In this document: piece after piece, positions 1-64,000 of the stretch | Numbering within the stretch: the stretch's first letter is position 1 | How the letters are laid out: the number at the start of each line of letters is the position of its first letter | NCBI RefSeq assembly: GCF_027943725.1 | Contig: NZ_AP025696.1 | Span: forward strand, 783,501 to 847,500 | Source of the DNA: Nitrosophilus kaiyonis | GTDB taxonomy: Bacteria > Campylobacterota > Campylobacteria > Campylobacterales > Nitratiruptoraceae | DNA length: 64,000 bases | Reading direction: 5' to 3' | Notes under the pieces: generated by a model | Seen by the model: the letters and a program-made list of their open reading frames with translations, nothing else | Databases searched by the model: none | What the model was told of the DNA's origin: nothing | Made by a program: the position numbers and the translations under genes

Positions 1-261
1 TCCTATTTTTTTATAATTTTTTAGATATTGCAAAAACTCTTTTTTGTTTATATTTTTTTCATACTCTTTTCTAATAAGTCCAGATCCCTTTTTTGTTGTT
101 AAAATATACTTTTTCCCATATTTTCTGATTCTAATAGGGGGATTTTTTGCAAGATAAATTTGCTTTATTTTGATTTTTTTATAAGGAATTTTATATTTTT
201 TTAGAAAGTTTTTAATATTGAAAGGTTTTAGGAGAAATTTTTTTTCAATTTCTAAAGACAT
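1..261 (-). CDS. CYTH-domain protein, N-terminal part (cut by window edge)
   Basis: This minus-strand gene starts at an ATG at 259-261 and runs off the left edge of the window, leaving 87 codons. The protein begins MSLEIEKKF. The ExExK signature at residues 4-8 marks the CYTH / triphosphate tunnel metalloenzyme fold (class IV adenylate cyclases, thiamine triphosphatases, inorganic triphosphatases). Several basic residues follow (RIRKYGKKY, then TTKKGSG), as expected for the triphosphate-binding tunnel strands. Family knowledge: these enzymes bind triphosphate substrates with a divalent metal; the substrate here cannot be told. It lies 64 bp downstream of rpsU on the same strand, behind a perfect hairpin, with a GAGG ribosome binding site just after that hairpin. 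Confidence 0.75.
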   Translation of the reverse strand, partial: MSLEIEKKFLLKPFNIKNFLKKYKIPYKKIKIKQIYLAKNPPIRIRKYGKKYILTTKKGSGLIRKEYEKNINKKEFLQYLKNYKKIG

Positions 262-269
262 AAAGACCT

Positions 270-317
270 CGGGCTTTTATGAATTCTAAGGCTAAATAAT
301 TATAACATAAAAGCCCG
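270..317 (-). terminator. Perfect 12-bp inverted repeat between rpsU and the CYTH gene
   Basis: The arms 270-281 and 306-317 are perfectly complementary (core CGGGCTTTTATG on the plus strand) around a 24-base AT-rich loop. On the minus-strand transcript it follows rpsU. No clean U-run comes after it; the next bases hold the GAGG site of the CYTH gene. It may be a partial terminator, an attenuator or an mRNA 3-prime-end stabiliser for rpsU. Confidence 0.55.
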
Positions 318-324
318 ATATCTA

Positions 325-537
325 TTAAAGTTTTGCTTCGTATCTTCTTAGCATCCAAAGTCTTCTTAAAGCTTTTTTTCTTGCTTTAATTTTTTCTTCT
401 TTTCTTATCTCTGTAGGAGGTTTATAAAATCTTCTTGCTCTTGCCTCAGTAACTATTAGGTTTCTATCAACCTGTTTTTTAAATCTTCTATATGCTTCTT
501 CAAAACTCTCATTAGGATTTACTACAATGCCTGGCAT
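325..537 (-). CDS. rpsU: 30S ribosomal protein S21
   Basis: The gene encodes 70 residues, the usual length for S21, a small basic protein of the 30S subunit that sits near the anti-Shine-Dalgarno end of 16S rRNA and helps initiation. The N-terminal MPGIVV and the [14 protein letters not shown] stretch are family hallmarks, followed by an Arg/Lys-rich helix (residues 30-65). An AGGAGAC-type ribosome binding site precedes the ATG on the minus strand. It is apart from the large ribosomal clusters, as usual for rpsU, and is followed by the hairpin at 270-317. Confidence 0.95.
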
Positions 538-631
538 TTTAGTCTCCTTGTGAAAATTTGGATGAAATTATATCAAATTTAGTTAATTTATAAAAATATT
601 GTTATAATTTTTAAAAAAATAGGGGAGGCTT

Positions 632-1066
632 ATGGAGTATTACAATTGGATTTTAGCATTTCATGTTATGAGTTTTATTAGTTGGATGGCTATGCTTTTT
701 TATCTGCCAAGATTGTATGTTTATCATACAGAATTTAAAGATAATTATGATTTTGTAGAGGTTGTAAAAATTCAAGAAGAAAAGCTTTATAAATTTATAG
801 GTATTCCAGCTTTTTGGGCTACAATATTAAGTGGAGGGGCTTTAATAGTTTTAAATCCTGCTCTTTTTAAAAGTGGAATATGGCTTCATATAAAACTTAC
901 TGCAGTTATTTTTTTGATTTTATACCATTTAAGTTTGGGATATTTTAGAAAAAAACTTTTAAATGATGAATGTACAAAAAGCGGGAAATTTTTTAGAGTT
1001 TATAATGAAGTACCTACAATTTTAATGATAATAATAGTGATAATGGTTGTAATAAAACCTATATGA
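632..1066 (+). CDS. hemJ: Protoporphyrinogen IX oxidase, HemJ type
   Basis: This 144-residue membrane protein matches HemJ (old UPF0093), the oxygen-independent enzyme that oxidises protoporphyrinogen IX to protoporphyrin IX in heme synthesis. Visible features: N-terminal helix with the conserved His (H11), the LFYLPRLYVYH stretch with R27, further helices near residues 55-75, 80-105 and 125-143, and the HIKL and FRVYNEVPT motifs that carry the conserved Lys and Asn. Length fits the family. A GGGAGG site lies 6 bases before the ATG. Its TGA overlaps the ATG of the next gene (ATGA), suggesting translational coupling. Campylobacterota commonly use HemJ rather than HemG or HemY. Confidence 0.92.
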   Translation: MEYYNWILAFHVMSFISWMAMLFYLPRLYVYHTEFKDNYDFVEVVKIQEEKLYKFIGIPAFWATILSGGALIVLNPALFKSGIWLHIKLTAVIFLILYHLSLGYFRKKLLNDECTKSGKFFRVYNEVPTILMIIIVIMVVIKPI

Positions 1067-1812
1067 AAAAAGCTTTGGTTTTAAGTGGGGGAGGGGCAAG
1101 ATGTATTGCTCAACTTGGATTTATTGAAGTTTTATATGAAAATGGAATTTTTTTTGATATTTTTAGTGGTTCTAGTGGTGGAGCAATAATTGCTGCATTT
1201 TTGGCAAAAGGATATAGACCAAAAGAGATATTTGAAATTTTAAAAGATATAGATTTTAAAAAATTTATAAAGTTTAACTTTTTTAAAAGATCAATTTTTT
1301 CTTTTAAAAATGCAGATAAACTTTTAGACTCATTTAATTTAGATGATTTTTCAAATCTTGAGAAAAAACTATATATTTGTGTAACTGATTATGATACTTA
1401 TGAAACTTTATATATAGATGGCGGAAAACTATCTCATTTTTTGCTTGCATCTTCTTCATTAATTCCAATCTTCGAGCCATATAATATAGATGGGAAATAT
1501 TATATAGATGGAGGATTTACAGATAATCTTCCAACAGCACCATGTCTAGATGCAGATTTTATATGTGCTATAAATGTTAACCCACCTATAAAAGTCAAAA
1601 ATAGTTTTTTTGGTAATTTTTATAAAGCCGGATATATAATGTTAAATAACAATATAAAATATTCAAAACAAAAAGCACATAAATATTTAGAATTTAAAGA
1701 GTGTGGCAATTTTAGTATTTTTGATATGAAAAATTTTGATAAGATATATGATATAGGTTTGAAAGAGGGCAAAAAAGAGATAGATTATTTTAAAAGGCTA
1801 TACAATGATTAA
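1063..1812 (+). CDS. Patatin-like phospholipase (RssA-type)
   Basis: This 249-residue protein has the patatin hydrolase signatures in order: oxyanion-hole glycine run GGGAR (residues 9-13), nucleophile elbow GSSGG (36-40, catalytic Ser38) and the Asp of the dyad in DGG (149-151). Family knowledge: such proteins cleave acyl chains from phospholipids or other esters; bacterial RssA-type members are cytoplasmic or membrane-associated and mostly uncharacterised. No signal peptide is seen. The start overlaps hemJ by 4 bases and the end overlaps the next gene by 8 bases, so the three form one operon. Physiological substrate unknown. Confidence 0.88.
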   Translation: MKKALVLSGGGARCIAQLGFIEVLYENGIFFDIFSGSSGGAIIAAFLAKGYRPKEIFEILKDIDFKKFIKFNFFKRSIFSFKNADKLLDSFNLDDFSNLEKKLYICVTDYDTYETLYIDGGKLSHFLLASSSLIPIFEPYNIDGKYYIDGGFTDNLPTAPCLDADFICAINVNPPIKVKNSFFGNFYKAGYIMLNNNIKYSKQKAHKYLEFKECGNFSIFDMKNFDKIYDIGLKEGKKEIDYFKRLYND

Positions 1813-2314
1813 AAAAATGTGGGAGAAGTTTGTAGATAAGAAAATAATTCCTTATGTATTTACATGCTCTTCTCATCCAATGAGATTTCTAGAATTGTTA
1901 AAGGCAAATAAGGCTTTTGTTGATGGTCTTGACCCATCATATACAATACCAGGTTTTAAACTCTCAATTATTAGATTATATATTGTATATTTTGTGTTAT
2001 GGAATATTATTATAATACCTGCATCTTTGATTTTTCACAATTTTTTAGCAAAACTTGATTGTCACTTGTCTATAATTTTGGCAATTATTTTTACATTACT
2101 ATTTTTTGGAACTTTACAAATTTTTAAAGAGTGGCTTATTGATAGAGTATCTCAAAAAGTTATAAAAAAGGCTTGGCAAAATCATTTACCACATTTTGAT
2201 TATGATAAATATAAAGAAAAAGTAGCTCAAATATATGCTGAGGCAATTGATAAAGATATTCCAAAATATGAGTTAGAAAGATATATTTTAGATAGACTTG
2301 TAGAAAACGATTGA
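1805..2314 (+). CDS. Conserved-looking membrane protein of unknown function
   Basis: The product is 169 residues with two predicted transmembrane helices (about 56-78 and 88-106) joined by a short loop containing a Cys, flanked by a basic N-terminal region with a CSSHP motif (21-25) and a charged, probably helical C-terminal region (110-169). I do not recognise the family. It overlaps the patatin gene by 8 bases and ends just before the DUF4395 gene, so it is probably co-transcribed with hemJ and the lipase. That context suggests an inner-membrane job but gives no specific function. Confidence 0.7.
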   Translation: MIKKMWEKFVDKKIIPYVFTCSSHPMRFLELLKANKAFVDGLDPSYTIPGFKLSIIRLYIVYFVLWNIIIIPASLIFHNFLAKLDCHLSIILAIIFTLLFFGTLQIFKEWLIDRVSQKVIKKAWQNHLPHFDYDKYKEKVAQIYAEAIDKDIPKYELERYILDRLVEND

Positions 2315-2366
2315 CAATAATATTTTCTTATGATAACATTCTTTCAAAAAATAAGAAAAGTTTATA

Positions 2367-2804
2367 ATGAATCAAAGTTGTCCAGTATCATTTTCTAAGG
2401 TAGATTCGATAAAAGTTAGAATAAGCGCATTTATTTACTCTTTTTTAATTATCTATTTTTTTATTTTTCAAAATGCATTATTTTTAGCTTTAATTTTATT
2501 AGATTTAGTACTTAAAAATATAGATAAAAGATATGCTCCTATATTTATTGTATCAAGTACTATTTCTAAAATTTTAAACCTAAAACCAATTTATGAAGAT
2601 AATGCCCCTAAAAAATTTGCATCAAAGATAGGGATTGTAATAATTTTATTATCTTTAATATTTTATAAATTGGATAAAAATATCTCTGATTTATTAATTT
2701 TAATATTTTTAATATGTGCATTCTTAGAAGCAGTTTTTAGCTATTGTGTAGGATGTAAAATGTATAGTATATTTAACTATTTTCAAAAAAAGTTTTACCA
2801 ATAA
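2367..2804 (+). CDS. DUF4395 family membrane protein
   Basis: The protein has 145 residues and begins MNQSCPVSFSKVD. The CPVSF start, the conserved R18, the DNAPKKFASKIG stretch (78-89) and a late Cys pair (C127, C130, in CVGC) fit the DUF4395 family, which has about four hydrophobic segments (here roughly 20-47, 57-71, 87-100, 107-128). Family function is unknown; the paired cysteines suggest redox or metal chemistry, but that is inference. The gene end overlaps the convergent minus-strand gene by 32 bases (2773-2804), so the two 3-prime ends share DNA with no room for a terminator. Confidence 0.75.
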   Translation: MNQSCPVSFSKVDSIKVRISAFIYSFLIIYFFIFQNALFLALILLDLVLKNIDKRYAPIFIVSSTISKILNLKPIYEDNAPKKFASKIGIVIILLSLIFYKLDKNISDLLILIFLICAFLEAVFSYCVGCKMYSIFNYFQKKFYQ

Positions 2805-3198
2805 TTATCTTTTTACCAAAACCAAAACTGTTATTTGTATATTTTAAAAATTTTATTTTTATTCCCCAAAGTTTTGGATTAATAGCTTTTGTAAATGGAA
2901 ATTTTTCAAAATATATTTTTTGACTCTCTTTATCAATATCTTCTAATAGACTACCTTGAAATTGCACACCTTCTATTTTTGATACTTTTTTTGTATCTAA
3001 AAAAATTGTGCCACTTGCATAAATATTCTTTTTAAGAAGTTTTATATGAAGAGTATCTTCATCTGATGCAAAAATTAAAATATCTCTTTTTTTATCATAC
3101 ACATAAAAACATGTTGCACAATAGGGAATATTTTCAGATGAAGTACAAATTGTCATTATATGTTGGCTTTCTAAAAATTTTTCTAATTTAGTATTCAT
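2773..3198 (-). CDS. YhbP-like flavin-binding-fold protein (UPF0306)
   Basis: The 141-residue product resembles E. coli YhbP: a pyridoxamine-phosphate-oxidase-like split barrel. Visible landmarks are HIMTICTS near residue 13, PYCATCFYVYD (25-35), an IEGVQFQGSLLED strand (75-87) and a C-terminal FGFGKKIIIG. Family members bind flavin or heme, but the reaction of this subgroup is unknown. The gene starts 4 bases inside the end of the YqaA-like gene (ATG overlapping its TGA-side end), suggesting a two-gene minus-strand operon. Its 3-prime end overlaps the convergent DUF4395 gene. Confidence 0.75.
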   Translation of the reverse strand: MNTKLEKFLESQHIMTICTSSENIPYCATCFYVYDKKRDILIFASDEDTLHIKLLKKNIYASGTIFLDTKKVSKIEGVQFQGSLLEDIDKESQKIYFEKFPFTKAINPKLWGIKIKFLKYTNNSFGFGKKIIIGKTFFENS

Positions 3199-3620
3199 TT
3201 TATAAATATATTAAACCCTTCTATTAAAAGATAGTATCTTGCAAATTTTGCAATTGCAACAATTATTATAAATTTTTTTATATCATAATGCAAAGAGCCT
3301 GCTATAAAAGTTAATGGATCGCCAATTATTGGAGCCCAAGAAAAAAGAAGTGCAAAACCGCCATACTTTTTAAAAAATTTTTCAGCTTTTAAAAGATTTT
3401 TTTCTTTTACATAACCCTTTTTTAGAAGATAATCAACTCCTTTTTTACCAATAAAAAAATTAAGTAGTGAACCTAGTGTATTTCCAAAGCCTGCACTAAT
3501 TAATATTAATATTTTAGGATAGCCACTATTTAAATAATATAAAACAGTTGCTTCGCTATATATAGGAAGAATTGTAGCTGCTCCAAAAGCAGAAAGAAAA
3601 ATAATAATTAACTCTTTCAT
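3195..3620 (-). CDS. YqaA-type VTT/DedA-fold membrane protein
   Basis: This 141-residue inner-membrane protein matches the YqaA branch of the DedA/VTT (SNARE-associated) superfamily: ATILPIYSEA near the N-terminus, GNTLGSLLNFFIGKKG (46-61) and the re-entrant YGGFALLFSWAPIIGDPLTFIAGS stretch with the FSWAPIIGDP core. Family knowledge: VTT-fold proteins are linked to lipid scrambling or transport; the role of YqaA is not settled. It probably forms a short operon with the YhbP-like gene. Confidence 0.8.
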   Translation of the reverse strand: MKELIIIFLSAFGAATILPIYSEATVLYYLNSGYPKILILISAGFGNTLGSLLNFFIGKKGVDYLLKKGYVKEKNLLKAEKFFKKYGGFALLFSWAPIIGDPLTFIAGSLHYDIKKFIIIVAIAKFARYYLLIEGFNIFIK

Positions 3621-3825
3621 AATTCCTTGTTCTTAATAAATATTATCTATATTATGCCATTATTGGGCTGTATTTGAATTTAGAGATTGATATTGAGAAA
3701 AATAATATAAAAATAGAATAAAGTTAAACTAAGTTTAAAAGTTAGATAAAGTTAATTTTTTAAATTAATTAATAACTAATAAAAATGAGTTAAAATATAT
3801 ATAAATTAAAAAGAAGGAGGAAGAG

Positions 3826-4263
3826 ATGAATTTTGAAAAAGATGTTCAAAAAGCTCATGAGTTTTTAAAAGAGTTATCACAAGAGATAGGATGCGCAGGT
3901 GATGAAAGAAGAGCTGGAAGAGTTTTAAGAGCAGTACTAAGGGTTTTAAGAAGAAGAGTTTCTCCAGAAGAGTATATGGATTTTATAGCTCAGCTACCAA
4001 TGTGTATTAAAGCAATGGCAGTAGATGGTTGGAAGCTATCATCTTTTCCTGATAAAAATATAAAAAGTGCTGAAGATTTTATAAAAGCGGTTATGGATGA
4101 AGATAAAAGAGCATCAGAGAATGATTTTGGTGACGAAGAGCAAGCAAATGATATTGTGAAAAAAGTTTTTCATTTTCTAAAAAAACATATCAGCAGTGGC
4201 GAAGTTAAAGATATGGAAGCTGAACTGCCAAAAGCTGTTAAAGAATTGATAGAAAACTCCTAA
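3826..4263 (+). CDS. DUF2267 protein
   Basis: The 145-residue soluble protein is helical and charged with the DUF2267 pattern: a first repeat with RRAGRVLRAVLRVLRRRVSPEEY (the core RVLRAVLRVLRRR at about residues 32-44) followed by LPMCIKAMAVDGW, and a second half-repeat with KKVFHFLKKHISSGEVKDMEAELP. The two halves echo each other, consistent with an internal duplication. Family function is unknown. It has a strong AAGGAGG site. The 200-base AT-rich gap upstream holds no gene and presumably its promoter. It ends 2 bases before the convergent mtfA gene, at a shared terminator hairpin. Confidence 0.8.
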   Translation: MNFEKDVQKAHEFLKELSQEIGCAGDERRAGRVLRAVLRVLRRRVSPEEYMDFIAQLPMCIKAMAVDGWKLSSFPDKNIKSAEDFIKAVMDEDKRASENDFGDEEQANDIVKKVFHFLKKHISSGEVKDMEAELPKAVKELIENS

Positions 4264-4265
4264 AT

Positions 4266-4289
4266 TTAGACCCAGGTAGCTGGGTCTAA
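4266..4289. terminator. Bidirectional terminator made from the end of mtfA
   Basis: The 9-bp arms TTAGACCCA (4266-4274) and TGGGTCTAA (4281-4289) enclose a 6-base loop. The hairpin lies directly after the DUF2267 stop, while on the minus strand it is the last codons and the stop of mtfA (residues DPATWV). Short T-runs lie on either side. It therefore serves convergent genes from both directions. Confidence 0.75.
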
Positions 4290-5093
4290 TTTGTAATACT
4301 CTTTTAAAATATTATAAAGATTTGGTTCGCTTTTTTTTAAATTTATAGGTTTTTCAAAAAAAGCCTCTGTTGCAACAGCGAAAAATTCTGCTTCACTATT
4401 TATAGCATAATAGTCTAAAAATCCTTTTTTATGTTTTTTATATAACTCTTTTAATTTTTTAAACTCTTTTTTCATAATTTTTGTCCATTTTGGATAAAGT
4501 TTTGGCGGAAGCTCAGGTGTGCCATCTGCTACAAAATCAGCAAAATCAAGCTGATGAGCAAATTCATGAATACCAACATTTTTTCCATCATTTGGATTTT
4601 TATCTCCTAAAACAAGATCCTTCCAAGATATGACTACTTCTCCACCCTGCCAAGCTTCACCGAGTAATATCTCATTTTGTTGAGTTACTATCCAGCCATT
4701 TTGAATATTTTCTTTTTTAAAAATTGTATCAGGATATATGTATATGGTTTTTACATTTTTGTATTCACATCTATTGTGACCGATTGTTAAAATACATGCA
4801 TTTGCAGCAATTAAAATCTTTTTTCTATCATCAATAACTACTCCTTTTCCTATAAACTCTTTATTTTTTATGAAAACTAAAATACAAGCTATTAATCTTT
4901 TTCTTAAAATTTTTGGGATTTTTTTATATAAAGGAAACTCTTTTAAAAGTATCTCTTCAATATGTTTTGGAAGCTTTCTCTTTTGATATAGATAGTATAA
5001 AAAATCTGTTTTTATATATTGGAAAAGTAATATAAGAAAATAGATAAAAATGATAATTGATAAAAAAATAATAAGTTTTATATAATAATTCAT
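4266..5093 (-). CDS. mtfA: MtfA-like zinc metallopeptidase (M90 family)
   Basis: The 275-residue protein carries the M90 signature: VISWKDLVLGDKNP followed by GIHEFAHQLD, with zinc-binding HEFAH at residues 176-180 (H176, E177 catalytic, H180), and a later SEAEFFAVATEAFFE block that supplies the glutamate ligand. E. coli MtfA (Mlc titration factor A) is an aminopeptidase that also binds the repressor Mlc. Unlike that cytosolic protein, this one has an N-terminal hydrophobic helix (about 5-25), so it is probably anchored to the inner membrane facing the cytoplasm. No Mlc gene is seen in this window, so the sugar-regulation role of E. coli should not be assumed. Confidence 0.88.
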   Translation of the reverse strand: MNYYIKLIIFLSIIIFIYFLILLFQYIKTDFLYYLYQKRKLPKHIEEILLKEFPLYKKIPKILRKRLIACILVFIKNKEFIGKGVVIDDRKKILIAANACILTIGHNRCEYKNVKTIYIYPDTIFKKENIQNGWIVTQQNEILLGEAWQGGEVVISWKDLVLGDKNPNDGKNVGIHEFAHQLDFADFVADGTPELPPKLYPKWTKIMKKEFKKLKELYKKHKKGFLDYYAINSEAEFFAVATEAFFEKPINLKKSEPNLYNILKEYYKLDPATWV

Positions 5094-5134
5094 AAAAAGA
5101 TTATATCAAAAGAGGAAAAGATGGCTTACATAAG

Positions 5135-5207
5135 TGGAGCATGCCGGGCTCGAACCGGCGACCTCCACGCTGCCAGCGTGGCGCTCTCCCAGCTGAGCTA
5201 ATGCCCC
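5135..5207 (-). tRNA. tRNA-Ala (GGC anticodon)
   Basis: On the minus strand a full cloverleaf is readable: acceptor GGGGCAT pairing with ATGCTCC, a D-arm with AGCTCAGCTGGGAGAGC, anticodon stem-loop CACGCTGGCAGCGTG with anticodon GGC, and TpsiC arm GCCGGTTCGAGCCCGGC. The discriminator is A and the following bases are CTT, so the 3-prime CCA is not encoded. All six other tRNAs in the window encode CCA. Confidence 0.95.
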
Positions 5208-5213
5208 AAAATT

Positions 5214-5247
5214 AGTTTATGGTTTATAGTTTTTGGTTTCTGGTTAG
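5214..5247. repeat. Single-armed degenerate repeat (GTTTATGGTTTATAG type)
   Basis: The gap between dgkA and tRNA-Ala holds degenerate 7-8 base units related to AGTTTATGGTTTATAG and GGTTTCTGGTTAG. They resemble one arm of the paired intergenic repeats elsewhere in the window, but no complementary arm is seen, and the G-rich strand is opposite to the local transcription (minus). Confidence 0.45.
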
Positions 5248-5257
5248 AAAAATTATA

Positions 5258-5620
5258 TCAAAAAAATTCATATATAAAAACAGCTATCCATATTCCAAGA
5301 GTTAAAAATAGAGATAGTAAAACTGCAGCTGCGCCTGCATCTTTTGCATATTTTGCTAAAGGATGAAAATCTTTTGTTACTAAATCTACAACTCTTTCAA
5401 TTGCACTATTAATTAGCTCAACTATTAATGGAATAAATATAGATGTTTGCAATATAGTTTTTGATAAAAGAGAAATGGGTAAAAACCATATTACAATTGT
5501 TAAAATAGTAAAAAAAACAATTTCTATTTTAAAAGATACTTCATTTTTAAATGCTTCAATAAGTCCATCTATTGCATATTTTGCATTTTTAAAAAGTGAA
5601 TATTTTGGTTTATTTATCAT
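5258..5620 (-). CDS. dgkA: Diacylglycerol kinase (prokaryotic integral-membrane type)
   Basis: This 120-residue protein is of the right length for DgkA, the trimeric inner-membrane kinase that phosphorylates diacylglycerol to phosphatidic acid, recycling lipid released by envelope glycan synthesis. The signature VELINSAIERVVDL is present (E68, N71 and E75 match the catalytic/metal-binding positions), as are three transmembrane helices (about 33-50, 56-72 and 97-118) after an amphipathic N-terminus with AFKNEVSFKIE. The start overlaps the end of the upstream PP-loop gene by 4 bases, so it is part of the dnaG-PP-loop-dgkA minus-strand operon. Confidence 0.93.
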   Translation of the reverse strand: MINKPKYSLFKNAKYAIDGLIEAFKNEVSFKIEIVFFTILTIVIWFLPISLLSKTILQTSIFIPLIVELINSAIERVVDLVTKDFHPLAKYAKDAGAAAVLLSLFLTLGIWIAVFIYEFF

Positions 5621-6606
5621 TTTACAAAATATTTTTGAGCCTCTTTTTTATTTTCAAATGGGCTTGTTTTAAATTTTTCATTTCCAATTTCAACTTCATA
5701 AACTTCATCTGGCTTTGCTTTTGAGTAAGTTAGAGCAATTTTTGCAGCCATTTTTTTATCTTCATTTGAAGCATCTTTATTTATTAAACTAAGTGGTCCA
5801 GGAAGTGGCAGAGAAAATTTTATATATTTATTTAAATTTAACTCCTTTATTTTTTCATTTTCATCTTTGTTTCTGCTAACAACCAATTTTGCAGAATCTG
5901 GTAGTCTAAAATGTCTTCCCCATTTTAAAACATCAATATCTTCAGTTTCGAATTTGTCAAATTTTATATGATCTTTGATTTTTTTAGAAAAATTCTCATC
6001 AGTCAATAAACAGCCTCCACTTGGAGACTCATAATTTTCTATCCCCCATTTTTTAGCTAAGTTAATCTGTACTTCTCTGCTTCTTCCATGAATATCAAGA
6101 AGTTTTTCTCTATCTACCCACCCTTTTTCTTCAGGAATTGTGATAGGTAAAAGTTTTGCACTAAGTGGTCTTAGTATTAATCTATCAGCTGTGCTTAACT
6201 CTTCAACTTTTTTAAGTGCATCCATTCTTTGACTCATTGGTCTTTGTCCTGCAACTTCGCCACTTATAATAAAATGTGCATCATATTTTGGAAGTAGCGC
6301 TTTAGCTACTCTAATCATATTTGCATGACAATCTATACAAGGATTAAAATTTTTTCCATATCCATATTTTGGATTAAATAAAATCTCTTTTATAAATTGC
6401 TCTTTTATATTTATTATCTCGAGTTTAGCTCCAATTTTATCAGCTATATCTTTTAAATATCTCTTTTTTTCCTCTTCAGCTTTGCCTCCAAATCCTGTAT
6501 CAAAATATAATCCAATTACTTCAACTCCTTGCTCAATTATAAGTTTCATTGCAAGAAGGCTATCAAGCCCGCCACTAAAAAGTGCTAATGCTCTAATCTT
6601 CTTCAA
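5617..6606 (-). CDS. PP-loop ATPase resembling MnmA/ThiI (probable RNA or cofactor sulfur/adenylation enzyme)
   Basis: The 329-residue product has an N-terminal HUP-fold PP-loop (SGGLDS, residues 11-16) like MnmA, ThiI and QueC. A Cys pair in PCIDCH (C90, C93) and a later Cys in SGGCLL (C199) sit where MnmA has its catalytic pair, C90 and C199 being the best match. The C-terminal 100 residues look like an additional domain (KWGRHFRLPDSAKLVVSRN, then SLPLPGPLSLINKD) of the kind annotated as an NFACT-type RNA-binding domain; that is from memory and should be searched. Proteins of this layout are conserved in Campylobacterota and often labelled thiouridylase. Inference: tRNA thiolation or related adenylation. 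The start overlaps the end of dnaG by 14 bases. Confidence 0.7.
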   Translation of the reverse strand: MKKIRALALFSGGLDSLLAMKLIIEQGVEVIGLYFDTGFGGKAEEEKKRYLKDIADKIGAKLEIINIKEQFIKEILFNPKYGYGKNFNPCIDCHANMIRVAKALLPKYDAHFIISGEVAGQRPMSQRMDALKKVEELSTADRLILRPLSAKLLPITIPEEKGWVDREKLLDIHGRSREVQINLAKKWGIENYESPSGGCLLTDENFSKKIKDHIKFDKFETEDIDVLKWGRHFRLPDSAKLVVSRNKDENEKIKELNLNKYIKFSLPLPGPLSLINKDASNEDKKMAAKIALTYSKAKPDEVYEVEIGNEKFKTSPFENKKEAQKYFVK

Positions 6607-8230
6607 TTACCAATTCTCCTTTTTTAAGTCTATTTATTATCTCTTTATATTTTCTTATCCAAAAGCTTTTTTGAGAAAATGATATATTTTTTTCTTTGAT
6701 AAGATTTTTTAATTTTTGCTCATAGAATTTTATCAAAAAAATTAATAACTCGCTTTTTAACTCCTCTTCATTATATGTTTTTATATCTTCATCAAGAAGA
6801 ATATTCATTAATTGGGGATGATCGCTCTTTTTTTCTATTGCCAATTTAAACTCTTCTTGATGATATTTAAAATGTTTTGGACTTATAAAATCAAGCACGG
6901 TATCAATAAGTTTTGGATTTTCCAGAATTGTTTTTATTATAGTTATCTCTTTTGTATCTTTGTTTTGTGTTATTTTTTGTTGTTGAAAAGAGTTTCTGCT
7001 GAGCTTTATGAATGTTGAAGGGATATTTAATAGTGCTGCAACATAGCTTTTATACTCTTCTTGAATAATAGGTGATAAAGATTTTAAATAGTTTATAGCT
7101 TCATTTAATGCTTTCTCTTTTTCGATAGGATTTTTTATATCATATAAAGATATAGTTTTTTCTATAACAAACTCTATAAAAGGTTTAGGATTTCTAAAAA
7201 TTTTTTCAAGTTCATCTATTTTATTCTCTTTTACCATATCAGCTGGATCCATTCCATTTTCAAAAAGAACAACTCCTCCTTCTATATCAGATGAAGAGAG
7301 CAGTTTTGCTGCTTTAATTGCAGCTGCAATTCCAGCTGAATCTCCATCATATGCTAGTACTATTTTTGGCTCACCTCTTCTTAAAAGAGGTAGATGATCT
7401 TTTGTTAAAGCTGTTCCAAGAGTGGCAACTGCATTTGTAAAACCTGCTTGATGGAGCATTACAACATCTAAATATCCTTCTGTGATTATCATTTTTTTTG
7501 TTTTGAAAATTTTCTCTTTAGCTTTTGTGTAGCCATATAAAAGCTTGGATTTGTTAAAAAGTTTGGTTTGCGGCGAGTTGATATATTTTGCAGGATGATT
7601 TGATATAGTTCTTCCTCCGAATCCAACAATTTGTCCATTTGGAGTGTATATAGGAAATGTGATTCTTTCTATAAATCTTGCATATACTCTATTGTCTTGA
7701 AGTGCTAATATTCCGCTATCTATCGCTTCTTGCAAAGGAATATGACGGCTTTTTAAATAGTTTATTGTTTTTTGTGAATCTGGTGCATAACCTATTTCAA
7801 ATTTTTCTATGCTTGATTCATATACTCCTCTTTCTTTTAGATATTTTTGAGCCTCTTTATTGCTATCAAGCATTTTTTTATAAAATCTGTTTATCTCTTT
7901 TAATACTTTATATAAATCCTTAGAGCCATTTTTTTCATCTGTATAATTTAAATGAATATTATATAAAGATGCAAGTTTTTCTATCGCTTCAGGGTAGGAG
8001 AGTTTTTCATATTCCATTACAAATTTTATAGCGTCTCCTCCAGCACCACATCCAAAACAGTGAAAAATCTGTTTTGATGGACTTACTACAAAACTTGGAG
8101 TATCTTCATCATGGAAAGGGCAAAGTGCTTTAAAATTTGCTCCACTCTTTTTCAGCTCAATATAGTTTCCAATAACATCTACAATATCTATACGATTTTT
8201 TAATTGTTCAATTGAAGTCTTATCTATCAT
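6593..8230 (-). CDS. dnaG: DNA primase
   Basis: DnaG (545 residues) makes RNA primers for replication with DnaB helicase. The N-terminal zinc domain is clear (C37, H40, C58, C61 in CPFH and CFGC), followed by the RNA polymerase core with ERGVYESSIEKFEIGYAP and the TOPRIM domain with EGYLD (E251) and DGDSAG (295-300). The C-terminal helicase-binding region (from about 420) is diverged, as usual in Campylobacterota. The start ATG lies at 8228-8230. It leads a minus-strand operon with the PP-loop ATPase and dgkA; the ends overlap, so translation is probably coupled. It is divergent from the LapB-like gene. Confidence 0.96.
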   Translation of the reverse strand: MIDKTSIEQLKNRIDIVDVIGNYIELKKSGANFKALCPFHDEDTPSFVVSPSKQIFHCFGCGAGGDAIKFVMEYEKLSYPEAIEKLASLYNIHLNYTDEKNGSKDLYKVLKEINRFYKKMLDSNKEAQKYLKERGVYESSIEKFEIGYAPDSQKTINYLKSRHIPLQEAIDSGILALQDNRVYARFIERITFPIYTPNGQIVGFGGRTISNHPAKYINSPQTKLFNKSKLLYGYTKAKEKIFKTKKMIITEGYLDVVMLHQAGFTNAVATLGTALTKDHLPLLRRGEPKIVLAYDGDSAGIAAAIKAAKLLSSSDIEGGVVLFENGMDPADMVKENKIDELEKIFRNPKPFIEFVIEKTISLYDIKNPIEKEKALNEAINYLKSLSPIIQEEYKSYVAALLNIPSTFIKLSRNSFQQQKITQNKDTKEITIIKTILENPKLIDTVLDFISPKHFKYHQEEFKLAIEKKSDHPQLMNILLDEDIKTYNEEELKSELLIFLIKFYEQKLKNLIKEKNISFSQKSFWIRKYKEIINRLKKGELVIEED

Positions 8231-8286
8231 ATATAGATTATAGCATAATCATTGTATAATTAAATCAAAAAATTCAAAGGTGATAT

Positions 8287-9300
8287 TTGGATAATTTTTT
8301 GATTGAATATAGAGACCCGCTTTTTGGAATTTTGATATTTTTTATTCTTGTTTTTATAGTCTCTTTTTTCAGTTATTGGTGGGCTTATTATAAAAGAAAA
8401 GAGCAAGAGAGCGAAATATCAAAATTTTTTTCAAAATTTGAAGAAAATGCAGATGAAGAGATTTTAAATATTCAAAAAACAGATACAAAAAAGGCTTTTT
8501 TACTTTTGGCAAATGCATTTGAAAAAAGTGGTGATTTTGAAAAGGCTATCGCAATATATCTTAATCTTTCAAAATTATCAAAAGATAGTTTTGAAAAAGA
8601 AGAGATTTTGAAAAGATTGGGATTTATATATTTTAAAATAGGTTTTTTAGAGAAATCAAAAGAGATATTTATAAAAACATTGAAATTCTTTCCAAGAGAT
8701 AAAGAGTCTTTAAAATATTTGATGGTTATTTATGAAAAACTTCAACAATATGATAAAGCTATTGAAATATTAGAATCTTTAGAAGAGCTTGGAATTGAAA
8801 AATATGAGAGTGAATATATAAAAGCACTTTATTTAGTAAAAAATTCTACTTCAGATACAGACAAACTTATAAATATATATAATGAATGCAATGAGCTTGT
8901 AAGGGTTGTTTTTAAATATCTTTTTGATTATTATCCACAAATTGCATGGAAAAATATTAAAAGTAAAGATTTGATTTATATAAGTGACATATTATGGCAT
9001 CTCCCTTTTGAAAAAATAGATTTTAAATATGTAAAAAAAGATCAATTTTTATCTGAGCTTTATAGTGCAAAAGGGTATATTGATACAAAAAAAAGCAGTA
9101 AAATATTTGAATTAAATGTTTTACTTAATTTAAAAAATGATATTGCAGATTTGGATTTTGAATATCTTTGCAATGAGTGTAAAAGTATCTTTCCAATCTC
9201 TTTTACAAGATGTCCTAACTGCTTAAGTCCAAAGAGTCCAACAGTTGAATTTATCCTAACAAAAAAAAGAGCAATAAATGAAGAAAATATATCTATTTAG
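8287..9300 (+). CDS. lapB: LapB (YciM)-like membrane-anchored TPR protein with C-terminal zinc ribbon
   Basis: The 337-residue protein has one N-terminal transmembrane helix (about 12-32), a run of TPR-like helical pairs (about 65-200) and a C-terminal rubredoxin-like metal site with CNEC (C295, C298) and CPNC (C309, C312). This three-part layout is that of LapB, which in E. coli tethers FtsH to LpxC and so controls lipopolysaccharide synthesis. Start is a TTG at 8287, placed 4 bases after AAAGGTGA; no ATG fits the membrane helix. It overlaps rnhA by 23 bases. Function by analogy only: sequence similarity in the TPR part is weak, and LpxC is not in this window. Confidence 0.65.
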   Translation: MDNFLIEYRDPLFGILIFFILVFIVSFFSYWWAYYKRKEQESEISKFFSKFEENADEEILNIQKTDTKKAFLLLANAFEKSGDFEKAIAIYLNLSKLSKDSFEKEEILKRLGFIYFKIGFLEKSKEIFIKTLKFFPRDKESLKYLMVIYEKLQQYDKAIEILESLEELGIEKYESEYIKALYLVKNSTSDTDKLINIYNECNELVRVVFKYLFDYYPQIAWKNIKSKDLIYISDILWHLPFEKIDFKYVKKDQFLSELYSAKGYIDTKKSSKIFELNVLLNLKNDIADLDFEYLCNECKSIFPISFTRCPNCLSPKSPTVEFILTKKRAINEENISI

Positions 9301-9700
9301 TGATGGCTCCTCTTTAGGAAATCCTGGTCCTGGAGGATATTGTGCAATATTAAGATATAAAAATCATGAAAAAATCATAAAAGGAGGAGAGAAAGAGACA
9401 ACAAACAATAGGATGGAGCTAAAAGCAGTTATTGAAGCTTTAAAGCAGCTAAAAGAGCCTTGTGAAATAGAGCTTTATAGTGATTCAAATTATGTTGTTA
9501 AAGCAATTAATGAGTGGCTTGATAGTTGGATAAAAAAAGATTTTAAAAATGTTAAAAATGTTGATTTGTGGAAAGAGTTTTTAAAATATAGTAAACCCCA
9601 TAAAATCAAAGCATATTGGGTAAAAGGACATAGTGGTCATACAGAGAATGAAATATGTGATAAAATTGCAAGAGAGATTGCAGCAAAATATAAAAGTTAG
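9278..9700 (+). CDS. rnhA: Ribonuclease HI
   Basis: This 140-residue enzyme cleaves the RNA strand of RNA-DNA hybrids. The four acidic catalytic residues are present: D9 (in LFSDGSS), E47 (NNRMELKA), D69 (LYSDSNYV) and D128 (ICDKIARE), along with the VKGHSGH loop carrying the conserved His. The start overlaps the LapB-like gene by 23 bases, so it is probably translated by coupling. The last codons and the stop already belong to a repeat element that fills the gap before rnc (AAAGTTAG units). Confidence 0.95.
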   Translation: MKKIYLFSDGSSLGNPGPGGYCAILRYKNHEKIIKGGEKETTNNRMELKAVIEALKQLKEPCEIELYSDSNYVVKAINEWLDSWIKKDFKNVKNVDLWKEFLKYSKPHKIKAYWVKGHSGHTENEICDKIAREIAAKYKS

Positions 9701-9765
9701 AAAGTTGGAAAGTTAGAAAGTTAGAAATTTTTTTTCTCACTCTCTAACTCTCTTACTTTCTCACA
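9695..9765 (+). repeat. Paired intergenic repeat element (AAAGTTAG units / complement)
   Basis: Left arm 9695-9729 consists of degenerate 8-base units AGTTAGAA / AGTTGGAA, starting inside the last rnhA codons. Right arm 9734-9764 is pyrimidine-rich (CTCACTCTCTAACTC, then TTACTTTCTCAC) and imperfectly complementary. The whole can fold into a long hairpin between rnhA and rnc. Confidence 0.75.
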
Positions 9766-9782
9766 TAGTGTGAGGAGAAAAA

Positions 9783-10463
9783 ATGCCACAAAATTTAAAA
9801 GATTTTGAAGAGAAACTTGGATATAGATTTAAAAATAAGCAGCTATTAATAGAAGCTTTAACCCACAAAAGCTATAAAAAGCCTTATAATAATGAAAGAC
9901 TTGAATTTTTAGGCGATGCAGTATTAGACCTTGTAGTTGGAGAATATCTTTATTTTAAATTTCCAAATGCAAATGAGGGAGAGCTTTCTAAAATGAGAGC
10001 CTCTTTAGTTAATGAAGAAGGGTTTGCTAAGCTTGCTAAAGAGCTGGATTTAGGAAAATATATCTTTATTTCAGCTGCAGAAGAGAATAATAATGGTAGA
10101 AATAAGCCATCTTTATTATCAAATGCTTTTGAAGCTGTTATGGGTGCTATATATCTTGAGAGTGGTTTAGATGAGGTAAAAAAGATTACATTAAAACTTC
10201 TTGAAAAGATTTATCCAAAAATTGATCTTGACTCTTTGTTTAAAGATTATAAAACTTCATTGCAAGAATTAACGCAAGCAAAATTTGGAACAACTCCTGA
10301 ATATAAACTTGTTAGCTCTTATGGACCTGATCATAAAAAAGAGTTTGAAGTTGCAGTTTTATTACATGGTGAAGAGCTATCTGTAGCAAAAGGAAAAAGT
10401 AAAAAAGCTGCCCAGCAAGAAGCAGCTAAAAAAGCACTTGAAATTTTGAAGAAAAGAGATTAG
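9783..10463 (+). CDS. rnc: Ribonuclease III
   Basis: RNase III (226 residues) cleaves double-stranded RNA, notably the rRNA precursor. The catalytic signature [14 protein letters not shown] lies at residues 37-50 (E41, D45 of the metal site), with further acidic residues in [12 protein letters not shown] (about 113-124). A C-terminal double-stranded-RNA-binding domain spans about 152-225 and ends in [20 protein letters not shown]. Length is typical. A GAGGAGA site precedes the ATG. It lies between rnhA and aroC on the plus strand; the long-hairpin repeat just upstream could itself be a substrate for this enzyme, which is speculation. Confidence 0.97.
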
Positions 10464-10501
10464 TTTTAGTGATAGTGAATATGCATTTTTGAGAGGAAAT
10501 T

Positions 10502-11575
10502 ATGAATAGTTTTGGTATTCGTTTTAGATTTACAACTTTTGGAGAATCACACGGCAAGGCAATTGGATGTGTTGTTGATGGAGTTCCTGCAGGGCTTAAT
10601 ATAGATGAAGATTTTATCCAAAGTGAGCTTGATAGAAGAAGACCTGGAAAGAATGAGTTTGCAACCCAAAGAAAAGAAGAAGACAAAGTTGAAATTTTAA
10701 GTGGAGTTTTTGAAGGAAAATCTACAGGTTCTCCGATTGCTATGGTTATTTTCAATAAAAACCAAAAAAGCAAAGATTACTCAAATATAAAAGATATTTT
10801 TAGACCAGGTCATGCAGATTTTACATATTGGCATAAATATGGCATCAGAGATTATAGGGGTGGAGGAAGAAGCAGTGCAAGAGAGACAGCTGCAAGAGTA
10901 GCTGCTGGTGCTATTGCAAAGCTTATTTTAAAAGAGATTGGTGTTGAGATTGAAGCTGGTATTTTTGAGATTGCTGGAATAAAAGCAAAAAAACTCGATT
11001 TTGAGTATGCAAAAAAAAGTGAAATATATGCACTTGATAAAGATGTTGAAGAGGAGCAAAAAAGAGCTATAATTGAAGCGAAAAAAGAGCATGATAGTGT
11101 TGGTGGAGCAGTTTTTGTAAGAGCAAAAAATGTCCCAATTGGCCTTGGCGAGCCAATCTATTATAAACTTGATGCAGTCTTAGCTGAAGCAATGATGAGT
11201 ATTAATGCAGCAAAAGCTGTAGAGATTGGATTAGGAATTGAGAGTTCAAGGATAAAAGGCAGTCAAAACAATGATCAAATAAACAAAAATGGTTTTTTAA
11301 GCAATAATGCTGGAGGAATTCTAGGTGGTATTAGTAATGGAGAGCCAATTGAGTTAAAAGTATATTTTAAGCCAACTCCATCCATATTTAAAAAACAAAA
11401 AACAATAGATATTTATGGAAATGAAGTTGAATTTGAACTAAAAGGAAGACATGATCCTTGTGTTGCGATTAGAGGAAGTGTTGTGTGTGAGGCTATGATG
11501 GCTTTGGTTTTGGTAGATATGCTTTTATTAAATACCACTTCAAAACTTGAAAATATAAAAAAAATATATCTTTAA
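10502..11575 (+). CDS. aroC: Chorismate synthase
   Basis: AroC (357 residues) converts EPSP to chorismate, the last shared step of aromatic amino acid synthesis, using reduced FMN. All signatures are readable: [18 protein letters not shown] (15-32), DRRRPGKN with the conserved basic residues, [20 protein letters not shown] (118-137) and the C-terminal [11 protein letters not shown]. Length is normal. A GAGAGGAAA-type site precedes the ATG. It follows rnc by 38 bases and converges on rnhB with only 7 bases between the ends. Confidence 0.97.
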
Positions 11576-11582
11576 TATTAAA

Positions 11583-12131
11583 TTAAAAAAGTGTGGGTTG
11601 AAGAGATTTTGGCTTAAAGCTTTTTCTATGAACGCTTGTTAATCCATACTTTTTTATCTCGTCTATATGCTCTTTTGTTCCATACCCTTTATGTTTGCAA
11701 AATTTAAAATTTGGATATTTTTTTTCTAAATCACACATTATTTTATCTCTAGTAACTTTGGCTAAGATTGAAGCTGCCATAACCTCTTTTATTTTAGAAT
11801 CTGCTTTTATTATTGGTTCAACTTTTTCTACACCAAATTTTGAGTTTCCATCGAATATATATTTATGAGCTTTTAATGAAGATATAATCTCTTTTAAAGC
11901 CTTATTAATGCATGCTGAAAGTCCAAAGGAATCAATCTCTTGATTTTCAATTATTACGATTTTATATTTGGAAGATTTTTTTATCTTTTCAAAAAGCTCT
12001 TCTCTTTTTTTTGGAGTGATTTTTTTTGAATCATTTAAATTATCTATATCATTGTTCAAAATTACACCAGCAACAACTAAAGGTCCAGCAAGTGGTCCAC
12101 GTCCAGCTTCATCTATACCACAGATAATCAT
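11583..12131 (-). CDS. rnhB: Ribonuclease HII
   Basis: RNase HII (182 residues) removes ribonucleotides embedded in DNA. The signature GIDEAGRGPLAGPLVVAGV lies at residues 5-23 with D7 and E8 of the active site. The later KADSKIKEVMAASILAKVTRD block supplies the other acidic residues, and KHKGYGTKEH matches the C-terminal DNA-contact region. Length is at the short end of the family, as usual in Campylobacterota. The genome region thus carries both RNase H types (rnhA at 9278) and RNase III close together. Convergent with aroC. Confidence 0.96.
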   Translation of the reverse strand: MIICGIDEAGRGPLAGPLVVAGVILNNDIDNLNDSKKITPKKREELFEKIKKSSKYKIVIIENQEIDSFGLSACINKALKEIISSLKAHKYIFDGNSKFGVEKVEPIIKADSKIKEVMAASILAKVTRDKIMCDLEKKYPNFKFCKHKGYGTKEHIDEIKKYGLTSVHRKSFKPKSLQPTLF

Positions 12132-12167
12132 TTTATTATTCTTTTTAGTTGATTATATCAAAATCTA

Positions 12168-13238
12168 TTATTCAAATTCACTTAATGCCCATTCATAAAA
12201 AGGTACAACATCAACTTTTATATCTTTTTCATAAAAAGAGAAACTATTTGTTACTGATACAACTTTTATTTTTTGCACATCCAGTTCTTTTAGATATTTG
12301 TAAGCTTTGATTACTTTTTTTTCTATTGTTACTTCATTTCCAAAGGGAATAGAAAAAATTGCCTCATTTTTTGAAGGAATATAAAAATCTATCTGATCAT
12401 AATAAAATATATCCTCAATTTTTTTATATAGCTCTAAAAAAACCATATTTTCGAAAATTTTTGGAAACTCTTTTGATAAACTAAGATAATTTTTGATTGC
12501 AAAATCGTATAGATAAATCTTTTTTGCTGCTGCTGGATGTTTATATTTTTGTATCAAATAAAAATATCTGTTTTGTAGATTTTCAAATTTTTCATAAAAT
12601 CTATCTTTAGAAATCTTCATTTTTGATTTTAACTTTGTAAAAATATGGTATGCACTTGTTTTGTGTCCCTGAAATTGTGAGAGTTCTTTAAATATCATCA
12701 ATTCATCATTTGAAAATGTTAAGTGTAAAATTTCAAAAAATCTTTCCTCTTTTTTATATTCTAATATATTTGAAATTTCGGGAAAAGTTCCATTTTTCAA
12801 AAAATTATTAAATACAGTTTTTATATCTGTAGCTCTATCAAAAGCAATATACTCTTCAAAATCTAAAAGATTTAATTTTATCTTTTCAAAACCATTTATA
12901 TCAATATTTTCTTGTGATGAAATAATTATCTGTTCAGCTTTTGGTATTTTAAAATTTTTATCTTTCAAATTTTCTAATACAACTAATTTAATATTATTAT
13001 CATTTATAAATTTTTGAAGATTTTGTTGTAGAGAATTTAAATCTATTCTAAAATCATTTAAATCAATATATAAATAGTTTTTATTAGATCTATAAATATA
13101 ATCTTTGATTAAAAAACTTTTTCCACAAAATTTTACACCTGTAATAATATAATTTTTATTATCAGATAGTTTGATTTTTCTCTCTATATATGGTAATTTT
13201 TTAATTTTTTTCTCAAAAAGAAACTCTAATTGCTCCAT
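12168..13238 (-). CDS. P-loop ATPase of the AAA_14/DUF4143-like kind, role unknown
   Basis: The 356-residue protein has a Walker A motif GVKFCGKS (about residues 34-41) and a likely Walker B strand LVVLENL near 85. The later part (ISNILEYKKEERFFEILHLTF, then LYDFAIKNYLS and FENMVFLELYKK) resembles the C-terminal half of COG1373-type ATPases, which often end in a nuclease-like fold. These proteins are widespread, often horizontally mobile, and mostly uncharacterised. Here it stands alone between rnhB and the S10 operon, is strongly AT-rich like its neighbours, and shows no sign of recent transfer. Function unknown. Confidence 0.6.
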   Translation of the reverse strand: MEQLEFLFEKKIKKLPYIERKIKLSDNKNYIITGVKFCGKSFLIKDYIYRSNKNYLYIDLNDFRIDLNSLQQNLQKFINDNNIKLVVLENLKDKNFKIPKAEQIIISSQENIDINGFEKIKLNLLDFEEYIAFDRATDIKTVFNNFLKNGTFPEISNILEYKKEERFFEILHLTFSNDELMIFKELSQFQGHKTSAYHIFTKLKSKMKISKDRFYEKFENLQNRYFYLIQKYKHPAAAKKIYLYDFAIKNYLSLSKEFPKIFENMVFLELYKKIEDIFYYDQIDFYIPSKNEAIFSIPFGNEVTIEKKVIKAYKYLKELDVQKIKVVSVTNSFSFYEKDIKVDVVPFYEWALSEFE

Positions 13239-13294
13239 TTGTAATCCTTTCCTTTTTAGAAGGAAATAAATTTTAAAAATTTTACCATAAAATA

Positions 13295-13323
13295 TTGACT
13301 ATTTGAAAAAAAACTCTTATAAT
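13295..13323 (+). promoter_or_regulatory. Sigma70-type promoter of the S10 operon
   Basis: TTGACT at 13295-13300 and TATAAT at 13318-13323 are separated by 17 bases, a near-perfect vegetative promoter, directly upstream of rpsJ. The leader after it (about 13330-13376) holds two small inverted repeats, CCAAAATTGG (13331-13340) and GGCAT-TTA-ATGCC (13340-13352), which may take part in regulation. Confidence 0.8.
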
Positions 13324-13376
13324 TTCCACTCCAAAATTGGGCATTTAATGCCGAGTTCTTTTTACAAGGGAAGTTA

Positions 13377-13688
13377 ATGGAAAAGATTAGACTTAAGCTA
13401 CGCGCTTATGATCACAGGGTTTTAGATAGAAGTGTTGCAGCGATTGTAGAGGCTGTTAAGAGAACAGGTGCAGAGATTCGTGGTCCGATTCCACTACCTA
13501 CAAAAATAAGAAGATATACAGTTCTTAGATCTCCACACATCAATAAAGATTCAAGAGAACAATTTGAAATTAGAATTCATTCAAGACTTATTGACATAGT
13601 GTCGGCGACACCAGATACGGTAGATTCGCTAATGAAGTTAGACTTGGCTCCTGAAGTGGATGTAGAAGTTAGGTCAATGGGTCAATAA
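13377..13688 (+). CDS. rpsJ: 30S ribosomal protein S10
   Basis: This 103-residue protein heads the S10 operon. It has the family pattern [15 protein letters not shown] at the start, [19 protein letters not shown] in the long loop that reaches the 30S head, and [15 protein letters not shown]. In other bacteria S10 (NusE) also joins the NusB antitermination complex. ATG follows a GGGAAG site. The strong promoter at 13295 drives it; eleven genes to rpsQ follow with tiny spacings, so the cluster is almost surely one transcript. Confidence 0.98.
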
Positions 13689-13699
13689 GGGAGTAGTAG

Positions 13700-14278
13700 A
13701 TGGAATTTATAGTAGAAAAAATAGGAATGAGCAGAACAATAAGTGTACCAAGTGTACCTGTTACACTGCTAAAAGTAAAAGATGCAAAAGTTTGCGAAAT
13801 TTTTGAAGATGGAAGAGCTATAGTTGCTTATTCGCATGGAAAAAGAAAAAATAAGCCTATTGAGGGACAGCAAAAAAAATATGGATTATCTCCAGAATAT
13901 AATAGATTTGCGACACTAAAAGTTGCAAATAGCGAAGCTGGTGATATTGATATAAGCGTTTTAGAGAATGCAAAAAAGATAAAAAGCTCTTTTACCTCTA
14001 AAGGTAGAGGTTTTGCTGGTGTTATGAAAAGATGGAATTTTGGTGGTGGTCCAAGAAGCCACGGTTCAAGATTTCATAGACGTACAGGTTCAGTTGGTAA
14101 CTGTGAATGGCCAGGAAGAATTCAGCCTGGACAAAAGATGCCTGGACATTATGGAAATGAAAAGATTACTGTTCAAAATGAGATTGTAAGTTTTGATCCA
14201 GAAAATAAAATCTTGGTTGTAAAAGGCTCAATCCCAGGTCCTAATGGGGCACTAGGAAGAATAAGGATAGTAAAATGA
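13700..14278 (+). CDS. rplC: 50S ribosomal protein L3
   Basis: L3 (192 residues) is one of the first proteins to bind 23S rRNA and reaches the peptidyl transferase centre. The central loop [27 protein letters not shown] (the [14 protein letters not shown] part at about 100-114) and [14 protein letters not shown] are diagnostic. It is somewhat shorter than the E. coli protein (209), as usual in Campylobacterota. It starts 11 bases after rpsJ and overlaps rplD by 4 bases (ATGA). Confidence 0.97.
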
Positions 14279-14889
14279 GTAAAGCTATAGTATTGAATGA
14301 AAATTATGAAAAATCTGGTGATATAGCATTACCTGAAAAATATGCACAAATAAATCCGCATAATCTTTACCTATATGTAAAATCATATGCAGCTTCTTTA
14401 AGAGCAAACAATGCTCAAACAAAAAATAGAAGCGCAGTTAGCGGCGGTGGTAGAAAACCATGGCAACAAAAAGGTAGAGGTGGAGCAAGAGCAGGATCAA
14501 TTAGATCTCCATTATTTGTAGGTGGGGGTGTTGTTTTTGGTCCAAGCAATGATAGAAACTATACTCAAAAAATCAATAAAAAACAGAAAAGACTAGCATT
14601 AGAGTATGCTCTTTTTGAAAAAGCACAAGATGGAAAACTGTTTGTTGTTGATTCAGTAAATGTAGAGTCTGGAAAAACAAAAGATGCAGCAGCAATTATG
14701 AAAAAGTTAAATGTAAGAGATGCTTTAATTGTAAAAGATTTAATTGATGAAAAAACATTTCTTGCATTTAGAAATCTTCCAAATGCTTACTTAATAGAGC
14801 CAAATGAATTGAATGCATATTTGGCAGCAGCATATAATGCGATTGTTATTGAGAAAGCTGTTTGGGAAAATTTAGTAAAAGAGGGCTAA
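14275..14889 (+). CDS. rplD: 50S ribosomal protein L4
   Basis: L4 (204 residues) lines the exit tunnel through its extended loop, visible here as [20 protein letters not shown] with [17 protein letters not shown] after it. In E. coli L4 represses the S10 operon by attenuation; whether it does so here is unknown, and the leader at 13324-13376 is too short to contain the E. coli structure. Start overlaps rplC by 4 bases. Confidence 0.97.
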
Positions 14890-14890
14890 G

Positions 14891-15172
14891 ATGGCAGATA
14901 TAACAGATATCAAATCAATAATATATACAGAAAAAACTTTGGGCCTTCAAGAAGAGGGATATATAGTGATTCAAACATCTGAAAAGATGACAAAGAATCA
15001 ACTAAAAGAGGTATTAAAAGAGTATTTTGGTGTCAATCCTGTTAAAATCAATTCTTTAAAAGTAAATGGAAAAAAGAAAAGATTTAGAGGGATTGAAGGT
15101 AGAAGAACAAACTATAAAAAATTCTATGTGAAGTTGCCAGAGGGCACTCAGATAGAAAGTTTAGCGGTGTAA
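14891..15172 (+). CDS. rplW: 50S ribosomal protein L23
   Basis: L23 (93 residues) sits at the tunnel exit and is the docking point for trigger factor and SRP. The family pattern is clear: [13 protein letters not shown] at the start, [17 protein letters not shown], and [22 protein letters not shown]. It starts 1 base after the rplD stop region with a GAGGGC-type site inside rplD. Confidence 0.97.
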
Positions 15173-15181
15173 GGATAGAAA

Positions 15182-16009
15182 ATGGCGATAAAAACATATA
15201 AACCGTATACACCTAGTCGTAGATTTATGACTACGCTTGATAATAGCGATATAACAAGTAGACCAACAGTTAGAAAACTACTTAAAAAACTTCCTGCAAA
15301 AGCAGGTAGAAATAGTTATGGAAGAATTACATCAAGACATAAAGAAGCTGGTGCTAAAAAGCTTTATAGAATAATAGATTTTAAAAGAAATAAGTTTGGT
15401 GTACCAGGAAGAGTTGCAACAGTTGAATATGATCCATACAGAAACTGTAGAATTTGTCTTGTTGTTTACAAAGATGGTGATAAAAGATATATCATTCAAC
15501 CAAAAGGTTTAAAAGTTGGTGATACAGTTATGGCCGCAGAAGGTGGTCTTGATGTATTGCCAGGAAATGCAATGAAACTTAAAAATATTCCAGTTGGTAC
15601 ACTTGTACATAACATTGAACTAAGCCCAGGCCATGGCGGACAATTAGCAAGAAGTGCAGGAAGCTATGCGCAAATTATGGGTAGAGAAGATAAATATGTT
15701 ATTTTAAGACTTCCAAGTGGTGAAATGAGATATGTACTTGGTGAGTGTATGGCAACAGTTGGAACTGTTGGAAATGAAGATTTTATAAATGTGACAATAG
15801 GAAAAGCTGGAAGAAATAGACATAGAGGTATAAGACCTCAAACAAGAGGTTCTGCTATGAACCCTGTTGATCACCCACACGGTGGTGGTGAGGGTAAAAC
15901 TGGTCCAAGTAGAAACCCAGTTACACCATGGGGTGTACCTACAAAAGGTTATAAAACTAGAAAGAAAAAAGCTAGTGATAAATTAATAATTTCAAGAAGA
16001 AAAAAATAA
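15182..16009 (+). CDS. rplB: 50S ribosomal protein L2
   Basis: L2 (275 residues, full length) binds near the peptidyl transferase centre and the subunit interface. Landmarks: [11 protein letters not shown]-like start ([12 protein letters not shown]), [23 protein letters not shown], the [15 protein letters not shown] stretch and the highly conserved [13 protein letters not shown] loop with the functionally important His. It ends in the basic [11 protein letters not shown] tail. Confidence 0.98.
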
Positions 16010-16020
16010 GGTAGGGCAAA

Positions 16021-16302
16021 ATGGCAAGAAGTATTAAAAAGGGACCATTTGTTGATGATCATTTAATGAAAAAAGTGATCAAAGCAAAAGAGAGTGGTGA
16101 TAAAAAACCTATCAAAACTTGGTCAAGAAGAAGTACTATTATTCCTGAAATGATAGGTCTTACTATAAATGTACACAATGGTAGACAGTTTGTACCAGTT
16201 TATATCACTGAAAATCATGTTGGTTTTAAACTTGGTGAGTTTGCACCAACAAGAACTTTTAGAGGCCACAAAGGCTCAGTTCAGAAAAAGATAGGTAAAT
16301 AA
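16021..16302 (+). CDS. rpsS: 30S ribosomal protein S19
   Basis: S19 (93 residues) lies in the 30S head and contacts the A-site tRNA and S13. Diagnostic motifs: [18 protein letters not shown] at the start, [15 protein letters not shown], and [14 protein letters not shown] near the end. Spacing of 11 bases from rplB and 9 to rplV. Confidence 0.98.
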
Positions 16303-16311
16303 GGGTAGGCC

Positions 16312-16638
16312 ATGAGTAAAGCGATATTAAGATTTGTAAGGCTCTCACCAACAAAAGCAAGATTGGTTGCAAGAGAAGTTCAGGGAATGAATGCAGAGCT
16401 AGCTCTAGCTAGTTTAGAATTTATGCCAAATAAGGCTGCAAAAATTATCTCTAAAGTTATTGCAAGTGCAGTTGCAAATGGTGGTTATGAGCCAGAAGAG
16501 GTAGTTATAACTTCTTGCAGAGTAGATAAAGGACCAGTACTAAAAAGATTTAGACCAAGAGCAAGAGGTAGAGCAAGTAGAATTGAAAAACCAACCTCTC
16601 ATATTTATGTAGAAGTTGCACAAAAGAAGGATAGCTAA
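16312..16638 (+). CDS. rplV: 50S ribosomal protein L22
   Basis: L22 (108 residues) has the globular part with [17 protein letters not shown] and the tunnel-lining beta-hairpin loop with [15 protein letters not shown](S)RI, the place where macrolide-resistance changes occur in other species; the loop looks ordinary here. Its stop overlaps the ATG of rpsC by one base (TAATG). Confidence 0.98.
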
Positions 16639-17330
16639 TGGGTCAAAAAGTTAATCCAATTGGACTAAGATTAGGTATAAATAGGAACTGGGGTAGTAGG
16701 TGGTATCCAGATTATAATAGAATGCCAGATTTTGTAGAAGAAGATTATAAAATAAGAAATTTTCTTAAAAAAGAGCTTTATTATGCTGGCATTAGTGATA
16801 TTATAATCGAAAGAACAGCAAAGAGACTTAGAGTAACTATAGTTGCAGCAAGACCTGGAATTATCATTGGTAAAAAAGGTGCTGATATAGAAAAAATTAA
16901 AGAAAAAGTTCAAAAACTTGTAAATAAAGATATCTCTATAAATATAAAAGAGCAAAAAAGACCACAAGCATCAGCACAGCTTGCTGCAGAAAATGTTGCA
17001 ACTCAGCTTGAGAGAAGGGTTGCATTCAGAAGAGCTATGAAAAAAGTTATTCAAGCAGCTCAAAAAGCTGGAGCAAAAGGTATCAAAGTTTCTGTTGCAG
17101 GTCGTCTTGGTGGTGCTGAGATGGCAAGAACAGAATGGTATCTTGAAGGGAGAGTTCCTCTTCATACATTAAGAGCAAAAATTGATTATGGTTTTGCAGA
17201 AGCTCATACAACTTATGGAGTAATTGGAGTTAAGGTCTGGATCTTCAAAGGTGAAGTACTTCAAAAAGGTATTCAGCCTGAGAAAAAGGAAAGACCAAGA
17301 AGAAGAGCTCCAAGAAGGAGAGGTAAATAG
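16638..17330 (+). CDS. rpsC: 30S ribosomal protein S3
   Basis: S3 (230 residues) forms part of the mRNA entry site. The KH domain motif GIIIGKKG is at residues 74-81, preceded by the [14 protein letters not shown] start and followed by the C-terminal domain with [13 protein letters not shown] and an Arg/Lys-rich tail ([13 protein letters not shown]). The start overlaps the rplV stop by one base. Confidence 0.98.
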
Positions 17331-17332
17331 CC

Positions 17333-17758
17333 ATGTTGATGCCAAAGAAAACAAAGTTTAGAAAACAGCAAAAAGGTAGAAATAGAGGTAAGGCCTATAA
17401 AGGAAACAGCCTTGCTTTTGGAACAATTGGAATCAAAGCAGTTGAGCATGGCAGAATTGATTCTCGCCAGATTGAAGCTGCTAGGGTTGCTATGACAAGA
17501 AAAGTAAAAAGAACTGGAAAAATTTGGATAAGAGTTTTCCCAGATAAGCCTTTAACTAAAAAACCATTGGAGACAAGGATGGGTAAAGGTAAAGGTGGTG
17601 TTGAAAAATGGGTTATGAATATTAAACCTGGTCGTATCATTTATGAAATGGCTGGTGTTGAAGAGAGCTTAGCAAGAGAAGCTCTTGATCTTGCAAGATA
17701 CAAACTACCATTTAAAACAAAAATTGTAACGCAAGAGAGTGAAAATGAAATATACTGA
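17333..17758 (+). CDS. rplP: 50S ribosomal protein L16
   Basis: L16 (141 residues) binds near the A-site and central protuberance. The [19 protein letters not shown] start is the usual one for the family, so the first ATG (17333) is kept over the one at 17339. [24 protein letters not shown] is diagnostic, including the Arg that is hydroxylated in some species. It overlaps rpmC by 14 bases. Confidence 0.97.
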
Positions 17759-17936
17759 GATTAAAGATAAGAGCTTACAAGAGCTCGAAGGGATGTTAAG
17801 GGATAAAAAGTTGCTGCTTTTTCAACTAAGAGCCAAGTTGAAAACAATGCAGCTTCAAGATACTAGTGAAATTAGAAAAACAAGACGCGATATTGCTAGA
17901 ATAAAAACAGCTATCGCGGCTAAGAAAAGGGCGTAA
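17745..17936 (+). CDS. rpmC: 50S ribosomal protein L29
   Basis: L29 (63 residues from the ATG at 17745) is a two-helix protein next to L23 at the tunnel exit. The [21 protein letters not shown] and [13 protein letters not shown] helices are typical. A GTG two codons upstream (17739) is in frame, but the ATG gives the usual [10 protein letters not shown] start. The start lies inside the 3-prime end of rplP, so translation is coupled. Confidence 0.95.
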
Positions 17937-17938
17937 AG

Positions 17939-18190
17939 ATGGCTTATAAAAGAGAAATTCAAGGTATTGTTGTAAAAAAGAGTGGTGATAAAACTGTATC
18001 ACTACTTGTTGAAAGAAAAGTTTTACATCCAAGATACCATAAAATTGTAAAAAGATTTAAAAAATATCTTGTTCATGATGAAAAAAACCAAGTTAATGTT
18101 GGTGATGAAATTGTAGCAGTTGAATGCAGACCAATCTCTAAGAGAAAATCTTTTCGATTGAAAAGAATAGTCTCTACAGGAGTTAAGTAA
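17939..18190 (+). CDS. rpsQ: 30S ribosomal protein S17
   Basis: S17 (83 residues) is an OB-fold primary rRNA-binding protein. Motifs: [35 protein letters not shown] pattern (for example [16 protein letters not shown]) and [21 protein letters not shown]. The stop overlaps the rplN start by one base (TAATG). Confidence 0.98.
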
Positions 18191-18558
18191 TGATTCAGAG
18201 TTTTACAAGATTAAACGTTGCTGATAATAGCGGCGCAAAAGAGATTATGTGTATTAAAGTGTTAGGCGGAAGTAAAAGAAGATATGCTTCTGTAGGAGAT
18301 GTAATAGTTGCATCTGTTAAAAAAGCTTTGCCTAATGGTAAAGTTAAAAAAGGTCAAGTTGTAAAAGCTGTTGTTGTTAGAACAAAAAAAGAGATTCAAA
18401 GAGAAAATGGATCTTTAATAAGATTTGACGATAATGCAGCAGTTATTTTAGATAACAAAGGTGAACCTATTGGAACAAGGATTTTTGGTCCTGTTAGTAG
18501 GGAAGTTAGATATAAAAATTATATGAAAATAGTTTCACTTGCACCGGAGGTGCTATAA
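18190..18558 (+). CDS. rplN: 50S ribosomal protein L14
   Basis: L14 (122 residues, exact family length) lies at the subunit interface and is the target of the silencing factor RsfS in other bacteria. Diagnostic: [19 protein letters not shown], then [24 protein letters not shown] near the end. It overlaps both neighbours by one base and starts the spc gene set. Confidence 0.98.
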
Positions 18559-18800
18559 TGGCAAAAAAATTTAAAATTAAAAAAGGTGATATCGTAGAAA
18601 TCATCACTGGAGATGATAAAGGTAAAACAGGTGAAGTTTTAAAAGTTTTACCTAAAAAAGATGCAGTTATTGTTGCAGGATGCAAAATTGCTAAAAAAGC
18701 TGTTAAACCGACAGAAGAGAATCCTCAAGGAGGATTTATAAATAAAGAGATGCCTATTCATATTTCAAATGTACGTAAAGTAGAAGGTGGCAAATCATGA
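18558..18800 (+). CDS. rplX: 50S ribosomal protein L24
   Basis: L24 (80 residues) is an early assembly protein with a KOW motif: [20 protein letters not shown] at residues 8-27. The shorter length compared with E. coli (104) is usual for Campylobacterota. It overlaps rplN by one base and rplE by four. Confidence 0.97.
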
Positions 18801-19348
18801 TATTAGAGCTAAAGAAAAAATATAATGAAGAGGTAGTTCCAGCTCTTAAAAAAGAGCTTGATATTAAAAATCCTATGCTTACACCAAAAATTGAAAAAAT
18901 TGTTATTAGTGTTGGTGCAGGTGAAGCTAGTAGAGATAGTAAGTTGATGCAAAATATTCAAGACACTATCTCTTTAATAGCTGGCCAGCATGCAGTAGTA
19001 ACAAAAGCTAAAAAGAGTGAAGCTGGTTTTAAAATCCGTGAAGGTATGCCTGTTGGTGTAAAAGTAACACTAAGAGGCGATAGAATGTGGAACTTTTTGG
19101 AAAAATTAATTTATATTGCTCTTCCAAGAGTTAAAGATTTTAGAGGTCTACCAAGAAATGGTTTTGATGGAAGAGGAAACTATAACTTCGGTCTAGATGA
19201 GCAGTTGATGTTTCCAGAAGTTGATTATGATAACATTATAAAAACTCACGGTATGAATATTACAATAGTTACAACAACTGATAATGATAAAGAGGCAGCT
19301 AAAATGTTAGAGCTTCTTGGATTTCCATTTGCTAAAGGAAGGTCATAA
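18797..19348 (+). CDS. rplE: 50S ribosomal protein L5
   Basis: L5 (183 residues) binds 5S rRNA in the central protuberance. Motifs: [20 protein letters not shown], the [21 protein letters not shown] stretch (core [16 protein letters not shown]) and [19 protein letters not shown]. In E. coli the S8 repressor site lies at the start of rplE; here no such hairpin is seen at this spot, and a candidate site is instead just before rpsH. Confidence 0.98.
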
Positions 19349-19533
19349 TGGCTAAAAAAAGTATGATAGCTAAGGCTAAAAGAAAGCCTAAATTTAAAGT
19401 AAGAGCTTATACACGATGTAGAATTTGTGGTAGACCACATTCTGTTTATAGAGATTTTGGTCTTTGTAGAATTTGTTTGAGAAAAATGGCTAGCGAAGGC
19501 TTGTTGCCAGGCGTTAGAAAAGCTAGCTGGTAA
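19348..19533 (+). CDS. rpsN: 30S ribosomal protein S14, zinc-binding (type Z)
   Basis: This 61-residue S14 is the short zinc-ribbon form, with CRIC (residues 24-27) and a second CRIC (39-42), rather than the longer zinc-free form that some bacteria induce on zinc starvation. No second S14 gene is in the window. The start overlaps the rplE stop by one base. It ends in GVRKASW, the standard C-terminus. Confidence 0.97.
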
Positions 19534-19537
19534 CTTA

Positions 19538-19570
19538 CAAATAGGTAGCGGAAATTCCGAACCCTATTTG
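19538..19570 (+). promoter_or_regulatory. Hairpin between rpsN and rpsH, candidate ribosomal-protein binding site
   Basis: CAAATAGG (19538-19545) pairs perfectly with CCTATTTG (19563-19570). Inside, a symmetric 3x3 loop (TAG / AAC) is followed by CGG/CCG and a five-base AAATT loop. It sits 12 bases before the AAGGAG site of rpsH in the only long gap of the spc cluster. Because S8 represses this operon in E. coli, S8 is the natural candidate ligand, which is inference. Confidence 0.55.
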
Positions 19571-19593
19571 ATATTCTAAGTAAGGAGAAAAAA

Positions 19594-19998
19594 TTGATTA
19601 ATGATATGATTGCAGATTCAATAACAAGAATCAGAAATGCTGGAATGAGAAAACAAGAAGTAACAAAACTTTTATACTCTAAAATTGTTGAATCTATTGT
19701 AAAAATTTTACAAGATAAAGGCTATATAGAAAGTTATAAAGTTGTTGAAGAGGGAAACAAAAAATTTATAAATGTTGTTTTAAAATATGAAGAAAACGGA
19801 AAAGTTAAAAAACATGTAATTAATGAGATCAAAAGAATTTCTAAGCCTGGAAGAAGAATCTATAAAGGCAAAGATGAAATTAAAAGATTTAAAAACGGAT
19901 ATGGAACTATAATAGTAAGTACTTCAAAAGGAGTACTTCCAAATGATGAAGCCTACAGACTCGGTGTAGGTGGTGAAGTACTTCTTAGTGTATGGTAA
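19594..19998 (+). CDS. rpsH: 30S ribosomal protein S8
   Basis: S8 (134 residues) binds 16S rRNA helix 21 and represses the spc operon in E. coli. The gene starts at a TTG behind an AAGGAGA site, giving [17 protein letters not shown], which aligns with the standard S8 start; the in-frame ATG at 19606 would cut into the conserved first helix. The C-terminal [20 protein letters not shown] is diagnostic. The hairpin at 19538-19570 may be a feedback site. Confidence 0.96.
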
Positions 19999-20000
19999 TA

Positions 20001-20033
20001 ACGATATCCATTCATTAATTGTAGAAATATCGT
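20001..20033 (+). promoter_or_regulatory. Hairpin in the rpsH-rplF gap
   Basis: ACGATAT (20001-20007) pairs with ATATCGT (20027-20033) around a 19-base loop, immediately before the ribosome binding site of rplF. Its role is unknown; it could be an mRNA processing or regulatory stem. Confidence 0.35.
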
Positions 20034-20046
20034 AAAAGGAAAAAAA

Positions 20047-20583
20047 ATGAGTAGAATTGGAAAGCAGCCTGTAGAGATTCCTGCAGGAGTTGAAGTTAAG
20101 ATTGATGGTAATAAAATTGTTGCTAAAAAAGGTAACATTACAAAAGAAGTAGATACAAGAGGCTTTGTTAATGTTGAGATAAAAGATAATAAAGTAGTTT
20201 TTTCTCCAAAAGGAGATGACAGACAAAGCAGAGCTTTTTGGGGAACTTACAGAGCTTTAACAAATAATATGATTGAAGGTTTGACAAAAGGTTTTGAAAA
20301 AAGATTAGAAATCAATGGTGTTGGTTATAGGGCTCAGGTAAGTGGAAAAAACCTTGAACTTCAACTTGGTTTTTCACACCCTATAATTTTCCCGATTCCT
20401 GAAGGAATTGAGATAAAAGTTGAAAAAAATATAATAGTTGTAAAAGGTCATGATAAACAGCAAGTTGGACAAGTTGCTGCAAAAATTAGAGGCTTTAGAC
20501 CACCTGAACCATATAAAGGTAAAGGTGTTAAATATGTGGATGAAGTTATCATTAGAAAAGCTGGTAAAACAGCTAAGAAATAG
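20047..20583 (+). CDS. rplF: 50S ribosomal protein L6
   Basis: L6 (178 residues) has two related domains. [19 protein letters not shown] begins the first; the C-terminal signature [18 protein letters not shown] ends the second and binds the sarcin-ricin region of 23S rRNA. Spacing to rpsH is 48 bases with a small hairpin, and to rplR 15 bases. Confidence 0.98.
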
Positions 20584-20598
20584 TAAGGGGCTTGTCTC

Positions 20599-20955
20599 AT
20601 GAGAGAATCAATTCAAAGAAGAAAAAATAGACTTAGAATAAAAAGAAAAAGAAGAGTAAGAGGAAAAATCCTAGGTACAGAAAATAGACCTAGAGTTAGT
20701 GTTTTTAAATCAAATAGACACTTTTATGCTCAAGCTATTGATGATAGCAAAGGTCATACATTAGCTTATGCTGATGGTGCTAAAATGGGCTTAAAAGCCA
20801 ATAGAGAAGATGTTAAAAAAGTTGCAGCAGTACTTGCTAAACAACTTAAAGAAAAAGGTATAGAAACAATCGTTTTTGATAGAAACGGATATCTTTACCA
20901 TGGTGTTGTTGCATCATTTGCTGATGCATTAAGAGAAAACGGAATTAAGTTTTAA
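20599..20955 (+). CDS. rplR: 50S ribosomal protein L18
   Basis: L18 (118 residues) binds 5S rRNA with L5. Motifs: [20 protein letters not shown] (basic N-terminal arm), [20 protein letters not shown] and the C-terminal [24 protein letters not shown]. Starts after an AAGGGGC-type site. Confidence 0.98.
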
Positions 20956-20967
20956 AGGTAGGTTCAC

Positions 20968-21411
20968 ATGGAAAAGTGGAATAGAGAAGAGTTTGAAGAA
21001 GTTGTTGTTAATATAGGAAGAGTGACAAAAGTTGTAAAGGGCGGTAGAAGATTTAGATTTAGTGCATTAGTTGTTGTTGGTGATAGAAAAGGACATGTTG
21101 GTTTTGGAATCGGTAAAGCAAAAGAGGTTCCAGACGCAATAAAAAAAGCAGTCGATAATGCATTTAAAAATATTACAACAGTTAATATTAAAGGTTCAAC
21201 AATCGCCCACGATATTACACATAAATATAATTCAAGCAAAATTATATTAAAGCCAGCAAGTGAAGGTACTGGTGTTATTGCTGGTGGTGCAGCAAGACCA
21301 GTTATTGAACTTGCAGGAATAAAAGATATTTTGACTAAGTCTCTTGGATCAAACAATCCTTCAAACTTAGTAAGAGCAACAGTTGAAGCTCTTAGTAGAA
21401 TTAAAGCATAG
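20968..21411 (+). CDS. rpsE: 30S ribosomal protein S5
   Basis: S5 (147 residues) contributes to decoding accuracy. The N-terminal double-stranded-RNA-binding-like domain shows [20 protein letters not shown] and [20 protein letters not shown]; the second domain contains [19 protein letters not shown]. It is shorter than the E. coli protein (167), as usual in this phylum. In most bacteria rpmD (L30) follows; here the next gene is rplO. Confidence 0.98.
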
Positions 21412-21435
21412 TCAAAATTAAAATAAGGATTAAAT

Positions 21436-21837
21436 ATGGCGCTTCATAATTTACAACCAGCAGCTGGAAGTACGCATAAAATAAAAAGAGTTGGACGTGG
21501 ACAAGGTAGCGGTATGGGGAAAACTGCTACTAGAGGACAAAAAGGTCAAAAAAGTAGAACAGGTTATAAACAAAAAAGAGGTTTTGAAGGTGGACAACAG
21601 CCGCTTCAAAGAAGATTACCTAAAGTTGGATTTAGATCTCATGTGGAAAAACCTTATGTAATTAATGTTGACAAAGTTAAAAAAGTTGCTCAATTAGATG
21701 AGATAACAATAGATTCAATTAGAAGTGTTCATAAAATGGCTAAAACTGTTAAAAAAGTTAAATTAATAGGAACATCCGTTAAAGATATAGTTAATAAAAT
21801 CAAAGATGAAAATATCACTTATAGCGGACAAAAATAA
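21436..21837 (+). CDS. rplO: 50S ribosomal protein L15
   Basis: L15 (133 residues) has the Gly-rich N-terminal arm [20 protein letters not shown] and [17 protein letters not shown]. It follows rpsE directly: no 60-codon L30 gene lies in the 24-base gap, matching the known lack of L30 in Campylobacterota. The stop overlaps the secY start (TAATG). Confidence 0.97.
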
Positions 21838-23099
21838 TGAATAAAGCTCTTATAAATAAGATACTTATCACGCTTGGTTTTCTATTTTTATATAGAGTTT
21901 TGGCTTATATACCAGTTCCAGGCGTAAATATAGATGTTGTTAAAGAGTTTTTTGATTCCCAGGCTGGAAATGCCTTGGGAATGTTTAATATGTTTAGTGG
22001 AAATGCTGTTAGAAGATTAAGTATAATCTCTTTGGGAATCATGCCTTATATTACTGCTTCAATTATTATGGAACTGCTTGCTGCAACATTTCCATCTCTT
22101 GGACAGATGAAAAAAGAGAGAGATGGAATGGTTAAATATATGCAAATAATCAGATATGCTACTATCGCTATTACTTTAGTGCAAGCTATAGGTGTATCAA
22201 TTGGTTTAAATAGTCTTACAGGAAAAGGTGGTGAGAGTGCAATAATGATTGATATGCCTACATTTGTTACAGTTGCAGCAATATCAATGTTAGCTGGAAC
22301 AATGATTTTAATGTGGATAGGAGAGCAAATTACCCAAAGAGGTATTGGTAATGGTATCTCATTAATTATTTTTGCAGGTATAGTATCTGGTATTCCATCT
22401 GCAATTGCTGGTACTGTAAATCTTGTTAATACAGGTGAATTAAACTTTTTAGTTCTAATAGCAATATTTGCTATTATCCTAATTACAGTAGGTTTTATTA
22501 TATATGTAGAACTTGGAGAAAGAAGAATACCAGTCTCTTATTCAAGAAAAGTAATGATGCAAAATCAGAAAAAAAGAGTAATGAATTATATTCCAATTAA
22601 AGTAAATTTAAGTGGTGTTATTCCACCAATTTTTGCATCAGCAATATTAATGTTTCCATCTACAATTTTACAAGCAAGTACGAATCCAATTATTCAAAAA
22701 ATATCTGATATTTTAAATCCTAATGGATATTTTTTTAATATATTGATGTTCTTTTTTGTTATATTTTTTGCATACTTTTATGCCTCTATTGTATTTAATG
22801 CAAAAGATATTGCTGAAAATCTAAAACGTCAAGGTGGATTTATTCCTGGAGTTAGACCAGGAGAAAGTACAGCAGAGTTTTTAAATGAGGTTGCAAGTAG
22901 GTTAACATTTTGGGGTGCAATTTATCTAGGTATCATCTCAACACTTCCTTGGATATTAGTAAAAGGTATGGGAGTGCCATTTTATTTTGGTGGTACAGCT
23001 GTATTGATTGTTGTGCAGGTTGCTTTAGATACAATGAGAAAAATAGAAGCTCAAATTTATATGAGCAAATATGAAACATTAAGTGCTGTAGGTCTTTAA
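21837..23099 (+). CDS. secY: Protein translocase subunit SecY
   Basis: SecY (420 residues) is the channel of the Sec translocon. Ten transmembrane helices can be traced. Signatures: LGIMPYITASIIMELLAA in helix 2, MVKYMQIIRYATI, IGNGISLIIFAGIV, and the cytoplasmic loop with RRIPVSY; GGFIPGVRPGEST near residue 340 is diagnostic. One-base overlap with rplO and with map. The partner secE is at 37481; secG is not in the window. Confidence 0.98.
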   Translation: MNKALINKILITLGFLFLYRVLAYIPVPGVNIDVVKEFFDSQAGNALGMFNMFSGNAVRRLSIISLGIMPYITASIIMELLAATFPSLGQMKKERDGMVKYMQIIRYATIAITLVQAIGVSIGLNSLTGKGGESAIMIDMPTFVTVAAISMLAGTMILMWIGEQITQRGIGNGISLIIFAGIVSGIPSAIAGTVNLVNTGELNFLVLIAIFAIILITVGFIIYVELGERRIPVSYSRKVMMQNQKKRVMNYIPIKVNLSGVIPPIFASAILMFPSTILQASTNPIIQKISDILNPNGYFFNILMFFFVIFFAYFYASIVFNAKDIAENLKRQGGFIPGVRPGESTAEFLNEVASRLTFWGAIYLGIISTLPWILVKGMGVPFYFGGTAVLIVVQVALDTMRKIEAQIYMSKYETLSAVGL

Positions 23100-23860
23100 T
23101 GTCTATAGCTATAAGAAAAAAAAGTGAAATTGAGGCTTTAAGAAAAGCCAATATAATAGTTGCTAAAACTCTTGAATTTTTGAAAACTAAATGTGTCCCT
23201 GGTATCTCTTTAAAAGAGTTGGATAAACTTGGTGAAGAGTTTATTAAAGACCATGGGGCACGCCCTTCATTTAAAGGCTTATATGGCTTTCCAGCTTCTG
23301 TTTGTACATCTGTTAATCAAGTAATTATTCATGGAATTCCTACTGATTATAGATTGAAAGAGGGAGACATAATAGGTCTGGATATTGGGACTGAATTGGA
23401 TGGTTGGTATGGTGATGCTGCCATAACTGTTGGTGTCGGTGAAATAAGCAAAAAAGATAAAGAGCTTATAGATTGTGCTAAAGATGCTCTTTATTTTGCT
23501 ATAGATATTATAAAACCTGGACTTAGATTTAAAGAACTAAGTTATGAACTTGAAAAATTTATTAAAAAAAGAGGTTTTGTTCCTTTACATAATTTTTGTG
23601 GTCATGGAATAGGAAGAAAACCTCATGAAGAACCTGAAATTCCAAACTATTTAGAACATGGTTCACCTAAAAGTGGACCTAAAATAAAAAACGGTATGGT
23701 TTTTTGTATTGAACCTATGATTTGTCAAAAAGATTCAACACCAAAAATATTAGATGATAAATGGTCTGTTGTAAGTGTTGATGGTTTAAATGGCTCACAT
23801 TATGAGCATACCGTTGCTGTAATTGATGGAAAAGCAGAAATTTTGAGTAAGATTGAGTAA
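23099..23860 (+). CDS. map: Methionine aminopeptidase, type I
   Basis: Map (253 residues) removes the N-terminal methionine from new proteins. The dinuclear metal ligands are in order: the Asp pair in GLDIGTELDGWYGDAA (two D), the His in GHGIGRKPHEEP, the Glu in FCIEPM and the last Glu in HYEHTVAV. VNQVIIHGIP carries the conserved substrate His. Overlaps secY by one base; the map-infA gap is filled by a repeat element. Confidence 0.97.
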   Translation: MSIAIRKKSEIEALRKANIIVAKTLEFLKTKCVPGISLKELDKLGEEFIKDHGARPSFKGLYGFPASVCTSVNQVIIHGIPTDYRLKEGDIIGLDIGTELDGWYGDAAITVGVGEISKKDKELIDCAKDALYFAIDIIKPGLRFKELSYELEKFIKKRGFVPLHNFCGHGIGRKPHEEPEIPNYLEHGSPKSGPKIKNGMVFCIEPMICQKDSTPKILDDKWSVVSVDGLNGSHYEHTVAVIDGKAEILSKIE

Positions 23861-23976
23861 GTTAAGTAGTTAAGTGGTTGAGTGGTTAAGTAGTTGAGTA
23901 GTTGAGTGGTTAAAAGGCTTTATAGGCTATATATTAACATTTTTAAGAACTCATCCATTTTAACCATTTTAACTAA
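23845..23976 (+). repeat. Paired intergenic repeat element (GTTGAGTG / GTTAAGTG units)
   Basis: From the last map codons onward (23845-23914) there are about nine degenerate 8-base units of the type GTTAAGTG / GTTGAGTA. After a central part (23915-23944), the right arm (23945-23976) has complementary units (ACTCATCC, then TTTTAACCATTTTAACTA). The pairing is imperfect but extensive. It separates map from infA. Confidence 0.75.
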
Positions 23977-23997
23977 TATATCAAATCAGGAGGATAA

Positions 23998-24216
23998 ATG
24001 GCTAAAGATGATGTAATTGAAGTTGATGGTATAGTAAAAGAGGCTTTACCAAATGCAATGTTTAGAGTAGAGCTTGAAAATGGACATACAGTATTATGTC
24101 ATATTGCTGGTAAGATGAGAATGCATTATATAAAAATATTACCTGGTGATAAAGTTAAAGTTGAATTAACACCATATAGTCTTGATAAAGGTAGAATAGT
24201 ATTTAGATATAAATAG
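23998..24216 (+). CDS. infA: Translation initiation factor IF-1
   Basis: IF-1 (72 residues, exact family length) is a single OB fold that occupies the A site during initiation. Starts [32 protein letters not shown] pattern (for example [16 protein letters not shown]) and ends [10 protein letters not shown], both diagnostic. A strong AGGAGG site precedes it, after the repeat element. Confidence 0.98.
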
Positions 24217-24257
24217 TTAAAAATTTAAAATTTATCTTAAATTAAGCTCTATTTCAG

Positions 24258-24263
24258 TATAAT
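24258..24263 (+). promoter_or_regulatory. TATAAT -10 box upstream of the rpmJ-rpsM leader
   Basis: A perfect TATAAT lies 42 bases after infA, preceded by AT-rich DNA with T-tracts, the typical Campylobacterota promoter form without a clear -35 box. The expected start site, about 24268-24270, is exactly at the beginning of the structured leader. Confidence 0.6.
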
Positions 24264-24267
24264 TATG

Positions 24268-24384
24268 TCCCTTTTTGGGAGTCTAGTGAAAAATCTTTGT
24301 AAAAAGTTGCACTCTTTTTACAAGGATTGGTTTAATAAAATTATTAAACCTAAGCGTACCGTAATAAAGTGCAGTTACTAGGGT
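24268..24384 (+). ncRNA. Predicted pseudoknotted leader RNA of the alpha (rpmJ-rpsM-K-D-rpoA-rplQ) operon
   Basis: Elements seen: a 5-prime hairpin TCCC-TTTTT-GGGA (24268-24280); outer helix P1 CTAGTGA (24283-24289) with TTACTAG (24375-24381); P2, 15 pairs with one G-U, 24292-24306 with 24314-24328, loop TTGCACT; P3 GGTTTAATA (24329-24337) with TATTAAACC (24342-24350). The P2 loop TGCACT (24308-24313) is exactly complementary to AGTGCA (24368-24373), next to the P1 3-prime strand, giving a pseudoknot. It starts at the predicted transcription start and precedes the genes for L36, S13, S11 and S4. S4 binds a pseudoknot leader of this operon in E. coli, so S4 control is the leading idea (inference). 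Confidence 0.6.
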
Positions 24385-24475
24385 TGAGGTAGAAGGTAGA
24401 AGGTAGAAGATAGAAGGAAAATATTCCTTCATCCTCCATCCTTCATCCTTCATCCTTCGCCCTTCTACCTATTTT
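24385..24475 (+). repeat. Paired intergenic repeat element (GTAGAAG / CTTCATC units)
   Basis: The left arm 24386-24418 holds 7-base units GTAGAAG, GTAGAAG, ATAGAAG. The right arm 24425-24472 has CTTCATC / CTTCGCC units ending CTTCTACCT, the complement. It could form a hairpin of some 30 bp between the structured leader and the rpmJ ribosome binding site. Confidence 0.8.
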
Positions 24476-24487
24476 GAAGGAGATGCA

Positions 24488-24601
24488 ATGAAAGTAAGGC
24501 CATCTGTTAAGAAGATGTGTGAAAAGTGTAAGATCATTAAACGCAAAGGCGTTGTTAGAGTAATATGTGTAAATCCAAAACATAAACAGAGACAAGGATA
24601 G
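24488..24601 (+). CDS. rpmJ: 50S ribosomal protein L36
   Basis: This 37-residue protein ([20 protein letters not shown] at the start) is the zinc-binding L36 with the CxxC (C11, C14), Cys27 and His32 ligand set. The ATG follows GAAGGAGA. It is separated from infA by a 270-base leader with a promoter and a predicted structured RNA, so it probably heads its own transcription unit with rpsM, rpsK, rpsD, rpoA and rplQ. Confidence 0.97.
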
Positions 24602-24604
24602 TAA

Positions 24605-24967
24605 ATGGCTAGGATTGCTGGTGTAGATTTACCAAAAAACAAAAGAATAGAGTATGCATTACCATATGTTTATGGTATAGGTTTAGCAACTTCTAGAAAA
24701 ATTCTTGATGCTACAGGTATCAGCTATGATAAAAGAGTTTATGAATTAACAGAAGATGAAGTTGCAAAAATAAACAAAGAGATAAGAGACAATTATATGG
24801 TAGAGGGAGACCTTAGAAGAAAAGTTGCTATGGATATAAAAGCACTTATGGATATAGGCTGTTATAGAGGCTTAAGACATAGACGTGGTCTTCCTGTAAG
24901 AGGACAAAGAACAAAAACTAATGCCAGAACAAGAAAAGGTAAAAAGAAAACTGTAGGTTCTAAATAA
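24605..24967 (+). CDS. rpsM: 30S ribosomal protein S13
   Basis: S13 (120 residues) contacts the P-site tRNA and S19. [26 protein letters not shown] at the start (core [14 protein letters not shown]) and the C-terminal [20 protein letters not shown] (core) are diagnostic. Three bases separate it from rpmJ. Confidence 0.98.
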
Positions 24968-24978
24968 AGGATTGATAA

Positions 24979-25368
24979 ATGGCAAAAAGAAGAGTAAGAA
25001 AAAAGATAGTTAAAAAAAATATTGCAAAAGGTATAGTTTATATAAACGCAACTTTTAATAATACAGTTGTTACTGTAACTGATGAAATGGGTAATGTAAT
25101 CGCATGGAGTAGTGCTGGTAGCCTTGGTTTTAAAGGCAGTAAAAAATCTACTCCATTTGCAGCTCAACAAGCAGTTGAAGATGCTCTAAATAAAGCTAAA
25201 GAGCATGGTATTAAAGAAGTTGGTATAAAAGTACAAGGGCCAGGTAGTGGTAGAGATACAGCAGTAAAAACTGTAGGTGCAACTGAAGGTATAAAAGTAC
25301 TTTTCTTTAAAGATATAACACCATTACCACACAACGGATGTAGACCTCCAAAAAGAAGAAGAGTTTAA
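24979..25368 (+). CDS. rpsK: 30S ribosomal protein S11
   Basis: S11 (129 residues) lies on the 30S platform near the Shine-Dalgarno helix. Diagnostic: [21 protein letters not shown] with [20 protein letters not shown], then VKGPGSGRD-like [12 protein letters not shown] and [18 protein letters not shown] at the end. The start follows an AAGGATTG site. Confidence 0.98.
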
Positions 25369-25413
25369 TATTACGGTACGCAAAAGTTATAGAATTTAAA
25401 GTTAGGAGAAACT

Positions 25414-26040
25414 ATGGCAAGATATAGAGGTCCGGTTGAGAAGATTGAAAGACGTCTTGGTGTAAGCCTTGCATTAAAAGGTGAAAGAAGATTAGCTGGA
25501 AAATCGGCAATTGATAAAAGACCATATGCACCAGGACAGCATGGACAAAGAAGAGCAAAAATTAGTGAATATGGATTACAATTAAGAGAAAAACAAAAAG
25601 CTAAATTTATGTATGGTGTTGCTGAAAAGCAGTTTAGAAATCTTTTTAAAGAAGCTGCAAGAATGGAAGGCAATACCGGGGAAAATTTAATAATTTTACT
25701 TGAAAGACGTCTTGATAATGTAGTATATAGAATGGGTTTTGCTTCAACTAGAAGATTTGCAAGACAGCTTGTAAATCATGGACATGTTTTAGTAGATGGG
25801 AAAAGAGTTGATATTCCTTCATACAGAGTAAAACCAGGTCAAAAAATTGAAATAAGAGAGAAAAGCAAAAATAATCCTCAAATTCAAAGATCTATAGAAC
25901 TTTCTAATCAAACTGGAATTGTTCCTTGGGTTGATGTTGATAAAGAAAAAGTTTTTGGTATATTTACAAGACTTCCAGAAAGAGAAGAGGTAGTTATACC
26001 TGTTGAAGAAAGATTAATAGTTGAGCTATACTCTAAATAA
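25414..26040 (+). CDS. rpsD: 30S ribosomal protein S4
   Basis: S4 (208 residues) is a primary 16S-binding protein and, in E. coli, the repressor of its own operon through a leader pseudoknot. Landmarks: [49 protein letters not shown] (core), and the S4 RNA-binding domain [37 protein letters not shown] (core [11 protein letters not shown]). No N-terminal zinc Cys set, as in most proteobacteria. The predicted pseudoknot leader at 24268 is a candidate target. Confidence 0.98.
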
Positions 26041-26121
26041 TAGGTAGAAGGAAATGAGGTAGAAGGTGGAAGGATAATATTCCTTCTGCCTTTATCCTTC
26101 ATCCTTCAACCTTCATCCTGT
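26041..26121 (+). repeat. Paired intergenic repeat element (GTAGAAGG / CCTTCATC units)
   Basis: It starts at the stop codon of rpsD. Left arm 26042-26073 has AGGTAGAAGG, GAGGTAGAAGG and GTGGAAGG. Around a central AATATT, the right arm 26081-26119 has CCTTCTGCC and repeated ATCCTTC units. The GAAGGATAATATTCCTTC centre alone is a clean inverted repeat. It separates rpsD from rpoA. Confidence 0.8.
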
Positions 26122-26149
26122 ATAAAAAATTCAAAAAGAGAGAGTAAGC

Positions 26150-27145
26150 ATGAAAAAAATTAAAACGTCACCTTATATGCCTACAGAGGTTGAAGTTTTT
26201 CAAACTGGCAAAAATAGTATAAGAATTGAGGCTTATCCATATGAGAGTGGATTTGCTATTTCTGTTGCACATCCTCTAAGAAGATTGTTACTTAGTAGCT
26301 CTATAGGCTATGCGCCTGTTGCTATCAAAATTGATGGAGTTGCTCATGAATTTGATAGCGTTAGAGGAATGTTAGAAGATGTTGCAGTTTTTATAATCAA
26401 TTTAAAAAATATAAGATTTAAAATAAGAGATGATAGTGATAAAAAAGAGGTTTCTTACGAATTTAATGGTCCAAAAGAGATCTATGGCAAAGACCTTGAA
26501 AATGAGGACATTGAGATTGTTACACCTGATGCTTTTTTAGCAACTCTAAATGAAGATGCGAATCTAAAATTCTCTTTAATTATCCATAAAGGAATAGGTT
26601 ATGTGCCAAGTGAAGAGATAAGAGAAGGTTTGCCAGAAGGCTATCTTCCACTTGACGCATTTTTTACACCTGTTAAAAAAGCCATTTATGATATAGAAAA
26701 AGTTTTGGTAGAAGATAATCCAAATTTTGAAAAGATTGTTTTTAATATTGAAACTGATGGACAAGTTGATCCACTTACTGCATTTAAAGATGCATTAGCC
26801 GTTATGTATAACCAAATGTCTGTTTTTAATAATGAGCTTAATGTTCAAGTAAGTGAAGAAAATACAAACAGTAAAAGTTCTAATGAGATAAAAAAATTTT
26901 TAGATTCAATTGATACTTTGAATTTGAGTGCAAGAAGTCATAACTGTCTTGAAAGAGCAGGGATAAAATATGTTGGCGAGCTTGTTTTAATGAGTGAAGA
27001 TGAACTTAAAAATATAAAAAATCTAGGAAAAAAATCTTTAGATGAAATTAAAGAAAAGCTTGAAGAATTAGGCTATACAGCTGAAAATTTAAGTGAAGAA
27101 CTTTTAGAAAAATTAAAGAAAAAGCTGGAAAATTTAAAGTCTTAA
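26150..27145 (+). CDS. rpoA: DNA-directed RNA polymerase alpha subunit
   Basis: Alpha (331 residues) dimerises to nucleate RNA polymerase assembly. The N-terminal domain has [22 protein letters not shown] (core [15 protein letters not shown]) and [17 protein letters not shown]; the C-terminal domain, which contacts UP elements and activators, shows [20 protein letters not shown] and [19 protein letters not shown]. Length is normal. A GAGAGAGTAAG region precedes the ATG, and a repeat element separates it from rpsD. Confidence 0.98.
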
Positions 27146-27155
27146 AGGATGTTTT

Positions 27156-27506
27156 ATGAGACATAAACATGGTTACAGAAAACTTGGAAGAACGAGTTCA
27201 CATAGAAAAGCTTTGCTAAAAAATTTAGCAATTGCTTTAATTATGAATGGAAAAATTGAAACAACAGTTGCAAAAGCAAAAACTTTAAGAAGCTATATAG
27301 AAAAACTGATAACAAAAGCTAAAAAGGGCGATTTTAATGCTCATAGAGAAGTTTTTGCTTATTTGCAGGATAAAGAAGCAACAAAAAAACTTATTAATGA
27401 GATTGCACCTAAGTATGAGTCAAGAAATGGTGGCTATACTAGAATTATAAAAACAAGAATTAGAAGAGGTGATGCTGCCCCTATGGCTTTCATAGAACTT
27501 GTATAA
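27156..27506 (+). CDS. rplQ: 50S ribosomal protein L17
   Basis: L17 (116 residues) surrounds the tunnel exit. [24 protein letters not shown] (core [17 protein letters not shown]) and [25 protein letters not shown] (core [15 protein letters not shown]) are diagnostic. It is the last gene of the ribosomal series; the terminator at 27511 follows at once. Confidence 0.98.
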
Positions 27507-27510
27507 TCAT

Positions 27511-27534
27511 AGTTCAGGCTTTGCCTGAACTTTC
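27511..27534 (+). terminator. Terminator after rplQ
   Basis: AGTTCAGGC (27511-27519), TTT loop, GCCTGAACT (27523-27531) then TTTC. A perfect 9-bp stem right after the last ribosomal gene and before a new promoter region. The U-run is short. Confidence 0.85.
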
Positions 27535-27615
27535 TCCTCAATTAAAATAAATATTTAATCTTTATTAAAGCATACTTACCATATATTCCTTTTACATAAA
27601 ATTATAGGAGTAAAA

Positions 27616-27921
27616 ATGATACCTTTTAGTGACGAGGATCTTTTGCCTGCAGTAAAAAAATCTATTGAGAAAATAAGACCAATGTTAGCTTTAGATGGTG
27701 GCGATATAAAACTTTTAGGTGTAAAAAATGGAAAAGTATTTGTTTCACTTGGAGGAGCTTGTGTTGGTTGTGCAGCAAGTGGAAATACTTTAAAATATGG
27801 AGTAGAGAGACAATTAAAAATTGATATACATCCGGAAATAGAAGTTATAAATATTGCTCCAGATATGATTGACAAATGGGAAGAGATTGCACAGCAGTTA
27901 ACAAAAGAAGAGGGAAAATGA
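27616..27921 (+). CDS. NifU-like iron-sulfur scaffold domain protein
   Basis: The 101-residue protein is a stand-alone NFU (NifU C-terminal) domain that carries or delivers Fe-S clusters. Signature: RPMLALDGGDIKLLGV (20-35) and the cluster-binding CxxC in GACVGCAAS (about residues 54-57). The family counterpart in Campylobacter lies next to murE in the same order. It overlaps the next gene by 4 bases (ATGA) and opens the operon to tkt. Confidence 0.9.
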   Translation: MIPFSDEDLLPAVKKSIEKIRPMLALDGGDIKLLGVKNGKVFVSLGGACVGCAASGNTLKYGVERQLKIDIHPEIEVINIAPDMIDKWEEIAQQLTKEEGK

Positions 27922-28505
27922 GTAAAAAAGAGTTTAAAAAACTTTTTTCTAAAGCAAATAGAGCATTTTTGAATGGAGATTATAAAAAAGCAATTTTTTA
28001 TTACTCTTTAATTTTAAAACAAGATCCTGAAAATAGAGAGGCAAAAATAGGAATTTTGCTTAGCGATTTAGCAACTGAAGAGAATGATGAAGCAAATGTT
28101 CTTTATGATTATTACTATTCATTAAAAAAAGAGAAAAATAAAGATGCAGAAAAAATAATAGAAGATATTATAAATTCTCATGATACAACACTTGATCAAA
28201 TTTCTAAATTTATAAATGAAGATAATGAAGAGTTTGAAGAGGGAATAAGCTATAAAGATTTTAAAAAACATATAGAATATAGAGGAAGTTTTAAAAGAGC
28301 CTTTGAAGATATAATGTTTAGTACAAAAGTTATAATTCATGAAAAAAAAGATTTTTTAGATTTTTTAGAAGAGTTAATAGATAATGGCTATGAAGAGATG
28401 GCAATGAGTTATCTTGAAGATGCCTCTTCTTTATATCCTACAGATACAAAAATCAGAGAAATGTTTGAAAAAATTAAACCAAGAATAGACCATCATGAAA
28501 ATTAA
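27918..28505 (+). CDS. TPR-containing protein of unknown function
   Basis: Starting at the ATG overlapping the NFU stop (27918), the product has 195 residues; an upstream in-frame ATG at 27876 lies inside the NFU gene and lacks a ribosome binding site. The N-terminal FSKANRAFLNGDYKKAIFYYSLILKQDPENREAKIG (core FLNGDYKKAIFYYSLIL) is a TPR unit, the middle is acidic and the C-terminal part again helical (MAMSYLEDASSLYPTD). No signal peptide. It sits between NFU and murE and overlaps murE by 11 bases. Role not known. Confidence 0.75.
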   Translation: MSKKEFKKLFSKANRAFLNGDYKKAIFYYSLILKQDPENREAKIGILLSDLATEENDEANVLYDYYYSLKKEKNKDAEKIIEDIINSHDTTLDQISKFINEDNEEFEEGISYKDFKKHIEYRGSFKRAFEDIMFSTKVIIHEKKDFLDFLEELIDNGYEEMAMSYLEDASSLYPTDTKIREMFEKIKPRIDHHEN

Positions 28506-29772
28506 TTTTAAAGATATAACTGTAACAGATAATACAAAAGAGTATAATGAAAATATTTATTTTTTAAAAACATCTCAAAATAGTAAATATGTAGATAAAA
28601 ATATAAAAAACTTTATTACTCCAAAAGAGCTTATAAAAATTTTATCATTAGAAGATATAAAAATTATTGGTGTTACTGGAACTAATGGTAAAACAACTAC
28701 AAGTGCTGCAATTTATTCTCTTTTAATTGATAGTGGTAAAAAGTGTGCTTTGCAAGGAACAAGAGGTTTTTTTATAAATGATGAAAAAATTGAGGATAAA
28801 TCATTAACAACACCATCGATATTAAATACTATTAAACATCTATATCAAGCTAAAAAGAGAGATTGTGAATATTTTGTAATGGAAGTTAGTTCACATGCGA
28901 TTGAGCAAAATAGAATAGAAGATTTAAATTTTTCATTAAAAATTCATACAAATATAACTCAAGACCATTTAGATTATCATAAAACTTTTAAAAATTATGT
29001 AGATATAAAAAATTCATTTTTTTTAGACGATTCAAAAAAACTTATAAACAAAGATGACCCATTAATAAAGTTTAATTATAAAAATGCATATAGTTATGGA
29101 CTTGATAATCCATCAACTTTTCAAATATTGGCTTACTCATTAGAAAATGGTATTAGTGCTGCTATAAAATTTGCAGATGAAATTGCAGATTTTCACTCTC
29201 CTCTTATTGGTCTTTTTAATGTATATAACCTCGCTGCAGCCGTTAGTGCAGTTAAAATTTTAGAAAATATGCCATTAAATGAAATTTGCGAAAATGTAGA
29301 AAATTTTGCAGGTGTTAGTGGCAGAATGGAAGTAATAAATTATGAACCATTAATTATAATCGATTTTGCTCACACACCTGATGGAATGAAAAAGGTTTTT
29401 GAATCTTTTCCTGGTAAAGATTTGGTTTGTGTTTTTGGTGCTGGTGGAGATAGAGATAGAGATAAAAGAGCTAAAATGGGTGATATTGCTTCAAGATTTT
29501 GCAAAAAAATTTATATTACAAGTGACAATCCAAGAAGCGAAAAACCAATTGATATTATAAATGATATTTATCAAGGTGTAGTGGATAAGAATAAAGCAGA
29601 GCTAATTGAAGATAGAAAAGAGGCGATAAAAAAAGCAATTAAAAATTTAAAAAGTGATGAAATTTTGCTTATTCTTGGAAAAGGGGATGAAACATATCAA
29701 GAGATAAATGGTAAAAAAATTCCTTTTGATGATAGAGAAATTGTGAGAGAGTCATTAGTCATTAGTCATTAG
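28495..29772 (+). CDS. murE: UDP-MurNAc-tripeptide synthetase
   Basis: MurE (425 residues) adds the third amino acid to the peptidoglycan stem peptide in the cytoplasm. The P-loop GTNGKTT is at 62-68; the ligase core shows MEVSSHAIEQNRIEDL, NITQDHLDYH and FAHTPDG. The DNPR motif, which selects meso-diaminopimelate, is present in TSDNPRSE, so the substrate is probably mDAP. It is shorter than E. coli MurE (495), lacking part of the N-terminal domain, as in other Campylobacterota. The last five codons and the stop (LVISH) are encoded by the start of a repeat element, so this C-terminus has been replaced or extended. Confidence 0.95.
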   Translation: MKINFKDITVTDNTKEYNENIYFLKTSQNSKYVDKNIKNFITPKELIKILSLEDIKIIGVTGTNGKTTTSAAIYSLLIDSGKKCALQGTRGFFINDEKIEDKSLTTPSILNTIKHLYQAKKRDCEYFVMEVSSHAIEQNRIEDLNFSLKIHTNITQDHLDYHKTFKNYVDIKNSFFLDDSKKLINKDDPLIKFNYKNAYSYGLDNPSTFQILAYSLENGISAAIKFADEIADFHSPLIGLFNVYNLAAAVSAVKILENMPLNEICENVENFAGVSGRMEVINYEPLIIIDFAHTPDGMKKVFESFPGKDLVCVFGAGGDRDRDKRAKMGDIASRFCKKIYITSDNPRSEKPIDIINDIYQGVVDKNKAELIEDRKEAIKKAIKNLKSDEILLILGKGDETYQEINGKKIPFDDREIVRESLVISH

Positions 29773-29867
29773 TTATTGGTTATTGGTTATTGGTTATTGG
29801 TTATTGGTTATTAAATGGCTTAAATGAAACTTTTACTAATAACTAATTGCCAATAACTAATAACTAT
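29751..29867 (+). repeat. Paired intergenic repeat element (GTCATTA / GTTATTG heptads)
   Basis: The left arm 29751-29812 has nine near-perfect heptads: GTCATTA three times, then GTTATTG about six times. After a centre (29813-29834), the right arm (29835-29866) carries ACTAATA / ACTAATT / CCAATAA units, the complement. The first heptads encode the end of MurE. It separates murE from the ferredoxin-like gene. Confidence 0.85.
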
Positions 29868-29923
29868 TTAAAGAATTATTGCTAAAATTCAGACAAATTT
29901 AGTATGATTTAAAGGAGAAAAAA

Positions 29924-30310
29924 ATGGGAATGCCTCAACCAGCTTTTTATTTATTCAAATGTGAGCAATCAGCACCTCCAGGTTTTCCAAAGCCAAGTTG
30001 TGTAAATGCAAATGATCCTGAATCTCAACAACTTTTTCAATATATGGCACAAAAATTGATGGAAAAAGGAATTATTGCAACTGTTCAGCCAGTAAGAACT
30101 GGATGTTTAAATAGATGTCAATTAGGGCCTGTTATGCTTGTTGAACCGGGTCATTTTATGTATGTTGGACTAAATAAGGAAAAAATTGATAAAATTATAG
30201 ATGAACATATTATTGGTGGAAAACCAGTAGAAGAGTATTTGATTCCAAAAGAGTATTGGGATGAGCCAATAAGTGTAGCAGATATGATAAAAATGAGTAG
30301 TGGAGCATAA
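29924..30310 (+). CDS. Thioredoxin-like [2Fe-2S] ferredoxin
   Basis: The 128-residue protein shows the four-Cys pattern of thioredoxin-fold [2Fe-2S] ferredoxins: C13 in FKCEQ, C27 in KPSC, then CLNRC ([12 protein letters not shown], about 60-65), followed by [11 protein letters not shown]. Unlike plant-type ferredoxins, these often bind NuoE-like partners or act in electron transfer of unknown detail. The start has an AAGGAGAA site. The stop overlaps the panD region, suggesting an operon murE-fdx-panD. Partner unknown. Confidence 0.85.
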
Positions 30311-30311
30311 T

Positions 30312-30677
30312 ATGCAAATTGAGATGCTTTATAGCAAAATTCATCGAGCAACAGTAACTGATGCAAACTTAAACTATGTTGGATCAATTACTATCGATGA
30401 AGAGCTTCTTGAAGCAGCAAAACTAAGAGTAGGTCAAAAAGTTGAAATTTTAAATATAAATAATGGAGAAAGATTTACTACTTATGTAATTAAAGGTGAA
30501 AGAGGCAAAAGAGATATTTGTCTTAATGGAGCAGCTGCAAGAAAGGCTCATCCAGGAGATAAAATAATTATAGTAGCCTATGCACTTTTTAATGAAGAAG
30601 AGTTGGAAAATTATGAGCCTACAATAGTTTTGGTAAATGAAAATAATGATATTGATGAAATATTAAATTATATGTGA
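30312..30677 (+). CDS. panD: Aspartate 1-decarboxylase
   Basis: PanD makes beta-alanine for pantothenate (coenzyme A) synthesis. It is made as an inactive proenzyme and cleaves itself before the Ser of the G-S bond in YVGSITID (here about residues 23-25) to form a pyruvoyl group. From the ATG at 30312 the protein has 121 residues. The [17 protein letters not shown]-type stretch and the K9/R54-type basic residues (SKIHRATVT) are present. The ATG chosen is the one just after the ferredoxin stop; the longer form (30300) would overlap it. Confidence 0.95.
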
Positions 30678-30750
30678 TATAGTTGAGTGGTTAAGTGGTA
30701 TTTGTTGAATCACTTAACTATTTTAACTTTTTTAACTACTCAACTAATTA
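30678..30750 (+). repeat. Paired intergenic repeat element (GTTGAGTG / GTTAAGTG units)
   Basis: It begins right after the panD stop. Left arm AGTTGAGTGGTTAAGTGG (30681-30698), centre with TTGTTGAATCACTTAA, right arm TTAACTATTTTAAC and TTTTTTAACTACTCAACT (30714-30746). The arms are complementary over about 17 bp. It separates panD from ybaB. Confidence 0.8.
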
Positions 30751-30766
30751 TAAAAGAAGGGAAAGA

Positions 30767-31081
30767 ATGTTTGATAAACTAAATCTTGGGGATTTAGGAA
30801 AAGTATTAGAAGAGATACAAGAAAAAGCCAAAAAAATACAAGAAGAGAGTGAAAAAAAAGTATTTGTTGCAAAAAGTGGTGGTGGATTAGTAAAAGTAAG
30901 TGCTAATGGTAAAGGTGAAATTATAGATATAGATATTGATGATTCACTACTTGAAGATAAAGAATCTTTACAGATACTCTTAATAAGTGCAATAAATGAT
31001 GTTCTTAAAATGGTTGAAGAAGAAAAGAAAAGAGTTGCAATGAATCTTATGGGTGGACAAAATCCTTTTGGACAACAATAG
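30767..31081 (+). CDS. ybaB: YbaB/EbfC family nucleoid-associated protein
   Basis: The 104-residue protein begins [18 protein letters not shown] and has the YbaB pattern: charged N-terminal helix, [13 protein letters not shown] strand region (about 52-64), C-terminal helix [13 protein letters not shown], and a flexible [10 protein letters not shown] end. Family knowledge: YbaB/EbfC dimers bind DNA and affect gene expression. The gene begins after a GAAGGGAAAG site at 30767; an upstream in-frame ATG would read through repeat sequence. Directly followed by ispA. Confidence 0.93.
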
Positions 31082-31954
31082 ATGAGTCTAAAAGAAAATT
31101 TTGAAAAATATCTTCTGTCAAATCTTATAAATGTAGAGAGTTTTCATCCCTATTTCAATGAAGCTTTAAATTATATGCTAAAAGCTGGGGGAAAAAGATT
31201 TAGGCCTCTTTTGCTTTTGAATGTTGTAAAAGCATATGAACCTCTTCTTTTAAAAAACTCATATCCAATAGCCGCAGCAATAGAATTTTTACACACTTAC
31301 TCTTTAATACATGATGATCTGCCAAGTATGGATAATGCTGATCTTAGAAGAGGATATAAAACTTTACATAAAAAATATGATGAAACTACAGCAATATTAG
31401 TTGGTGATGCATTAAATACACACTCATTTTATCTTATTTCAACTGCACCATTATCTTCAGATGTAAAAACGAAGCTTTCTTATGAATTATCATATAATGG
31501 TGGAATATATGGAATGGTTTTAGGTCAAGCTATAGATTGCTACTTTGAAAATAAAATATTAGATATTGAAAAATTAAAATTTTTACATATTCATAAAACT
31601 GCCAAACTTATTGCTGCGAGTTTGAAAATGGGTGCAATTATTTGTGAAAAAGATGAAGATTTTCAAAATAGGCTTTATAATTTTGGAATAGACCTTGGAC
31701 TTTTATTTCAGATTCAAGATGATTTGATTGATTCTTTAGAAGATGAAAAGAGTGCTGGAAAAACAACTTCCAATGATACTAATAAAAACAGTTTTGTAAA
31801 TCTGCTTGGTGTTGATGGAGCATATAATGAAGCGGAAAAATTAGCATTGAAGTTAGAAAATGAGTTAAATAGTTTTGATAAAAATCTAAAAGAGAGTTTA
31901 GAAAATCTTTTAACTGAATATATTTTTAGACATCGGAAGTTTATGAATAAATAG
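31082..31954 (+). CDS. ispA: Polyprenyl (farnesyl/geranylgeranyl) diphosphate synthase
   Basis: This 290-residue short-chain prenyltransferase condenses isopentenyl diphosphate onto allylic diphosphates. The first Asp-rich motif lies in DDLPSMDNADLRRG (about residues 78-91) and the second in QIQDDLIDSL (about 209-218); GGKRFRP is the substrate-binding Lys/Arg stretch. The residue pattern before the first motif (HTYSLIHDD) suggests a C15 product, but that is not firm. It starts one base after the ybaB stop and precedes tkt, the same order as in Campylobacter. Confidence 0.93.
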   Translation: MSLKENFEKYLLSNLINVESFHPYFNEALNYMLKAGGKRFRPLLLLNVVKAYEPLLLKNSYPIAAAIEFLHTYSLIHDDLPSMDNADLRRGYKTLHKKYDETTAILVGDALNTHSFYLISTAPLSSDVKTKLSYELSYNGGIYGMVLGQAIDCYFENKILDIEKLKFLHIHKTAKLIAASLKMGAIICEKDEDFQNRLYNFGIDLGLLFQIQDDLIDSLEDEKSAGKTTSNDTNKNSFVNLLGVDGAYNEAEKLALKLENELNSFDKNLKESLENLLTEYIFRHRKFMNK

Positions 31955-32104
31955 TTATTAGTCATTAGTCATTGAGAATTGGGAATCAGTGTGTTAACAG
32001 TTAAGTACAAATAAGAGTATAATTACTAATTCACTAACACTAAATCCTAATAGTCACTAATAACTAATAACTAATGACTAATGACTATTGACTATTGACT
32101 AATA
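31953..32104 (+). repeat. Paired intergenic repeat element (GTCATTA / ACTAATG heptads), between ispA and tkt
   Basis: The left arm starts at the ispA stop: AGTTATTAGTCATTAGTCATT (31953-31973). A unique centre with a TGTGTTAACA-like palindrome and TATAATTAC lies between. The right arm (32040-32104) has nine or so heptads ACTAATA / ACTAATG / ACTATTG. The right arm is longer than the left, so arms have expanded independently. An ATG in it gives a longer tkt reading frame. Confidence 0.8.
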
Positions 32105-32118
32105 AAAGTGAGGTAAAC

Positions 32119-34062
32119 ATGGATAATAAAATGCGAAAAAAGATGGCTGATACTATAAGATTTTTAGGTCTTGACATGATACAAAAGGCAAACAGCGGGC
32201 ATCCAGGAGTAGTTTTGGGTCTAGCAGATGTTGCTGTAGTTTTAAGTGAGCATTTAAAACATAATCCTAAAAATCCAAAATGGATAAATAGAGATAGATT
32301 AGTTTTTAGTGGAGGCCATGCCACCGGTTTAATTTATTCTCTTTTATATCTTTGGGGTTATGATATAAGCTTAGAAGATTTAAAAGAGTTTAGACAGTTT
32401 GGTTCAAAGACTCCAGGGCATCCAGAATATGGTCATACGCCAGGAGTTGAAATCACTACCGGTCCTCTTGGACAAGGTGTTGCAAATGCTGTTGGTATGG
32501 CTATGGCACAAAGATATTTAGAATATCTTTTAAACAGTGAAAGTGCTAAAGTAATTGATCATAAAGTTTACTGTTTATGTGGAGATGGAGATTTAGAAGA
32601 GGGAATAAGTTATGAAGCATGTGCCATTGCAGGAAGATTTGCACTTAATAATTTGATAATGATTTATGATAGTAATCATATTACAATTGAAGGCGATACA
32701 TCTATAGCATGGAATGAAAATATTAGAGATAGATTTGAAGCTCAAAATTGGGATGTTATTGAAGTTGATGGTCATAATTATGATGATATTGATTCTGCTT
32801 TAAATTGGGCAAAAAGAAGAGATAAACCTGTTTTAATAATATCACATTCAGTTATTGCAAAAGGTAGCTGTAAATATGAGGGTGATCCACACTCTCATGG
32901 TGCTCCTCTTGGAGAAGATGATATTAGATGTGCAAAAGAGAAAGCGGGTTTTGATCCAGATAAACACTTTTTTGTACCAGAAGATGTACTGGTTAGATTT
33001 AGATGTGCAGTTGAAAAGGGCGAGCTTGCAGAAAAAGAGTGGAAAAAACTTCTTTTAGAATTGCCATATAAAGAGCAAAATGAACTCTTAAATATTTTAC
33101 AAAATCCAGATTTTAGCTCAATTGAGTGGCCTGAGTTTGAGCCTGGAAGCGAAATTGCTACAAGAGATAGTAATGGAAAAATTTTAAATGCTATTGCTAA
33201 AGCTCTTCCTGGATTTGTAGGAGGAAGCGCGGATTTAGCACCATCAAATAAAACATATCTTCAAGGCTTTGGAGATTTTCCAAAAGGGAAAAATTTTCAT
33301 TTTGGAATAAGAGAGCATTCAATGGGAGCAATTTCAAATGGAATGGCTGCATATGGATTAGTTATTCCATTTAATGCTACATTTTTTGTATTTAGCGATT
33401 ATCAAAAACCAGCAGTTAGAATTGCTGCTTTATCAAATTTAAAAAACTATTTTGTATGGACTCATGATAGTATTGGTGTAGGTGAAGATGGACCTACACA
33501 TCAACCAATTGAGCATTTAAGCCAATTTAGAGCTTTGCCTAATTTTTATGTTTTTAGGCCAGCAGATGCTACTGAAAATGTTGAATGTTGGAAAGCTGCA
33601 TTGAATCTAAATAAACCATGCGGTTTTGTTCTTAGCCGTCAGAAACTGAAAACTTTAAAACCTCAAAGAGATTATGGTGATCCAAAATTTGGTGGATATA
33701 TTATTAAAAAAAGAGATAATGCTAAAATAACATTAATAGCAACTGGAAGCGAAGTAATGCTTGCGCTTCAGGCTGGATGCCATTTAGAAGAGAGAGGCAT
33801 AAATGCAAATATTGTTAGTATGCCTTGTATGGAGCTATTTTTAGAACAGTCAAAAGAGTATCAAGATAGTGTAATTGATAAAAATACAAAAGTTTTGGCT
33901 ATTGAAGCAGCTTCAGGAGTTGAGTGGTATAGATTTGCCGATGACGTTTTAGCAATAGAAAATAGATTTGGTGCAAGCGGTAAGGCAAGTGAAATTTTTA
34001 AAGAGTATGGTTTTACTATACAAAATGTGATTGATAGAATTGAAAAGTTGTTGAGAAGTTGA
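32119..34062 (+). CDS. tkt: Transketolase
   Basis: Transketolase (647 residues) moves two-carbon units in the pentose phosphate pathway using thiamine diphosphate. Motifs: KANSGHPG (catalytic His), FSGGHATGLIYSLLYLWGYD-type Gly-rich region, GDGDLEEGISYEA (ThDP-binding GDG motif) and the C-terminal half with VGGSADLAPSN, REHSMGAISNGMAAYG (core) and HDSIGVGEDGPTHQPIE. The ATG at 32119 has a GAGGT site and gives MDNKMRKKMADTIRFLG; the in-frame ATG at 32095 lies in the repeat arm and would add MTNKSEVN. The last codons again border a repeat element. Confidence 0.97.
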   Translation: MDNKMRKKMADTIRFLGLDMIQKANSGHPGVVLGLADVAVVLSEHLKHNPKNPKWINRDRLVFSGGHATGLIYSLLYLWGYDISLEDLKEFRQFGSKTPGHPEYGHTPGVEITTGPLGQGVANAVGMAMAQRYLEYLLNSESAKVIDHKVYCLCGDGDLEEGISYEACAIAGRFALNNLIMIYDSNHITIEGDTSIAWNENIRDRFEAQNWDVIEVDGHNYDDIDSALNWAKRRDKPVLIISHSVIAKGSCKYEGDPHSHGAPLGEDDIRCAKEKAGFDPDKHFFVPEDVLVRFRCAVEKGELAEKEWKKLLLELPYKEQNELLNILQNPDFSSIEWPEFEPGSEIATRDSNGKILNAIAKALPGFVGGSADLAPSNKTYLQGFGDFPKGKNFHFGIREHSMGAISNGMAAYGLVIPFNATFFVFSDYQKPAVRIAALSNLKNYFVWTHDSIGVGEDGPTHQPIEHLSQFRALPNFYVFRPADATENVECWKAALNLNKPCGFVLSRQKLKTLKPQRDYGDPKFGGYIIKKRDNAKITLIATGSEVMLALQAGCHLEERGINANIVSMPCMELFLEQSKEYQDSVIDKNTKVLAIEAASGVEWYRFADDVLAIENRFGASGKASEIFKEYGFTIQNVIDRIEKLLRS

Positions 34063-34135
34063 GTGGTTGATTAGTTGGGTGGTTAAGTGGTTGAACCACT
34101 CAACTATTTTAACCTTTTTAACTACTCAACTATTC
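34047..34135 (+). repeat. Paired intergenic repeat element (GTTGAGTG / GTTAAGTG units) after tkt
   Basis: It starts in the last five tkt codons. Left arm 34047-34094 has GTTGAGAA, GTTGAGTG, GTTGATTA, GTTGGGTG, GTTAAGTG, GTTGAA units; right arm 34096-34131 has CCACTCAACTATTTTAACC and TTTTTAACTACTCAAC. The innermost GGTTGAACCACTCAACT gives a tight hairpin tip. Long near-perfect complementarity. Confidence 0.85.
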
Positions 34136-34164
34136 TAAATATTTATAACTATAGGTGTTCTAAA

Positions 34165-34584
34165 CTAATCTTCAAATCTATATATAAATCTTGTATAAAT
34201 TTTATCTTTTTTCAATTCAGATTTGACTTTTATCTTTTTTGGTAAAAAGAACAGCTTTTTTATATCTTTACTAACCTCTTTTTCTATTTTTCTTTGAGTC
34301 TTTTTTATTTTAATTACACCAAGATTTAATGAATGAATTGGTTGTTTTAATTTTTTTTCTAATAAAAGAGAATCAAGATCCTTTGGCCTATTTTTAAACA
34401 GATCAATTTGACAATATGTATCATTAATATCGCAAGGTTTTGTTATAATCACATCATTTTTTGGAGCATACTCCTTTTTTCTTAGTGCTTCTTCTAAAGG
34501 ATTAGAAGCTTTTAGAAAATGTTTTGAAATAAGAGTAATTGTTAAAATAAAAGATATTAAAATTATTATTTTTATATATTTCAT
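34165..34584 (-). CDS. Small membrane-anchored or periplasmic protein, unknown
   Basis: The 139-residue protein has an N-terminal hydrophobic helix (about 5-23) and then a hydrophilic, Lys-rich part with two Cys close together (KPCDINDTYCQID, about 50-62). It looks like a single-pass anchored or exported protein; no lipobox is seen. The two Cys could form a disulfide in the periplasm. I do not recognise a family. It lies alone on the minus strand between tkt and yaaA, with no obvious operon partner. Confidence 0.6.
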   Translation of the reverse strand: MKYIKIIILISFILTITLISKHFLKASNPLEEALRKKEYAPKNDVIITKPCDINDTYCQIDLFKNRPKDLDSLLLEKKLKQPIHSLNLGVIKIKKTQRKIEKEVSKDIKKLFFLPKKIKVKSELKKDKIYTRFIYRFED

Positions 34585-34627
34585 ATATCTACCTTTATAT
34601 TTTTATAATTTTAACATAGGAGAATTT

Positions 34628-35371
34628 ATGAAAATACTATTTTCACCAAGCGAAGCAAAAATAAGTGGAGGAGATTTTAAAAAATTAAATATTGATTCGT
34701 TTAAGTTTAATGAGTGTAACAAATCTAGACTAGAAATACTGGAAAAATATAACAATTATTTAAAAAATAGTTGTATAGAAGAATTATGTAATTTTTTTGG
34801 CCTAAAAGATATAAATGAATGCAAAAAATATAAAATTGATATTTTTAATGAAAAAACAACTAAGGCAATTGAGAGATATTTGGGCGTAGCTTATAAATAT
34901 TTAGATTATAAATCATTAAATGAGAAAGAGAAAAATTTTATTGATGAAAATGTTATTATTTTTTCCAACCTATTTGGTCCATTACTTGCAAAAGATAAAA
35001 TACCAAATTATAAATTTAAACAGGGTGCTAAATTAAAAGATCTAAAAATAGAAAAAATATATAAAGAGAGTTGTAGCAGTATTTTAGATAAATTTTTAGA
35101 AGATGAAGATATTTTAGATCTTAGGGCAGGATTTTATGAGAAATTTTATATACCAAATAAATACTATACAAAACTGAAATTTATTAAAAACGGAAAAGTA
35201 GTTAGTCATTTTGCTAAAGCATATAGAGGAATTATTTTAAGAGAATTAGCAAAAAATAAAATTGAATCAATAGATGAATTTATGGGACTTAACATTGAAA
35301 AATTATCAATAGTAGAGATAAAAAAAGGAAAAAAATTTCAAGAAATTGTTTATGAAATATTGACAAGTTAG
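34628..35371 (+). CDS. yaaA: YaaA (DUF328) family peroxide-stress protein
   Basis: The 247-residue protein resembles YaaA: LFSPSEAKISGG at the start, ERYLGVAYKYLDY, an IIFSNLFGPLLAKDKIPNYKFKQG stretch (core FSNLFGPLLAKDKIPNY), DLRAGFYEKFY and the C-terminal VSHFAKAYRG. In E. coli YaaA lowers free iron during hydrogen peroxide stress and protects DNA; the fold binds DNA. The reactive region here is more diverged than in E. coli, so the role is by family only. Good ribosome binding site (TAGGAGAA). Precedes the tRNA-tuf region. Confidence 0.85.
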   Translation: MKILFSPSEAKISGGDFKKLNIDSFKFNECNKSRLEILEKYNNYLKNSCIEELCNFFGLKDINECKKYKIDIFNEKTTKAIERYLGVAYKYLDYKSLNEKEKNFIDENVIIFSNLFGPLLAKDKIPNYKFKQGAKLKDLKIEKIYKESCSSILDKFLEDEDILDLRAGFYEKFYIPNKYYTKLKFIKNGKVVSHFAKAYRGIILRELAKNKIESIDEFMGLNIEKLSIVEIKKGKKFQEIVYEILTS

Positions 35372-35405
35372 AAAAAAATTAGTAAAATTTCAGTCCAAAT
35401 TATGT

Positions 35406-35482
35406 GCCGGTGTAGCTCAGTTGGCTAGAGCAGCTGATTTGTAATCAGCAGGTCGGGGGTTCGAGTCCCTTCACCGGCTCCA
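35406..35482 (+). tRNA. tRNA-Thr (TGT anticodon)
   Basis: Acceptor GCCGGTG pairs with CACCGGC, anticodon stem-loop GCTGATTTGTAATCAGC gives TGT, TpsiC arm GGGGGTTCGAGTCCC (one mismatch), discriminator T, and CCA encoded at 35480-35482. First of four tRNAs before tuf. Confidence 0.95.
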
Positions 35483-35513
35483 TTTTAAATCAGTGTTTGA
35501 CCAGTAAGACACT

Positions 35514-35599
35514 GGTGGGATACTCAAGTGGTCAACGAGGGCAGACTGTAAATCTGCTGGCTTTCGCCTTCGGAGGTTCGAATCCTCCTCCCACCACCA
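35514..35599 (+). tRNA. tRNA-Tyr (GTA anticodon)
   Basis: Acceptor GGTGGGA pairs with TCCCACC; anticodon stem-loop GCAGACTGTAAATCTGC gives GTA; a long variable arm (CTGGCTTTCGCCTTCGG region) identifies a class II tRNA; CCA is encoded. A small hairpin CAGTGT/ACACTG lies in the spacer just before it (35491-35513). Confidence 0.95.
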
Positions 35600-35611
35600 T
35601 TAGTGTCATAT

Positions 35612-35688
35612 GCGGGAGTAGCTCAGTTGGCTAGAGCATCAGCCTTCCAAGCTGAGGGTCGCGGGTTCGAGTCCCGTCTCCCGCTCCA
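35612..35688 (+). tRNA. tRNA-Gly (TCC anticodon)
   Basis: Acceptor GCGGGAG pairs with CTCCCGC; anticodon stem-loop TCAGCCTTCCAAGCTGA gives TCC; TpsiC arm CGGGTTCGAGTCCCG; CCA encoded at 35686-35688. Confidence 0.95.
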
Positions 35689-35693
35689 TAAAC

Positions 35694-35746
35694 TGGGAGC
35701 TGAACTAAAAAGACTCCATTCCTACTTATTAGTTTCACCTCCCAAT
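35694..35746 (+). repeat. Imperfect inverted repeat in the tRNA-Gly to tRNA-Thr spacer
   Basis: TGGGAGCTGAACTAA (35694-35708) pairs imperfectly with TTAGTTTCACCTCCCA (about 35729-35744), about 14 pairs with a loop of 20 bases. The rest of the 100-base spacer holds no gene. It may stabilise or punctuate the tRNA transcript. Confidence 0.5.
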
Positions 35747-35790
35747 AGATTATTATAGTTATTGAAAATCAGTGTCACATAATAAGGTGT

Positions 35791-35865
35791 GCCCAGATAG
35801 CTCAGTGGCAGAGCACTTCCTTGGTAAGGAAGAGGTCGGCGGTTCAATCCCGCTTCTGGGCTCCA
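35791..35865 (+). tRNA. tRNA-Thr (GGT anticodon)
   Basis: Acceptor GCCCAGA pairs with TCTGGGC; anticodon stem-loop CTTCCTTGGTAAGGAAG gives GGT; CCA encoded at 35863-35865. It directly precedes tuf, an order common in Campylobacterota and other proteobacteria. Confidence 0.95.
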
Positions 35866-35954
35866 TCCAAAATTAAATAAATTCTTAAGAAAATATTTGG
35901 GTAATTTTTAGTAGAATTAGCCCGAATTTTAATCTAAATTAAATGGAGGAAAAG

Positions 35955-37154
35955 ATGGCTAAAGAAAAATTTGTCAAAACCAAGCCACACGTTAACATTG
36001 GTACAATCGGTCACGTTGACCATGGTAAAACTACTCTAACTGCTGCCATAACTGCAGTTCTTGCTGAAAAAGGTTATGCAGAAAAAAGAGATTATGACCA
36101 AATAGACAATGCACCTGAAGAGAGAGAAAGAGGTATTACAATAGCAACTTCTCACGTTGAATATGAAACTGACAAAAGACACTATGCACACGTTGACTGT
36201 CCAGGACACGCAGACTATGTTAAAAATATGATTACTGGGGCAGCACAAATGGATGGAGCTATATTAGTTGTTTCTGCTGCTGACGGTCCTATGCCACAAA
36301 CAAGAGAGCATATCCTTCTTGCAAGACAAGTCGGAGTTCCTTACATTGTTGTATTTTTAAATAAAGAAGATATGGTTGATGATCCAGAGCTTCTTGAACT
36401 TGTTGAAATGGAAGTTAGAGAGCTTTTAAATGAATATGATTTCCCAGGCGATGATGTTCCTGTTATTGCTGGATCAGCTCTTAAAGCTTTAGAAGAAGCT
36501 AAAGAGGGAAAAATTGGACCATGGTCTGAAAAAATCTTAAAACTAATGGAAGCTGTTGATGAATATATTCCAACACCAGAAAGAGATATTGATAAACCTT
36601 TCTTAATGCCAATTGAAGATGTTTTCTCTATCTCTGGTAGAGGTACTGTTGTTACAGGTAGAATTGAAAGAGGTATTGTAAAAGTTGGTGACGAAGTTGA
36701 AATAGTTGGAATTAGACCAACTCAAAAAACAACAGTTACCGGCGTTGAAATGTTTAGAAAAGAGCTTGATCAAGGTGAAGCTGGAGATAATGTTGGTGTT
36801 CTTTTAAGAGGTACTAAAAAAGAGGATGTTGAAAGAGGTATGGTACTTTGCCAACCAGGATCAATTACACCTCATACAAAATTTGAAGCAGAAGTTTATG
36901 TTTTAACAAAAGAAGAGGGTGGAAGACATACTCCATTCTTCAGTGGTTATAGACCACAATTTTATGTTAGAACAACTGACGTAACTGGTAGTGTTATCCT
37001 TCCAGAGGGAACTGAAATGGTTATGCCTGGAGATAATGTAAAAATTACAGCTGAACTTATTGCACCAATTGCTCTTGAAGAAGGAACAAGATTTGCTATC
37101 AGAGAAGGCGGTAGAACTGTAGGTGCTGGAGTTGTAACTAAAATAATCGAATAA
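35955..37154 (+). CDS. tuf: Elongation factor Tu
   Basis: EF-Tu (399 residues) carries aminoacyl-tRNA to the ribosome. GTP-binding motifs are GHVDHGKTT (G1), [12 protein letters not shown] (G3) and NKEDMV (G4, the usual NKxD). The start is the ATG at 35955 behind GGAGG, giving [17 protein letters not shown]; the upstream ATG at 35943 is too close to that site. Only one tuf copy is seen in the window. Codon choice here is cleaner (more C-ending codons) than in accessory genes, as expected for a very highly expressed protein. Confidence 0.98.
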
Positions 37155-37159
37155 TTATA

Positions 37160-37174
37160 AGGGGCTTTGCCCCT
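37160..37174 (+). terminator. Hairpin after tuf
   Basis: AGGGGC-TTT-GCCCCT forms a short stable hairpin 6 bases after the tuf stop, followed by ATTAAAAGG rather than a U-run. Partial terminator or mRNA-stabilising end that would separate the abundant tuf message from the rpmG-secE-nusG genes. Confidence 0.65.
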
Positions 37175-37190
37175 ATTAAAAGGCAAAAAA

Positions 37191-37343
37191 ATGAGAGAAA
37201 TTATTCATTTAGCTTGTGAGAAGTGCAAAAGAAGAAATTATCACACAACTAAAAATAAAAAAACACACACTGAAAAATTTCAAATAAGAAAATATTGTAA
37301 ATTTTGTAGACAACATACAATTCATAAAGAAGCAAAACTTTAA
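37191..37343 (+). CDS. rpmG: 50S ribosomal protein L33
   Basis: This 50-residue protein starts MREIIHLACEKCKRRNYHTT and has two Cys pairs (C9, C12 in CEKC; C36, C39 in CKFC), the zinc-binding form of L33. The ATG lies after an AAAGGC site. The order tuf-rpmG-tRNA(Trp)-secE-nusG is standard in Campylobacterota. Confidence 0.95.
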   Translation: MREIIHLACEKCKRRNYHTTKNKKTHTEKFQIRKYCKFCRQHTIHKEAKL

Positions 37344-37345
37344 TA

Positions 37346-37390
37346 AAGGAAGAAGGTAGAAGGAAACAAATCCTTCATCCTTCAACCTTA
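37346..37390 (+). repeat. Paired intergenic repeat element (AGAAGGT / CCTTCATC units), short
   Basis: Starts at the rpmG stop: AAAGGAAGAAGGTAGAAGG (37346-37364), loop AAACAAAT, CCTTCATCCTTCAACCTT (37371-37388). A compact hairpin of about 17 bp just before tRNA-Trp; the smallest complete member of the family, useful as a model. Confidence 0.85.
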
Positions 37391-37394
37391 ATAT

Positions 37395-37470
37395 AGGGCA
37401 GTAGCTCCAATGGTAGAGCGGCGGTCTCCAAAACCGCGTGTTGGGGGTTCGAGTCCCTCCTGCCCTGCCA
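37395..37470 (+). tRNA. tRNA-Trp (CCA anticodon)
   Basis: Acceptor AGGGCAG pairs with CTGCCCT; anticodon stem-loop GCGGTCTCCAAAACCGC gives CCA; discriminator G; CCA encoded at 37468-37470. secE follows after 10 bases. Confidence 0.95.
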
Positions 37471-37480
37471 CTAAAGGAAA

Positions 37481-37663
37481 ATGATGGAAAAATTTTTAAA
37501 ATATTTTAATGAAGCAAAGTTAGAGATACAAAAAGTTATTTTTCCTACTAAAGATCAAGTAAAAAATGCTTATATAGCTGTATTTGTTGTAGTATTAATT
37601 GTATCACTATTTTTAGCATTGATAGATTTAACAATGTCATTTTCTCTTTCACATATAATGTAA
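37481..37663 (+). CDS. secE: Protein translocase subunit SecE
   Basis: SecE (60 residues) is the short, single-helix form of the translocon clamp. The cytoplasmic amphipathic part NEAKLEIQKVIFPTKDQVKNA (core QKVIFPTKDQV) is the conserved W-P-type motif and the one membrane helix spans about 30-52. Start is ATG 37481 or 37484 after AAAGGAA. Next to nusG as usual. Confidence 0.95.
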   Translation: MMEKFLKYFNEAKLEIQKVIFPTKDQVKNAYIAVFVVVLIVSLFLALIDLTMSFSLSHIM

Positions 37664-37680
37664 TTTAAGGAAAAAATTAG

Positions 37681-38211
37681 ATGGCACATAAATGGTATGC
37701 AATCCAGGTTTACGCTGGAAGTGAACAAGCAGTAAAAAAAGCTATTGAAAATTTAGCGAAAGATGAGCATTTAGAAGACAAAATAAAAGAAGTAATTGTA
37801 CCTACTGAAGATGTTATTGAGGTAAAAAAAGGTAAAAAGAAAATAACACAGCGTGCTTTGTATCCTGGATATGTTTTTGCACTTATTGATTTGGATTTAG
37901 ATCTTTGGCATAAAATTCAGTCAATGCCTAAAGTAGGAAGATTTATCGGAGAATCAAAAAAACCAACCCCTCTAAGTGAAGAGGATGTTAAAGTAATACT
38001 TGAAAAAGCAAAACAAAAAACTGCGCCAAAACCAAAAATCTCTTTTGAACCTGGTGAAGTTGTTAGAATTATAGAAGGTCCATTTGCAAATTTTACTGGT
38101 GTTGTTGAAGAGTATGATATGGAACATGGAAAACTGAAATTAAATGTTTCTATATTTGGAAGAAGTACGCCAGTAGAAATTTTATATTCTCAAGTTGAAA
38201 AAATAATCTAA
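37681..38211 (+). CDS. nusG: Transcription termination/antitermination factor NusG
   Basis: NusG (176 residues) binds RNA polymerase and links it to Rho or the ribosome. KWYAIQVYAGSEQAVKKAIEN (core WYAIQVYAGSEQAVK) is the NGN domain; KITQRALYPGYVFA follows; the C-terminal KOW motif is FEPGEVVRIIEGPFANFTGVVEEYD (core GEVVRIIEGPFANFTG). Length is normal. Confidence 0.98.
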   Translation: MAHKWYAIQVYAGSEQAVKKAIENLAKDEHLEDKIKEVIVPTEDVIEVKKGKKKITQRALYPGYVFALIDLDLDLWHKIQSMPKVGRFIGESKKPTPLSEEDVKVILEKAKQKTAPKPKISFEPGEVVRIIEGPFANFTGVVEEYDMEHGKLKLNVSIFGRSTPVEILYSQVEKII

Positions 38212-38232
38212 TCAAACAAGAAAGGAAAATAG

Positions 38233-38658
38233 ATGGCTAAAAAAGTTGTTGGTGAAATAAAGCTGCAAATTCCAGCCGGAAAAGCAAATCCATCACCTCC
38301 TGTTGGACCAGCTCTTGGTCAAAGAGGTGTTAATATTATGGAATTTTGTAAAGCTTTTAATGAAAAAACTAAAGATATGATGGGATTTAATATCCCTGTA
38401 ATTATTACTGTATATGCTGATAGAAGCTTTACTTTTATTACAAAACAGCCGCCTGCATCTGATTTAATCAAAAAAGCAGCAGGTATTCAAAAAGGAAGTG
38501 ATAACCCACTTAAAAATAAAGTTGGAAAAATAACTCAAGCTCAACTTGAAGAGATAGCAAAAACTAAAATGCCAGATCTAAATACTGATGATTTAGAAGC
38601 AGCAAAAAGAACAATTGCTGGTTCATGTAGAAGTATGGGTGTTGAGATAGTTGACTAA
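38233..38658 (+). CDS. rplK: 50S ribosomal protein L11
   Basis: L11 (141 residues) forms the base of the stalk and binds the GTPase-centre RNA; it is needed for the stringent response in other bacteria. Diagnostic: [30 protein letters not shown] (core [20 protein letters not shown]) and [12 protein letters not shown] at the end. Confidence 0.98.
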
Positions 38659-38666
38659 TAATCCTG

Positions 38667-38685
38667 ACCGCTTGGATAAAGCGGT
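38667..38685 (+). promoter_or_regulatory. Hairpin before rplA, possible L1 feedback site
   Basis: ACCGCTT (38667-38673), loop GGATA, AAGCGGT (38679-38685) in the rplK-rplA gap, 25 bases before the rplA start. L1 represses its operon by binding a leader stem in other bacteria, so this stem is a plausible site; loop details do not prove it. Confidence 0.4.
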
Positions 38686-38709
38686 AGCAAATAAAATGCG
38701 GAGAGTAAT

Positions 38710-39414
38710 ATGGGAAAAAAACATTCAAAAAGATATCAACAATTATTAGAAAAGATTGAAAAAGGTAAAATCTATTCTTTAGAAGAAGCAGTAAATAAAG
38801 TAAAAGATTTAAAATCTGCAAAATTTGACGAAACTGTAGAAGTTGCTTTAAGACTTGGTGTTGATCCTAGACATGCAGATCAAATGGTTAGAGGCTCTGT
38901 TGTATTACCACATGGTACTGGAAAGAAAGTAAGAGTAGCAGTATTTGCAAAAGGTGTTAAAGCTGACGAAGCAAAAGAGTGTGGTGCAGATGTTGTGGGA
39001 GCAGAAGATTTAGTTGAAGATATTCAAAATGGAAAAATTGATTTTGATATAGCTATTGCAACACCAGATATGATGGGTCTAGTTGGTAAAATAGGTAGAA
39101 TTTTAGGACCAAAAGGGCTTATGCCTAACCCTAAAACTGGTACTGTAACTATGGATGTTTGCAAAGCAGTTAAAAATGCAAAAAGTGGTCAAGTTAATTT
39201 TAGAGTTGATAAAAAAGGTAATATTCACGCTGGTATAGGAAAGGTGAGTTTTTCTGAAGAAGCAATAAAAGAGAATTTAGAAGAGTTTATAAGAGCTATA
39301 AATAAGTTAAAACCAGCTGCTGCAAAAGGAAAATATATAAGACATGCAGCTTTGTCTCTAACTATGAGTCCGGCAATTGAATTAAATACACAAGAATTAA
39401 TGGATTTAAAATAG
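38710..39414 (+). CDS. rplA: 50S ribosomal protein L1
   Basis: L1 (234 residues) forms the L1 stalk that moves E-site tRNA. Diagnostic: [25 protein letters not shown] (core [18 protein letters not shown]), [17 protein letters not shown], and [12 protein letters not shown]. It starts behind GGAGAG and is followed by the rplJ leader. Confidence 0.98.
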
Positions 39415-39440
39415 TTTAAAATTTTTTCAAACTTTATCTT

Positions 39441-39484
39441 AGACTGAAGATAGCGGGCATTTTGATAAGACCTGCTTGAAGTCT
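39441..39484 (+). promoter_or_regulatory. rplJ leader stem (candidate L10 binding site)
   Basis: In the 94-base gap before rplJ, AGACT (39441-39445) pairs with AGTCT (39480-39484) and GCGGG (39453-39457) with CCTGC (39471-39475), with an asymmetric internal loop GAAGATA / TTGA. A stem with a purine-rich internal loop at this place is typical of L10-L12 autoregulatory leaders. Proposed from position and shape. Confidence 0.5.
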
Positions 39485-39508
39485 TCTGTCGGAAAGGAGG
39501 TTAAAAAA

Positions 39509-40024
39509 TTGACTAGAGCCCAAAAAGAAGAGGTTGTTGCTAAACTCTCTGAAGAGTTTAAAAATGCAGCAGCTATAATAGACTGTGATTATAAAGGAAT
39601 GAGTGTATCACAGTTGGAATCTTTGAGAAAAAAAGCCAAAGAAAATGGGCTAAAAGCGCAAGTTGTAAAAAACACTCTTGCAATGATAGCTCTTAAAAAC
39701 TCTGGCATCGAAGATTTTCAACTAAAAGATACAAATATCCTTGTTTGGGGAGATGATTTAGTAACATTAGCAAAAACAGTTACTGAATTTGCTAAAGAAG
39801 CTCCTGAAGGATTTAAAATAAAACAGGGATATTTTGAGGGTGAAGTTGCGGATGCTGCAAAAATTGAAGCATACTCTAAACTTCCAAGCAAAGAAGAGCT
39901 TCTTGGTATGCTTCTATCTGTTTGGACAGCACCAATGCGCAACCTTCTTTATGTATGGAATGCACCTAAACAAAATTTTGTTACTGTGCTTGAAAATATT
40001 AAACAACAAAAAGAAAATGCTTAA
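39509..40024 (+). CDS. rplJ: 50S ribosomal protein L10
   Basis: L10 (171 residues) anchors the L7/L12 stalk. I place the start at a TTG (39509) behind a perfect AAGGAGG 7 bases upstream, giving MTRAQKEEVVAKLSEEFKNA, which aligns with the family start. The longer in-frame ATG at 39476 would put the start inside the leader stem and lacks a binding site. Internal: AAIIDCDYKGMSVSQLESLR and VKNTLAMIALKNSG are typical. Confidence 0.96.
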   Translation: MTRAQKEEVVAKLSEEFKNAAAIIDCDYKGMSVSQLESLRKKAKENGLKAQVVKNTLAMIALKNSGIEDFQLKDTNILVWGDDLVTLAKTVTEFAKEAPEGFKIKQGYFEGEVADAAKIEAYSKLPSKEELLGMLLSVWTAPMRNLLYVWNAPKQNFVTVLENIKQQKENA

Positions 40025-40049
40025 AATTTAAAAAAATAAGGAGAGAAAA

Positions 40050-40433
40050 ATGGCAATAACTAAAGAAGATGTAATTGAGTATATATCTAATCTATCTGTA
40101 TTAGAATTAAGTGAATTAGTAAAAGAATTTGAAGAAAAATTTGGTGTTAGTGCTCAGCCAACTGTTGTAGCTGGAGCTGTTGCTGCAGGTGGAGCTGAAG
40201 GTGGAGCTGCTGGTGAAGAAAAAACAGAATTTGATGTAGTTCTAACTGATCCAGGTGCTAAAAAAATAAATGCAATTAAAGTTGTTAGAGCTATTACAGG
40301 TCTTGGATTAAAAGAAGCAAAAGAAGCTGTTGAAAGTGCACCTACAACAATAAAAGAAGGTGTAAGCAAAGAAGAAGCTGAAGAGATTAAAAAACAATTT
40401 GAAGAAGCTGGTGCAAAAGTAGAGATTAAATAA
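40050..40433 (+). CDS. rplL: 50S ribosomal protein L7/L12
   Basis: L7/L12 (127 residues) forms the flexible stalk that recruits translation GTPases. N-terminal dimer domain (1-35), Ala/Gly-rich hinge ([14 protein letters not shown], about 45-60) and the C-terminal domain [32 protein letters not shown] (core [20 protein letters not shown]) are all present. Excellent AAGGAGAG site, fitting its several copies per ribosome. Confidence 0.98.
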
Positions 40434-40451
40434 TTTTGCAAAATAAAATTA

Positions 40452-40474
40452 AAAGAGAGGTTTATCCTCTCTTT
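40452..40474 (+). terminator. Hairpin between rplL and rpoB (attenuator)
   Basis: AAAGAGAGG (40452-40460), loop TTTAT, CCTCTCTTT (40466-40474), then AATAAAAAG. At the same place E. coli has a partial terminator that keeps rpoBC expression below that of rplJL; the position here argues for the same role. A 118-base gap holds this and the rpoB leader. Confidence 0.75.
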
Positions 40475-40543
40475 AATAAAAAGTTAGATATTATATTATC
40501 TTGCCCCCTACAAAAAGCCAACTACGGCTTAAAACTACTTTGA

Positions 40544-49215
<8,672 letters not shown>

Positions 49216-49217
<2 letters not shown>

Positions 49218-49326
49218 GATTGGTTGAGTGGTTGGGTGGTTGAGTAGTTGAGAAGGACTAAAAGTTATAAAACCACTCAACCATTTTAACAATTTTAACG
49301 ACTCAACAAAAAATCACCACTCAATA
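49216..49326 (+). repeat. Paired intergenic repeat element (GTTGAGTG units) between rpoC and rpsL
   Basis: It begins at the rpoC stop. Left arm 49221-49252: GTTGAGTG, GTTGGGTG, GTTGAGTA, GTTGAGAA. Centre GGACTAAAAGTTATAAAA. Right arm 49272-49325: CCACTCAACCATTTTAAC, AATTTTAACGACTCAAC and a further CCACTCAA. Arms are complementary at CCACTCAACC / GGTTGAGTGG. It separates the rpoBC and rpsL-rpsG-fusA units. Confidence 0.85.
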
Positions 49327-49373
49327 AACATTAAATAAACTTTAAATTAAGCTTAATTAAAGCTTTGTTTTAG

Positions 49374-49379
49374 TATTAT
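49374..49379 (+). promoter_or_regulatory. Probable -10 box (TATTAT) of the rpsL operon
   Basis: TATTAT sits 43 bases before the rpsL start, after AT-rich DNA with a CTTTAAATTAAGCTTAATTAAAG inverted repeat (core AAGCTTAATTAAAGCTT) at about 49341-49365. The same TTAAATTAAGCT string precedes the rpmJ promoter at 24258, so the two promoters may share an upstream element. Confidence 0.5.
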
Positions 49380-49421
49380 TAGCCACTAAAATCTCGATTA
49401 GTTTATAAGAAAGGAAAGAAA

Positions 49422-49793
49422 GTGCCTACAATCAATCAGTTGGTAAGAAAAGAGAGAAAAAAGGTAATTAAAAAATCAAAGTCACCTGCTTTGGTTAAAT
49501 GTCCACAAAGAAGAGGTGTTTGTACAAGAGTTTATACAACAACACCAAAAAAACCAAACTCTGCACTTAGAAAGGTTGCAAAAGTTAGACTTACAAGTGG
49601 ATATGAGGTTATTAGTTATATTCCAGGTGAAGGTCACAATCTTCAAGAACACTCTATTGTTCTTGTAAGAGGTGGTAGGGTAAAAGACCTTCCAGGTGTT
49701 AAGTACCATATAGTTAGGGGTGCGCTTGATACAGCAGGCGTTGCAAATAGAAAAAAATCTAGATCTAAATACGGTACTAAGAAACCAAAATAA
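49422..49793 (+). CDS. rpsL: 30S ribosomal protein S12
   Basis: S12 (123 residues) is the decoding-accuracy protein and streptomycin-resistance locus. It starts at a GTG after GGAAAGAAA, giving [14 protein letters not shown], as usual. The [31 protein letters not shown] stretch (core [16 protein letters not shown]) has Lys at the streptomycin position, so wild type; [22 protein letters not shown] (core) follows. Confidence 0.98.
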
Positions 49794-49801
49794 TCGTAAT
49801 T

Positions 49802-49863
49802 AATTAGAAAGTTAGAAAGTTAGAAAGTTAGAAAGTTTAAAAACTTTTTGCTTTCTCACTTTC
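49802..49863 (+). repeat. Paired intergenic repeat element (AGAAAGTT octads), rpsL-rpsG gap
   Basis: Left arm 49805-49840 has four exact-to-near-exact 8-base units AGAAAGTT; the tip AAACTTTTTG leads into the right arm TTGCTTTCTCACTTTC (49846-49863). The left arm is a clean tandem array; the right arm is shorter and more diverged. The rest of this 142-base gap (49864-49935) holds GCGAGCTTATCGC and GATGTGTATACATC, small palindromes where an S7 feedback site could lie. Confidence 0.8.
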
Positions 49864-49923
49864 AAGCCACAGGCGAGCTTATCGCTTGAGTAAATGGATG
49901 TGTATACATCTAAAAAAAATTGA

Positions 49924-50403
<480 letters not shown>

Positions 50404-50513
50404 AATTAGAAAAATATTTAAAATTTGTAAACATAAGTTTACAAAACTTCTTGAAAGTAGGGTTTTCCCCTACCTTCTTATTACTTCAAAATTATAAAAT
50501 CAAAGGATAGAAA

Positions 50514-52592
50514 ATGGCGAAAAAAACTCCTATAGAGATGATTAGAAATATAGGTATCGCTGCACATATCGATGCTGGTAAAACAACAACAACAGAAAGA
50601 ATTTTGTTTTATACAGGAATTTCTCATAAAATAGGTGAGGTTCATGAAGGTGCAGCAACAATGGACTGGATGGAACAGGAAAAAGAAAGAGGTATTACAA
50701 TTACTTCTGCTGCAACTACATGTTTTTGGAAAGATCATCAAATAAACATCATAGATACTCCAGGACACGTTGACTTTACAATTGAAGTTGAAAGAAGTAT
50801 GAGGGTTCTTGATGGTGCAGTTGCAGTATTTTGTGCTGTTGGTGGTGTTCAGCCACAAAGTGAGACTGTGTGGAGACAAGCAAATAAATATCATGTTCCA
50901 AGAATAGTTTTTGTAAATAAAATGGATAGAATTGGTGCAGACTTTTTTAATGTTGAAAACCAAATAAGAGATAGATTAAAAGCAAATCCAGTTCCTATTC
51001 AAATTCCAATAGGTGCTGAAGATAATTTTAGAGGTGTTGTTGATCTTATTGAAATGAGAGGAATTGTCTGGGATGATGAAACAATGGGAGCAAAATACGA
51101 CGTTATTGATATCCCAGAAGAGCTAAAAGATCAAGCTGAAGAGTATAGAGAAAAACTTATTGAAGCAGTTGCAGAAACTGATGATGAATTGATGGAAAAA
51201 TATCTTGGTGGCGAAGAGTTAACAGTTGAAGAGATAAAAAAAGGTATCAAAAAAGGAACTCTTGATATGAGCATTACTCCGATGCTTTGTGGTAGTGCTT
51301 TTAAAAATAAAGGTGTTCAAACACTTTTAGATGCAGTTGTTGATTTTCTACCAGCTCCAACTGAAGTTAGCTGGATAAAAGGAATTGATCCAAAAACAAA
51401 TGAAGAGGTATCTGTTGAATCAACTGTTGATGGTCCTTTTGCAGCACTTGCTTTTAAAATTATGACTGACCCATTTGTTGGACAACTTTCATTTATAAGA
51501 GTTTATAGAGGAAAAATAGAAAGCGGAAGCTATGTGCTTAACTCAACAAAAGAGAAAAAAGAAAGAGTTGGTAGACTTCTAAAGATGCATGCAAATAAAA
51601 GAGAAGAGGTTAAAGAACTACCAGCTGGTGAAATTGGAGCAGTAGTTGGTCTAAAATATACATTAACTGGTGATACTTTATGTGATGAAAAATCTCCAGT
51701 AATTTTAGAGAGAATGGAATTCCCAGAGCCAGTTATTAGTGTTGCAGTTGAGCCAAAAACAAAAGCTGACCAAGAAAAAATGAGTGTTGCTTTAGCAAAA
51801 CTTGCAGAAGAGGATCCAAGCTTTAGAGTTCATACTGATGAAGAAACAGGTCAGACAATTATTTCAGGTATGGGTGAATTGCACCTTGAAATTATTGTAG
51901 ATAGAATGAAAAGAGAGTTTAAAGTAGAAGCTGAAGTTGGAGCACCGCAAGTTGCATACAGAGAAACAATTAGATCAGCAGTTGATCAAGAGTATAAATA
52001 TGCAAAACAGTCAGGTGGACGCGGTCAATATGGTCATGTATTTATTAAATTAGAACCTCAAGAGCCAGGAAAAGGTTATGAGTTTGTTAATCAAATTACT
52101 GGTGGTGTGATTCCAAAAGAGTATATTCCTGCAGTTGATAAAGGTATTCAAGAGGCTATGCAAAATGGTGTAGTTGCTGGATATCCAGTTGTTGATGTAA
52201 AAGCTACACTTTATGATGGAAGTTATCATGAAGTTGACTCAAGTGAAATGGCATTTAAAATTGCAGGGTCTATGGCTTTTAAAGAGGCAGCAAAAAAAGC
52301 AAATCCAGTTCTTCTAGAGCCTATTATGAAAGTTGAAGTGGAAGTTCCTGAAGAGTATATGGGTGATGTTATCGGAGACATCAATAGAAGAAGAGGTCAA
52401 GTTCAAAGCATGGAAGATAGAGCAGGTAATAAAATAGTTACTGCTATGGTTCCACTTGCTGAAATGTTTGGATATTCAACAGATTTAAGATCTTTTACTC
52501 AAGGTAGAGGAACATATTCTATGGAATTTGATCATTATGAAGAGGTTCCTAGAAACGTTGCTGAAGAGATTATCAAAAAAAGACACGGCTAA
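50514..52592 (+). CDS. fusA: Elongation factor G
   Basis: EF-G (692 residues) drives translocation. GTPase motifs: [16 protein letters not shown] (G1), [11 protein letters not shown] (switch), DTPGHVDF (G3), [10 protein letters not shown] (G4). Domain II to V are complete, with [11 protein letters not shown] in domain IV. Domain III/V features such as [13 protein letters not shown] are intact. Spacing of 110 bases from rpsG holds only AT-rich sequence with a weak inverted repeat near 50440-50480. Confidence 0.98.
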
Positions 52593-52605
52593 TATAAGCT
52601 AAAAA

Positions 52606-52690
52606 GCAGTGAAGGAGTTAAGTAAAAACAATTAATTTTTACTACTTTTTTTTCTCCTTCACACTTCTATTCTACAATTTTCCCTCTTTT
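52606..52690 (+). repeat. Paired intergenic repeat element (GTGAAGGAG / CTCCTTCAC)
   Basis: After fusA, GCAGTGAAGGAGTTAAGTAAAAA (left arm, 52606-52627) faces TTTTTACTACTTTTTTTTCTCCTTCACACTTC (right arm, 52636-52667; core CTCCTTCAC). GTGAAGGAG/CTCCTTCAC and TTAAGTAAAAA/TTTTTACTA pair. The purine arm leads again. It could also act as the fusA terminator. It precedes tRNA-Arg. Confidence 0.65.
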
Positions 52691-52715
52691 TAACTTATAC
52701 CATATTATTTAAAAT

Positions 52716-52792
52716 GTCCCGATAGCTCAGCTGGATAGAGCATCGGATTCCTAATCCGAAGGCCGTGGGTTCGAATCCCGCTCGGGACACCA
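52716..52792 (+). tRNA. tRNA-Arg (CCT anticodon)
   Basis: Acceptor GTCCCGA pairs with TCGGGAC; anticodon stem-loop TCGGATTCCTAATCCGA gives CCT; TpsiC GTGGGTTCGAATCCCGC; discriminator A; CCA encoded at 52790-52792. It lies at the boundary between the translation cluster and accessory genes. Confidence 0.95.
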
Positions 52793-52863
52793 GCTAAAAT
52801 TAAAAATAATTTAAAATAAAACGATTATAATTATAATTAATAAAATCCAAAAGGTCGGTTTCA

Positions 52864-54450
52864 ATGTTGTCTACTATAAGATCAAAATTTATTTTTATGC
52901 TTTTTTCCTCATTAATAACAATTTTTTTAATTCTTTCTATATATCTTTTAAATAGTTTCAATTCTATAATAAATAATAATGCAAAAGACAATCTAAAAAC
53001 TTTAAGCGATTCCGTATTTGTAGCTATTAGAGCGAGTATGAATCTTGGAAGCAGTGAAGAGGTAGAAAAAACATTAAAAACTATTAAAAAGATTAAGGGA
53101 ATTAAAGATATTGATATAGCAAAATCAAAAAAAGTTATAGAACTTTTTGGATTAAAATCACAATATGAAAGTTATCCAAAAGAGATTAAGGAAATTTTTA
53201 AAACAAAAAAAGTTAAATATTTTGAAAATAAAGAAAAAAGTGAGATAAGGCTGTTAAAACCAATCATTGCAACAAAAGAGTGTTTAAGCTGCCATGCAAA
53301 TAGTAAAGTAGGTGATGTTTTAGGTGTAATTGATCTTGATATTTCTCTTAGTAGTATAAAATCACAATTAAATAGTCTTAAAATTGCTTTATATTCTGGG
53401 ATAGCTGGAGCAATAATACTTCTTGTTTTAATCTTTATCTATTTTTTTAATAAAAATGTATTTAAACCTTTGAAAATATTGACTGTTAGAGCGAAAGATA
53501 TAGCAAGTGGCGAAGGAGATTTAACAAAAAGATTAAATTTTATAAAAAAAGATGAAATAGCTGAAGCTGGAAATTGGATAGATAGATTCATAGAAAAGAT
53601 ACAAAATGTAATAATAAATGCGAAAAATACAAGCAGTAAAAATTTAGAGATATCTCAAAAATTAAAAAAAGAGTCTGAAGATATAGAAAATAGACTTAAA
53701 TTTGGAATTGAGCTTGTAGAAAAAAGTGTTGAAAAAGGAAAAGGTGTTCACATAAGTTTAAATGATAGCTTAAATAGTATAAAAAATTCTCAAGAAAATG
53801 TTAATAGAGCAAAAGAAGAGATAGAAAATATTAAAAATGAGATTTCAAATCTATCTGCTAAAGTAAACAATCAATCAAAATATGGTCTCAAATTGGCAGA
53901 AAAATTAAACAATTTAACCAATAGAGCAGATTCAGTAAAAGAGATACTTAGTGTAATTTCAGATATAGCAAATAAAACAAACCTTTTAGCTTTAAATGCT
54001 GCCATAGAGGCTGCAAGGAGTGGAGAGCATGGAAAGGGTTTTGCAGTTGTTGCTGAAGAAGTTAGAAGACTTGCAGAGCAGTCTCAAGATAGTTTAAGTG
54101 ATATTGAAGAGACAATTAATCTAATAATAGAGGATATTTTAGAAACATCCAAAATGATGAATGAAAATGCAAAAGAGTTAAATCTATTAACTGAAGTTTC
54201 TAAAAAGAGTGAAGAGAGTATGGTTAATACAACAAAATTTATGGATGAAGTTGATAAAATTAGTAAAGAGTCTTTAAATCTATCTAAAAATCTTGCAAAT
54301 GAAGTTGAAGAGATTCTCTCACAAATAGAAAAAATTAAAGATGTATCTTTTGAGAATATAGAAAGTGTTGATGAAATGAAAGATATGGTGGAAGAGATAA
54401 ATAGAGTCGCCCAAAATCTTAATCAAATTCTTTCTAATTTTAAAACCTAA
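52864..54450 (+). CDS. Methyl-accepting chemotaxis protein with a c-type heme periplasmic domain
   Basis: This 528-residue receptor has TM1 (about 10-31), a periplasmic sensor domain (32-172) with a single c-type heme motif CLSCH (C140, C143, H144), TM2 (173-195), a HAMP region (196-250) and a cytoplasmic signalling hairpin with the conserved tip [20 protein letters not shown] and [15 protein letters not shown]. The heme motif faces the periplasm, the right side for cytochrome c assembly. Heme chemoreceptors of this kind (DcrA of Desulfovibrio, GSU0582/0935 of Geobacter) sense redox or gas ligands. Ligand here unknown. The gene stands alone; its partners CheA/CheW are not in the window. Confidence 0.9.
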
Positions 54451-54516
54451 CTTTTCCACAATTTTTCCCCAATTTTTTTTTATCATCTCTTAAAGAAAAG
54501 TTTTAGGAGGTGATAA

Positions 54517-55041
54517 ATGAAAAGGATACCTTTTACTTTTTTGATTCTGTTTGCTTCAATAAATCTTTTTGCAGAATCTTTTAGCTATGTTGAACATATA
54601 AAAGTTTCAAGAAGTGAACCAGTTTTTAGAACCATTATAAAAAGAGTACCATATCAAGAGTGTTGGTATGAAGATGTACCGGTAGAATATGATATAGATG
54701 AAGATGTAAATGTAATAGAAGATAATATTGGTCCATTAATAGGTGGGATTGCAGGAGGTGTTATAGGACATCAGATAGGAAAAGGAAGCGGAAAGACTGC
54801 TGCTACAATAGGAGGAGCGATAGTTGGTACTATTGTTGGTAAAAATTTATCAAAAAAAGAGAGAAGATATTATGATAGAGAGTATAAAAGAGTAAGAAAA
54901 TGTAGAACAAGGTATGATGAACATGAAGAGAGAGTTCAAAGAGGATATAAAAATTATGCATATTATAATGGAAAAGAGATAGTAAAATTTAGTAAAAGAC
55001 CATTAAATAGAATAAAAATATATGTAACTGTATCTTATTGA
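54517..55041 (+). CDS. Exported glycine-zipper (2TM, SlyB/UmoD-like) protein
   Basis: The 174-residue protein has a signal peptide (MKRIPFTFLILFASINLFA, cleavage after about residue 19) and a glycine-zipper region (IGPLIGGIAGGVIGHQIGKG, then TIGGAIVGTIVGKNL; residues about 71-107), typical of 2TM outer-envelope glycine zippers. Flanking parts are charged and Tyr-rich (YYDREYKRVRKCRTRYDEHEE, core). No lipobox. Two Cys (C49, C128) may form a disulfide. Function unknown; the family is linked to envelope stress. Strong AGGAGG site. Confidence 0.8.
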   Translation: MKRIPFTFLILFASINLFAESFSYVEHIKVSRSEPVFRTIIKRVPYQECWYEDVPVEYDIDEDVNVIEDNIGPLIGGIAGGVIGHQIGKGSGKTAATIGGAIVGTIVGKNLSKKERRYYDREYKRVRKCRTRYDEHEERVQRGYKNYAYYNGKEIVKFSKRPLNRIKIYVTVSY

Positions 55042-55135
55042 TATTTATTATTATTTGCCTTTGCTAATTTAAGGATTTTCTATAAAAAATTATAATAATA
55101 TTAAATTATAATTTTAATTTTGAGCAAGGGCTATA

Positions 55136-55549
55136 ATGAAAAAAATATCAATAAAAGAGGCTTCAAAAATATTAGGTATTTCAGAGCAAGCTGTAAGAAA
55201 AAGAATAAGCAGAGGAACATTAGATTCTGTAAAAGAAAATGGTCATATATATGTAATTTTGGAAGATGATAGTGATAAAAAAATGCAAGCTGATGATTAT
55301 GAGATGTTTTTTAAATTTTTTATGGATGAGATTGAGAAAAAAGATTTAGAGATTGAAGAGTTAAAAAACATAATAAAAGAGAAGGATGAAAAAATAGAAA
55401 AGCTTCAAGATGAAGTAAAAGAGGCTTTAAGAGAAAGTACCAAACTGTCGCAGGGAGTTCATATAGAAGCTAGAAAACTTATAGAGACTTTTTTACCTAT
55501 GCTTGAAGATTTCTCATCTAAAAAAAGCAAAAAAAAGAAAAAGTCTTAA
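55136..55549 (+). CDS. HTH plus coiled-coil protein (possibly DUF3972-like), unknown role
   Basis: The 137-residue protein starts with a MerR/excisionase-like helix-turn-helix (SIKEASKILGISEQAVRKRISRG, core KILGISEQAVRKRIS, about residues 11-26), followed by a long coiled coil (about 68-110, heptad-rich EELKNIIKEKDEKIEKLQDE) and a Lys-rich tail (SKKSKKKKKS). This HTH-coiled-coil plan is seen in chromosome- or plasmid-associated DNA-binding proteins. It may belong to DUF3972, which I recall from Campylobacterota; not checked. It lies between the glycine-zipper gene and the RRM gene, without overlap. Confidence 0.65.
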   Translation: MKKISIKEASKILGISEQAVRKRISRGTLDSVKENGHIYVILEDDSDKKMQADDYEMFFKFFMDEIEKKDLEIEELKNIIKEKDEKIEKLQDEVKEALRESTKLSQGVHIEARKLIETFLPMLEDFSSKKSKKKKKS

Positions 55550-55569
55550 ATATTTATAAAATTAAAGCT

Positions 55570-55597
55570 TTGACATTTAACTAAAAAGTGGTATAAT
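55570..55597 (+). promoter_or_regulatory. Consensus sigma70 promoter of the RRM gene
   Basis: TTGACA (55570-55575) and TATAAT (55592-55597) are perfect boxes with a 16-base spacer. Such a full -35 box is unusual in Campylobacterota, where this box is usually degenerate, and predicts strong transcription starting near 55605. Confidence 0.85.
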
Positions 55598-55620
55598 GTT
55601 TTACTCTTTTAATTTTGAAA

Positions 55621-55671
55621 GTCCCTTGGGCTTTTGATCTTTGAAAGAGACGCATTTTATTTCAAAGGGAC
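55621..55671 (+). promoter_or_regulatory. RRM gene leader: ribosome binding site held in a hairpin
   Basis: GTCCCTT (55621-55627) is exactly complementary to AAGGGAC (55665-55671), and the latter contains the ribosome binding site AAAGGGA (55664-55670) that serves the ATG at 55678. Closed, the stem would block initiation; opened (by heat, an RNA chaperone or the product itself) it would allow it. The 37-base loop contains CTTTGAAAGAG, a second small inverted repeat. Confidence 0.6.
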
Positions 55672-55677
55672 AACGCA

Positions 55678-55947
55678 ATGAAGCAAATTTATGTAGGTAA
55701 TTTACCTTACAGATCAGGTGAAGAGGAAGTTAGAGAACTATTCTCTCAATATGGTGAAGTTAATTCTGTTAAATTGATAACAGATAGAGAAACAGGAAGA
55801 CCAAGAGGATTTGGTTTTGTTGAGATGGAAGATGATGGTGCTTTAAAAGCAATTGAAGCGCTTGATGGTAAAGAGTTTGAAGGTAGAACTTTAAGAGTTA
55901 ATGAAGCTAGACCTAGAGAAAATAGACCAAGAAGAGAATTTAACTAA
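55678..55947 (+). CDS. RRM-domain RNA-binding protein
   Basis: This 89-residue protein is a single RNA recognition motif: RNP2 IYVGNL (4-9), RNP1 RGFGFVEM (43-50), then a short Arg-rich tail (ARPRENRPRREFN). It resembles the bacterial glycine-rich RNA-binding proteins (Rbp family) known from cyanobacteria and also present in proteobacteria, some of which respond to cold. A near-perfect promoter and a leader that traps the ribosome binding site suggest strong, post-transcriptionally controlled expression, possibly autoregulated. The 3-prime end shares a bidirectional terminator with the polymerase gene. Confidence 0.93.
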   Translation: MKQIYVGNLPYRSGEEEVRELFSQYGEVNSVKLITDRETGRPRGFGFVEMEDDGALKAIEALDGKEFEGRTLRVNEARPRENRPRREFN

Positions 55948-55960
55948 TATTCTCCATTAG

Positions 55961-55983
55961 TATGAGCGGTTATTCCGCTCATA
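55961..55983. terminator. Bidirectional terminator between the RRM gene and dinB
   Basis: TATGAGCGG (55961-55969), loop TTATT, CCGCTCATA (55975-55983): a perfect 9-bp stem between convergent genes, including the stop codon of dinB (55979-55981, minus strand). T-rich sequence follows on the plus strand. Confidence 0.8.
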
Positions 55984-57235
55984 TCATTTCAATCCCCCAT
56001 TTTAAAATATCAGTTCCATATCTATTTCTAATCTTCATATTTTGTATCGATAGATTGTGCTGTTTTATATCTTCTTTATAACTTAAAATATCAAAAATTT
56101 TTTTATCATAAAATTTTGAACAACTCATACTCAATCTTATAATATTTGAGTATGGATATATATCACTTTTTTGAAAAAGATCTATCATAATATCTTTTAA
56201 AAGTTTTTCATTAAAAGGTTTTAATACCCTTTTGTGAGATTTTGATTTTTCTTTAAAATCATATTTTATAGAAAAATAGTAATATGATGGAAAAAGATTT
56301 AGTTTTTCAATAGAGTAGGCTAAAAATCTACTCATTATTATAACTCTTCTTTTTATCTCTTCTCTATTTTTTAAAGGGTCAATTGTTCTTGAAATTCCTA
56401 TCGATTTTCTTGGATGAGAAGTTAAAATTGGTTCATTATCAATACCTAAAACTCTTTTATATAGTGTGATACCTGGAGTTTTCCAGCTATAAAAAAGAGA
56501 TTTTGCATTTTTAATATCTCCAAGATTAAATATTTTTAATCTATTAAGTCTTTTTGCAAATCCTTTTCCAATTCCTGGAAACTCCTCTATAGGAATATCT
56601 CTAATAAAATTTTCCACATCTTTAACAATTTTTATACCATTTGGTTTGGCAAAAGATGTGGCAAGTTTTGCTATCCATTTACTTTTAGCGGCTCCTATAG
56701 ATATAGGAAGCTCAAACTTTTCTTTTATCTCTTTTTGGAGAGATTTTAAAAATATTTCAATATCCTTTTCTTCAATATAGCCACTTAAATCGCCAAAAAA
56801 TTCATCAATACTAAATTGCTCAACAAGAGGAATCTTTTTTTCTAAAAAATTTTTCAATTCATGAGAAAGAGAGTGATAATAAAGATGATTTGGTGGTACA
56901 ACAATTAACTTAGGATAAATATTTAGTGCCTCTTTTATACTCATACCTGTTTTTATGCCATATTTTCTTGCTTCATAACTTGCTGTTATAATGATGCCTC
57001 TTATTTTTTTTCCTTCTACAAAATAGTTTTTAAAAGTTGTATTAGAGTTATAAAAGATATTTGGCACAAAGGCGCCTTCATTTTTTTGTTCAATTTCAAC
57101 CTTTTTCTGTCCTTTTTTATCAAAGATAAAAGGGTCTCCTCTTCCTCCCACCGCTGCTGGAATATCTCTTAGTTTAGGATTTTTTATCCTTTCTGCTGAT
57201 ATAAAAAAGGAGTCTAAATCAAGATGTATTTTCAT
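55979..57235 (-). CDS. dinB: Y-family DNA polymerase (DNA polymerase IV type)
   Basis: The 418-residue protein is a translesion polymerase. MKIHLDLDSFFISAER holds the first catalytic Asp pair, SIDEFFGDLSG (about 142-152) the second acidic motif, and GIGKGFAKRLNRL (about 220-232) the helix-hairpin-helix; the little finger domain follows. Between the first motif and the SYEARKYGIKTGMS stretch there is an insertion of about 40 residues relative to E. coli DinB (about 32-75, GGRGDPFIFDKKGQ to EGKKIRG), as in other Campylobacterota. The C-terminus has no clear clamp-binding motif. Divergent from an S24 repressor, which suggests damage-inducible control. Confidence 0.9.
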   Translation of the reverse strand: MKIHLDLDSFFISAERIKNPKLRDIPAAVGGRGDPFIFDKKGQKKVEIEQKNEGAFVPNIFYNSNTTFKNYFVEGKKIRGIIITASYEARKYGIKTGMSIKEALNIYPKLIVVPPNHLYYHSLSHELKNFLEKKIPLVEQFSIDEFFGDLSGYIEEKDIEIFLKSLQKEIKEKFELPISIGAAKSKWIAKLATSFAKPNGIKIVKDVENFIRDIPIEEFPGIGKGFAKRLNRLKIFNLGDIKNAKSLFYSWKTPGITLYKRVLGIDNEPILTSHPRKSIGISRTIDPLKNREEIKRRVIIMSRFLAYSIEKLNLFPSYYYFSIKYDFKEKSKSHKRVLKPFNEKLLKDIMIDLFQKSDIYPYSNIIRLSMSCSKFYDKKIFDILSYKEDIKQHNLSIQNMKIRNRYGTDILKWGIEMI

Positions 57236-57360
57236 GAGAACTCCTTTATAAAATTTATAATTTATTAATAAATAATTAACAAAATAATAATATAATTATG
57301 AAAATTGTCTAAAAAAGTTAATAATTTGTTAACTATTTGGATTTCGGTCAAATTTAATTG
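57236..57360. promoter_or_regulatory. dinB-repressor intergenic region with possible operator
   Basis: This AT-rich stretch between the divergent genes contains GTTAATAATTTGTTAAC (57317-57333), an inverted repeat with 5-base arms, just upstream of a possible minus-strand promoter for dinB (TAGACA then TATTAT with a 16-base gap, reading 57310 to 57283). A related half-site ATTAAC is at 57275-57280. The palindrome is a candidate binding site for the adjacent S24 repressor, by position only. Confidence 0.4.
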
Positions 57361-57480
57361 AGTAAGGTGAGTGAGAAAGTAGGAGAGTTAGAAAGTGGAG
57401 AAGAGGTATAGTGGAATAGGAGGTAAGGAGGTAAGCAGTGAAGCTGTGAAGGTGTGAAGCAGTGAAGCTGTGAAGCGGCC
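57361..57480 (+). repeat. One-sided purine-rich degenerate repeat block upstream of the S24 repressor
   Basis: About 115 bases are almost free of C on the plus strand and consist of shifting short units: GTGAGTGAGAAAGTAGGAG, GTTAGAAAGTGGAG, AGGAGGTAAGGAGGTAAG, then a clean direct repeat GCAGTGAAGCTGTGAAG seen twice (57436-57452 and 57461-57477). No clear complementary arm follows, except short matches in 57481-57505 (CCAATTCCCAATA, CTAATGACTAATG). It is the most complex member of the repeat family. Confidence 0.6.
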
Positions 57481-57527
57481 AATTCCCAATATACCAATAT
57501 CTAATGACTAATGTTAAAAGGAGAACA

Positions 57528-58181
57528 ATGCTTTCTTTTATTGAAGTTATGGATAGGATAAAAGATATTTTATCAAGTGAAATGGGAGATAAAAAGGTTT
57601 ATGATAAGGATGTTGCAAAAATACTTGGATTATCAAAAGAGCATTTTAGTGTGCTTAAAAAAAGAGGCAAGATTCCTTTAAAGGAAGTTGCAAATTTTTG
57701 TGCAAAAAGAGATATAAGTATAAACTGGATTTTATTTGACCAAAATCCAAAAAGTTTATGTAATTCCACAGAAAAATATGCTTATGTAAAATATTTTAAA
57801 GATATAAATGCAAGTGCTGGAGGAGGTGCAATAAATTATGATTCAGAAGAGGAGAAACTCTATTTGGATGAAAATATTATAAAGATTTTAGGAAAAGAGA
57901 ATATTAAAAATATAGAGGCTTTAAATGTTATTGGAGATTCAATGGAGCCTATGCTAAAAGATGGAAGTATTGTTTTTATAGATAGAACACAAAAAGATAT
58001 AAAAAAAGGTGGAGTATTTGTTATTTCTACAAATGGAGGAGTGTTTATAAAAAGAGTTGTTTTAAAAACAGATGGAAGTGTTGAACTTATATCTGAAAAT
58101 CCTCTCTATCCAAAGGAGAATATAAATATAGATGAAATAATAATATTAGGAAAGGTCGTAGGTTCTGTTGAAAAATTATAA
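57528..58181 (+). CDS. S24-family (LexA/CI-like) repressor with HTH and self-cleavage domain
   Basis: From the ATG at 57528 (behind AAAAGGAGAA) the protein has 217 residues. An N-terminal helix-turn-helix (DKDVAKILGLSKEHFSVLKKRG, core KDVAKILGLSKEHFSVL, about 27-43) is followed by an S24 peptidase domain with cleavage-site Ala-Gly (ASAGGG, about 95-100), catalytic Ser138 (GDSMEP) and Lys175 (FIKRVV). The layout is that of phage CI or LexA-type repressors cleaved after DNA damage. Campylobacterota usually lack LexA. It is divergent from dinB, so SOS-like control of dinB is the obvious idea. An upstream in-frame ATG (57504) lies in repeat sequence. Confidence 0.9.
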   Translation: MLSFIEVMDRIKDILSSEMGDKKVYDKDVAKILGLSKEHFSVLKKRGKIPLKEVANFCAKRDISINWILFDQNPKSLCNSTEKYAYVKYFKDINASAGGGAINYDSEEEKLYLDENIIKILGKENIKNIEALNVIGDSMEPMLKDGSIVFIDRTQKDIKKGGVFVISTNGGVFIKRVVLKTDGSVELISENPLYPKENINIDEIIILGKVVGSVEKL

Positions 58182-58299
58182 AATATATTTAAGATTTAAA
58201 TAGTAAAATAGTTTATAAAACTATATTTATTTTTATAAAAAAGCTTTAAATAGTTTTATTTGAAACGTTTTTGTAACATTTAAAAGGTAAAATTTTCTT

Positions 58300-59052
58300 A
58301 TGATTTTTAAAATATATTTTAAATACTTTATTATCAATCTTTTAATTGTTTTTATGCTTGGTTTTATCCAGCAATATATTTTATACCCTCCATTTTATAT
58401 AAAATATATTTATTTTATTATTCCTATTTTAATAGCAGCTCTGCTTGCAATATTTCCTGCAATATTAGAATATAAAAATAGAGATTTAAAAGAGGAAATT
58501 GAAAATATCAATAAAAAAAGAATTAAATTAAGAGATAGAGCAATCCAAAAAAATCATGAACTAAATATTAAAGGAAAGCTTGATGCTCTTACAGGAGCTT
58601 TAAATAAGAGAGCTTTTAATGAGATAATTGGATATAAAATAATGGAATCTAAACATTTTAAAACGCCTCTTACAATGATTATTTTTGATATAGACCTTTT
58701 TAAAAAAATTAATGATACATATGGACATCCTGTAGGGGATAAAGTTTTATCTGAATTTGCTTCTGTTATTAGAAGAAATATAAGAAAATCAGAAATTTTT
58801 GTTAGATGGGGTGGTGAAGAGTTTATCATTTTACTTCAAAATACAACACTTTATAATGGTACCATGGTAGCAGAAAAATTAAGAAAAGCTATAGAAAATC
58901 ATATTTTTCCTGAAGTTAAAAAAGTTACTGCAAGTTTTGGAGTAACACCATTGAAAGATGATGATACAATAGAGAGTTTTATAAAAAGAGCTGATGAAGC
59001 CCTTTATTATGCAAAAGAAAATGGTAGAAACAGAGTTGAGGTGAAAAAATAA
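58300..59052 (+). CDS. Membrane-bound diguanylate cyclase (GGDEF domain)
   Basis: The 250-residue protein has two N-terminal transmembrane helices (about 5-24 and 32-52), a short coiled linker (60-85) and a GGDEF domain with LDALTGALNKRAF at its start, FDIDLFKKINDTYGHPVGD, the active-site RWGGEEF (about 168-174) and the end RADEALYYAKENGRNR. It should make cyclic di-GMP. The inhibitory I-site (RxxD five residues before the active site) reads RKSE, so product feedback at this site is unlikely. No sensor domain beyond the membrane part. Its last bases (GAGGTG) form the ribosome binding site of the next gene. Confidence 0.92.
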   Translation: MIFKIYFKYFIINLLIVFMLGFIQQYILYPPFYIKYIYFIIPILIAALLAIFPAILEYKNRDLKEEIENINKKRIKLRDRAIQKNHELNIKGKLDALTGALNKRAFNEIIGYKIMESKHFKTPLTMIIFDIDLFKKINDTYGHPVGDKVLSEFASVIRRNIRKSEIFVRWGGEEFIILLQNTTLYNGTMVAEKLRKAIENHIFPEVKKVTASFGVTPLKDDDTIESFIKRADEALYYAKENGRNRVEVKK

Positions 59053-59792
59053 AAAGATTAATAATATATGGAGATATTCACGGATGTTTAGATGAGTTTG
59101 TAACTCTTAGGGAAAAGATAGGAATAAAAAAAGATGATATTGAGATAATAGTTGGAGATTTTTTAAATAAAGGCCCCTTTTCGATAGAAACTCTTCATTT
59201 TATAAAATCTAATAATATTTCTGCTATTAGAGGAAATCATGAAGATAAATTTATAAGATATTTTGATCATGAAAAGTTAAAAAAAGAGTTTGGTCAAAAA
59301 AATCCAATGAAATTAAACTCCTTGGAAGAGAAAATTTTTCAAAATTTAAAAATTGAAGATATTAAATTTTTAAAATCACAGCCTTTTTTCATAAAGATAA
59401 AAAACTTAACGGTTGTTCATGCAGGAGTGACAAATACTATTTTTTTGGAAAATGCTACGAAAAAAGATTTTGCAAAAGTTATGAGATTAAGATTTGTTGA
59501 TGAATATGGAAATTTTGTTTCCTTAAATGATATTTCTAAAAAAGCTTGCTGCTATTGGAGTGAAGTGTATGATGGGCATGATGGTTTTATAGTTTATGGA
59601 CATCAACCATTTTTAAAACCAAAAATAGATAGATTTTCAATAGGAATTGATACTGGATGTGTTTATGGTAACAGATTAACTGCAGTTATTTTTAATATAT
59701 TAAATGATGAAGTTATAATTCCTTCATATAGATTTGAATCAGTTAAAGCAAAAAATATTTATGCAAAAAGAGAAAAACCGTGGCTGATATAA
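59049..59792 (+). CDS. Calcineurin-like metallophosphatase (PrpE/ApaH-like) with a non-standard start
   Basis: The frame carries the metallophosphatase motifs GDIHG (59070-59084), GDFLNKGP (about 59154-59177) and GNHED (about 59235-59249), then HAG and GHQP further on (for example VVHAGVTNT, YGHQPFLKP), as in ApaH/PrpE-type Ser/Thr or dinucleotide phosphatases. The frame opens at 59040 and has no ATG, GTG or TTG before GDIHG; the first ATG (59307) would remove all metal-binding motifs. The best start is ATA at 59049, 5 bases after GAGGTG and overlapping the GGDEF stop as ATAA, giving about 247 residues. It overlaps the next gene by 13 bases. Confidence 0.75.
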   Translation: MKRLIIYGDIHGCLDEFVTLREKIGIKKDDIEIIVGDFLNKGPFSIETLHFIKSNNISAIRGNHEDKFIRYFDHEKLKKEFGQKNPMKLNSLEEKIFQNLKIEDIKFLKSQPFFIKIKNLTVVHAGVTNTIFLENATKKDFAKVMRLRFVDEYGNFVSLNDISKKACCYWSEVYDGHDGFIVYGHQPFLKPKIDRFSIGIDTGCVYGNRLTAVIFNILNDEVIIPSYRFESVKAKNIYAKREKPWLI

Positions 59793-60241
59793 AATTTTTA
59801 GCAGATGTTCATTTAGGGAGAGTTGCAAAATATTTAAGACTTCTTGGATTTGATACTCTATATTTTACAAATATTGAAGATAATAAGATTATAGAAATAG
59901 CAAAAAATGAAAATAGAATTGTATTAACTAAAGATAAGATACTTTGCGAAAGATTAAAAAAAAGCTGCTATCTTGTAAAATCAAAAAAACCGATAGAGCA
60001 AATAAAAGAGATTGCAAAACATTTTGATCTTAAAAAATATGCAAAACCTTTTACAAGATGTATAAAAGATAATGCTTTACTTGAAGATATTGAAAAAAGT
60101 AAAATTGAAGACAAGCTTCCTCCAAAAGTTAAAAAATTTTATAACAGTTTTAAAATATGTCCAAAATGTCATCAAATATATTGGCTTGGAAGCCATTATG
60201 AAAAAATGGAAAAATTTATAAAAGAGCTTTTAGATTATTAA
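59780..60241 (+). CDS. Mut7-C RNase-like domain protein (DUF82) with zinc ribbon
   Basis: The 153-residue protein starts at a GTG (59780) within the phosphatase gene. It has the Mut7-C (PIN-like fold) pattern FLADVHLGRVAKYLRLLGFDTLYF (core VHLGRVAKYLRLLGFDTLYF), NRIVLTKDKILCERL with conserved acidic residues, and a C-terminal zinc ribbon with FTRCI and CPKCHQIYWLGSHYEKM (core). Such proteins are predicted RNases or RNA-binding proteins; few have been studied. Translational coupling to the metallophosphatase suggests a functional link, perhaps in RNA turnover. Its 3-prime end overlaps the convergent pcm remnant by 12 bases. Confidence 0.85.
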   Translation: MADIKFLADVHLGRVAKYLRLLGFDTLYFTNIEDNKIIEIAKNENRIVLTKDKILCERLKKSCYLVKSKKPIEQIKEIAKHFDLKKYAKPFTRCIKDNALLEDIEKSKIEDKLPPKVKKFYNSFKICPKCHQIYWLGSHYEKMEKFIKELLDY

Positions 60242-60838
60242 TGGAACAAATAAAAAACCATAATATTTAACTTTTTTTATATTTTCATTTGAAATTTTTT
60301 CAACTTTGTAAATTGAATCTACTACTGGGATAACCATTATACCGCCTATCTTTAGCTGTTCAATTAATGTTTTTGGAATATATGGGGCAGATGCTGAAAC
60401 TAAAATCTTGTCAAATATAAAACCCGGTTTGCCTTAAGATTTTGCAAGCTCAATATGAGCATTTTTAAATTTATATTTTGCTAAATTTTTTTTGCCAAAC
60501 TCTACAAGTTCTTTAATTCTTTCAACTCCAATAACTTTTCCTTTATTACCAACTATATATGCCAAAAGTGCAGTTGTCCATCCTGAGCCTGATCCTATAT
60601 CTAAAACTGTATCTCCTTCTTTTGGTTCTAGTAATTCAAGCATAAAAGCAACAGTGTATGGCTGTGATATTGTTTGACCAAAACCTATAGGTAATGGAGT
60701 ATCAAAATATGCCTCTTCTAAAAACTCTTCTTTTACAAAATCTTTTCTATCAATTTTTTTAAATGCTTCTATAATCTTTGGTGTTTTTAAAACCCCTCTT
60801 TTTATTAAATGTTCAACTAACTCTTTATTGCTTCTCAT
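60230..60838 (-). pseudogene. pcm: Protein-L-isoaspartate O-methyltransferase gene with an in-frame stop
   Basis: Reading on the minus strand from ATG 60836-60838, the first 134 codons encode a clear Pcm: FGQTISQPYTVAFMLELLEP, the SAM-binding VLDIGSGSGWTTALLA and IGVERIKEL. At 60434-60436 there is a TAA. Reading straight on in the same frame gives a further 66 codons of matching protein (FDKILVSASAPYIPKTLIEQLKIGG, core KILVSASAPYIPKTLIEQL; GGIMVIPVVDSIY) to a TAA at 60230-60232. Total 202 residues if read through, the family's usual length. So a single codon change (for example from AAA, GAA or CAA) broke the gene; sequencing error or recoding are the alternatives. The start overlaps the next upstream gene by 14 bases. 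Confidence 0.8.
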
Positions 60839-61130
60839 TTTTATAAAATATCTTTTTATATAATTTTTCTAAATCAAAGGATCTTAATTTTTTATTGATT
60901 CCTAGGAAATAAGGAATCAGTTCTAAGAAAATATATCCAAGATGAAGCATTGGTAAGAAGATAATTAAAAGTGTTTTATATGTATTTGGTTTGTGGTGTT
61001 TTTTTATCCAATCAATCGCACTTTTTGTATCATTTAAAGCAAGCATTGATTCAAAACTGATTATAAATCCCCAAACAATATATGTTAAAATGGCGCTAAA
61101 AATAATCAGATAAAAGATATATTCAAACAT
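60825..61130 (-). CDS. Small membrane protein, unknown
   Basis: The 101-residue protein has two hydrophobic segments (about 3-27 and 51-76) joined by a hydrophilic stretch with SAIDWIKKHHKPNTYK and ends in a Lys-rich tail. No family recognised. It overlaps the pcm start by 14 bases and is divergent from the lipoprotein gene, so it is probably co-transcribed with pcm. Confidence 0.6.
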   Translation of the reverse strand: MFEYIFYLIIFSAILTYIVWGFIISFESMLALNDTKSAIDWIKKHHKPNTYKTLLIIFLPMLHLGYIFLELIPYFLGINKKLRSFDLEKLYKKIFYKNEKQ

Positions 61131-61152
61131 TTTATATCCTTAAAGGAAAAAA

Positions 61153-61635
61153 TTGTTAAAAACTTTTCTTTTTATAATGATACTATTTTTTACTGGCTGT
61201 ACAGTTAAAAAAGTTGTTGTAAGCGAACCTTATATTATTACAATTAAAAGTAAAAAATTTAGATTTAGCGATTATGCAATTTTGGAAAAGTATAGTAATA
61301 AAGAGGTTAAAATAAAGGTTTTTAATACCGGAGTTTTAGTAAAAGAGATAATTATTGATGATAAGATATGTTCAGATGAAGGTTGTCTTTCTAAAAAGGA
61401 ATTTAATAATTTATATTTATCAAAATTTTATCCGCCTGGACTTTTAAAAAATGTTGTTTTGGGTAAGCCCATATTTAATTCTGAAAATTTGATTAAAAAA
61501 AATAGTGGTTTTATACAAAAAATATATAGAAAAAATAGTTTGGATATAATTTATAAAGTATATAAAGATAGTGTCTATTTTAAAGATAGAATAAATAAAA
61601 TATTGATAAAAATAAAAAAAATGAAGGGAAATTAA
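61153..61635 (+). CDS. Probable lipoprotein, unknown
   Basis: The product (160 residues) begins at a TTG (61153, after AAAGGAAAAA) with a lipoprotein signal peptide: [20 protein letters not shown], lipobox FTGC (Cys16). The rest is hydrophilic with two further Cys (CSDEGC, about residues 77-82). It is probably exported and lipid-anchored. No domain is recognised. The stop overlaps the nfo start (TAATG). Confidence 0.7.
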
Positions 61636-62489
61636 TGAAAAAATTTGTTGGGGCTCATGTGAGTGCAAGTGGTGGAGTATATAACGCTCCAAAAAATGCA
61701 AAAAAAATAGGAGCACGTGCATTTGCTCTTTTTACAAAAAATCAAAGACAATGGAATGCAAAACCTTATGATTCTAAAACAATTGATAATTTTTTAAAAA
61801 ATTTAGAAGAGTCAAACATTGACCCAAAGCATATCTTGCCACACGATAGCTATCTTATAAATTTGGGACATCCAGATAAAGAAAAGAGAGAAAAGAGTTT
61901 AAATGCTTTTATAGATGAGGTTAACAGATGTTCACTCCTTGGTTTAGATAAATTAAATTTCCATCCAGGAAGCCATTTAAGAGAGATTAGCGAAGAGGAG
62001 TGTTTAAATCTTATAGCAGATTCTATAAATAAAACCTTAGATGTTACAAAAGGTGTAATTTTGGTTATAGAAAATACAGCAGGACAGGGAAGCAACCTTG
62101 GTTACAAATTTGAACATTTAGCGTATCTGATAGATAAGTGCGAAGATAAAGAAAGAATCGGTGTATGTTTAGATACTGCCCATATGTTTGCTGCAGGATA
62201 TGATATAAGAGATAAAGATTCATATAATAAAACTATGAAAGAGTTTGATGAGATAGTAGGATTTAAATATCTAAAAGGTATGCATATAAATGATTCAAAA
62301 GCAAAATTTGCTAGTCGTGTTGATAGACACCACTCATTAGGAGAGGGTGAAATTGGTTTGGATGCATTTAGATTTATAATGAATGATAAAAGAATGGATG
62401 ATATTCCATTGATACTTGAAACTATTGATGATACTATTTGGGATAAAGAGATAGAACTTTTATATAGTTTTATAGGAGAAAATGAGTGA
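61635..62489 (+). CDS. nfo: Endonuclease IV (AP endonuclease)
   Basis: Nfo (284 residues) cuts DNA at abasic sites in base-excision repair, using three zinc ions. The start [65 protein letters not shown] (core [12 protein letters not shown]), [13 protein letters not shown] and [25 protein letters not shown] (core) give the metal ligands in order. Length is normal. It is followed at once by the ATPase gene. Confidence 0.97.
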
Positions 62490-64000
62490 AATTTTTAATC
62501 GATTTTATAAAGGTGAAAGATATTAAAAAAAGTAAGATTTTCCCTCATTTAAAATGCAGTGAAGAGGAAGCAAAAATTTTACAAAAAATGGCTAAAAAAT
62601 ATATTGAGGGAAGTGAAGAGATAAATGTTTATGAGCTTTTAACTGAGCTTTATGATGAAAATGAGTATGAATATATTATAAAGCTTGATCTTATAAAAAA
62701 TCTTTTAGACCTTGGCTGGATTGTTCATGGAAGTTTTTCAAATATTAAAACGAGTGATTCTACAAAACTTGAAATACTTCACTCAAATATAACTTTAAGT
62801 GTACCATTTTTAAAACTTTTAGAAGAGGGAAATTTAGAAGTAGTTCTTCCAGAGATAAAACCATACACAGACCATCTTGAATATCTTCAAGATCAATTTT
62901 ATAGAATTGACCTATATAGAAAACTTACTATATCAAAACAGAGTTTTAATATAAATTCTCCAAATATAAATAGGCTAAAGAACAAGTTAAAACTTTTAGA
63001 AAAAAGAATAGAAGAGAGATTAAAAGTTACAGAAAATGAGATTGAGATAGAGAAATTTTTTAAAGAGTATGAATTTAATGAAAAAGAAAAAATTATATTT
63101 TTAGCTCTTTTAAAAGAGGAGTATTCAGGAACTGATGAAAATTTAAGAGATATGAACACTCTTATTGATATGGTAAGTTTTGATGAATATGAAAGGATTG
63201 AAAATAGAGCACTTCTTGAAGATGGATCTAAACTTATTGAAGAGAGAATTATAGATTATGATGAGATGTTAACACCATTTGGAGGAATTAGTAGATCTTT
63301 TTTTATTCTTGAAGATATTTTGCAAAGAATAATTCATCCTCAAAAAAAGAAAAAAAGCAAAAAGTTAAAACTAGATATGCTTATAAAAGATCAAGATATT
63401 TTTGAACTGATTGAGCCAAAAACTTCACTTGATGATGTTGTTTTACATCCCAAAACAAGAGAAACTTTAACAGCTCTTTTAAAACAGATGGATAAAAAAG
63501 TAGCAAATAGATTAAAAGAGTGGGGAATTAAGCCAAAGAAAAAAGGTGTAGATGCAAGAATAATATTTTACGGTCCTCCGGGTACCGGAAAAACTATGAC
63601 AGCTCTTTCATTAGCAAAATCTTTAAAAAAACCAATACTTAGTTTTGATTGCTCAAAAATTTTATCTATGTATGTAGGTGAGAGTGAAAAAAATGTTAGA
63701 AAAATTTTCGATACATATAAAGATTTAAGCCAAAAAGCAAAAATTGAACCAGTACTTTTGTTAAATGAAGCTGACCAGTTTTTGAGTGCAAGAAGCACAA
63801 GTGCAGGAAGTAGTGCAGATAAAATGCACAATCAGATGCAAAATATCTTTTTAGAACAGATTGAAAAATTTGAAGGTGTATTGATTGCAACAACAAATCT
63901 TTTAGAGACAATCGATAGTGCTTTTTCAAGAAGATTTAACTATAAGATTGAATTTCAAAAACCCTCATTTAAAGATAGAGTACTTCTTTGGAAAAAGATG
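62486..64000 (+). CDS. AAA+ ATPase (SpoVK/COG0464-like), 5-prime part
   Basis: The gene starts at a GTG (62486) inside the nfo end, 8 bases after a GGAG site, and runs off the right edge (505 codons visible). The first 330 residues are a helical, charged N-terminal region with no recognised domain. The ATPase domain has Walker A GPPGTGKT (63572-63595) and a Walker B that reads VLLLNEAD with Asn in place of the first acidic residue of hhhhDE, a change I recall in a known branch of these AAA proteins. A later ATTNL and the RRF arginine-finger-like end follow. Likely a protein-remodelling ATPase; substrate unknown. A 14-codon ATG frame at 62482 is not the gene. Confidence 0.85.

Follow-up and report, generated by a model that had tools for sequence, protein, structure and literature searches.

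A conserved pseudoknotted leader of the alpha ribosomal operon in Campylobacterales and its kilobase-range RNA helix to the rpsK-rpsD junction in Nitratiruptoraceae

The leader of the alpha ribosomal protein (r-protein) operon in Nitrosophilus kaiyonis is an evolutionarily conserved folded RNA, selected for two hairpins (P2 and P3) and a pseudoknot. In the family to which this species belongs, the Nitratiruptoraceae, the RNA is also selected for a long-range helix that joins the leader to the rpsK-rpsD junction. By kind this is an r-protein leader, and its fold and kilobase tether make it a novel version. We think it probable that it serves autogenous control of the alpha operon, being bound by S4 and, through the long-range helix of the family, tied to rpsD.

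The window, that is, the whole stretch of 64,000 nucleotides that was analyzed, comes from a genome of 1.77 Mb. In it, the leader occupies positions 24268-24384 between infA (stop at 24216) and rpmJ (start at 24488), and is followed by rpmJ, rpsM, rpsK, rpsD and rpoA. An earlier note, made from the letters alone, had placed a pseudoknotted leader of the S13-S11-S4 operon just after a TATAAT box. The box is present, and the leader sits 5' of rpmJ-rpsM-rpsK-rpsD also in the parsed loci of relatives. Of 88 leaders, 84 had a TATAAT-like box 5' of P2, at a median distance of 28 nt. The features are as follows.

24258-24263, plus strand: TATAAT -10 box of the leader promoter (from the sequence)
24268-24271/24277-24280, plus strand: 5' hairpin UCCC-UUUUU-GGGA (MFE fold; variable, not conserved as a helix in the alignment)
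24282-24289/24375-24382, plus strand: closing helix of the earlier note (MFE fold, 8 pairs, one of them G-U; not conserved)
24292-24306/24314-24328, plus strand: P2 hairpin of 15 bp with loop UUGCACU at 24307-24313 (MFE fold, covariation)
24308-24313, plus strand: pseudoknot 5' strand UGCACU in the P2 loop (sequence, compensatory changes between families, own- versus cross-genome test)
24329-24337/24342-24350, plus strand: P3 hairpin of 9 bp, abutting P2 (MFE fold, covariation)
24354-24366, plus strand: leader strand of the long-range helix, GCGUACCGUAAUA (exact complement of 25369-25381; covariation, energy test)
24368-24373, plus strand: pseudoknot 3' strand AGUGCA (same evidence as the 5' strand)
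24477-24482, plus strand: rpmJ Shine-Dalgarno AAGGAG (from the sequence)
24488-24601, plus strand: rpmJ (L36), first gene after the leader (ORF and sequence; tblastn in relatives)
24605-24967, plus strand: rpsM (S13) (ORF; tblastn in relatives)
24979-25368, plus strand: rpsK (S11) (ORF; tblastn in relatives)
25369-25381, plus strand: rpsD-side strand of the long-range helix, UAUUACGGUACGC (immediately 3' of the rpsK stop, 32 nt 5' of rpsD)
25404-25408, plus strand: rpsD Shine-Dalgarno AGGAG (from the sequence; 22 nt past the long-range helix)
25414-26040, plus strand: rpsD (S4), gene of the putative regulator (ORF; tblastn matches 81-91% identical)

The predicted folding energy of the leader was -37.4 kcal/mol, as compared to -20.2 +/- 3.2 kcal/mol for 200 shuffled sequences, none of which reached as low a value (z -5.4). 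The 15-bp hairpin with its TTGCACT loop and the 9-bp hairpin were found just as the earlier note had described them. In an alignment of 19 family leaders made without structure, 100% of the cells in P2 and P3 were paired and nine pairs had changed on both sides. Across the order (93 sequences), 97.1% of the cells were paired, double changes occurred in 17 of the 20 pairs and the covariation was 0.572, versus 0.176 for shuffled and at most 0.139 for slid alignments, although this alignment was fitted to a covariance model and is hence biased toward the model structure.

The complementarity of the loop TGCACT to the tail AGTGCA was likewise confirmed. The pseudoknot core is near-invariant inside the Nitratiruptoraceae, and between families both strands switch together (CCACU/AGUGG, GCACC/GGUGC, GCACU/AGUGC, ACACU/AGUGU, UUUACAC/GUGUAAA, CCGCU/AGCGG, GCAUUU/AAAUGC and GGGAA/UUCCC). 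Outside the Nitratiruptoraceae, the loop-tail duplex was more stable within genomes (-8.25 kcal/mol) than between genomes (-6.55 kcal/mol; p < 1e-4 in a permutation test that, like the other own- versus between-genome tests reported here, ignores relatedness), and the own-genome advantage was also observed inside the family (p = 0.003). From the end of the pseudoknot at 24373 it is 104 nt to the rpmJ Shine-Dalgarno, and the pseudoknot lies upstream of the Shine-Dalgarno in relatives as well. Helices that fail to show compensatory change in relatives had been named beforehand as evidence against the fold; P2, P3 and the pseudoknot all showed such change.

The outer parts of the fold are less constant. 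The 5' hairpin is present at 24268-24280 but variable across the family alignment. The closing helix, proposed with 7 bp, forms in the window with 8 pairs in the MFE fold, but is not conserved in the family, where own-genome pairing was no better than cross-genome pairing (p = 0.23). Thus, of the three-way junction with a pseudoknot that had been suggested, the pseudoknot is conserved but the junction is not the conserved one. Outside the Nitratiruptoraceae, a different closing helix in cis, P1, is formed by a conserved 5' ACUGYGNGAAG and the strand immediately 3' of P3 (own-genome -6.77 versus between-genome -5.52 kcal/mol, p < 1e-4). The same test of P1 was negative inside the family (p = 0.86), where the strand used for P1 elsewhere pairs instead with the site 5' of rpsD. 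The 5' tip of the leader, CCCUUUU (24268-24274), has its complement in the rpmJ Shine-Dalgarno region at 24477-24482, and this pairing showed a modest gain in the family (-6.4 versus -4.5 kcal/mol for shuffled sequences); it is possible that the tip could form a conformation that sequesters the rpmJ Shine-Dalgarno.

The leader was recovered by DNA search in nearly all other Nitratiruptoraceae genomes. A covariance model built from the 19 family leaders (R1) detected a single copy in each of 21 family genomes out of 22, the genome without a match being 71% complete. The leader was also recognized by R1 in loci from Campylobacter volucris, Sulfurospirillum, Sulfurovum, Nitratifractor and further Campylobacterales. 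Order-wide, R1 matched 126 of 299 Campylobacterales genomes with one match each, and a second model (R2) matched 153 of 298 genomes in a phylum draw. The match at 5e-6 adjoins r-protein genes, whereas the weak matches with E values of 0.01-1 do not and are false positives. Thus, the RNA shows the marks of an r-leader, namely a covarying 5' UTR structure and a single match per genome, located at r-protein genes in the parsed loci. R1 found no match in four Helicobacter loci (L087, L097, L114 and L134); their infA-rpmJ gap is long and of a different kind, contains the common blocks TAGTCGTTTAGGTGAT and GAGGACTATAAACTCAATGC, and possibly holds another type of leader.

The second conserved element is the long-range helix. 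The segments at 24354-24366 and 25369-25381 are exactly complementary over 13 nt at a distance of 1,002 nt, for which the chance expectation in the window is 0.01, and the pair was also recovered by an inverted-repeat search of the operon. The leader strand falls inside the three-way junction of the earlier note, which does not mention it. In the Nitratiruptoraceae, the strand after P3 has the form GYGWRCYG, part of which is near-invariant, and its complement is found just past rpsK in all genomes but one. The helix is 9-13 bp long across the family; its rpsD-side strand begins 0-17 nt past the rpsK stop, and its end is separated by 32-48 nt from the rpsD start and by 22-38 nt from the rpsD Shine-Dalgarno, which is thereby left uncovered.

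The helix covaries in 19 of 20 Nitratiruptoraceae genomes, with 92.2% of the cells paired (19 genomes, 17 distinct rows) and double changes in 8 of the 12 pairs. The covariation was 0.436, as compared to 0.164 +/- 0.024 in shuffled alignments (0 of 500 as high) and at most 0.10 in slid registers. The own-genome energy was -21.1 kcal/mol versus -15.3 kcal/mol between genomes, with none of 20,000 permutations as good, in a test that also counts the twentieth genome, L014 (G004), in which neither side retains the helix sequence. Folded together, the leader and the rpsD-side segment reached -55.7 kcal/mol, versus -41.3 kcal/mol when folded apart.

In 25 loci of other families, pairing of the leader with the rpsK-rpsD segment had no overall support (p = 0.90). 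Three loci of one other family (L190, L195 and L223) showed a strong predicted pairing between the leader tail and the rpsK-rpsD segment (-10.5 to -17.1 kcal/mol), which may represent an independent long-range contact or AT-rich chance. The Sulfurospirillum-type rpsK-rpsD gap (L184, L196, L203, L208, L212, L221 and L224) contains a conserved AT-rich element, e.g. AACGAAATAATTTTTTTGGTTTATGCAATAGATTAGGAG, in which no complementarity to the leader was found. Apart from the long-range helix, RNAalifold gave no conserved structure for the segment 5' of rpsD. A three-strand arrangement, in which a 5' CUGUGG would also pair with CCACA past the long-range helix, was rejected, as by eye it fits few close relatives.

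Other sequence features were noted nearby. Between the leader and rpmJ (24384-24476) lies a GAAGG/CCTTC-rich palindromic repeat that forms a stable 93-nt hairpin (z -4.75), and an 84% similar copy is located past rpsD (26039-26120). GAAGG/CCTTC-like stretches occur at the leader in loci L009, L010 and L024, and not in L011-L023 and L025-L027. Tandem repeats with units of 7 or 8 bases also form many short arrays in the window (23853-23913, 29750-29813, 32056-32103, 34046-34094, 49221-49252, 49804-49837 and 57433-57476). The idea that the leader mimics the S4 site of 16S rRNA, prompted by the words GGGAAGA and ACGGUAC common with h17, was rejected: at the sequence level, the best local matches were no better than those of shuffled leaders and scattered over the 16S rRNA. 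Elsewhere in the genome, outside the window (C1:594611-594905), there are 16S rRNA gene fragments (model positions 1229-1520) separate from the full-length copies.

The likeliest ligand of the leader would be S4, by analogy, because in E. coli the same operon, and in B. subtilis rpsD, is regulated by S4 (PMC10931766), because S4 is the predicted ligand of such leaders in other phyla (PMC7247131), and because the long-range partner sits at the S4 cistron. The same leader might instead sense S13, S11, L36, L17, an r-protein complex or a small molecule. We regard this as unlikely, though it is the most serious alternative. In its favor, the leader precedes the genes of all these proteins; the established role of S4 in E. 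coli and B. subtilis and the physical link to the S4 cistron in one family both speak against it.

With S4 as the ligand, autogenous control could proceed as follows. S4 in excess over 16S rRNA would bind and stabilize the pseudoknotted leader, which would block initiation at rpmJ, such that the coupled rpsM and rpsK would drop too. No terminator-like site was found on the plus strand in a search for intrinsic terminators at 24180-24500, and translational control is therefore preferred over attenuation. In the Nitratiruptoraceae, the long-range helix would link the rpsD initiation region to the leader structure. Ribosomes terminating on rpsK would melt the rpsD-side strand, so that rpsD would be fully open only during translation of rpsK. 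Since this strand lies where the rpsK-terminating ribosome stands, poor translation of rpsK should give the helix its best chance to form, and leader repression would then be passed on to rpsD; one operator would govern both the first cistron and, 1 kb away, that of S4. Three observations count against this model: the leader resembles the S4 site of 16S rRNA in sequence no more than by chance, the long-range helix leaves the rpsD Shine-Dalgarno uncovered, and the stable 93-nt hairpin in the window separates the pseudoknot from the rpmJ Shine-Dalgarno. Furthermore, the rpsD segment takes no part in other families, and control through an S4 leader can thus not generally depend on it.

More tentatively, and with somewhat less confidence than we place in S4 control itself, we suggest that the Nitratiruptoraceae operator is a composite, in which the leader and the rpsK-rpsD junction act as one S4-responsive unit. 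A single binding event would then control the first cistron and, through a helix opened by terminating rpsK ribosomes, the S4 cistron, and the closing helix in cis would have been given up for the long-range one.

The long-range helix could also have a role of another kind. It is improbable, in our judgment, that it is a device for mRNA processing or stability that loops out rpmJ-rpsM-rpsK and marks the rpsD junction for cleavage, giving the rpsD-rpoA mRNA its own fate. The partner strand is located exactly at the rpsK-rpsD junction in every genome that has the helix, as such a device would have it, but 9-13 bp is short for typical RNase III substrates, and a pure cleavage stem has no need for the near-invariant part of the strand. 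Nor do we see much chance that the helix is an activator that holds rpsD open or provides a standby site independently of S4. The free rpsD Shine-Dalgarno agrees with this reading, whereas the leader strand of the helix occupies the place that the P1 closing strand has in other families, which suggests a role in the leader's own switch.

That the complementarity between 24354-24366 and 25369-25381 is due to chance, or is an inverted repeat at the DNA level without RNA pairing, is very improbable: AT-rich DNA often has short inverted repeats, but the low chance expectation, the eight of 12 positions that change in step and the own-genome pairing far above cross-genome pairing all argue for an RNA helix. 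A small protein encoded by the 38-codon ORF that is open across the leader in the window (24265-24381) was rejected as a general explanation, as most family leaders carry stops in all three frames and the indels between relatives are not multiples of three.

No prior description of the Campylobacterota leader was found in openly accessible papers, and neither Campylobacter nor rpmJ is named in the main text of a survey of 50 genomes from 2024. How r-proteins are balanced in Campylobacterota was not found described in the searchable papers, and the leader provides a directly testable candidate. It is present in Campylobacter, Sulfurospirillum, Sulfurovum and relatives, and adds another unrelated RNA solution before the S4 operon. 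The long-range helix is a clear natural case of a covarying RNA helix at kilobase range within a bacterial operon, for which L014, having lost the helix, offers a built-in control.

None of the Rfam 15 families matched at the leader. For RF00140 (Alpha_RBS) there was no match at the leader at the gathering threshold or at E <= 10, and its only signal, 21.7 bits against a cut-off of 38, came from positions 2613-2688 in a Sulfurovum locus, away from the leader of that locus (2402-2518). In the E. coli alpha operon (rpsM-rpsK-rpsD-rpoA-rplQ), S4 controls translation via a pseudoknotted mRNA target (PMC10931766). The leader resembles this target in being a pseudoknotted mRNA element before the rpsM-rpsK-rpsD genes. 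However, the E. coli target spans the ribosome binding site of rpsM, whereas P2, P3 and the loop-tail pseudoknot in Nitrosophilus sit 5' of rpmJ. The view that the leader recalls the E. coli S4 pseudoknot but has a different design is thus borne out, both by the comparative support for a pseudoknotted leader and by the lack of an RF00140 match.

Predicted S4 r-leaders before rpsM-rpsK-rpsD or rpsD operons have been described in Clostridia, Fusobacteriales, Bacteroidia and Flavobacteria (Eckert and Weinberg 2020, PMC7247131). These are likewise conserved structured RNAs before the same genes and predicted to bind S4, but they come from other phyla, none from Campylobacterota. A GUAA is conserved in the Firmicutes and Fusobacterial motifs (PMC7247131), whereas no such feature is evident in the Nitrosophilus leader, the comparison with these motifs being made by description and with covariance models only via Rfam 15. 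In the B. subtilis rpsD leader, bound S4 represses S4 synthesis from a monocistronic rpsD without a pseudoknot (PMC10931766); the proposed self-repression by S4 is similar, but the leader described here is pseudoknotted and heads a polycistronic operon. Finally, the E. coli bL20 operator in infC-rpmI-rplT includes a long-range pseudoknot formed by mRNA segments that lie far apart (PMC10931766). Distant mRNA pairing is common to both systems, but in Nitrosophilus the presumed protein and the operon are others, and the helix joins the 5' UTR to an intercistronic site that is three genes and 1,002 nt away.
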